Source of the DNA: Phycisphaerae bacterium
Lineage (GTDB): Bacteria; Chloroflexota; Anaerolineae; 4572-78; J111
NCBI GenBank assembly: GCA_028285035.1
Contig: JANQQF010000164.1
Location: 1 to 33,114 of the forward strand
DNA length: 33,114 bases
Direction: 5' to 3'
Below the pieces are notes generated by a model. The model had not been told where the DNA came from, did no database searches, and saw only the letters and a list, made by a program, of their open reading frames with translations. Numbering within the stretch: the stretch's first letter is position 1; each line of letters begins with the position of its first letter. Positions 1 through 33,114 of the stretch are shown here, piece by piece. The position numbers and the translations under genes are program-made.

Positions 1-142
1 ATCCATCGCTCGCTGCCCCCCGGCCAGTGGATGCCCGACAAAAGCATTCGGGCAGGACATGACTTTTTTATTCCGGTTTTTATTTGATTTCTCTATTAGT
101 AGGTCGTAGGGTACAATTCCAGATTTTTAGCACAAGATTTGC
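1..142. other. Window-edge sequence, no gene assigned
   Basis: The first ~60 bases are GC-rich and unlike the AT-rich sequence that follows. They contain a 7-bp inverted repeat (32-38 with 48-54) and a run of six T at 64-69. This could be a weak terminator of a gene ending left of the window, but the T-run is about 9 bases from the stem. Frame 1 is open from the edge to TGA 85-87 and could be a 28-codon C-terminal end; I do not recognise its product. Nothing firmer can be said. Confidence 0.3.
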
Positions 143-619
143 TTACTTCTCTCTAAAGTATTCCACGTTTTCGAGAAAGGCTGGCATTTGACCTAGAATA
201 TAATCAAAGACTATGTGGGTGTATTGAATACTTACATCAGAGTTCTCTTTCCAATTCGGCACGGCCTCCCACACATCCAAAATACCTTCTTCCACATTAC
301 AACAAATTTCGTTAAACAGCCACGCCTTTTGTCCAAATTTAGTGGCAATAAAGTTTCGATGGTCAAGCCCCATCGCCACCACAACATCGGTCTCTGCCAA
401 AATTTCCGAGGTCAACTTACGTTGTCGATGTCCGGCAGGGTTGATCCCCTTTTCCAACACATAATCGAGATAAAATTGTGGTATCTCTTGCAGCCGAGCT
501 TCCGTTCCAGCCGAGGATACTTGGATGGGTGTATCATCATCCAGCAATTTTTTCAATACATACTCAGCGGTCATACTACGAAAAATATTTCCAGTACAAA
601 CAAATAAAACTGAGGTCAT
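143..619 (-). CDS. Low-molecular-weight protein-tyrosine phosphatase family protein
   Basis: Cytosolic phosphatase of the LMW-PTP/arsenate reductase (ArsC-type) fold, 158 residues, the usual length for the family. The P-loop C-x5-R-S lies right at the N-terminus (VCTGNIFRS, Cys8 and Arg14). The catalytic Cys sits after the first beta strand, as expected. A C-terminal LDVWE segment is the likely place of the general-acid Asp, although the common Asp-Pro pair is not kept. The frame stays open upstream to 712, but the P-loop should lie at residues 8-15 and AGAGGAG stands about 11 bases before the ATG at 619, so I start there. It could dephosphorylate protein tyrosine or act on arsenate; no ars genes are nearby, so phosphatase is preferred. 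The gene stands alone. Confidence 0.88.
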   Translation of the reverse strand: MTSVLFVCTGNIFRSMTAEYVLKKLLDDDTPIQVSSAGTEARLQEIPQFYLDYVLEKGINPAGHRQRKLTSEILAETDVVVAMGLDHRNFIATKFGQKAWLFNEICCNVEEGILDVWEAVPNWKENSDVSIQYTHIVFDYILGQMPAFLENVEYFREK

Positions 620-732
620 TGTATCTTTCACTCCTCTGTTGTGAATATTACAATTGAGATAATAGGGGAAAAGTGATTCGTCATTGACCCTCTGTGAAGC
701 GTGACAGCACAACTGTCCAATGACAAGGAAGT

Positions 733-951
733 CTAAGCAAAGCTTACCTCAAAACTGAAGGAATTACCAAATATTGGATATAAAGAAATGACAGTCCTGC
801 CAGCGACTACATTTAGTAGTTCTAAACCATAAAGCACAAGATGTGGGTTTTCAAAAGATTTGCCAAAATCTATAAGCCAAGATACAATCTCACACTTGCT
901 ATCGAAATTGTGGGTAACCCCCTTTAGTTTAGGAGTAAGTTTTAATGCCAA
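733..951 (-). CDS. Possible small hypothetical protein (72 aa, TTG start)
   Basis: An open frame between the phosphatase gene and the zinc-ribbon gene. It needs a TTG start that overlaps the start of the divergent gene at 945. The predicted peptide has mixed composition and alternating hydrophobic residues near its end, like a beta-rich domain, but I recognise no family and see no clear Shine-Dalgarno site. It could be a small gene, the C-terminal remnant of a degraded gene, or chance. It is the only coding candidate in the 620-944 gap, which otherwise holds the two divergent promoters. Confidence 0.25.
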   Translation of the reverse strand: MALKLTPKLKGVTHNFDSKCEIVSWLIDFGKSFENPHLVLYGLELLNVVAGRTVISLYPIFGNSFSFEVSFA

Positions 952-1616
952 CGGAAATAGCCATCCCTTCAGTGGTGATTACCGGATTACAAGTTATTAT
1001 AGCTTTTATTGGGGCATTTGTTTTAGCCCTGTGGATTAGTTTAATTATTTGGACCTTCCGCGACGCACGCCTACGTTCACGTGATGTTTTTGCCATCTTA
1101 CTGGCTACCTTAATGGTCACCATATTTGGACCGCTTGGTCTGATTCTCTACTTCCTACTGCGGCCACCAACAACCCTAGCAGAGTTATATGAACGGTCGC
1201 TTGAAGAGGAAGCCTTGCTTCAGGATTTAGAAGAGCGCCCCACTTGTCCTACCTGCTCTCGACAAGTACAAGATGTCTGGGTTGTTTGCCCCGACTGTCA
1301 CTCGGCCCTAAAGAAGCCGTGTGGTCACTGTGGTAAGAGTTTGGATTTGGGCTGGAATATCTGCCCTTATTGTGGCACCTTGGTCACCGAATCTGCACCA
1401 CACACCCATGATCATACGCCTGCCACATCTGCCCCACAAGAAGTCGTGGATGTTCCCGAGGCGTTTAAGGAGACCCGGCCTGTCGAAGCACAGCCAGCCA
1501 CTGAGGCAAAGCCTGAAGCCGCTCAGCCAGAGCCAGAGCCGACACCAAATGACTCACCCAAGCCTGTACCAACCGATGAAACCCGGCCACAAGTACCAGA
1601 AGCAGGCGCAGCGTAA
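945..1616 (+). CDS. Membrane protein with two zinc ribbons and a Pro/Glu-rich tail
   Basis: A 223-residue membrane protein of unknown role. Two hydrophobic segments (about 9-37 and 47-72) form an N-terminal hairpin resembling the phospholipase-D-nuclease N-terminal (PLDc_N-like) type. A short acidic helix follows, then two zinc ribbons: Cys101/104/115/118 and Cys126/129/140/143, each a pair of C-x-x-C knuckles. The last ~75 residues are low-complexity and rich in Pro, Glu, Ala and Thr, probably disordered. AGGAG at 931-935 is 9 bases before the ATG, which fixes the start. A strong terminator follows. The gene is monocistronic and convergent with the transporter. The architecture suggests a membrane-tethered scaffold or sensor, but no enzyme motif is visible. 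Confidence 0.85.
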   Translation: MPTEIAIPSVVITGLQVIIAFIGAFVLALWISLIIWTFRDARLRSRDVFAILLATLMVTIFGPLGLILYFLLRPPTTLAELYERSLEEEALLQDLEERPTCPTCSRQVQDVWVVCPDCHSALKKPCGHCGKSLDLGWNICPYCGTLVTESAPHTHDHTPATSAPQEVVDVPEAFKETRPVEAQPATEAKPEAAQPEPEPTPNDSPKPVPTDETRPQVPEAGAA

Positions 1617-1640
1617 CTTTTAATTTAGCAAATATTTAAC

Positions 1641-1675
1641 AAAAAGGCCTTGTTTTTTATCAACAAGGCCTTTTT
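1641..1675. terminator. Bidirectional intrinsic terminator
   Basis: A perfect 14-bp stem (AAAAAGGCCTTGTT at 1641-1654 with its complement at 1662-1675) and a 7-base loop. It has a T-run on one side and an A-run on the other, so it can end transcripts from both convergent genes (zinc-ribbon gene on plus, MFS gene on minus). Confidence 0.9.
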
Positions 1676-1704
1676 ATGTACTAAAGAAGTAAGCGGCTAA
1701 ATAG

Positions 1705-3000
1705 TTAAATTACCTGTGGCACTTCGTTTCCAGCTTCTTCAATCGCGGCTCGAACATCCGTAAAATACAATACAATCATTCCAAAGATAAAGAAAGCGAT
1801 GATGGGCAAAATAGCTACGCGGGAGCTACCAAACATAGATACGGCGACAAAAAAAGTAATTTGCCCGATCCAGGAAGTCCCTCGGTCACTGATCTCATAC
1901 AGACCAAAGTAAGCCGACTCGCGATGGCCCGGAACCATTTGGGAGAACAAAGAACGACTGAGGGCCTGTGAACTCCCCAGAACCATACCAGTGGTAAAGC
2001 CAAGTATCCAGAATTGCGGGATTGAATACAAAAAGGCGTAGGCGTAGATGACCGACCCAGTCCAAATCAACAAGTTAAGAATGACTGTCCATTTTGCCCC
2101 AATGCGGGCCGCAACAAGATTAAATAACCAAGAACCCGCCGCAGCCACAAATTGAATAAAGAGGAAAACCAGGAGTAGCATATCTTCAGTCATACCTAGT
2201 TCACTGGCTGCAAAAATACCAGAAACCACAATGACCGTTTGAATGCCATCATTGTATACTAAATATCCAATTAAAAATTGAAGTGTTTTAGGATACTCTC
2301 GCTTCATTTCCTTTAATGTCTCCCAAAACTCTTTGATACCGTAAGTCAGATAATTCACCCCATCTGGCAATTTGTTGGCTGGTTCACGTTGCACTAAATG
2401 CCGCTGTGGGAAAATAATAGTAAAAACAAGCCACCACACCCCAGCACTAGCCAGACTGAGACGAACAGCCAGGGCAGTATCAGACATAAAACGAAGCATA
2501 AGGAAATTCACAATCAACAAAATACCACCAGCTGTATACCCATAAGCAAACCCTTGTGAACTGACTGTATCACGTTTATCAGCAGAGGCGATATCGGGTA
2601 AAAATGCATTGTAGAAGACAATGGCTGCCCCAAAAGAAAAATTGGCGATAATGAACAGAATACCGCCCAAAAGCACAGAATTGGTCGTTGTAAAAAAGAG
2701 AAAAATAGTACAGATAGCTCCAACATAGGCAAAAATCATCATAAAGCGTTTTTTAAGGGGGCTATAATCGGCCAAGGTTCCCAAAACAGGCAGACAGATT
2801 GCTTGCAAAATCACGGAAATAGCAACACACAAAGGGAAAAAGCCATCTGGTTCAACGGTAACCCCCATCACCGTACCCCCTTGGGCACGAATGAGATTAG
2901 CCATGTATGCCCCCAGTAAGGCCGTAATCACAGTGCTTCCAAAAGGGGAGTTTGCCCAGTCATACATTATCCAGCTAAAGATTTCACGCTTGTTGTTCAT
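1705..3000 (-). CDS. MFS transporter, UMF1/Atg22-like family
   Basis: Integral inner-membrane transporter of 431 residues with about twelve hydrophobic segments. The N-terminal signature (EIFSWIMYDWANSPF, then a segment ending in an ALLGAY-type stretch) is typical of the UMF1 family, bacterial relatives of the yeast vacuolar effluxer Atg22. The length fits a full 12-helix member and a hydrophilic loop near residues 200-235 divides the two halves. AGGT lies about 8 bases before the ATG. Substrate is unknown; Atg22 relatives are thought to move amino acids or other small solutes. It is transcribed alone, convergent with the zinc-ribbon gene and divergent from the histidine kinase, with a 272-bp spacer. 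Confidence 0.9.
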   Translation of the reverse strand: MNNKREIFSWIMYDWANSPFGSTVITALLGAYMANLIRAQGGTVMGVTVEPDGFFPLCVAISVILQAICLPVLGTLADYSPLKKRFMMIFAYVGAICTIFLFFTTTNSVLLGGILFIIANFSFGAAIVFYNAFLPDIASADKRDTVSSQGFAYGYTAGGILLIVNFLMLRFMSDTALAVRLSLASAGVWWLVFTIIFPQRHLVQREPANKLPDGVNYLTYGIKEFWETLKEMKREYPKTLQFLIGYLVYNDGIQTVIVVSGIFAASELGMTEDMLLLVFLFIQFVAAAGSWLFNLVAARIGAKWTVILNLLIWTGSVIYAYAFLYSIPQFWILGFTTGMVLGSSQALSRSLFSQMVPGHRESAYFGLYEISDRGTSWIGQITFFVAVSMFGSSRVAILPIIAFFIFGMIVLYFTDVRAAIEEAGNEVPQVI

Positions 3001-3181
3001 GTTGTGACCTCATTTGTTTAAGAGTGGGGCCATTGTACCAGAGCTTAGAAAGAGAGTCACCTGTCGAAGGTTAGGGCTAACTCAAGCGTTAGGGCTTTTG
3101 ACAAATAGGTATAGAAACTAGATACAACGTAATATCTTTATCTAATGTATTTCCCTATTCTTGTCTTTACCAAAATTAGAT

Positions 3182-3210
3182 TTAGAATTATAGATGACCT
3201 AGATTATAAT
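3182..3210 (+). promoter_or_regulatory. Possible promoter of the histidine kinase gene
   Basis: A perfect TATAAT (3205-3210) sits inside a 12-bp palindrome, AGATTATAATCT (3201-3212). A weak -35 (TTAGAA, 3182-3187) lies 17 bases upstream. Predicted start near 3217, leaving a ~56-base leader before the ATG at 3273. The palindrome over the -10 box could be a repressor site or only the AT-rich box itself. Confidence 0.4.
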
Positions 3211-3272
3211 CTGCTCAACTTTACAGGGGCTATTCTTCCAAAAAACTATCACCCAAATTCATCTGACCATCA

Positions 3273-5729
3273 ATGACTATGACCGATGATTTAAACAAAT
3301 CAAAAGAACAACTGATCGCTGAACTAGCTCAAGCCCGACAACGTATCAAGGATTTGGAACGAACTGTATCCAACCAAACATTACCTTCAATTCTTAATCA
3401 GCCTGAATTCTTATCCCAAATGCTCCCCATAGAGGCGTCATCTCTCAAAAACTGGTCGCTTCTTCAAAGTATTTTGAACAACATTCCTGACTACGTATTT
3501 ATCAAAAACATAGAAGGGCGGATTATGATGTGTAATGAGACTGCCGCCCATATTATGGGTTTTGCACAGCCTGACGATTTATTTGGTAAAGCAAATTTTG
3601 ATTTATATCCTGAGCACCTCGCTGAACGAGCGGACAAGGATGCAGAGAGCATCCTCCAATCTGGTTCACCCTTAATTAATCGAGTTGAGGCAATTACAGA
3701 TCAGAGTGGTCAGAAACTTTGGTTTTTGACGAGTAAAGTGCCTTGGTACGATCAGGCTGGGCAAATTATCGGGATGATTGAGATTGGCCGTGATATTACC
3801 ATTCGTATGAACGTGCAAAAATCACTGGTCGAGGGGGAAGAACGCTATCGGACCTTGGTGCAAAATATGGCTGAAGGTTTGATACAGGTAGACAATGAAG
3901 GAACAATACAGTTTGTTAATCGAGCTTTGTGCGAGATGTTGGGCTTTGAGGAAGAGGAATTGGTGGGGACAGATCACCTGCTATTATTAACCAATGCCTC
4001 TGATCAAGATTTTATGGAGGATAAACTGCAAATTCGAAAAAATGATATTTCAGATGAATACCAAATTTATTTGCAGAAAAAATCCGGCGAGCTAATCTGG
4101 GTTCAAGTAAGCGCCGCCCCAGTGAAGGATGCCAAAGGTAATATAATTGGTTCAATTGGTGTACACACTGATATAACAGACCGTAGAGAAGCAGAAGTTG
4201 CTCTTCGAAAAAGTGAGGAGCGATTCCGATTGTTAGCTGAAAATGCACAAGATGTTATTTTTCGTTATGAATTCCGCCCCACATCTAGAGTATCCTATAT
4301 CAGCTCAGCCGTAACAAAACTACTCGATTACACACCTGAGGAATTTTACGCTAATCCGTTTCTTCCCCTACGGATCATTCACCCAGATGATAAGCAGAAC
4401 TTAAGTTTGTTACCCCAATCCTTTCAATTTTCCGAAACCCCAAGAATTTTGCGATGGATCCACAAAAGTGGCAAGACGGTTTGGACCGAGCAGAGTAATG
4501 TGCCAATCTTTGACACCGATGGTGGGCTTATTGCGGTAGAAGGTGTTATTCGAGACATTACGGCTCGTCGTCATTTAGAGGAACAATTGCAGCAATCGGC
4601 AAAAATGGAGGCAGTTGGGCGATTAGCTGGTGGCATTGCTCATGATTTCAACAATTTACTGACAGTGATTACCGGCTACAGTGAACTCTTGTTAAGCCGC
4701 CGCATCACGCCACAAGATCCCATTCGTCGAGAAGTTGAGGAAATTTACAAGGCAAGCGAGCGTGCTGGAAATTTGACCCGACGGCTATTAACCTTTAGTC
4801 GTAAACAAATCATTCAGCCCACTTTACTCAATTTGAATGATGTTGTTATTGATATGGAGAATTTATTACGTCGTTTAATAGGCGAGCATATTAATTTACA
4901 AACAAATTTAGCCGATGATTTGAATGATATTGAAGCAGACCCTGGCCAACTTGAGCAGGTGCTAGTCAATCTCATTGTTAATGCCAGAGACGCCATGCCA
5001 GATGGGGGCCGTTTGTCGATTGAAACTAGAAATTTTTCTTTTGACCAGCGATATCAGCAATTTCAGGTTGGGGTAAAGCCAGGTGAGTATGTTTTATTGA
5101 CGATTAGTGACACGGGACATGGTATTGATGAAACTATCAAGCCTCACATTTTTGAACCATTCTTTACAACCAAAACCCCTGATGAGGGAACTGGTTTAGG
5201 GCTGGCAACGCTACACGGAATTGTCACTCAGAATAAAGGAATTATCGAAGTTGAAAGTAAAGTCGGTGATGGGGCAATTTTTAAAATTTATTGGCCCCAA
5301 TCATTACAATCAGCGACAGAGATAGTAGAGCGACAATCCATTCAGTCTAGCAACCGTGGAACCGAAACAATTTTACTGGTTGAGGATGAGGAGATGGTTC
5401 GTAATCTAACCCGTGAAATTCTTCTTAGTGAGGGATACCAGGTGTTGGAAGCACAGGATGGACTGGAGGCGTTACAAATTTTTAATCAGCATCAAGAAAA
5501 CATTCGCCTTTTGCTCACAGATTTTCTGATGCCAGGCGGTATCACTGGAAAGATTTTGGCCGAACGCCTTATGAATCATTCGCCTACCCTCAAAATATTA
5601 TATATGTCAGGCTATAGCGACGAACGTTTCCTCGATGGTATTACACAAAATCAAGAAATATTTCTCCAAAAGCCCTTTCTCCCTAATGCTTTAACAAGCA
5701 AAGTCCGTCAAATTCTGGACGGACGCTAA
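3273..5729 (+). CDS. Multi-PAS hybrid sensor histidine kinase with C-terminal receiver
   Basis: Soluble two-component sensor of 818 residues with no transmembrane segment, so it senses a cytoplasmic signal. Order of domains: short coiled coil (5-35), three PAS domains (about 62-180, 190-305 and 310-432), HisKA with phospho-accepting His457 in GGIAHDFNN, HATPase_c (N box with Asn570, DTGHGI with Asp613, then a GTGLGLA box), and a receiver (about 695-815) with phospho-acceptor Asp750 and the conserved Lys in LQKPF. Several PAS domains end with the DIT-type motif that leads into the linking helix. There is no DNA-binding output domain and no response regulator next to it, so phosphate is probably passed to an unlinked partner. 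The AHDFNNLL motif places it with the NtrB-like hybrid kinases common in environmental bacteria. No clear Shine-Dalgarno site; a second ATG lies two codons downstream. Confidence 0.95.
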   Translation: MTMTDDLNKSKEQLIAELAQARQRIKDLERTVSNQTLPSILNQPEFLSQMLPIEASSLKNWSLLQSILNNIPDYVFIKNIEGRIMMCNETAAHIMGFAQPDDLFGKANFDLYPEHLAERADKDAESILQSGSPLINRVEAITDQSGQKLWFLTSKVPWYDQAGQIIGMIEIGRDITIRMNVQKSLVEGEERYRTLVQNMAEGLIQVDNEGTIQFVNRALCEMLGFEEEELVGTDHLLLLTNASDQDFMEDKLQIRKNDISDEYQIYLQKKSGELIWVQVSAAPVKDAKGNIIGSIGVHTDITDRREAEVALRKSEERFRLLAENAQDVIFRYEFRPTSRVSYISSAVTKLLDYTPEEFYANPFLPLRIIHPDDKQNLSLLPQSFQFSETPRILRWIHKSGKTVWTEQSNVPIFDTDGGLIAVEGVIRDITARRHLEEQLQQSAKMEAVGRLAGGIAHDFNNLLTVITGYSELLLSRRITPQDPIRREVEEIYKASERAGNLTRRLLTFSRKQIIQPTLLNLNDVVIDMENLLRRLIGEHINLQTNLADDLNDIEADPGQLEQVLVNLIVNARDAMPDGGRLSIETRNFSFDQRYQQFQVGVKPGEYVLLTISDTGHGIDETIKPHIFEPFFTTKTPDEGTGLGLATLHGIVTQNKGIIEVESKVGDGAIFKIYWPQSLQSATEIVERQSIQSSNRGTETILLVEDEEMVRNLTREILLSEGYQVLEAQDGLEALQIFNQHQENIRLLLTDFLMPGGITGKILAERLMNHSPTLKILYMSGYSDERFLDGITQNQEIFLQKPFLPNALTSKVRQILDGR

Positions 5730-5796
5730 CTAAATCTCAATCCGCTTTTTACGCAAAACTTAAGCTGTTTTCCTAATGCTATAATTCAATTTGCCA

Positions 5797-5824
5797 TTTT
5801 ATATTTTATATATAAAATATAAAA
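5797..5824. promoter_or_regulatory. Perfect 28-bp palindrome, probable operator of the GntR-family regulator
   Basis: The left arm TTTTATATTTTATA (5797-5810) is exactly the reverse complement of the right arm (5811-5824), with no spacer. It ends 3 bases before the ATG at 5828 and begins 11 bases after a perfect TATAAT (5780-5785), so a bound dimer would block transcription or early elongation. It replaces the usual Shine-Dalgarno region, so the mRNA may be leaderless or weakly translated. FadR/FCD-type GntR proteins commonly bind palindromes at their own promoters; autoregulation here is inference. Confidence 0.65.
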
Positions 5825-5827
5825 CAC

Positions 5828-6469
5828 ATGGCAATCAATCAAACTCTCAAAGACTCACTCATTGAAAAAATCCGAGACTCAATTATTGCGGGTGATTATT
5901 CTCCAGGCGAAAAACTTCGCCAAGAGGAGTTAGCCTCTCATTTTGGGGTCAGCGCTGTGCCTGTCCGTGAAGCGCTTCGGCAGCTAGAGGCGGAGGGGCT
6001 GGTCACTAGTCTCCCCCGAAGAGGGGTTGTCGTCACCTGTCTTGACGAAGAGGATATGCGGGATATTTATGATATCCGCATCACCCTTGAAACAATGGCG
6101 ACCCGAATTGCCACGCCAAAAATGAATGAGGAAACACTAAATCGTTTGGCCTGTACCATTGAAAAAATGGACCAACATCCAGATGAACCTGCGCATTTAA
6201 CTCAACTCAACCACGAATTTCACTTGACCATTTATGAGGCCTCAGGTCGACGTTATTTATGTGATTTGATTACCATGTTACGGCGACGGACCCAACATTA
6301 TGTACGGGCACACATCCACACAATGAATGCAATGCCTAAGTCACAAGAGCAGCATCGGGCTATTCTCGCAGCGTGCCAAGCAGGTGATGCGGAGACCGCA
6401 GGAAACTTAATGAAAGAGCATCTATCACGGGTCGGTGATGAGTTAGTTTCGTATGTACAAGATTTATAG
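5828..6469 (+). CDS. GntR-family transcriptional regulator, FCD (FadR) subfamily
   Basis: Cytosolic DNA-binding regulator, 213 residues, full length. Residues 1-75 form the winged helix-turn-helix; the recognition-helix region VSAVPVREALRQLEAEGLV and the following wing (LPRRGVVV) are classic GntR. Residues 80-205 are the helical FCD ligand-binding domain, with the expected metal/ligand residues (an Asp in the DIYDIR helix, His in NHEFHLTIYEASG, a His in QEQHRAIL). FCD regulators usually respond to carboxylic or aromatic acids. It lies in the same direction just upstream of nitroreductase, dioxygenase and FAH-hydrolase genes, so it probably controls that cluster and its own expression through the palindrome before its start. 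Confidence 0.93.
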   Translation: MAINQTLKDSLIEKIRDSIIAGDYSPGEKLRQEELASHFGVSAVPVREALRQLEAEGLVTSLPRRGVVVTCLDEEDMRDIYDIRITLETMATRIATPKMNEETLNRLACTIEKMDQHPDEPAHLTQLNHEFHLTIYEASGRRYLCDLITMLRRRTQHYVRAHIHTMNAMPKSQEQHRAILAACQAGDAETAGNLMKEHLSRVGDELVSYVQDL

Positions 6470-6587
6470 TCCTAATATCACCAACAACTGGGGCAAAGCA
6501 GAACGAAAATATAGTATAGACACCTTGCCTATAAATAACAGGCTAGAAATTCGTGTTATAACCTTACTTTGAAAGGAAAGTTTTATA

Positions 6588-7187
6588 ATGGAAAAAGCAG
6601 CTAAGACAATCTACCCTATTCAGGATTTAATACAGCGACGATGGAGTCCACGCTCATTCGCTGAAAAGTCAATCGACGCGGAGACGCTAACCAAGCTATT
6701 TGATGCAGCTCGTTGGGCCGCATCTTGGAGAAATGAACAGCCGTGGCGATTTATCGTCGCGACCCGAGATGATAACGAGGAATTCCAAAAGCTATTTGAA
6801 TGCCTAAAACCCGGTAATCAAACCTGGGCGGGCAAAGCGGGGGCATTAGTCGTCGCTGTGGTCAATCTAAACTACAGTCATATTCCAGAGCCAAATCCAA
6901 CGACCTACTACGATCTTGGCCAAGCTGTCGCTAATTTGACGATTGAGGCGATGAACCATGATCTGTATGTACACCAAATGGGTGGTGTTTTCAAGGATAA
7001 AATTCGTGAGGTATACAACATACCTGAAGGCTTTGCCCCAGTAACGGTTATGGCTATTGGCTATATTGGGGCGGTTGATGATCTACCTGAAGATCTACAA
7101 CTTAAAGAGCAGGGTGAGCGGGTGCGTAAGCCTTTGAATGAAACTGTGTTTTCAGGCACTTGGGAACAAGCGGCTGATCTAGGTTAA
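6588..7187 (+). CDS. Nitroreductase-family FMN oxidoreductase
   Basis: FMN-dependent, NAD(P)H-using reductase of the nitroreductase superfamily, 199 residues and complete. The N-terminal RRWSPRSF motif binds the FMN phosphate; AARWAASWRNEQPWRFIV is the next FMN-contacting helix and strand; the C-terminal GYIG stretch is the usual end of the fold. GAAAGGAAAG lies about 10 bases before the ATG. It follows the GntR regulator by 118 bp and precedes the dioxygenase by 88 bp, so it may share their regulation. Substrate could be a nitroaromatic, a quinone or an enone; the neighbouring intradiol dioxygenase makes a quinone/hydroquinone or nitroaromatic intermediate plausible, but this is inference. 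Confidence 0.92.
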   Translation: MEKAAKTIYPIQDLIQRRWSPRSFAEKSIDAETLTKLFDAARWAASWRNEQPWRFIVATRDDNEEFQKLFECLKPGNQTWAGKAGALVVAVVNLNYSHIPEPNPTTYYDLGQAVANLTIEAMNHDLYVHQMGGVFKDKIREVYNIPEGFAPVTVMAIGYIGAVDDLPEDLQLKEQGERVRKPLNETVFSGTWEQAADLG

Positions 7188-7275
7188 ATCATAAAAAATC
7201 GGATAGGCTGAAATAAATATTGATTTTCACTAATCACCAGCCACTATCCACCAATCAATTTCAAAGGAGAAGCTC

Positions 7276-8142
7276 ATGCGCAATTTAAATGAAGAAAATC
7301 TAACGGATGCGGTCATTGCCAAGATCAATGCTGACAATCCTCGCGTTCAAGAAGTGGTTACTAGCTTAGTGCGACATTTTCACGATTTCATTCGTGACGT
7401 CGAGCCCACCGAGGAAGAGTGGTTCACCGCCATCGACTTTCTTACGCGAACAGGGCAAATGTGTGATGATAAGCGGCAAGAGTTTATCTTATTATCAGAC
7501 ACGATGGGCGTCACAATGCTGGTCGATGCGATTAATCACCGGATGGCCGAAGGTGCGACTGAAACAACCGTCACCGGCCCCTTTCATGCGGCCTCGATGG
7601 AAATGGCAAATGGAGCGATGATTGCTCGTGGGCCAGAAGCTGCAGGTGAAAATCATACCATTGTTCGAGGTCGGGTCACAGATATTGCTGGCAATCCCCT
7701 AGCTGGAGTCAAGCTAGATGTCTGGCAGTCAGATGATATAGGTGCTTACGACGTTCAGGATGAAAATCAGCCGGAGATGAATTTACGGGGAATTTTTACC
7801 ACGAATGAAAATGGTGAGTATTGGTTCCGTACGGTGAAGCCAGAAAGTTATCCTGTGCCAACAGATGGCCCTGTCGGTGAGTTGCTTCGAGCTACAGGAC
7901 GTCACCCAATGCGCCCAGCCCACATTCATTACATGATCACCCACCCTGGCTACAAACGCCTCATTACTCACGTCTTTGTGGAAGGGGATGAGTATCTTGA
8001 GTCTGATGCTGTATTTGGCGTAAAAGACTCACTCGTGATTCCCTTTGTGCTTACGGAAGATGCAGAAAAAGCGGCTGAATATGAATTCCCTACCTCATCA
8101 TTCTACACCGCTGAGTACGATTTTGCCCTGGAGAAAGCCTAA
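7276..8142 (+). CDS. Intradiol ring-cleavage dioxygenase, hydroxyquinol 1,2-dioxygenase-like
   Basis: Non-haem Fe(III) dioxygenase that opens an aromatic diol or triol between its two hydroxyls. The 288-residue protein has the helical N-terminal dimerisation domain (about 1-100) and the catalytic beta-sandwich. The four iron ligands are visible: Tyr158, Tyr192, His216 and His218 (RPAHIH), with spacing that matches catechol and hydroxyquinol dioxygenases. The flanking segments SYPVPTDGPVGELL and SDAVFGVKDSLVIPF resemble hydroxyquinol 1,2-dioxygenases (product maleylacetate) more than catechol enzymes; this is from memory of the family. AAAGGAGAA lies 7 bases before the ATG. The stop overlaps the next start by one base (TAATG), implying translational coupling. 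Confidence 0.93.
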   Translation: MRNLNEENLTDAVIAKINADNPRVQEVVTSLVRHFHDFIRDVEPTEEEWFTAIDFLTRTGQMCDDKRQEFILLSDTMGVTMLVDAINHRMAEGATETTVTGPFHAASMEMANGAMIARGPEAAGENHTIVRGRVTDIAGNPLAGVKLDVWQSDDIGAYDVQDENQPEMNLRGIFTTNENGEYWFRTVKPESYPVPTDGPVGELLRATGRHPMRPAHIHYMITHPGYKRLITHVFVEGDEYLESDAVFGVKDSLVIPFVLTEDAEKAAEYEFPTSSFYTAEYDFALEKA

Positions 8143-9032
8143 TGCGTTTAGTTACATACAAAACTAATAGGGAAGCAAAGCTTGGTGCTTTATTGGATAA
8201 CCAAGTCGCAGATTTGGCGGCGGCTTCTCAAGCAATGGGAAATGATACAGCTAGCTTCCCCGCCGATATGCTTACCTTACTGGAAGATGGCACAGACAGT
8301 GTTGCGCCTGTCATAGACTTTGTGAAGAACAATGGCTCTGATTATTTACAGCCTGTCGCAGATGTGACCTTGCTCCCACCTGTGCCCAATGCCCGAATGG
8401 TGGTCGCTTTGGGGCGGAACTACGCCGCCCACGCCGCTGAGGGTGGGGCCAAGGTTCCTGACTATCCGATGCTCTTTCACAAAATGGCCAGCTCAATGAT
8501 TGGGCACGGTGGCACCATTGTCATCCCCCCGATTACCAGCAAAGCTGATTACGAGGCCGAGTTAGCCGTGATTATTGGCAAGACCTGCAAGAATGTATCT
8601 GAGGAAGATGCTTGGGATTATGTGGCTGGCTATGCAGCGGCCAATGATGTTTCAGCCCGCGACCTCCAACGTCGCACCAGCCAATTCACCGCAGGGAAAA
8701 TGCTTGACACCTTTGGCCCCATTGGTCCAGCTTTGGTCACCCCCGACGAAATTACCGATCCACAGAATTTAAATATCCGCACCATTTTGAATGGCGAGGT
8801 ACTTCAAGATGACAACACCAGCAACATGATTTTTAACATCCCCTTCACTATCAGTTACATCTCTCAAATCGCCACGCTGCAAGTTGGCGATATCATCCTG
8901 ACTGGCACACCTGAAGGCGTTGGCTATCCACGTACGCCGCCAATTTTCTTAAAGCACGGGGACAGTGTCACGATTGATATTGAGAGCGTGGGTACATTGA
9001 CAAATGATGTAATTGAGATGGCGAAGGTATAA
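8142..9032 (+). CDS. Fumarylacetoacetate hydrolase-family protein
   Basis: Mg/Mn-dependent FAH-superfamily enzyme, 296 residues. It has a small N-terminal domain (about 1-75) and the FAH catalytic core: GRNYAAHAAE, metal-binding Glu138 and Glu140 in DYEAELAVIIGK, Asp169 in AANDVSARD, and the C-terminal GDIILTGTPEGVG motif. Members cleave C-C bonds or act as hydratases, isomerases or decarboxylases on oxo-acids from aromatic breakdown. It is translationally coupled to the dioxygenase, so it most likely handles a downstream product of ring opening. FAH enzymes normally follow extradiol or homogentisate routes, so its pairing with an intradiol enzyme is unusual. Exact substrate is unknown. Confidence 0.92.
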   Translation: MRLVTYKTNREAKLGALLDNQVADLAAASQAMGNDTASFPADMLTLLEDGTDSVAPVIDFVKNNGSDYLQPVADVTLLPPVPNARMVVALGRNYAAHAAEGGAKVPDYPMLFHKMASSMIGHGGTIVIPPITSKADYEAELAVIIGKTCKNVSEEDAWDYVAGYAAANDVSARDLQRRTSQFTAGKMLDTFGPIGPALVTPDEITDPQNLNIRTILNGEVLQDDNTSNMIFNIPFTISYISQIATLQVGDIILTGTPEGVGYPRTPPIFLKHGDSVTIDIESVGTLTNDVIEMAKV

Positions 9033-9056
9033 TCGTAAAATTTAGGCAACTATAAA

Positions 9057-9096
9057 AAACAGTGTGTGTTCAAACATCAAAAGACACACACTGTTT
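9057..9096 (-). terminator. Intrinsic terminator of the MazG-like gene
   Basis: A 13-bp perfect stem (9057-9069 with 9084-9096, core CAGTGTGTGT) with a 14-base loop. The A-run at its left becomes a T-run on the minus strand, so it ends the minus-strand gene at 9116. It may also form in the plus-strand FAH transcript, but lacks a T-run there. Confidence 0.75.
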
Positions 9097-9115
9097 GCCT
9101 GCAACGCTTCTAAAA

Positions 9116-9514
9116 TCATTGTTTAGCATCTACCTCATCACGATGTTCCTCAGCTAGCTTCTCCTTTTGTCGCACCTTAATATCTGCCCATAATAGCCCA
9201 GCCTCCAACCCAGAAATGCGTTCCTCATATTTTTTGGCCGCCCTTTCAAATACACGCAAAACCGAAATTCGCTCTTCCTTTTCCAAACTGAACAAGATGT
9301 TGAGATAATCCCACAGCACATCGCCTAGTTCATCCTCAAGGTAACATCGTCTATTCAAAGGGATTTCGTCCTCTACCTCTGAAATCTCTTTTCGAATTTC
9401 ATCCAAATACGTTTTTGAGCCCTGTGCCCAGTTATTTGTTATATCAAACTGGCTCTTTCGTTTGGCTATGTCTAACAAAGAGCGTATGGCATCAATGCGC
9501 GCCATTTCATCCAT
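9116..9514 (-). CDS. MazG-like nucleotide pyrophosphohydrolase
   Basis: Small all-helical NTP pyrophosphohydrolase-like protein, 132 residues. The Mg-binding pattern of the MazG/all-alpha NTP-PPase fold is present: E43-x-x-E46 in the first helix pair and E62-x-x-D65 (LEDELGDVLWDYLN) in the next. Such enzymes hydrolyse (d)NTPs to NMP and PPi and can clean the nucleotide pool. The Lys/Glu-rich C-terminal helix (about 95-132) is longer than in minimal members and probably helps oligomerisation. GGAAGGGGAG ends 6 bases before the first ATG, which supports starting at 9514 rather than at Met4. It stands alone on the minus strand between plus-strand genes. Confidence 0.85.
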   Translation of the reverse strand: MDEMARIDAIRSLLDIAKRKSQFDITNNWAQGSKTYLDEIRKEISEVEDEIPLNRRCYLEDELGDVLWDYLNILFSLEKEERISVLRVFERAAKKYEERISGLEAGLLWADIKVRQKEKLAEEHRDEVDAKQ

Positions 9515-9614
9515 CTCAGTCTCCCCTTCCAGCTATACAACTTTGCGATATACGTTTTTTAGCGCTATCTTACGATTACGTCAATCGTAAATCAACCAGG
9601 TGGTTTCACCGTTA

Positions 9615-10805
9615 ATGACAAAATCCTTATTCAAGTCGGCATATACCCAAAACACGTTCCTCACTCTACTGGGTATTGTCATGGCCATATTCATTGCCGA
9701 AGGCGCGGCCCGTCTATTACCCCCGCCTATTGAGGGGCTAGAAAATGCAGCCGAGATGTGCAATACCCCAACGGGTTGGCGAGGGCGGGCTAACTTTATC
9801 AGCACAATTGACACAGCAGGGTATGTCCATGATTTACAACTCAATAGCCGTGGGATGCACGATCAAGAACACGTATTTGATAAGCCCGATGACACCTATC
9901 GTATTTTAATGCTGGGTGACTCCTTTGTACAAGCTATTCAAGTGAAAGAATCAGAGACGGCCCATCAGGTTTTAGAAGAGTTACTTAATACGAACGCAGA
10001 CCAAACGTTTGAGGTCATCAGTGGTGGCGTCAGCGGCTGGGGCACTGGTCAACAGTTGCAATATTATCGGAGTGAAGGCCATCGCTATGAGCCTGATCTC
10101 GTCCTGTTGATGGTCTATCTGGGCAACGATATCAAAGATAATCTCCCTGGACGCGGCATCACGGTGAATGGCTATAATTGCTACACCCCTTACTTTGTGT
10201 TAGAGGCAGGTCAGCTTGATCCAGGGCCATGGTTATTCGCCCCTGGCTTCGCCCCTTCAACTGGCAATTTAAATGGGGTGCAAAAGCTGACCCATAACCT
10301 GCTTGGCTGGCTGTATCGTCACTCCCGCCTGTATGGTCAGCTTGAGCCGCTCGTCTCCGTTCCCCCTATCGAAGCCAGTGCCCTGGATTTTTACATCGGA
10401 CAGAATGAGACCTTCGACTATGCGCTCGATTTGACCGCTGCTTTAGCTAAGCAACTTGAGGTTGAAGTAAGGCTGGACGGTGCAAAATTCGCTGCGGTGG
10501 TCATTAGTCCACTGGCTTTGATTGAGTTTGAGCAATTGACTGCTGAAGAACGAGAACAGATTTATCAAAATCTCCCCGCAATGCGGCGGGCCGAAGAAAT
10601 CCCCCCCCCCAATGAAACAGTTGAGGCAATGCTATTGAATAAAGATATAGTGGTGCTCGATCTCTTCCCTGCGCTCGTCGCTCAAGCGAATAAGTCAGGA
10701 GACAATCTTTACTTCAAAGCCGACAAGCATTGGAATCGAGAGGGTAATCGGGTCGCAGCGGAGGCGATGGCTGAGTGGTTGCAAAACAGCGGCTTGCTCG
10801 AATAA
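9615..10805 (+). CDS. Membrane-anchored SGNH/GDSL-family hydrolase
   Basis: SGNH-hydrolase fold protein of about 396 residues with one N-terminal membrane segment (FLTLLGIVMAIFIAEGAARL), so the catalytic domain faces outside the cytoplasm. Block I is MLGDSFVQ, with the nucleophile Ser after GD; block V near the end is ADKHWNREGN, with the Asp-x-x-His type dyad. YLGNDIKDN carries the GxND Asn of block III. Members act as esterases or as O-acetyl-transferring/removing enzymes on polysaccharides (AlgX/AlgJ-like). A GTG at 9600 is in frame, but AGGTGG at 9598-9603 is placed properly for the ATG at 9615, so I prefer that. No polysaccharide genes are adjacent, so substrate is unknown. Confidence 0.85.
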   Translation: MTKSLFKSAYTQNTFLTLLGIVMAIFIAEGAARLLPPPIEGLENAAEMCNTPTGWRGRANFISTIDTAGYVHDLQLNSRGMHDQEHVFDKPDDTYRILMLGDSFVQAIQVKESETAHQVLEELLNTNADQTFEVISGGVSGWGTGQQLQYYRSEGHRYEPDLVLLMVYLGNDIKDNLPGRGITVNGYNCYTPYFVLEAGQLDPGPWLFAPGFAPSTGNLNGVQKLTHNLLGWLYRHSRLYGQLEPLVSVPPIEASALDFYIGQNETFDYALDLTAALAKQLEVEVRLDGAKFAAVVISPLALIEFEQLTAEEREQIYQNLPAMRRAEEIPPPNETVEAMLLNKDIVVLDLFPALVAQANKSGDNLYFKADKHWNREGNRVAAEAMAEWLQNSGLLE

Positions 10806-10844
10806 AGAGCAATTCACTTATAGACACAGATAAAGGAAAATTCT

Positions 10845-11198
10845 ATGTGGTATCTAATTTTAAGTCGCCCACAGTTCGCACTGGACAAAGTAATGGCCCA
10901 GGCCACCCCCCATTTAGCGTGGCAAAGAGAGCAACATGCCGCAGGTAATGTGCTATTCTCTGGGCCAACCCCAGATCGATCGATGGGCATTTATGTGATC
11001 CAGGCAGAGTCTGCTGAAGCGGCCCGCAAAATTGCTGACACTGACCCCTTTCACGCTCAGGATCTGCGGGCGTACGAGCTAATCGAATGGGAAGTGCATC
11101 AGGCCTTTGGTATTGGGCCTTTTAGCGTTCCAGCCATCAAAATGTTGGCCGCAGAGAGTGAGAATGGGGCTTATACGGAGATTGAGGAGTTGGGGTAA
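10845..11198 (+). CDS. YciI-like (YCII-related) domain protein
   Basis: Small cytosolic protein of 117 residues with the YCII-related ferredoxin-like fold (about 1-92): MWYLILSR at the start, LFSGPTPD in the middle and a TDPFHAQDLRAYELIEW segment with the conserved Asp-Pro-Phe and Trp. Related proteins include YciI and the muconolactone-isomerase-like dimeric alpha-beta-barrel group; function is mostly uncharacterised. A ~25-residue tail with no clear structure follows. AAAGGA stands 9 bases before the ATG. It lies 39 bp behind the SGNH gene and may be co-transcribed with it. Confidence 0.8.
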   Translation: MWYLILSRPQFALDKVMAQATPHLAWQREQHAAGNVLFSGPTPDRSMGIYVIQAESAEAARKIADTDPFHAQDLRAYELIEWEVHQAFGIGPFSVPAIKMLAAESENGAYTEIEELG

Positions 11199-11199
11199 G

Positions 11200-11240
11200 A
11201 AATAATTAATTGATTAATCGATTAATGATATTAATTATTT
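11200..11240. terminator. AT-only nested inverted repeat between convergent genes
   Basis: An 11-bp stem (11200-11210 with 11230-11240, core AATAATTAAT) encloses a second perfect palindrome, ATTAATCGATTAAT (11213-11226). A T-run follows on the plus strand. It sits between the convergent YciI-like and amidohydrolase genes and may be a weak bidirectional terminator; its very low GC makes it a poor classical one. Confidence 0.45.
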
Positions 11241-11244
11241 TTCA

Positions 11245-12105
11245 CTATCCAAAAATCAATCGCTGGGCATTATCGTAATAAACCTTCTGTTTGTCCGTAT
11301 CAGAAAAATCCGTCATCGCAGTCTCGATGAAATAAACCGAGTCATTGTGAGTTTGAACGGGAAAATCTGTCCCAAACAGCAGCTTCTCAGAGCCACATTC
11401 ATTGACAAAGCGGCTGACCTGCTCAACACAATGATCCCGATAATGCAGATCTCGCTTTGAGTCCAGAATACCGCTCATATCCGTAAACAGATTATCGTAA
11501 CGCTGTAAAGCCGTCATCATCTCCTCAAAAAAAGGCTTGCATAAATGGCTGACAATCAGAGGCACATCAGGATAAGTTTCGGCCAGATGGGCAAAGTCCT
11601 GTGGCGTCTTAAAGTCCTCAGGCTTCGTACTTGCATCGTTCTTGCTCGCCAAAGCTAAAATATCATCCGTGCTCAACTGTTTCCACAGATTGTAAGACAC
11701 TCCACCATGAAACATCAGCGGCAAATCATATTGTTGAGCCAATCGTACAATCAACTTGAACTTATCCGACTGAAAATCAATTTGCTGATAGGCCGTGTAC
11801 AGTTTAATACCACAGATTAAACCTTGACCCGCCATTTCCTCCAACTCATTCAGCCCTTGATAGAAGTAATGTTCAAAATCGAGGCTGCCAAACATAACAA
11901 ACTCAGGCCAATCCTTAATCCAGTAGGCTAGTCGATAATTTGAGACACCACTGCCGCGTTCTGGAAAGTAAGTGGCCAATAAAACGGTGCGCTCAACGTG
12001 GTGAGCCGCCATCTGCTGTTTAATCGCAGACAACGAGGCATCAGGGTTAGCCGAATCTTTGAGGATACGTTTTGTCGTGTGACAATGGGCATCGATTTTT
12101 CTCAT
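11245..12105 (-). CDS. Amidohydrolase family protein (amidohydrolase_2, COG2159-like)
   Basis: TIM-barrel metal-dependent hydrolase or decarboxylase, 286 residues. Metal-site motifs appear in order: IDAHCHT at the N-terminus (His-x-His), MFHGG in the middle, IVSHLCKPF, and FGTDFPV near the end (catalytic Asp). These are typical of the amidohydrolase_2 group, which includes decarboxylases and lactonases for aromatic and sugar acids. The frame is open to 12135 with a TTG, but IDAHCH should lie near residue 4, so I start at the ATG at 12105. It is divergent from the nuclease-helicase gene, with a 92-bp shared promoter region. No link to a pathway is visible beyond the aromatic cluster 3 kb away. 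Confidence 0.85.
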   Translation of the reverse strand: MRKIDAHCHTTKRILKDSANPDASLSAIKQQMAAHHVERTVLLATYFPERGSGVSNYRLAYWIKDWPEFVMFGSLDFEHYFYQGLNELEEMAGQGLICGIKLYTAYQQIDFQSDKFKLIVRLAQQYDLPLMFHGGVSYNLWKQLSTDDILALASKNDASTKPEDFKTPQDFAHLAETYPDVPLIVSHLCKPFFEEMMTALQRYDNLFTDMSGILDSKRDLHYRDHCVEQVSRFVNECGSEKLLFGTDFPVQTHNDSVYFIETAMTDFSDTDKQKVYYDNAQRLIFG

Positions 12106-12197
12106 AATGTATAGATTGTATTCACCGCAAACCAATAGCCAAAATCGTATCCTTTGAGTACAATCCGAAAATCACCTCAAAATACAAAGGAGCCAAG

Positions 12198-15100
12198 ATG
12201 AAATTTGTGGCCGATGTCCATCTTCATTCGCATTATTCGAGGGCAACTAGCAAAAACCTAGATTTTGAACATCTAGCCTTGTGGGCACAATTGAAAGGGG
12301 TCAATGTCGTTGGCACAGGTGACATCGCCCATCCAGGCTGGCTTCAGGAGATGCATGATAAATTAGAGCCAGCCGAAGAGGGACTATTTCGGCTCAAGGA
12401 TGAGGTAGCTCAAGCGGTGCAGGAGAAGGTGCCAGTCGCGTGTCAAGCCCCGGTTCGGTTTATGCTGGCGGGTGAGATCAGCAGCATCTACAAGAAGAAT
12501 GATCGCGTTCGTAAAGTCCACAACATCATCTTTGCCCCACATTTGGAGGCTGTTGAAAAAATTCAAGCTGAGTTGGAGAAAATCGGCAACATCCGCTCCG
12601 ATGGTCGCCCCATTTTGGGCTTACCTTCACGCGATTTACTTGAGATTATTATGGAGGTTGATCCCGCCTGCTATCTCATTCCTGCGCACATCTGGACTCC
12701 CTGGTTTTCGATGCTCGGCTCCAAGTCGGGCTATGACTCGGTTGAGGAATGTTTTGAGGATTTGACGCCTCATATTTTTGCGCTGGAGACAGGCTTGTCG
12801 TCTGATCCACCAATGAACTGGCGCGTTTCTAATCTCGATGGCTACACCTTGATTTCAAACTCCGACGCACACTCACCCCAAAAATTAGCCCGTGAAGCCA
12901 ACTTGTTCGATACTGATTTATCATACCCTGCCTTTTTCGAGGCCCTACAAACCGGGGATCCTGAAAAGTTTTTGGGCACCTTTGAGTTCTTCCCTGATGA
13001 AGGCAAATATCACTATGATGGTCATCGCAAATGTGATATTCGCTGGACACCAAAGACAACCATCGAGCACAACAACCTCTGTCCCGTTTGTGGAAAAGCG
13101 GTCACCGTCGGGGTGTTGCATCGCGTCGAAGTCTTGGCCGACCGAGACGAGGGTGAAAAACCGGAGCAAACCCATCCCTTCAAAAATATTATTCCCTTGC
13201 CCGAAATTCTAGGCGAAGTCAACAGTGTTGGTCCAAACTCCAAAAAAGTGCAGCGGCAATATGATCAGCTTCTTGATAAATTAGGCTCGGATCTGAATAT
13301 CTTACTCGATATCCCGTTGGAGGACATCTCACAGACTGGTGGCACCTTGCTAGCCGAAGGCATACGACGAATGCGGACGGGCGAGGTCTCAATCGCCTCA
13401 GGCTATGATGGCGAATATGGCATCATCAAACTTTTTGAGCCAGACGAAAAACAAGCCTTTTCTGCCCAGATGAGTATGTTTGGCGCGGAGCCAAAAACAG
13501 AGAAGAAACCAAAAGTGAAGCCAGTTTCTAAGTCAAATGTAACAACTTCAGCAAAAGGCAAACCAAATAAAGCTATTCAAACATCTAAACCGCCAAAACC
13601 CAAAGAAAGTACAGTTGATGAGACCGATCTTCTATCTGGATTAAACGAGGCCCAACGGGCTGCCGTACTTCATACAGACGGCCCTTTGCTCATTATGGCT
13701 GGACCGGGCACAGGTAAAACACGAACCTTGACTTATAGAATTGCTTATTTGATCACCGAGCAAAATATCGCTCTCGAAAATATCTTGGCAATCACCTTCA
13801 CCAATAAAGCGACCGACGAGATGAAACGACGATTATCGGCTTTGCTTGGCAAGGCGATTGCAACCAAAATATCAATCTGCACCTTCCACGCGTTTGGCGC
13901 GAATATCCTACGTGAGGCAGGCCATCATCTTGACCTCAGCCCTGACTTCACCATTTTGAGCGACCAAGATCAGCTAGCCCTGCTCAAGCAAATTCAGCCT
14001 AATTTGACTGATAAAGAACGAGGCGAAATTCTCTCACAAATTTCAACGGCCAAAAATCAGCTTTGGCTCCCCAATTCACCTGAGTTGATCGATCAAGCCG
14101 AACCAAATTTCTTACAGATTTATGAGACGTATCAATCAGCCCTGAAAACTCAACATCTGGTTGATTATGATGATTTGATTTTCCAGGTGGCCAGGCTATT
14201 TGAGCAAAATTCAGACGTCTTGACTGATTACCAAAAACAGTTTCGCTGGATTTCGGTGGATGAGTATCAAGATATCAACTTGGCTCAATATCGTCTATTG
14301 CGCCTCCTAGTTGGACCGGACACCAATTTGTGCACCATCGGCGACCCAGATCAGGCAATTTATGGCTTTCGGGGGGCACGCCGGGAATACTTCCTCAATT
14401 TCGAGCAGGATTTTCCGCAGGCCAAAACAATGCATCTTGACCAAAATTATCGCTCCACTCAGAAAATTCTAGAGGCCGCCCACCAAGTCATCACCCACAA
14501 TGCCGATGCCAGCCAAATGAAGATTTGGTCCGATTTTGTCGACGAAACCAAGCTGGAGGTGCATCAAGCGCCGACGGACAAAGCCGAGGCTGAATACATC
14601 ATTCAGCAAATCGAGCTGATGATGGGAGGAACTAGCTACTTCTCCCTCGACTCGGGACGCTCGGATAACGAGGAGAAAAGCTATTCCTTTGCCGACTTCG
14701 CCGTCCTATATCGGCTCAATGCGCAAAGTCAGCCCTTAATCGAAGCCTTCGAGCGCTCAGGAATGCCCTATCAAGTCACGGGTCAACGTGCTTTAGCCGA
14801 CTACAAGGATGTTCGCACCCTATTAGCTGCCCTACGATATTTGTATGACCCTCTAGTGGCTTGGCCGATGGACGATCTACTTTCGCAGAAAAGGAAGCTA
14901 CAGTTAATGGGGTTTATCGACCAATTACGAGGGAAAGGAATAGCTGAGACTATTGTTGCTCAATTAGACGTGCTACACGAATTTATGACCGAGCAAGAAA
15001 TGCTTCAGACCAACAAGGGTAGTCAAACCCGCTTCAGCCAACTACGACGACGGGCTATTCCTTTTGGTGACATTACACCAGCCTTTTTGGAGTCGATGGC

Positions 15101-15476
15101 GTTACAACGTGATGTCGATGACTACGACCCTCGCGCTGACCGGGTCGCCTTGATGACAATGCACGCCGCCAAAGGGCTGGAATTTCCCGTGGTGTTCATC
15201 ATCGGCTGCGAGGAAGGCTTGCTCCCCTACGAAAAGCAAGGCGAGTCAACTGACATTGATGAAGAGCGCCGCCTCTTCTACGTCGGCCTCACCCGCGCTC
15301 AACACAAGCTCATTTTGGTCAATGCCAAACGTCGTTTCCTGTTCGGTACTGAGCAACAGAATCAATCGTCTCGTTTTGTGAGTGAGATTGAGGCTGCATT
15401 GAAGGTGGTGAAAGAAGCAAAACGACGGAAGGTAGAGAAGAAGGGGCCGGAGAGTACGCAGTTGAAGTTGTTTTAA
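12198..15476 (+). CDS. Fusion of PHP/EndoQ-like endonuclease with UvrD/Rep-type SF1A helicase
   Basis: A 1092-residue protein in two halves. Residues 1-425 match the EndoQ-like PHP family (TIGR00375): metal ligands in DVHLHSHYSR (His8, His10, His12), GTGDIAHP, AGEIS, PAHIWTPW and SNSDAHSP, then a zinc site (Cys279, Cys295, Cys298; GVLHRVEVLADR after it). EndoQ cuts DNA 5' of deaminated bases or abasic sites. A basic Lys/Pro/Ser linker (about 435-475) follows. Residues 476-1092 are a UvrD/Rep helicase: Walker A AGPGTGKT (501-508), DEYQD (688-692), GDPDQAIYGFRGA, LDQNYRS, TMHAAKGLEFPVV and RRLFYVGLTRA. The segment for subdomain 2B looks short for UvrD. Inference: lesion incision plus unwinding in one polypeptide for DNA repair. 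GGAG lies 7 bases before the ATG. Monocistronic. Confidence 0.93.
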   Translation: MKFVADVHLHSHYSRATSKNLDFEHLALWAQLKGVNVVGTGDIAHPGWLQEMHDKLEPAEEGLFRLKDEVAQAVQEKVPVACQAPVRFMLAGEISSIYKKNDRVRKVHNIIFAPHLEAVEKIQAELEKIGNIRSDGRPILGLPSRDLLEIIMEVDPACYLIPAHIWTPWFSMLGSKSGYDSVEECFEDLTPHIFALETGLSSDPPMNWRVSNLDGYTLISNSDAHSPQKLAREANLFDTDLSYPAFFEALQTGDPEKFLGTFEFFPDEGKYHYDGHRKCDIRWTPKTTIEHNNLCPVCGKAVTVGVLHRVEVLADRDEGEKPEQTHPFKNIIPLPEILGEVNSVGPNSKKVQRQYDQLLDKLGSDLNILLDIPLEDISQTGGTLLAEGIRRMRTGEVSIASGYDGEYGIIKLFEPDEKQAFSAQMSMFGAEPKTEKKPKVKPVSKSNVTTSAKGKPNKAIQTSKPPKPKESTVDETDLLSGLNEAQRAAVLHTDGPLLIMAGPGTGKTRTLTYRIAYLITEQNIALENILAITFTNKATDEMKRRLSALLGKAIATKISICTFHAFGANILREAGHHLDLSPDFTILSDQDQLALLKQIQPNLTDKERGEILSQISTAKNQLWLPNSPELIDQAEPNFLQIYETYQSALKTQHLVDYDDLIFQVARLFEQNSDVLTDYQKQFRWISVDEYQDINLAQYRLLRLLVGPDTNLCTIGDPDQAIYGFRGARREYFLNFEQDFPQAKTMHLDQNYRSTQKILEAAHQVITHNADASQMKIWSDFVDETKLEVHQAPTDKAEAEYIIQQIELMMGGTSYFSLDSGRSDNEEKSYSFADFAVLYRLNAQSQPLIEAFERSGMPYQVTGQRALADYKDVRTLLAALRYLYDPLVAWPMDDLLSQKRKLQLMGFIDQLRGKGIAETIVAQLDVLHEFMTEQEMLQTNKGSQTRFSQLRRRAIPFGDITPAFLESMALQRDVDDYDPRADRVALMTMHAAKGLEFPVVFIIGCEEGLLPYEKQGESTDIDEERRLFYVGLTRAQHKLILVNAKRRFLFGTEQQNQSSRFVSEIEAALKVVKEAKRRKVEKKGPESTQLKLF

Positions 15477-15587
15477 ATTCTTTTTCGCCTCATTGGTCGA
15501 AGGAGATCGAGAGAAGATGATGATCTGAGGTACATAGCTCCGTTTGAACAGAAATGTGTATTGAGAAATCTATACGTTGGAGTGATA

Positions 15588-16373
15588 ATGAAAAAAGAAA
15601 TACATTATGTTTTTAGCATAGGGTATAGATGTTATTCACCTGATTTTCTTAAATATTACAATTTAAGAATGTTAAGCGGCCCATTTGATTATTTATTCAT
15701 AGATATAGAGACCAGTTTCCAGAATATTAATAATGGATTTGAAATATTTTTAAATGATATCGTATGTCTAAATAAAAACAATAATAGTATTACTATGCAT
15801 TATTCAAGTGAAAAAATAAAAAATGAAATCGTCAAGTTTAAGTCTTATGACAATATTGGATACATGTCACACAATTATAATCATTTAGACCTACGAATTA
15901 ATCAAAACTTTATTGAAAATATTTCTAACAATTTATATGAATGGGATAGAATTTGTGTCTTTCATCATCATAATATGTTAGATAAATCAACTTATGATGC
16001 TCTAACCAATAGATGTAATACCTTCAAAAAGATTTACAAGGCAAATACAAACAAATTATGTTTACTTTTTATAACAAAAATAGTTGAAATAGATGAGTTT
16101 AAAGCATACAAAGAATATATTTATAATTTGAAAAAAAAATATAAGATAAATAGTTACATTATCATAATTATTTGTTCAGATAGATTAGATGAAATAGAAT
16201 GTTTTGAGAATAATATTTTATTTATTGTAAAAAGAGTAAATGATTATAACTATCAATATAGCAATGGTATTGGAACTGACAATAATTTAAATTACGAAAA
16301 AGAAAAAAATATAATACTTCAATATTTTGACTTTAAATTAAAAACCTATGATGAAATAAAGTCGATACCGTAA
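15588..16373 (+). CDS. DUF1796 family protein (putative papain-like cysteine peptidase), AT-rich
   Basis: A 261-residue protein with the DUF1796 (Pfam 'putative papain-like cysteine peptidase') start: VFSIGYRCYSPDFLKYYNL carries the conserved Cys and LSGPFDYLF is the family signature. FHHHN near residue 125 may hold the His of the active site. Function is unproven; relatives often sit among glycosyltransferases and surface-polysaccharide genes. GGAG at 15579-15582 is 5 bases before the ATG at 15588, favoured over an upstream in-frame TTG. Base and codon use differ sharply from the neighbours: codons almost always end in A or T, and Lys, Asn, Ile and Tyr are abundant. This suggests recent transfer from a low-GC donor. 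No transposase flanks it directly. Confidence 0.8.
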   Translation: MKKEIHYVFSIGYRCYSPDFLKYYNLRMLSGPFDYLFIDIETSFQNINNGFEIFLNDIVCLNKNNNSITMHYSSEKIKNEIVKFKSYDNIGYMSHNYNHLDLRINQNFIENISNNLYEWDRICVFHHHNMLDKSTYDALTNRCNTFKKIYKANTNKLCLLFITKIVEIDEFKAYKEYIYNLKKKYKINSYIIIIICSDRLDEIECFENNILFIVKRVNDYNYQYSNGIGTDNNLNYEKEKNIILQYFDFKLKTYDEIKSIP

Positions 16374-16412
16374 ATGTTCAAAGATGACTAAAAACGCCTT
16401 ACTAAATTCCTC

Positions 16413-16455
16413 AACCACCCTAAACAACACCTTCTAAGTTTAGTGTAAAGTGGTT
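16413..16455. terminator. Possible hairpin between convergent genes
   Basis: AACCAC (16413-16418) pairs with GTGGTT (16450-16455) and an inner CTAAAC pairs with GTTTAG, giving an interrupted stem. There is no good T-run. It lies between the convergent DUF1796 and mnmG genes. Weak support. Confidence 0.25.
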
Positions 16456-16526
16456 CGATGTTGTATGTATGACAAGTTTTATCCATTCAGATACTGAATA
16501 TCTTAATTCGTGCCTAATCTGACCAA

Positions 16527-18485
16527 TTACGACTCAGCCACAATCGGTGCGCCCTTCTCCAAATGAATCAACAACACACTAATATCCGCCGGATTGACCC
16601 CAGCGATACGGCCGGCTTGACCGACCGTGGCGGGTTGGAAGTGCTTGAGCTTGTCACGGGCTTCGGTGCGAAGGCCGGAGATTTGGGCGTAATCGAGATT
16701 GGTTGGAATTTGCTTCTTCTCCAGACGACGCATTCGTTCGACTTGCTGATACTGCTTGGCGATGTAGCCTTCGTACTTCACCTCAATTTTCACCTGCTCG
16801 GCAATCGCCCTTGAGAGCGGTTCCTCTGGTGCGGTCAGGGCAGCGACCAAATCGTAGGAGACATCAGGACGGCGTAAAAATTGTAGGGCGTTGACCCCTG
16901 TAGTGAAGGGCTCCATCCCGTGATCGGCCAAAATTTCGGCACTACCGTTGTGTGGTGATAAGTTAGTGGCCTTCAACCGCTCAATTTCCCCTTCAACGGC
17001 CTGTCGCTTGGCGACGACACGGTCGTATCGCTCACGAGGTAGGAGGCCAGCCTCATAGCCAAGATGAGACAGCCGCAAATCGGCGTTATCTTGGCGCAGG
17101 AGTAGCCGATATTCGGCCCGCGAGGTCATCTGGCGGTAGGGTTCGCTGTGTTCTTGGGTGACAAGATCATCAATAAGAACGCCGATATAGGCCTGATCAC
17201 GGCCAAAGGTCAGTGGCGATTTGCCTTGCACTTTGAGCGCGGCGTTCATCCCCGCCATCAAACCTTGTGCGCCAGCCTCTTCATAGCCTGTCGTCCCGTT
17301 GATCTGTCCTGCATGAAACAAGCCTTCGACATGTTTGGTTTCTAGCCAAGCGTATAGCTGGTCGGGCGGCACATAGTCATATTCCACCGCATAACCAACT
17401 CGCATAATCTCCGCATCCCGCAAAGCAGGGATCGAGCGGACCATTTCCCACTGTACATCTTCGGGTAAGCTGGTGTTTCCCCCCTGAATGTAAACCTCAG
17501 TGGTCTGCCAGCCTTCCGGCTCAAGGAAGAGTTGGTGGCTTTCCTTGTGGGCAAAGCGAACAATCTTGTCCTCGATGCTAGGGCAATAGCGTGGGCCAGC
17601 CCCTTCGATAACACCGGTAAAGAGCGGGGCCCGATCCAGGTTCGAGCGGATCACTTCGTGTGTCTCTGGCTGGGTGTGGACCAAGTAGCACGGAATTTGT
17701 GGTCGCCACTCAGATTGCCACTCAATCGGGTAGACTGGATGAGGTTCTTCGTACAACCAGTTTGGGGTGGCGCAACTCGGATCATCTTGCTCGGCGTAGT
17801 CAAAGCTGAAGAAGAGCGGCGTCTTACTACCGTATTGTGGTGTTGTTTTACTAAAGTCAATGGTTCGCGCATCGATACGAGGTGGGGTACCTGTTTTCAA
17901 TCGTCCCAGCTTAAAACCAAGCTCGGTCAACGAAGTCGAGAGCCGAACTGCGGCCCCCTCACCAGCTCGACCACCATCAGTAATGCTATCGCCCGTGATG
18001 AGGCGTCCGCCCATGAAGGTGCCCGTGGTTAACACCACCGCTTTGGCATAGTAACGACTGCCAAAGCGCGTTTGTACCCCTTCAATCCGATCCCCTTTCA
18101 CCAACAAACCCTCAACCATCATCTGCTTGATATTCAGGTTTGGGGTTCGCTCTAGGAGTTGTTGCACCCGCCAAGCGTACCGCTTTTTATCGGCCTGGGC
18201 TCGTAAGGCGTGCACAGCTGGACCTTTGCTTTCATTGAGCATTCGAATTTGAATGGCCGTTTCATCAATCAATTTAGCCATCGCCCCACCTAAGGCATCG
18301 ATCTCGCGAACCAAGTGGCCTTTGGCTGAACCGCCAATGCTCGGATTGCAACTCATCCAACCAATTAAATCCAATTGTAAGGTCAAAAGTAGGGTTCGCG
18401 CCCCCATATTGGCTGAAGCCAAAGCCGCTTCAACACCAGCATGTCCGCCCCCTACAACGATTACATCATATTCCATATCTGCCAT
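16527..18485 (-). CDS. mnmG: tRNA uridine-5-carboxymethylaminomethyl(34) synthesis enzyme MnmG
   Basis: FAD-dependent tRNA-modification enzyme (MnmG/GidA), which with the GTPase MnmE adds a (carboxymethyl)aminomethyl group to U34 of several tRNAs. Length 652 fits the long bacterial form. The N-terminal Rossmann motif is VVGGGHAGVEAA (Gly12-x-Gly14-x-x-Gly17). CNPSIGGSAKGHLVREIDALGG, NESKGPAVHALRAQADK and GRLKTGTPPRI are the MnmG signatures, and the C-terminal helical domain that binds MnmE and tRNA is complete. GAGGT stands 8 bases before the ATG at 18485; Met4 is an alternative. mnmE is not in this window. Divergent from fabF across about 560 bp. Confidence 0.98.
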   Translation of the reverse strand: MADMEYDVIVVGGGHAGVEAALASANMGARTLLLTLQLDLIGWMSCNPSIGGSAKGHLVREIDALGGAMAKLIDETAIQIRMLNESKGPAVHALRAQADKKRYAWRVQQLLERTPNLNIKQMMVEGLLVKGDRIEGVQTRFGSRYYAKAVVLTTGTFMGGRLITGDSITDGGRAGEGAAVRLSTSLTELGFKLGRLKTGTPPRIDARTIDFSKTTPQYGSKTPLFFSFDYAEQDDPSCATPNWLYEEPHPVYPIEWQSEWRPQIPCYLVHTQPETHEVIRSNLDRAPLFTGVIEGAGPRYCPSIEDKIVRFAHKESHQLFLEPEGWQTTEVYIQGGNTSLPEDVQWEMVRSIPALRDAEIMRVGYAVEYDYVPPDQLYAWLETKHVEGLFHAGQINGTTGYEEAGAQGLMAGMNAALKVQGKSPLTFGRDQAYIGVLIDDLVTQEHSEPYRQMTSRAEYRLLLRQDNADLRLSHLGYEAGLLPRERYDRVVAKRQAVEGEIERLKATNLSPHNGSAEILADHGMEPFTTGVNALQFLRRPDVSYDLVAALTAPEEPLSRAIAEQVKIEVKYEGYIAKQYQQVERMRRLEKKQIPTNLDYAQISGLRTEARDKLKHFQPATVGQAGRIAGVNPADISVLLIHLEKGAPIVAES

Positions 18486-18526
18486 ATTTATTACCTCATA
18501 ATTACACCAAGGAACAAGTATAGCTT

Positions 18527-18671
18527 AGTGTTCTGTAAAGCAAAATTTTAACCTTTGAGCCGGTGTATTACAGAACACTTAAGCAGTGTAAAACCGAAGT
18601 TTAGCCCGTAGCAATGGCTTTATTCAAATGGGATACCGGATCAGCCAAGGTCATAACTTGTTTTACACTGC
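18527..18671. repeat. Two adjacent 12-bp inverted-repeat pairs upstream of mnmG
   Basis: First pair: AGTGTTCTGTAA (18527-18538) with its exact complement at 18568-18579, 29 bases apart. Second pair: GCAGTGTAAAAC (18583-18594) with its complement at 18660-18671, 65 bases apart. The pairs abut and share the GTGT core. They lie in the long mnmG-fabF spacer and could be a paired operator, an RNA structure in the mnmG leader, or the ends of a small degenerate element. No ORF lies inside. Confidence 0.6.
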
Positions 18672-18881
18672 ACTAGCCCAATTGGTGAAGCAAACCCTAG
18701 CTTATGCAAGTTATTTTCAGCAAATTTTGTGAATCTTTGCCAAATATTACACTTTTACAGAAGCACTGGAACAGGGCCACCCTCCTATCTCCAAAAAGCC
18801 CCAAAAATCAAATTCTAAAAAAATAAACGGGATAACTAACTATTGAATTGACATTTTTTCGCCACTTTTTAGAATCGGCGG

Positions 18882-18890
18882 TGTTATAAT
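18882..18890 (+). promoter_or_regulatory. Extended -10 promoter of fabF
   Basis: TGTTATAAT: a perfect TATAAT (18885-18890) with the upstream TGn of an extended -10. No good -35 at 16-18 bases, which extended -10 promoters can lack. Predicted start near 18897, giving a ~150-base leader before fabF. Confidence 0.6.
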
Positions 18891-18896
18891 CTAGGG

Positions 18897-18931
18897 ACTC
18901 AAGTAGCAGCCCCCTAGAAAACTACTTGAGT
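18897..18931 (+). promoter_or_regulatory. Hairpin at the 5' end of the fabF leader
   Basis: A perfect 10-bp stem, ACTCAAGTAG (18897-18906) with CTACTTGAGT (18922-18931), starts at the predicted transcription start. CTAGGG just upstream (18891-18896) can instead pair with CCCTAG in the loop (18912-18917). A second small hairpin (18968-18974 with 18981-18987) follows. At DNA level this is equally a dyad operator over the start site. No T-run follows, so it is not a terminator. Confidence 0.5.
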
Positions 18932-19044
18932 AAAAAACAATCGGAGACTTGGTTTGGACAGTCAGATTAGATTAGTCTAGTAATCTATCTCACAGTCATC
19001 AACCAATAACCGCTATAATAGATCGTTAGGAGAGAGTTATAAAA

Positions 19045-20298
19045 ATGTCTGATCGAAGAGTTGTAATTACCGGTCTTGGCCTAGTCAGCCCGGTGGGAAA
19101 TAACGTTGACGAGGCTTGGGAGAATTTAAAATCTGGACAGAGCGGGATTAGCACAATTGACCGCTTTGATACGTCAGAGTTGGGCACAAAGTTCGCGGGT
19201 GAAATCAAAGATTTTGATGCCAACAATTTATTTGGTAAAAAGGAAGCGCGTCGCCTTGATCGCTACACGCAATTTGCAATGGAGGCCTCACGACAAGCCA
19301 TCGACTCATCGGGTTTGTTAGATAATGGCACCAATCGAGAACGGGTTGGGTTAGTCATTGGCTCCTGTGTGGGTGGAATGGATACCACACTAAATCAATA
19401 TGATGTTTTGCAGAAGCGAGGCCCTAGCCGGGTCAATCCTTTTGCCATTCCAATGTTGTTGCCTGATATGGCTCCCGCTCGGATTGCCATCGATTATGGG
19501 TTACAGGGGCCAAATATGTCTGTTGTCTCAGCCTGTGCCACTGGGGCAAACTCGCTAGGTGAGGCATTCGAGATTATTAGCCGAGGCTCAGCCGATGCCA
19601 TCATTGCTGGAGGGACGGAAGCCGCGACCAATCCACTCATCATTGCTGGCTTTAACGTGATGAAAGCGCTGTCAGAAAATAACGACAATCCTCAGGGGGC
19701 TTGCCGCCCCTTCGACCTTAACCGTGATGGCTTCGTAATGGGTGAAGGTGCTGCCGTTTTGGTTCTTGAGGAATTGGAGCACGCAAAAAAGCGCGGTGCC
19801 CAAATTTTGGCTGAATTCATTGGTTATGGCACCTCGGTTGATGCCAATCACATGGCGGCTCCTTTAGAGGATGGCTATGGTGCAGCTTTAGCAATGCGCG
19901 GGGCAATTCAGCGGGCGGACATTGATCCCTCGGAGATCAATTACATCAACATGCACGGCACCGGCACCCGGCTGAATGATAAGACAGAAACCAAAGTTGT
20001 CAAGGATGTGTTAGGTGAGCATGCCTACAACGTTAAGATCACTTCATCCAAATCAATGACCGGTCATTTGTTCGGTGGCGCAGGTGCCCTAGAAGGATTG
20101 GTTTGCGTCAAAACATTGGTTGATGGTATCATCACTCCGACAATCAACTATGAAACACCTGATCCAGAGTGTGATTTAGATTACACCCCCAATGAAGCGA
20201 AAAAGGCTGATGTTTCTGTGGCTTTGTCCAATTCATTTGGCTTGGGGGGACACAATGCGACCATCATTATTCGTAAATACCAGGAAGCCGTCGCTTAA
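19045..20298 (+). CDS. fabF: Beta-ketoacyl-ACP synthase II
   Basis: Condensing enzyme of type II fatty-acid synthesis: joins malonyl-ACP to acyl-ACP with loss of CO2, in the cytosol. Length 417 and motifs are standard KAS II: RRVVITGLGLVSPVGN at the start, nucleophile Cys164 in SACATGANS, catalytic His304 in NMHGTGT and His341 in MTGHLFGGAGALE, and the GLGGHNA C-terminal motif. TAGGAGAG lies about 12 bases before the ATG. It precedes fabH by 72 bp, with a hairpin between them; acpP and fabD are not nearby, so this is only part of the fab set. Confidence 0.97.
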   Translation: MSDRRVVITGLGLVSPVGNNVDEAWENLKSGQSGISTIDRFDTSELGTKFAGEIKDFDANNLFGKKEARRLDRYTQFAMEASRQAIDSSGLLDNGTNRERVGLVIGSCVGGMDTTLNQYDVLQKRGPSRVNPFAIPMLLPDMAPARIAIDYGLQGPNMSVVSACATGANSLGEAFEIISRGSADAIIAGGTEAATNPLIIAGFNVMKALSENNDNPQGACRPFDLNRDGFVMGEGAAVLVLEELEHAKKRGAQILAEFIGYGTSVDANHMAAPLEDGYGAALAMRGAIQRADIDPSEINYINMHGTGTRLNDKTETKVVKDVLGEHAYNVKITSSKSMTGHLFGGAGALEGLVCVKTLVDGIITPTINYETPDPECDLDYTPNEAKKADVSVALSNSFGLGGHNATIIIRKYQEAVA

Positions 20299-20317
20299 TT
20301 TGGGGAACATTTATTGT

Positions 20318-20356
20318 TAGCCACGCAGAAACAAAATGTTTTAGCGTGGCTATTTT
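20318..20356 (+). terminator. Terminator-like hairpin between fabF and fabH
   Basis: Stem TAGCCACGC (20318-20326) with its complement at 20344-20352, an inner AAAC/GTTT extension, then TTTT (20353-20356). It ends just before the GGAGG of fabH (start 20371). It can terminate fabF transcripts or attenuate read-through to fabH. Confidence 0.7.
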
Positions 20357-20370
20357 GAAGGAGGCGCGTC

Positions 20371-21675
20371 GTGACACTGTACGCACATATCGTTGGCTGG
20401 GGAAAGTATGTCCCCGAAAAGATCGTTACCAACGATGATCTAGCCAAGTTTATGGATACATCAGATGAATGGATAACCACCCGAACTGGAATAAAAGAGC
20501 GTCGCCACGCGGCTGAGGATGAAACCACCGCGACTATGGCCATCGATGCGGCCCGCCTCGCGCTGGACCGGGCACGTATTGCGCCATCAGCCGTCGATCT
20601 AATCATCGTGGCCACCCTTTCCCCAGAGCACCTCTTTCCCTCCACAGCTTGTTTGGTGCAGGATGCGATTGGGGCAACCAGTGCTGGTGCTTACGATTTA
20701 AGTGCAGCTTGTTCTGGTTTTATTTATGGGATGTCGATGGGTACGGCGATGATCCAATCTGGGGCGGCTAAAGTCGTGTTGGTCATCGGCTCGGAAACCG
20801 TCTCCCGCTTCCTCGACCCGGAAGATCGCGGCACCTACCCCCTTTTTGGTGATGGCGCGGGCGCATTAGTCCTTCAAGGCAGTAACATTCCAGGTGGAAT
20901 TTTGAACACAGTATTGGGTTCTGATGGCTCAGGAGCCGAGCATCTCGGTATCCGAGGGGGTGGCAGCAAATTTCCAGCTACGAATGATACTATCGACAAA
21001 CGACTGCATTACATGCACATGAATGGGCGCGAAGTTTATCGATTTGCCACCCGCGTGATGGGTCGTGTGGCAAAACAGGCTTGCGAACAAGTTGGCGTTA
21101 GTCTGGATGAAATTGATCTGCTTATTCCCCATCAGGCCAACATTCGCATCATCAAAAGCGCCAGTAAATATCTCAAAATTGATAATGATAAGGTCTTCAC
21201 AAATCTGTCTAAATATGGCAATACCTCGGCGGCCTCAATTCCATTGGCCTTATGTGAGGCTATTGAAGAAGGTCGAGTCAAAGATCACGACAAGTTGGTG
21301 ATGATTGGCTTTGGGGGCGGGCTAACTTGGGGCGCAACTGTGCTTGAGTGGGGCTTACCAACGCCATACAAACCACGTCAATGGTGGTATCGAGCCTTAC
21401 GCTCCACCATATACCGCTGGGCGGCATTCCGCTCCTGGTATGTGCGCACCTGGCGTCAAATCGAGGGGGTCTTCAGCTCTAAAGATCAGGACTATCTCCA
21501 TGGTGAGCCGAAGCGTGACGAAAAGGAAGAGCAAACGCACCACAGTAATGGCAACGGAAACGGCAATGGCAACGGAAATAGCGTAACATCAGCCGAGCCA
21601 GAAAGCCCAACTGAAGCTCCGCTCAAGGAGATGAGCAAGGCTGAAGAGCGAGTGAGCGAGCAGGAAAAATCGTAA
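20371..21675 (+). CDS. fabH: Beta-ketoacyl-ACP synthase III with a long C-terminal extension
   Basis: FabH starts fatty-acid synthesis by condensing acetyl-CoA (or another acyl-CoA) with malonyl-ACP. The core (1 to about 326) is complete, with the triad Cys114 (SAACSGF), His254 (PHQANIRI) and Asn284 (YGNTSAAS), and GFGGGLTWGATVLEWG as its normal end. FabH is usually about 320-330 residues; here it is 434. The extra ~105 residues start with a Trp/Arg/Tyr-rich basic stretch (WWYRALRS ... WYVRTWRQIEGVF), likely amphipathic, then a charged region, an (Asn-Gly)5-type repeat and an acidic tail. The start is GTG with GGAGG 8 bases before. A terminator follows. The tail may tether FabH to membrane lipids or another Fab enzyme; this is inference. 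Confidence 0.95.
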   Translation: MTLYAHIVGWGKYVPEKIVTNDDLAKFMDTSDEWITTRTGIKERRHAAEDETTATMAIDAARLALDRARIAPSAVDLIIVATLSPEHLFPSTACLVQDAIGATSAGAYDLSAACSGFIYGMSMGTAMIQSGAAKVVLVIGSETVSRFLDPEDRGTYPLFGDGAGALVLQGSNIPGGILNTVLGSDGSGAEHLGIRGGGSKFPATNDTIDKRLHYMHMNGREVYRFATRVMGRVAKQACEQVGVSLDEIDLLIPHQANIRIIKSASKYLKIDNDKVFTNLSKYGNTSAASIPLALCEAIEEGRVKDHDKLVMIGFGGGLTWGATVLEWGLPTPYKPRQWWYRALRSTIYRWAAFRSWYVRTWRQIEGVFSSKDQDYLHGEPKRDEKEEQTHHSNGNGNGNGNGNSVTSAEPESPTEAPLKEMSKAEERVSEQEKS

Positions 21676-21714
21676 ATTAAGCCTGCCAATAACTTTATAA
21701 TCTAACATCAATTT

Positions 21715-21753
21715 ACCTCCCGTGCGGTTAATCCACCGGGAGGTTCAGTTTTT
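21715..21753 (+). terminator. Intrinsic terminator of fabH
   Basis: GC-rich 8-bp stem ACCTCCCG (21715-21722) with CGGGAGGT (21737-21744), followed after four bases by a T-run (21749-21753). It lies between the fabH stop and the S4-domain gene. Confidence 0.85.
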
Positions 21754-21769
21754 ATCAAGGGAATCAAGT

Positions 21770-21979
21770 ATGACAGATGAAATTCCATTTATCCAACTCG
21801 ATCAATTTATGAAGCTTCAGGATATGGTTAGTACTGGGGGACAAGCGAAAGTTGTCATTCAAGGGGGGGAAGTCCTGGTCAACGATGTGGTTGAAACCCG
21901 ACGCAAGAAAAAATTATATCACGGGGATGAAGTGACCTACAACGGCGAAACGATTATGGTTATCTTTGAAGAAGCGTAG
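21770..21979 (+). CDS. Small S4-domain RNA-binding protein (YbcJ/YaaA-like)
   Basis: A 69-residue single-domain S4 protein. The S4 pattern is clear: LDQFMKLQDMVSTGGQAKVVIQGGEVLVNDVVETRRKKK in outline (helices, then the GG-x-V-x-VNG-like turn and the basic R-R-K-K-K), ending with GDEV and a short strand. Such proteins (YbcJ in E. coli, YaaA near recF in Bacilli) bind RNA; their role is poorly defined. An upstream in-frame GTG lies inside the fabH terminator; AAGGGAA just before the ATG at 21770 settles the start. Stands alone. Confidence 0.88.
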   Translation: MTDEIPFIQLDQFMKLQDMVSTGGQAKVVIQGGEVLVNDVVETRRKKKLYHGDEVTYNGETIMVIFEEA

Positions 21980-22053
21980 CCGATTGAACCTATACCATCT
22001 GTGACTTTATTCACATTCGGGTGTCTCAACTATAGTAAGAAAGGGGCACATAA

Positions 22054-22467
22054 ATGAATGGGCAAAGTTGTTTGGATATTTCAATTCCAAGCCGAAAGCG
22101 GGAGGAAAAGTTAGTTTTAGAGGTGGCAGCCGTTTTGCTCAATCAGCAAGGATTTGCCACGAAACAAGCTGAAGCAATAAAAACTGCCTTGCACGAAGCG
22201 GTGACAAACGCAATCAAACACGGCAATCAGTTTGACCCTCAACTCAGTGTCCGCATATCGGCTTATATTACGACAAAATCACTAACGTTCAGTGTCAGAG
22301 ATTATGCACGTCGTCCCTTTCCACCGCTTCCCTTTCTTCAAAAAAATAGCCCTCGGGACAATCAAGTTGGCTTATTTTTGATCCAACAACTTACTGACGA
22401 GATTGAAATCATTACCGCGCCTCAACATAATGAATTACATCTCACCTTTTTCAAAGCAACAAGCTAG
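22054..22467 (+). CDS. RsbW-like ATP-binding protein (anti-sigma factor kinase family)
   Basis: A 137-residue HATPase_c_2-type protein like RsbW/SpoIIAB, cytosolic serine kinases that bind sigma factors or phosphorylate anti-sigma antagonists. The N box is well kept (ALHEAVTNAIKHGN, Glu48 and Asn52). The second ATP box (usually D-x-G-x-G) reads RDYARRPFPP and lacks its glycines; the last box is QVGLFLIQQLTDEIEI. With this degenerate box, ATP binding may be altered. No sigma factor or STAS antagonist gene is adjacent, so partners are unlinked. AAAGGGG lies about 6 bases before the ATG. Confidence 0.83.
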   Translation: MNGQSCLDISIPSRKREEKLVLEVAAVLLNQQGFATKQAEAIKTALHEAVTNAIKHGNQFDPQLSVRISAYITTKSLTFSVRDYARRPFPPLPFLQKNSPRDNQVGLFLIQQLTDEIEIITAPQHNELHLTFFKATS

Positions 22468-22684
22468 CTCAGTAATTTGACCAAACCAACTAGCCCTTTA
22501 AAGTAGAAAGTGTATTCCAGCCTGAATTTGAGGGTTAAATCAATATCCATCCTAATCGAGTGTAAGGCATCTCACCGATGTTCATACAACATTCCTTATC
22601 ATAAAAGACATAAGGTCAAAAGTTTAGGGTTAGGGGTAAGAAGTTATTTCTGTATCACCCTTAGCAAAACAAAAGGATTGTTAA

Positions 22685-23860
22685 ATGAACAGACGTTTGA
22701 TACAAATTATAGGGTTGATCGGAGGTGCCCTTCTCTTAGTGGGATGTGGCACGATTCAGCAAAATGAGCCACTCCCCCAAATTGAAGAAACGGCTCAAGT
22801 TGTTGAGCCAGATGAACAGAACAGCCAAACTGAAATCGCTCCCCTCAATGATGCTAAGGAAGAGACGATCGCAGAGATAATCGAGACGGGCGAAAGTGAG
22901 GTGAAGGTAAGTGAGGTAAGCAATAGTGGTAACGCTTTTGCGTTACAACGATTACCCCCCTTGGACCACGAGTTGGACGAAGGGGAATACGTTTGGAACC
23001 AACTCTTGGCCCGCGATAGCATCCGCCCCATTTATGAGCACGAATTAGAATTTACAGATGCCTCCAGTGCCCCATATGAGGCTGAAGAGTTGGTTATTGG
23101 GGTCGAAATCAATGGCGAGGCCAAAGCCTACGCGATTGGGCCACTGAACAGCCGAGAGATGGTGAATGATACGGTGGGCGGCATACCCATTCTGGTGACG
23201 TGGTGACCGATTTGCTATACGGGCATGGTTCATGACCGACGTGTAAATGGGGATACCTTTGTATTTGGGAATCAAGGAGGGCTTTTTCGAAATGCAATGA
23301 CGTGGTTTGATCACGAAACGGAAAGTGTTTGGAGTCAAGTTTGGGGCCAGTCAATCGCGGGGCCGTTGAAAGGCACAACGCTTGATCTAATCCCAGCGGC
23401 CATTGTGCCGTGGGAAACGTGGAAGACCGAACATCCAAACACAGTGGCACTCATCAATGATAAAACCGGGCTATTCAGTCGTAAGGAGCGACCGCGTGAT
23501 GGCTGGGTGATTGGGATCACCATTGGCGAACATCAGAAGGCATTTTACTATAAAGCGTTGACCGAAGTCGGCGTGCTCAACGATTTTGTGGGACCCTATC
23601 CCGTGGCCCTCTATGCTGATGCTGAAACCCGTAACGTCCGAGCTTATCTACGGGAGGTGGATGATCAGGTGTTGACTTTGGCTTTGAGCGAAGATGGGAA
23701 ACAATTGATTGATGATGAAACCGGAACCAAATGGAGTATCGCCCAAGGTATCGGCCAATCAGGTGAATTTGAGGGTAAAAATCTCCTCCTCATTCCCTAT
23801 CTCTCTTCATTTGATTGGGCTTGGCTCGATTTTCATCCTGACAGTGAGTTTTATGAGTAG
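22685..23860 (+). CDS. DUF3179 lipoprotein, candidate selenoprotein (in-frame TGA at 23204-23206)
   Basis: A 391-residue exported protein read through one TGA. Residues 1-21 form a lipoprotein signal (NRR, hydrophobic core, LVGC lipobox, Cys21), so it is lipid-anchored outside the cytoplasm. Residues ~30-95 are an acidic linker, the rest is DUF3179. Family members carry a C-P-x-C motif after a VTY-like strand; here the codons run VTW-TGA-P-I-C-Y, so TGA stands exactly for the first Cys (residue 174, partner Cys177). The same frame then continues with full family sequence (MVHDRRVNGDTFVFGNQGGLF, ESVWSQVWGQSIAGPLKG, VPWETW) to a normal stop. Cys21 and Cys177 are the only other Cys. AAGGA is 7 bases before the ATG. 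Most likely a U-x-x-C redox selenoprotein; alternatives are a nonsense mutation or base-call error. selA, selB and selC are not in the window. Confidence 0.75.
23220..23238 (+). promoter_or_regulatory. Candidate bacterial SECIS hairpin
   Basis: Stem: C220-G238, G221-C237, G222-C236, one G-A mismatch, then CATG (23224-23227) with CATG (23231-23234), closing a 3-base loop GTT (23228-23230). The loop begins with G, and 21 bases separate the TGA from the loop, inside the 16-37 range described for bacterial SECIS elements. Positions are last three digits of 23xxx. Short, so chance is possible. Confidence 0.5.
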
Positions 23861-23985
23861 TGAGCTTCCTCTCAATTTGATACAGATAATAACTTCGTTA
23901 ATGTAAATATTTTGGCCTGATGAATTCAATTTCAAATTGAGATTTGTAGACTGTTGAGAGGATTGAGCAGGTTTGTAAGGGCCTG

Positions 23986-24360
23986 TGAGCTGACCCGAAA
24001 GTTAGTACCAGTTAGAGTGAGAGGATGTTAAGTTGTTGGGCGAACTCATCTGGCGTGAGATAGCCCAAAGAACTGTGTGGACGAAATGAATTGTACTCAA
24101 GACCCCACTATTCAACCAACTGCTGGGCCTCGGCTCGATTAACAAACCAATACCGGTTCAGACATTCAGCCCTGAGTTTGCCAATAAAACTCTCGATGAA
24201 CGGGTTCTCCCAGGGGCTATCTGGGGTGATGTAGAGCGTGTCACATTCTTGGTCAGCCAACCAATCCCGAATAAGTTTAGCAATAAACTCAGGCCCATTA
24301 TCACTGCGCAACAAGGCGATTAGGGGGACATATCTGCTGGACATTCTTTCGGGGGGTGCA
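23986..24360 (-). mobile_element. Internally deleted IS3-family remnant
   Basis: Holds the C-terminal third of an IS3-type OrfB on the minus strand. The left end reads TGACCCGAAAGTTAGTACC (from 23991); the right end, read on the minus strand, has CACCCCCCGAAAGAATGTCC (24339-24358), a similar sequence. These look like the two terminal repeats with most of the element lost between. Boundaries are approximate. It fills most of the 635-bp gap between the DUF3179 gene and the ABC exporter; the rest of that gap is AT-rich with no gene. Confidence 0.65.
24012..24339 (-). pseudogene. IS3-family transposase OrfB fragment (rve domain)
   Basis: Retains the end of the DDE integrase core: LRSDNGPEFIAKLI holds the second Asp, SPWENPFIESFIGKLR the Glu, followed by YNSFRPHSSLGYLTPDEFAQ, the usual C-terminal motif. 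The first Asp and the whole N-terminal part are missing. A TAG (24108-24110) breaks the frame between LVE and WGLEYN, with the frame resuming unchanged to TAA at 24012-24014. Not functional. Confidence 0.85.
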
Positions 24361-24495
24361 ACTTCTGGACTCTGCACTTATGGTCGCCCTGTCACGGGTA
24401 CATCGAAAATTTGAATTCCCTATCAACCCCATACCCCTACATTTTAAATTATCCCCCCTCTCCATTAGAATACTCTCTCAATCTATGGAGACCCT

Positions 24496-26283
24496 ATGCT
24501 TCGACAATTCTTTGCTTACTACCGTCCCTACAAGGGACTTTTCTATTTAGACTTTGGCTGCGCGGTGATCGTGGGCGTCTTGGAGTTGGCCTTTCCGCTG
24601 GCGATCAACCAATTTGTTGACAACTTGCTGCCGACGCAGAACTGGCCGTTGATCATTGCGGCGACGGTGATCCTGTTGGCGATTTATGCTTTGAACACGG
24701 GGTTGCAGTATATCGTGACCTACTGGGGCCATATGCTGGGCATCAACATCGAGACGGATATGCGGACCAAGCTCTTTGCCCACATCCAGAAGCTCTCCTT
24801 CCGCTACTTCGACAACAAAAAGACGGGCCACCTCATCGCTCGGATCACGACCGATTTGCAGGACATCGGCGAGCTGGCCCACCACGGCCCGGAGGATGTG
24901 TTTATCGCGGTGATGACCCTGATCGGGGCTTTTGCCTTGATGGCGATGATTCACCCAGAGTTGGCCTTTCTGACCTTTATCGTGGTGCCCATCATTCTGT
25001 GGGCGGCGGTGTACTTTAGCAACAAGATGACCCATACCTGGCGAGAGCTATGGCGTGGTTTGGGTCAATTTAATGCTCGAATTGAAGACGCGCTCGGTGG
25101 CATCCGAGTGGTCAAGGCGTTCGCGAATGAAACCCACGAGCGCGAGCTTTTTGCCGTCAACAACAATCACTACCGTGAAACCAAGCTCGTGGCCTACAAC
25201 ATTATGGCCAAAGGCTTCTCCTTGAGCTACATGCTGATGCGGTTTGTCATCCTATTTGTGATGGTGGCGGGCACGTGGTATGTTCTTGAGGGGGAACTCA
25301 GCTATGGCGAATTCATCGCCTACCTACTTCTGACCAACGTCTTCTTTCGGCCCATTGAAAAGATCAATGCGGTCATCGAAAGTTATCCCCGAGGCATTGC
25401 GGGATTCAAACAGTATCTGGAAGTGCTCAACACGGCCCCTGATATTGAGGATGCCCCAGACGCTGTTGCTGTTAAGCACCTAACTGGCAATATTCGCTTC
25501 GACCAAGTCACCTTTGGCTACGAGACAGACAAAACCGTCTTACGAGACCTCAACCTAGCCATCGACGCGGGCACGACCGTGGCCTTTGTTGGGCCATCCG
25601 GTGGGGGCAAGACTACACTGTGCAGCTTGATTCCCCGCTTCTACGAGGTTGATGCCGGGCAGATCACGATCGATGGCATCGACATTCGCAAGATGACTCG
25701 GGCTTCGCTCCGACAGCAAATCGGAATTGTCCAGCAGGATGTCTTTCTTTTCTCCGGCTCGATTGCCGAAAATATTGCCTACGGCAAGCTCAATGCCAGC
25801 GAGGCTGAAATCTGGGACGCCGCCCGACGAGCGCAGCTTGATACCTTCATCCGTAGCCAGCCCGACGGCCTGGAAACCATCATCGGTGAGCGAGGCGTCA
25901 AGCTCTCTGGCGGGCAAAAGCAACGACTAGCCATTGCCCGCATGTTTCTCAAGAACCCACCGATTCTCATTCTCGATGAAGCCACCTCTGCCCTAGACAC
26001 AGCCACCGAGGTCGCCATCCAGCAAGCCCTAATTGAGCTATCCAAAGGCCGCACCACCTTGGTTATCGCACACCGGCTGGCAACCATCAAGAACGCTGAC
26101 CGCATCGTCGTCGTGACGGAGGAAGGAATTGCGGAAGAGGGTAAACACGATGAACTGATTGCAGCGAGGGGCCTCTATAGCCATTTGCATCACGCCCAAT
26201 TTGGGTTTTATGAGAATGGTCATTCGACACGAGAACAGACCGGAAATACCTCTTTGGGGTCTAGCCAAATACACGAGATATAG
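24496..26283 (+). CDS. ABC transporter, fused permease and ATPase (MsbA/MDR-type exporter)
   Basis: Half-size exporter of 595 residues working as a dimer in the inner membrane. Residues 1-310 hold about six membrane helices and the conserved coupling segments (RIEDALGGIRVVKAFANE). The nucleotide-binding domain (about 335-575) is complete: Walker A GPSGGGKT (366-373), Q loop IVQQDVFLF, signature LSGGQ (470-474), Walker B ILILDEATSALD (Asp494, Glu495) and the H loop IAHRL. Substrate could be lipid, drug or peptide. GGAG is 5 bases before the ATG. The tail of ~20 residues is Ser/Thr-rich. The gene is more GC-rich than the IS remnant before it. No partner gene; homodimer is likely. Confidence 0.95.
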   Translation: MLRQFFAYYRPYKGLFYLDFGCAVIVGVLELAFPLAINQFVDNLLPTQNWPLIIAATVILLAIYALNTGLQYIVTYWGHMLGINIETDMRTKLFAHIQKLSFRYFDNKKTGHLIARITTDLQDIGELAHHGPEDVFIAVMTLIGAFALMAMIHPELAFLTFIVVPIILWAAVYFSNKMTHTWRELWRGLGQFNARIEDALGGIRVVKAFANETHERELFAVNNNHYRETKLVAYNIMAKGFSLSYMLMRFVILFVMVAGTWYVLEGELSYGEFIAYLLLTNVFFRPIEKINAVIESYPRGIAGFKQYLEVLNTAPDIEDAPDAVAVKHLTGNIRFDQVTFGYETDKTVLRDLNLAIDAGTTVAFVGPSGGGKTTLCSLIPRFYEVDAGQITIDGIDIRKMTRASLRQQIGIVQQDVFLFSGSIAENIAYGKLNASEAEIWDAARRAQLDTFIRSQPDGLETIIGERGVKLSGGQKQRLAIARMFLKNPPILILDEATSALDTATEVAIQQALIELSKGRTTLVIAHRLATIKNADRIVVVTEEGIAEEGKHDELIAARGLYSHLHHAQFGFYENGHSTREQTGNTSLGSSQIHEI

Positions 26284-26368
26284 TAAAGTACAATCTATTG
26301 ACACGTAATCAACGTTTTGCCTGACAATATTTCTCGTTGTGGTTGAGATAGATAGAACAGGAGAAACT

Positions 26369-26992
26369 GTGAGTGAGCTACCCGCCACCATTCTATTTGG
26401 TATATTAATCGCACTACCGGCTTGTCTGGCCATTGGGGGTGTCATTGGCTTGACTTATTTCCTGATCCGCTGGCGCTTTCGCGGGGCAAAGATGACCACC
26501 CGAATACTAGAAGAGCGGTTCGGGCTGATCAATCATAATAAAAAAGGAATCTTTCCTGATTTGCGGGGAAACATCGAGGGAATAGACGTGACAGTCGATG
26601 TCTCATACGAACGCTACATGCCCACCAGCCCAGGATCTCGAGGCCGCATCCGTCCCTGGACCCGCATCCGAGCTGAGTTGCCTGTCACAACGCCAGTACA
26701 AGTCTTCGCTCGGCAACTAAAACACGGGGAAACCATAGAATGGCCTACTCGTCTCACGGGCAACGCTACTTTTGATGAAATATACGAACTTTTTATACCA
26801 GAGGAGGCGGATCTGGAGACAGTCTTGCCCATCACCGTTCGTGCAGCCTTATTGGCCGCCAATCCACCGATTCATATCGCGAATAATGTGGCGTTTTGGA
26901 CACAGGTAAAATTTGTCACTGACGAAGCACTACTGATCAATGCTGTTTTATCCTGCGCCCGGGTGGCAGCGGCGTTTCAGCCTCAGAATTAA
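26369..26992 (+). CDS. Membrane-anchored protein of unknown function
   Basis: A 207-residue protein with one N-terminal hydrophobic segment (about 5-35, ATILFGILIALPACLAIGG then a second hydrophobic stretch) followed by Arg/Lys, and a ~170-residue soluble domain. AGGAGAA ends 5 bases before a GTG at 26369, which I take as the start rather than the GTG at 26339. The soluble part has alternating strands (NIEGIDVTVDVSYERY, RIRAELPVTTPVQVFARQ) suggesting a beta-rich fold, probably on the cytoplasmic side by the positive-inside rule. I do not recognise the family. Lies between the ABC exporter and the cupin gene. Confidence 0.75.
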   Translation: MSELPATILFGILIALPACLAIGGVIGLTYFLIRWRFRGAKMTTRILEERFGLINHNKKGIFPDLRGNIEGIDVTVDVSYERYMPTSPGSRGRIRPWTRIRAELPVTTPVQVFARQLKHGETIEWPTRLTGNATFDEIYELFIPEEADLETVLPITVRAALLAANPPIHIANNVAFWTQVKFVTDEALLINAVLSCARVAAAFQPQN

Positions 26993-27064
26993 TTAGGCCC
27001 TATTACAATTGATCAAAATGGCTGAGTAAGTCTGTTAGACAAAAAAATTAGGAGATTTATAGAA

Positions 27065-27466
27065 ATGTCAAACGATGTACCACCCATCCCCGAATGGCTA
27101 TTCAACCTCAACAATGAGAGGCAAGGGATTGCCCGCAAGTTGGCGGAGGGGTTAAATACGCGTATATTCGTCGGAGAAAATATGATGCTGTCGGTGGTCA
27201 AAGTTGAGCCACATTCCGAGGGAAAGATCCATAGCCACCCCGAAGAACAGTGGGGGGTTTTGATCGAAGGAGAGTGTACCCGAATTCAAGGAGGTGAGGC
27301 CGTCAAGGTGAAAGCGGATGATTTTTGGTATACCCCGAGCAATGTTTTGCACGGGATTCAAACCGAGGAGTCGCCTGCCATTGTTCTGGATATCTTTAGT
27401 CCGCCCCGGCCAGAGTATAAAAAACAGGGTGAGGGGTTTGGTAATGCCCCCGCTCAAAAGGAATAG
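27065..27466 (+). CDS. Cupin-domain protein
   Basis: Small single-domain cupin, 133 residues, cytosolic. Cupin motif 1 is HSHPEEQWGVLIEGE (two His and a Glu as metal ligands) and motif 2 is FWYTPSNVLHGIQ (third His). The spacing fits a metal-binding bicupin-like barrel, likely Fe, Mn or Zn. Substrate unknown; many members bind or isomerise small acids or sense them. AGGAG is about 10 bases before the ATG. The stop is 4 bases before the next gene start, so it is the first gene of the tight run to about 31.1 kb. Confidence 0.88.
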   Translation: MSNDVPPIPEWLFNLNNERQGIARKLAEGLNTRIFVGENMMLSVVKVEPHSEGKIHSHPEEQWGVLIEGECTRIQGGEAVKVKADDFWYTPSNVLHGIQTEESPAIVLDIFSPPRPEYKKQGEGFGNAPAQKE

Positions 27467-27470
27467 ATAA

Positions 27471-27848
27471 ATGCAACGATTATTTGTATACGGCACCTTA
27501 GGGCCAGGTCGGCCCAATGAACATGTCCTGACTGATATCGGCGGAACCTGGGAAGAGGCATCTGTCAATGGTTATCTGCAACAACGGGGCTGGGGAGCTG
27601 ACATGGGCTATCCCGGCATCGTTTTAGATGAGGCGGGCGATGAAGTCCAAGGCTACATTTTCTGTTCAGACAAACTTGATGATCATTGGGCCGATCTTGA
27701 TGCCTTTGAGGGCGAAGAGTACAAACGGATTTTGATCCAAGTGAAAACAAAAGACAATCAAACTGTGGAAGCCTATATTTATATGCTCAACAACATAACC
27801 TCAGGACAAGATGAGGTGGCCTCAGGGAAAAATGAGGTGGCCTCATGA
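27471..27848 (+). CDS. Gamma-glutamylcyclotransferase-family protein (AIG2/GGCT-like)
   Basis: A 125-residue GGCT-fold protein. The substrate-binding YGTLGPG loop is at residues 7-13 and the catalytic Glu is in [11 protein letters not shown]. The family turns gamma-glutamyl peptides or amines into 5-oxoproline and the freed amino compound. AAGGA at the end of the cupin gene is its ribosome site. The last ~15 residues ([15 protein letters not shown]) come from a 21-bp tandem duplication and are outside the fold. ATG of the next gene overlaps the stop (ATGA), so translation is coupled to the dehydrogenase. Confidence 0.85.
27799..27845 (+). repeat. 21-bp tandem repeat with internal dyads
   Basis: Two copies of a 21-bp unit (27799-27819 and 27820-27840), each CCTCA-n9-TGAGG-TGG, then a third CCTCA (27841-27845) that runs into the ATGA. 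Every CCTCA can pair with any following TGAGG, so several alternative hairpins form at the stop-start junction. Confidence 0.8.
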
Positions 27849-28885
27849 GAGCCGCTATCTACGAGGAATTCGGCAAACCACTAACGATCCAGGATTTGCC
27901 TGATCCGACGCCCCCAGCGCATGGCGTTGTCATTCGGGTGAAAGCAACTGGTCTTTGCCGGAGCGACTGGCACGGCTGGATGGGACATGATCCTGACGTT
28001 CGATTGCCTCAGGTGCCCGGTCACGAACTGGCTGGGATTGTCGAAGCGATTGGGAAAGATGTGACGCGTTGGAAAGTGGGCGACCGGGTGACGGTCCCAT
28101 TTGTCTGTGGGTGTGGTCGCTGCCCGCAATGTGTTTCGGGTAATCATCAAGTCTGTGATCATCAATCCCAACCAGGCTTCACCCAGTGGGGCTCTTTTGC
28201 CGAATACGTTGCGATTGATCATGCCGATATCAATCTGGTACAGTTGCCGGATGACATTGATTTTGTCATGGCTGCTAGTCTTGGCTGCCGGTTTGTAACC
28301 TCGTTTCGAGGCATCGTTGAGCAGGGGAAAGTTTCGGCTGGACAGTGGGTGACGGTACACGGCTGTGGTGGCGTGGGATTGTCCGCGATTATGATTGCCA
28401 ATGCGCTGGGGGCAAATGTGGTGGCGGTTGATATCAACGATGAGACATTAGATTTGGCCGCATCAATCGGAGCAGTGGCGACTGTGAATGCGACAAAAAT
28501 AGATGACGTTGTCGGTGCCATTCTTAACCTGACCGACGGTGGTGCTCATGTTTCTGTTGATGCCCTCGGTTCGCCAGTGACCTGCTTTAACTCGATCGCC
28601 AACCTGCGAAAACGGGGCAAACATATTCAGATTGGTCTGATGTTAGGGGATCATAGCCACCCTGCTGTGCCGATGGCCAAGGTGATTGGTAATGAGCTAG
28701 AAATCCTCGGTAGTCACGGCATGCAGGCGCACAAGTATCCAGAGCTTCTAACAATGATCAAGGCGGGCAAGCTGTCTCCAGAAAAGCTGATCCAAAAGAC
28801 AATCACTCTTGAGGAGTCGTTGGATGAACTGGTTAATATGGGCAATTTTAGTGGCACAGGGATTACTGTTATCGACAGGTTTTAG
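27845..28885 (+). CDS. Zinc-dependent alcohol dehydrogenase (MDR superfamily)
   Basis: NAD(P)-dependent medium-chain dehydrogenase, 346 residues, cytosolic. Catalytic zinc ligands Cys38 (GLCRSDWH) and His60 with Glu61 (PGHELAG) are present; the structural zinc lobe has Cys90, Cys93, Cys96 and Cys104. The Rossmann motif is [13 protein letters not shown], followed by an Asp (VAVDIND) that favours NAD over NADP. It oxidises an alcohol or polyol of unknown identity. Its ATG overlaps the GGCT stop. The stop lies 2 bases before the dipeptidase start, so all three are one transcript. Confidence 0.94.
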
Positions 28886-28887
28886 CA

Positions 28888-29941
28888 ATGATGAAACACC
28901 CCATCGTTGATGGCCATCTTGATCTGGCCGAAACAGTTACACTCTTTGGGCGAGATATTACCCAAAATGTAGCTGATATCCGGGTATCAGAGCAACGCTC
29001 GGCCAATCAGGCAACAGTATCGCTACCAGAACTGGAGCGAGGTGGCATCGCTGTAGCCATCGCGACGGTGACACCTGGCTTCTTGGTGGAAGACGTCGGC
29101 CCTGATTTTCAGCCCAAGTCTGCGCTTTACTCAAGCCCGGAAGAAGCTGAAGCAAATGCCTTATCCCAGATCAACCTCTATGAACAGTGGGCGCGTCAGG
29201 GTCGTGTCAGGCTGATCCGCTCCAAACTTGATCTCGAAGACCATTTGCAATTGTGGCAAGAGGACAACAGGCCTAGTATTTTTGATGGAGGGCGCTGATC
29301 CAATTGTGAGGGTGAGCGATTTGCGTGAATGGTGGAATCGCGGTTTACGACTGATCGGCCTCACCTTTGGCGACACCCGTTATGGGGCTGGGGTGGGTGG
29401 AGGTGGGCGCACTTTTAGGCAAGCGGGCCTGACCGAGGACGGGGTCCATTTGCTCGAAGAAATGGCCGCGCTGGGCTTTATCTGGGATGTGACCCATCTG
29501 ACCGAAACGGGGATGTGGGAGGGGCTGGCCTTGGATATTGGACCCATCTGCGCTACTCACGCTAACGCCCAAACGCTGAGTCCCACCGACCGTCATTTGA
29601 GCGATGGCATCATTCGTGAAATTGGGGCCAGAGGTGGGGTGATCGGTCTTGTCTTGTACAATGGTTTTCTCGAGCCAAATTGGCTATCAGACAAAACTAT
29701 TGCGGTGTCGCTCGCTGAGCAGGGTCGGAAACAGGCTGAGTATATCGCTGGGCTTACCTCCTGGGCGTGTGTGGGCATCGGCTCAGATTTAGATGGCGGG
29801 TTCGGTTTTGAGGAGAGTCCTCCCGAAATTAATACTGTAGCAGATATTGGCAAGTTTGGTGCTGTCGTTCCTGATGAAGCCCAAGCTGGTTTTTTGGGCG
29901 GCAATTGGCTAGCCTTCTTGAGGCGTTCGTTGCCCGATTGA
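28888..29941 (+). pseudogene. Membrane dipeptidase (renal dipeptidase family M19), frameshifted
   Basis: Zn-dependent dipeptidase of the M19 family, in two frames. The first part (28888 to about 29270) has VDGHLDLAE, the His-x-Asp metal motif. The second part, one base ahead, resumes with LVFLMEGADPI (Glu ligand), ATHANA (His ligands region) and GIGSDLDGGFG (Asp) and runs to 29941. Both halves together give every metal ligand and a full-length protein, so one base gained (or two lost) near 29262-29275 is the only fault. No obvious programmed-shift signal (no slippery run with a stop directly after it). Likely a recent pseudogene or a sequencing error. The gene sits between the dehydrogenase and GNAT genes in a tight run. 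Confidence 0.85.
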
Positions 29942-29963
29942 TGAGATGAGGAATGAGCCTAGA

Positions 29964-30401
29964 ATGATTAGAGAATACAAAGAACAAGACCTTAACATAC
30001 TCCTTGAGGTGTGGTACGCCGCCTCGCAAGTGGGTCACCCTTTTCTCGATGAAGCGTTTTTCGAGAAAGAGCGTCAAGACATCGCGGCGCTTTATCTGCC
30101 CAACTCAGAAACCTGGGTTTACCAACAGAACGGAGCTGTCGTTGGTTTTATCGCGCTCGTCGAGAATGAGGTTGGGGCTATCTTTGTTGACCCTCCCCTC
30201 CACGGCCAAGGAATTGGTCGCGCTTTAATGGATCAAGCAAAGCATCTTAAAGGGGATTTAGAGGTTGAAGTGTTCAAGAAAAATCAGATTGGCCGAAAGT
30301 TTTATCAGCAGTATGGCTTTAGACAGATCAATGAATATTTTCATGAAGAAACGGGACATATGATGTTAAGATTAAGTTATAAATCAGGAAAGGTAGTCTA
30401 A
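29964..30401 (+). CDS. GNAT-family N-acetyltransferase
   Basis: Acetyl-CoA-dependent acetyltransferase, 145 residues from the ATG at 29964. MIREYKEQDL is the usual GNAT first strand and helix; VDPPLHGQGIGRALM is motif A with the pyrophosphate-binding Q-x-x-G-x-G pattern; FYQQYGFRQ is motif B. It resembles the YjaB-like small GNATs; substrate unknown. An ATG at 29946 adds six residues, less fitting for the fold. It follows the dipeptidase by about 20 bases and precedes the SHOCT gene by 2 bases. Confidence 0.9.
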   Translation: MIREYKEQDLNILLEVWYAASQVGHPFLDEAFFEKERQDIAALYLPNSETWVYQQNGAVVGFIALVENEVGAIFVDPPLHGQGIGRALMDQAKHLKGDLEVEVFKKNQIGRKFYQQYGFRQINEYFHEETGHMMLRLSYKSGKVV

Positions 30402-30403
30402 TC

Positions 30404-31135
30404 GTGCAAAAGTTGACGCCTGAAGGCGAACAAAAAATCGAGAAATTAGTGAAGCAGTATGGCGTGAGTCGTGAGGCTGTTAACACACTGTTGGCGGCTT
30501 TGGTTGAGGGGAACGGTACGATGGCCCAATTCAATCACCCTGAACTGGGCGGCAACGGGCAGTGGATGCAGGGCGGGATGACAATGGTCGGAGATATGTT
30601 TAATAATGCCTTGAAAGCCAAGGTGGATGGGCTATGCACCGCGTTATCAGCGTTGCTTGCCACATCGCTCTTTGAGGCTAGCACACCGCCCAGCCAATCG
30701 AGAGAATCTACCCAGCAAACATTCCAAAACACAAGTAATTGGTGGCCCGCAGATTTAGGGAGCCCTAGTTCAAGTGGGGCACAAAATAACATTCGTTATG
30801 CCATTTTCCCGCAGGTCCAACGTCTGGCAATGGAAATCAATGGGGACGTCACAATTTATGACACGCTGGATCATCAAATCGGGGGTGTCTCGCAGCAACA
30901 AGGGGGAGCCAATTCCGTCACGTTTACCAGCCAAAAAGGTATGGTTGAGCTCAACCAACTTCCCATCATTTTCGGCAATCAGGTGACGCCCCCACCTAAC
31001 TCATCTCTAGTTGAGAACTCATCCGAGGCAGATATCTTAGCCACGATTGAAAAGTTGGCTGATCTTAATAAAAAGGGCATCCTCACTGACGATGAGTTTA
31101 CTGCGAAAAAGGCTGAGTTATTGAGCCGATTGTAG
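30404..31135 (+). CDS. SHOCT-domain protein
   Basis: A 243-residue protein with a C-terminal SHOCT helix pair (about 213-243: IEKLADLNKKGILTDDEF then TAKKAELLSRL), a short domain found at the ends of many bacterial proteins and thought to mediate oligomerisation. The N-terminus has an acidic/basic helix (LTPEGEQKIEKLVKQYGVSREAV) and a Gly/Met/Gln-rich stretch (GNGQWMQGGMTM). A central beta-like region is rich in Gln, Ser and Gly. The start is GTG. Function unknown. Last gene of the plus-strand run; the next gene is convergent. Confidence 0.82.
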   Translation: MQKLTPEGEQKIEKLVKQYGVSREAVNTLLAALVEGNGTMAQFNHPELGGNGQWMQGGMTMVGDMFNNALKAKVDGLCTALSALLATSLFEASTPPSQSRESTQQTFQNTSNWWPADLGSPSSSGAQNNIRYAIFPQVQRLAMEINGDVTIYDTLDHQIGGVSQQQGGANSVTFTSQKGMVELNQLPIIFGNQVTPPPNSSLVENSSEADILATIEKLADLNKKGILTDDEFTAKKAELLSRL

Positions 31136-31159
31136 TATACAATTAGCTTTCAGCTATCG

Positions 31160-31810
31160 TTATTTTGAGTACTCATTCTTGTAGTTTTGCAAACGAAATT
31201 CGATCAGTTCTATCGCGGCAATCTTATTACTGTTGCTGGCTGCCCCTGAAAATAGCCATCTATTCTCGTCAACCTGATCTGGTCGACTAACACTCCATCG
31301 ATCCGCGATCTTTCCATTGAGTTGCAACACTTGAAAGATGGCGTTGCTTATTTCATTTGTATCAAGCTCACAAGAAAAAGTTACCCAAAATAAGCTGCTA
31401 TCTTTCCAATATCTTTCACATTTGTCAACCGTAATTTTATGGCCTAGTGCTTTTTCAATTCGATTCATTGCTTCTTTAGCTTTTTCTAACCGTTTCGCTT
31501 TAAGGTAACCAGACCAAAACACCTGAAAATGGTCCAATGTAACGGTGATTGGTATACCGCGTTCTAAGATAGTTGAATTGAACACTTCCGGGTCTTTACT
31601 AGACCAGTAAAAGGTTCCGTGAGTTGTAAAAACTCCAACTTCCCCAGCATTGGTCTGTCTAGCCATTTCCATTGCCGCAGTTAGGAAAGATATATCTGTA
31701 GAAATCTGGTGCCACGTTTCGCCCGGACCTTCTCTTTGGGCGACATAGAACCGAAATCCATAGTTAGCAGCTAATTCAAGATCATTTTCGGGAATGTTCA
31801 TCAATGTCAT
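31160..31810 (-). CDS. Hypothetical protein
   Basis: A 216-residue cytosolic protein with no signal peptide, membrane helix or metal motif that I can recognise. It has a Lys/Glu-rich helix in the middle (KAKRLEKAKEAMNRIEKALG) and a beta-like first half. The frame is open to a TTG at 31843; I start at the ATG at 31810, with another ATG at 31801, and no site has a strong ribosome-binding sequence. It ends 24 bases from the convergent SHOCT gene, and lies 41 bases downstream of the hydrolase gene in the same direction, so the two may be co-transcribed. Confidence 0.65.
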   Translation of the reverse strand: MTLMNIPENDLELAANYGFRFYVAQREGPGETWHQISTDISFLTAAMEMARQTNAGEVGVFTTHGTFYWSSKDPEVFNSTILERGIPITVTLDHFQVFWSGYLKAKRLEKAKEAMNRIEKALGHKITVDKCERYWKDSSLFWVTFSCELDTNEISNAIFQVLQLNGKIADRWSVSRPDQVDENRWLFSGAASNSNKIAAIELIEFRLQNYKNEYSK

Positions 31811-31850
31811 TTCCGACTCATAAATTACCCCTATTATTCCCAAACCTATA

Positions 31851-32774
31851 TCAGGTTATCTTCAAAAACGCCTTCACAACGTCAAAGTAACGCTCTGGCT
31901 CCTCGACCCACGGGCGGTGCGAACTATGTTCAAAAATCTCTAGCTGTCCGATACCCTCTGGCAAGGCTTGTAAAATCTGATATGAAATTGCGGGCGGGGT
32001 AACCCGATCATAACGGCCAGTCACAATCAGGGTCGGAATCTGAAAATCGGCTAGAGCAGGCGAAGGATCATACCCTTGCATTGTCCCCGTGACGCTCCAT
32101 TCAGGATCATCTCCGATCAAACCAATGTACATATCAAAGTTGGCTGCATCTCGGGGGTCACCTGTACTAAACAGGGTCGGATGCCCTGTCGGATCAATCC
32201 AATTTAACTCAGCGATCAATCCATCATACAGAGCTTGATAATCGGGATCAGCCGAACGAACGCCCTGCGCCCGCATCTGAAGCAGCTTATCCCAACGCTC
32301 TGGGTAAAGCATCCGCAACTCATGATTGACGTTATCAATATTACCCGCCTGCCACGTCTCCGCATTGAGATGCCCGTTGCTCAGCACCAAGTGGCTGACT
32401 TGCGAAGTGTAGGTAATGGCATACTCGATGGCTGGGAGGGAGCCAAAAGAGAGGCCGACCAAACTCACTTGCTCAAAGCCTAACGTCGCGCGGAGGACTT
32501 CAATATCCAAGGCACAACGCTGTAGCGTATAATCGGTGGGCGCAGCCAATCGATCAGATCGTCCGGTGCCGAGCTGATCAAAATAAATAACCGTGTGGTT
32601 TGTTGCCAACTCAGAAAACCACGGATGATAATGGGTATGACTGGCCCCCGGCCCGCCGGGGACAATGATGACTGGCGGACCTTCCCCTTCGACTTCATAA
32701 TAAATTTGTCCAGCATCCGTTGTCACATAATCGCCGTGGCTGTGCAAGGCCGAAATGTTATTCTGTGATGACAT
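31851..32774 (-). CDS. Proline iminopeptidase-like alpha/beta hydrolase (peptidase S33)
   Basis: Serine hydrolase of the S33 family, 307 residues. The oxyanion motif is VPGGPGASH, the nucleophile elbow is GLSFGS (G-x-S-x-G), a GRYDRVTPP segment holds the acid Asp, and EHSSHRPWVEEPE the catalytic His. The GGPG motif and length match proline iminopeptidases and tricorn-interacting aminopeptidase-type enzymes, which release N-terminal residues, often proline. GGAG is about 9 bases before the ATG at 32774. No signal peptide, so cytosolic. Upstream (32775-33016) is AT-rich with no gene. Confidence 0.92.
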   Translation of the reverse strand: MSSQNNISALHSHGDYVTTDAGQIYYEVEGEGPPVIIVPGGPGASHTHYHPWFSELATNHTVIYFDQLGTGRSDRLAAPTDYTLQRCALDIEVLRATLGFEQVSLVGLSFGSLPAIEYAITYTSQVSHLVLSNGHLNAETWQAGNIDNVNHELRMLYPERWDKLLQMRAQGVRSADPDYQALYDGLIAELNWIDPTGHPTLFSTGDPRDAANFDMYIGLIGDDPEWSVTGTMQGYDPSPALADFQIPTLIVTGRYDRVTPPAISYQILQALPEGIGQLEIFEHSSHRPWVEEPERYFDVVKAFLKIT

Positions 32775-32948
32775 AGTATGATTGCTCCATTTTGAGAATA
32801 ATTCAATGAGTCACTTTATTGGGTGTTGTTGTATGGGGTAATTATACACGACACAGTAAGGCGAGAAAGAATATTGGGGAGTAGGTGGGTGCTGATTGCG
32901 ATATTATATTAAATTTAAGGTCGACAATTGAAGGGAGGCATTTTATAC

Positions 32949-32976
32949 TGGACACATCTTGTATTAATACTATAAT
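32949..32976 (+). promoter_or_regulatory. Strong promoter-like sequence
   Basis: TGGACA (32949-32954), a 16-base spacer and a perfect TATAAT (32971-32976). It points into the insertion sequence at the right edge. The 240 bases to the hydrolase start hold nothing else that I can support. Confidence 0.55.
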
Positions 32977-33016
32977 AGCAAACAAGTCTGATTAACGAAA
33001 GGGTTTTCAATTTATA

Positions 33017-33114
33017 CAGGACTTACGCAAGAATTGCGAGAAAAGGACAAAAAGGTTAGGGTCAAGGGTATGAAGAAAAAACGAATGACCCGAATAGAAT
33101 ATTGTCAATACTTG
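33017..33114 (+). mobile_element. Left end of an insertion sequence (IS701-like), cut by the window
   Basis: The sequence from 33017 (CAGGACTTACGCAAGAATTG) resembles the terminal repeats of some IS elements of cyanobacteria and Chloroflexota that begin GGACTTACGCA. A reading frame starts at 33085 (or at the ATG 33070) and gives MTRIEYCQYL, which resembles the first residues of IS701/IS4-type transposases as I remember them. Only ~100 bases are visible, so family assignment is tentative. Confidence 0.5.
33085..33114 (+). CDS. Transposase, 5' end only
   Basis: Ten codons are visible (MTRIEYCQYL) before the window ends; an in-frame ATG at 33070 would add five residues (MKKKR). The frame is open to the edge. 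No good ribosome site for 33085; AAGGG stands directly before 33070, too close to be ideal. Identity rests on resemblance to the starts of IS701-type transposases. Confidence 0.45.
   Translation, partial: MTRIEYCQYL

Follow-up and report, generated by a model that had tools for sequence, protein, structure and literature searches.

A DUF3179 lipoprotein gene with an in-frame TGA at its redox motif is very probably a selenoprotein gene of an already listed family

A single TGA interrupts an otherwise open DUF3179 lipoprotein gene in the window, a 33,114-nucleotide stretch of DNA from an assembly labelled Phycisphaerae bacterium (lineage Chloroflexota; Anaerolineae). Is that TGA read as selenocysteine (Sec), and if so, what might the protein do? 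The gene and the features within it that bear on the first part of the question are as follows.

22685..23860, plus strand: putative DUF3179 selenoprotein gene, 391 residues from an ATG start, with selenocysteine predicted at residue 174
22685..22747, plus strand: candidate lipoprotein signal peptide ending at Cys21 of the lipobox L-V-G-C (residues 18-21), a motif match only
23204..23206, plus strand: TGA, the probable selenocysteine codon, residue 174, position 1 of U-P-I-C; the column comparison gave TGA in 68 of 80 loci and a Cys codon in 12 of 80

The 392-codon frame at 22685-23860 contained two stops, the internal TGA at codon 174 and the terminal TAG, and AAAGGA was present at 22672-22677, 7 nt upstream of the ATG. 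The initial annotation had described a lone TGA in an intact frame that takes the place of the leading Cys in the C-P-x-C motif of DUF3179, and both points were borne out; its call of a lipoprotein holds as a motif match. The read-through product matched Pfam DUF3179 (PF11376) with 201.3 bits (E 3e-59) against a gathering score of 27, which places it in the family, and the best-matching stretch, residues 112-259, includes residue 174. When the window protein was searched against Pfam at E up to 10, DUF3179 was the sole match, with no Rieske or thioredoxin model, and NCBIfam had no family for it. Neither Rfam, at the gathering score, nor ARAGORN gave a match in the window DNA.

Elsewhere in the window, stop usage among 17 checked genes was 11 TAA, 5 TAG, and 1 TGA. 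An M19 dipeptidase gene at 28888-29941 was apparently frameshifted (28888-29298 and 29228-29941), through either decay or assembly error. Pieces resembling a broken IS3-type transposase core, recognised by eye, were present on the minus strand at 24002-24377, with the DUF3179 gene on one side and an ABC transporter gene on the other.

Named genome contigs were scanned with an alignment of close homologues, and the best 80 of 122 matching loci were used to read the codon at the aligned column. This was the check for TGA in other genomes that the initial annotation had proposed, and the column held TGA in 68 loci, TGC or TGT in 12, and TAA or TAG in none. Stops scattered over close relatives, which were to have counted against Sec, were not seen; among the 69 TGA genes (window included), L036 alone had a further stop within the part aligned. 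By record title, 47 of the TGA loci were Chloroflexi or Chloroflexota (including Anaerolineae, Caldilineae, Dehalococcoidia, and SAR202). The remaining 21 formed a single, mainly Acidimicrobiia tree group with some Cys rows mixed in, and its titles included Acidobacteria (2), "bacterium" only (2), Actinobacteria (1), and Nitriliruptorales (1). In both Chloroflexota and Acidimicrobiia, TGA forms were common among the loci recovered here. In viral contigs one stretch matched the pattern, and there was no relative.

The nearest relative was sought through MnmG in 17 genomes; a further search covered 10. The closest MnmG was that of G001 (Chloroflexi isolate J111, which carries locus L002), with 80% identity over residues 3-430. 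The runner-up, from G029, was 53% identical, and the other genomes of the 17 gave weak or no matches. The DUF3179 proteins of the window and L002 were 65-67% identical. The window thus probably comes from a member of the Chloroflexota related to J111.

Sec-type DUF3179 genes are often truncated in databases. Of 120 listed homologues (321 found), 12 start at window-protein positions 181-182, 7-8 residues past the Sec codon, as expected wherever a gene caller takes the TGA for a stop. Five homologues (P0012, P0016, P0027, P0028, and P0036) start with MHDR(R/H)V and seem to have extra sequence directly behind the region of the redox motif; judged by their protein sequences, these genes are perhaps also truncated at a Sec codon. 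Some members carry the NCBI label "DUF3179 domain-containing (seleno)protein", and the one checked, the plasmid locus L001, has TGT at the column.

The machinery for Sec insertion, which the initial annotation had proposed as a test, was sought in relatives: selB and tRNA-Sec in the genomes of 50 of the 80 loci, and selA and selD in 15 TGA-locus genomes. SelB scored over the cut-off in 48 of the 50 genomes (36/38 with a TGA locus and 12/12 with a Cys locus) and in 2 of 14 controls. The best tRNA-Sec match reached at least 57.3 bits in 42 of the 50 (30/38 TGA-locus and 12/12 Cys-locus genomes) and at most 47.1 bits in the other 8, the dividing line at 57 bits having been set by eye in the gap between these values. 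We take the weak matches to be ordinary long-arm tRNAs. By the Rfam cut-off, tRNA-Sec was present in 43 of 50 related genomes and 5 of 14 controls, and all 4 tRNA loci examined with ARAGORN were called tRNA-SeC(tca). SelA was over the cut-off in 14 of 15 TGA-locus genomes (1 of 14 controls) and selD in 12 of 15 (2 of 14 controls); every one of these 12 selD genes contains a single in-frame TGA, and that of G019 is split across two contigs. In G001, the nearest sister tested, selA and selB were present; in this genome, whose completeness is not given, tRNA-Sec matches did not exceed 47.1 bits and no selD passed its cut-off. One TGA-locus genome, G021 (locus L022), had neither a clear tRNA-Sec nor a selB over the cut-off. 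On relatives, the test thus came out in favor of Sec for all four components. Given that the machinery was also present in Cys-locus genomes, TGA in the DUF3179 gene cannot be predicted from SelB alone.

A SECIS-like hairpin lies just downstream of the TGA.

23220..23238, plus strand: SECIS-like hairpin, stem 23220-23227/23231-23238, loop GUU at 23228-23230, beginning 13 nt past the TGA

The window hairpin has one G.A mismatch (23223/23235) and a possible lower-stem extension (23210-23215/23243-23248). Numbered from the T of TGA, the stem runs from nt 17 to nt 35 or 36, and two pairing registers were seen: most Chloroflexota-type genes use one, and the Acidimicrobiia group uses the other, as do the window and several more genes. 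GU at nt 25-26 was present in 68 of 69 TGA genes but is not diagnostic, because 12 of 13 Cys genes (L001 included) share it. The published bSECIS rules, as coded, were also tried as a stand-alone test and did not discriminate: 21/21 Acidimicrobiia-type genes and 25/48 Chloroflexota-type genes passed, as did 12/13 Cys genes (L001 included) and 127/300 recodings of the window gene. Because Cys genes and recodings passed, we dropped these rules in favor of a stability test built on recodings and on a group of Cys genes.

In that test, the folding energy at a fixed position was compared with 400 synonymous recodings per gene, with L001 omitted. By this measure the stem, unlike GU, was diagnostic. 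Mean z was -2.69 for the 48 Chloroflexota-type TGA genes (window included), -3.06 for the 21 Acidimicrobiia-type genes, and -0.06 for the Cys genes, a small control group of 12 loci of which 9 belong to one close clade. The hairpin reached p <= 0.05 in 40/48, 20/21, and 0/12 of these genes, respectively. Synonymous entropy at codons 175-186 compared to elsewhere was 0.84 vs 1.53 bits in the 48 Chloroflexota-type genes (window included), 0.56 vs 1.32 bits in the 21 mainly Acidimicrobiia genes, and 0.68 vs 0.84 bits in the 12 Cys genes (L001 omitted). Individual p values were 0.43 for the sister L002, 0.33 for L020, and 0.085 for the window; the hairpin is strong at group level and weak when the window is taken by itself.

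A tree of 106 rows was used to follow the Sec and Cys forms (69 Sec and 37 Cys, with L001 omitted and 25 of the Cys protein rows hand-picked from the 120 homologues). The Sec/Cys label required at least 6 changes on this tree, which indicates that the two forms of DUF3179 appear to have switched repeatedly. Some loci carry DUF3179 genes in tandem; Cys copies directly precede a Sec copy in L034 and L066, and in L028 the copy that follows is itself a Cys form.

Taken together, the exchange with Cys at the column, the constrained hairpin, and the Sec machinery in relatives indicate that the TGA at 23204-23206 is very probably a selenocysteine codon. If it were instead a true stop produced by a nonsense mutation, the gene would be broken, and the frameshifted M19 gene and transposase-like remnant nearby do indicate that decay or sequence error occurs in the window. 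However, the TGA is shared by 68 of 80 relatives, another stop occurs in just 1 of the 69 TGA genes, and the sequence past the TGA is conserved and constrained at its synonymous sites. Single substitutions elsewhere in the gene could have created a stop in 155 of 3510 possible cases, yet the TGA is at this codon in the window and these relatives alike, in keeping with the initial argument that a chance nonsense mutation was unlikely. A pseudogene is thus very improbable. A single-base error of sequencing or assembly would have had to be repeated at the same codon in 68 other named-genome loci, which makes that explanation next to impossible. Genome-wide reassignment of TGA to a different amino acid, as in codes 4 or 25, would fit the fact that TGA terminates just one of the 17 checked window genes; however, those genes, up to 1092 codons long, have no internal TGA, relatives without the TGA have Cys at the column and not Trp or Gly, and Sec machinery is present in relatives. 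We regard reassignment as extremely improbable.

With selenocysteine as the preferred reading of the TGA, the second part of the question concerns the protein, in which two homologous repeats were recognised.

22994..23470, plus strand: first DUF3179 repeat, residues 104-262, which holds UPIC; predicted Rieske-like beta fold
23471..23857, plus strand: second DUF3179 repeat (residues 263-391), a homologue of the first that lacks the redox motif; Rieske-like beta fold predicted

In the predicted fold, UPIC is in the turn between strands 3 and 4, away from the positions of the Rieske cluster boxes, with strand order matched by eye. The C-x-H and C-x-x-H boxes themselves were found in neither the window protein nor the DUF3179 family consensus. 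Alignment of 20 Rieske domains by hhalign gave a probability of 0.3% for repeat 1 and 28.5% for repeat 2, and a sequence-profile search of the PDB with the window protein gave no match at E up to 1.

Links to thioredoxins were found among Cys forms. The homologue P0062 consists of thioredoxin/AhpC-TSA domains fused to DUF3179, and a search with it gave the same combination in 106 of 120 listed rows (656 found), a count that includes the query and is biased by the use of a fusion as the query. Of these fusions, 104 had a CxxC-like motif in the thioredoxin part, 104 had CPxC in DUF3179, and 101 had an export-like N-terminus; nearly all were Cys forms, and the 12 rows named by organism were archaeal (Woesearchaeota, Aenigmarchaeota, and others). 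By motif and by eye, a gene with a thioredoxin-like WCGPC motif was present 200 bp upstream of DUF3179 in L012, and thioredoxin-like motifs were present approximately 2.2-2.4 kb downstream, on the opposite strand, in L060 and L062. In the gene neighborhoods of the DUF3179 loci, where recurring clusters were counted by number, no widely conserved partner was recognised. An export-like N-terminus was possible in all 68 TGA genes for which upstream sequence was covered, 38 of them with a lipobox, in a lenient test that accepted any upstream start codon yielding a lipobox or a hydrophobic stretch.

The thioredoxin fusions and export-like N-termini led us to infer an extracytoplasmic selenol/thiol oxidoreductase with thioredoxin-fold partners; DUF3179 is likely, by inference from sequence, an exported redox lipoprotein acting with such partners. 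SelB and tRNA-Sec, with the hairpin just downstream, would read the UGA at codon 174 as selenocysteine by the standard bacterial route. In the exported lipoprotein, the first of the two Rieske-like domains arranged in tandem would hold the U-P-x-C pair, which would serve as a selenol/thiol redox center passing electrons to or from thioredoxin/TlpA-type domains outside the cytoplasm. Our confidence is high that the gene product is an exported DUF3179 lipoprotein, with UGA 174 read as Sec through SelB, tRNA-Sec, and the hairpin, to give a presumed U-P-x-C redox center. A wider proposal is tentative and, in our judgment, somewhat doubtful: that DUF3179 could be an undescribed class of extracytoplasmic oxidoreductases, with tandem cluster-less Rieske folds, a U/C-P-x-C redox turn in the first copy, a dedicated TlpA/AhpC-type thioredoxin partner, and Sec widespread in Chloroflexota and Acidimicrobiia.

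The main rival to a redox role accepts that Sec is inserted and has the UxxC site bind metal rather than carry out thiol/selenol chemistry. The tables of two reviews list UxxC or CxxU for metal-handling selenoproteins, namely a cation-transporting ATPase and a mercuric transport protein (PMC9312934, PMC13188914), and metal binding is an unlikely reading to which we still give real weight. The frequent fusion to thioredoxin/AhpC-TSA domains favors the redox role, although it is not decisive.

The initial annotation had also called the protein a candidate new selenoprotein. At family level this fails, as the tables of both reviews (PMC9312934, PMC13188914) list DUF3179/pfam11376 as a selenoprotein family with UxxC/T and without a function, and credit it to Zhang and Gladyshev 2007. 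A further mention of DUF3179, in the literature searched, was a single table row. What stood of that annotation, with strong support, is that Sec takes the place of the redox Cys in an exported DUF3179 lipoprotein; the novelty at family level did not stand. The window gene is very probably a real selenoprotein gene and a new member of a family already listed.

The value of these results lies in the wider distribution of DUF3179 and in the hints about its structure and partners; for a domain of unknown function, the repeats, the predicted Rieske-like fold, and the fusions to thioredoxin domains add up to a redox hypothesis that can be tested. The main text of PMC13188914 contains no word beginning Chloroflex- and neither Actinobacteria nor Actinomycetota. 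Within the literature searched, outside which most subscription papers lie, papers naming DUF3179 yielded no report of the Chloroflexota/Acidimicrobiia spread, tandem duplication, Rieske-like fold, or thioredoxin-type fusions; DUF3179 and Rieske never occurred together in one paper; and papers on selenocysteine or selenoproteins in Chloroflexota or SAR202 did not mention DUF3179.

Compared with known systems, the window protein differs from Rieske-fold proteins (e.g., 2qpz, 3gce, and 8hn2) in lacking both cluster boxes; Foldseek E-values to them were not significant, and their sequence profiles barely match DUF3179. TlpA/AhpC-TSA thioredoxin-fold proteins are joined to Cys-form DUF3179, but they have a different fold and are absent from the window gene. 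With the bacterial SECIS, as modelled in the Fig. 2 legend of PMC13188914, the window shares a hairpin after the UGA, a distance of 21 nt to the loop, and G as the first loop base. In contrast to that model, the loop is 8 nt long with G third in most Chloroflexota-type hairpins, and 23 of 48 genes fail the rule as coded. The DUF3179 selenoproteins tabulated in the two reviews (PMC9312934, PMC13188914) belong to the same Pfam family as the window protein and have UxxC with Sec first; the tables credit them to a study of a deltaproteobacterial symbiont, whereas the TGA loci found here comprise 47 of Chloroflexota type and 21 of a mainly Acidimicrobiia group.
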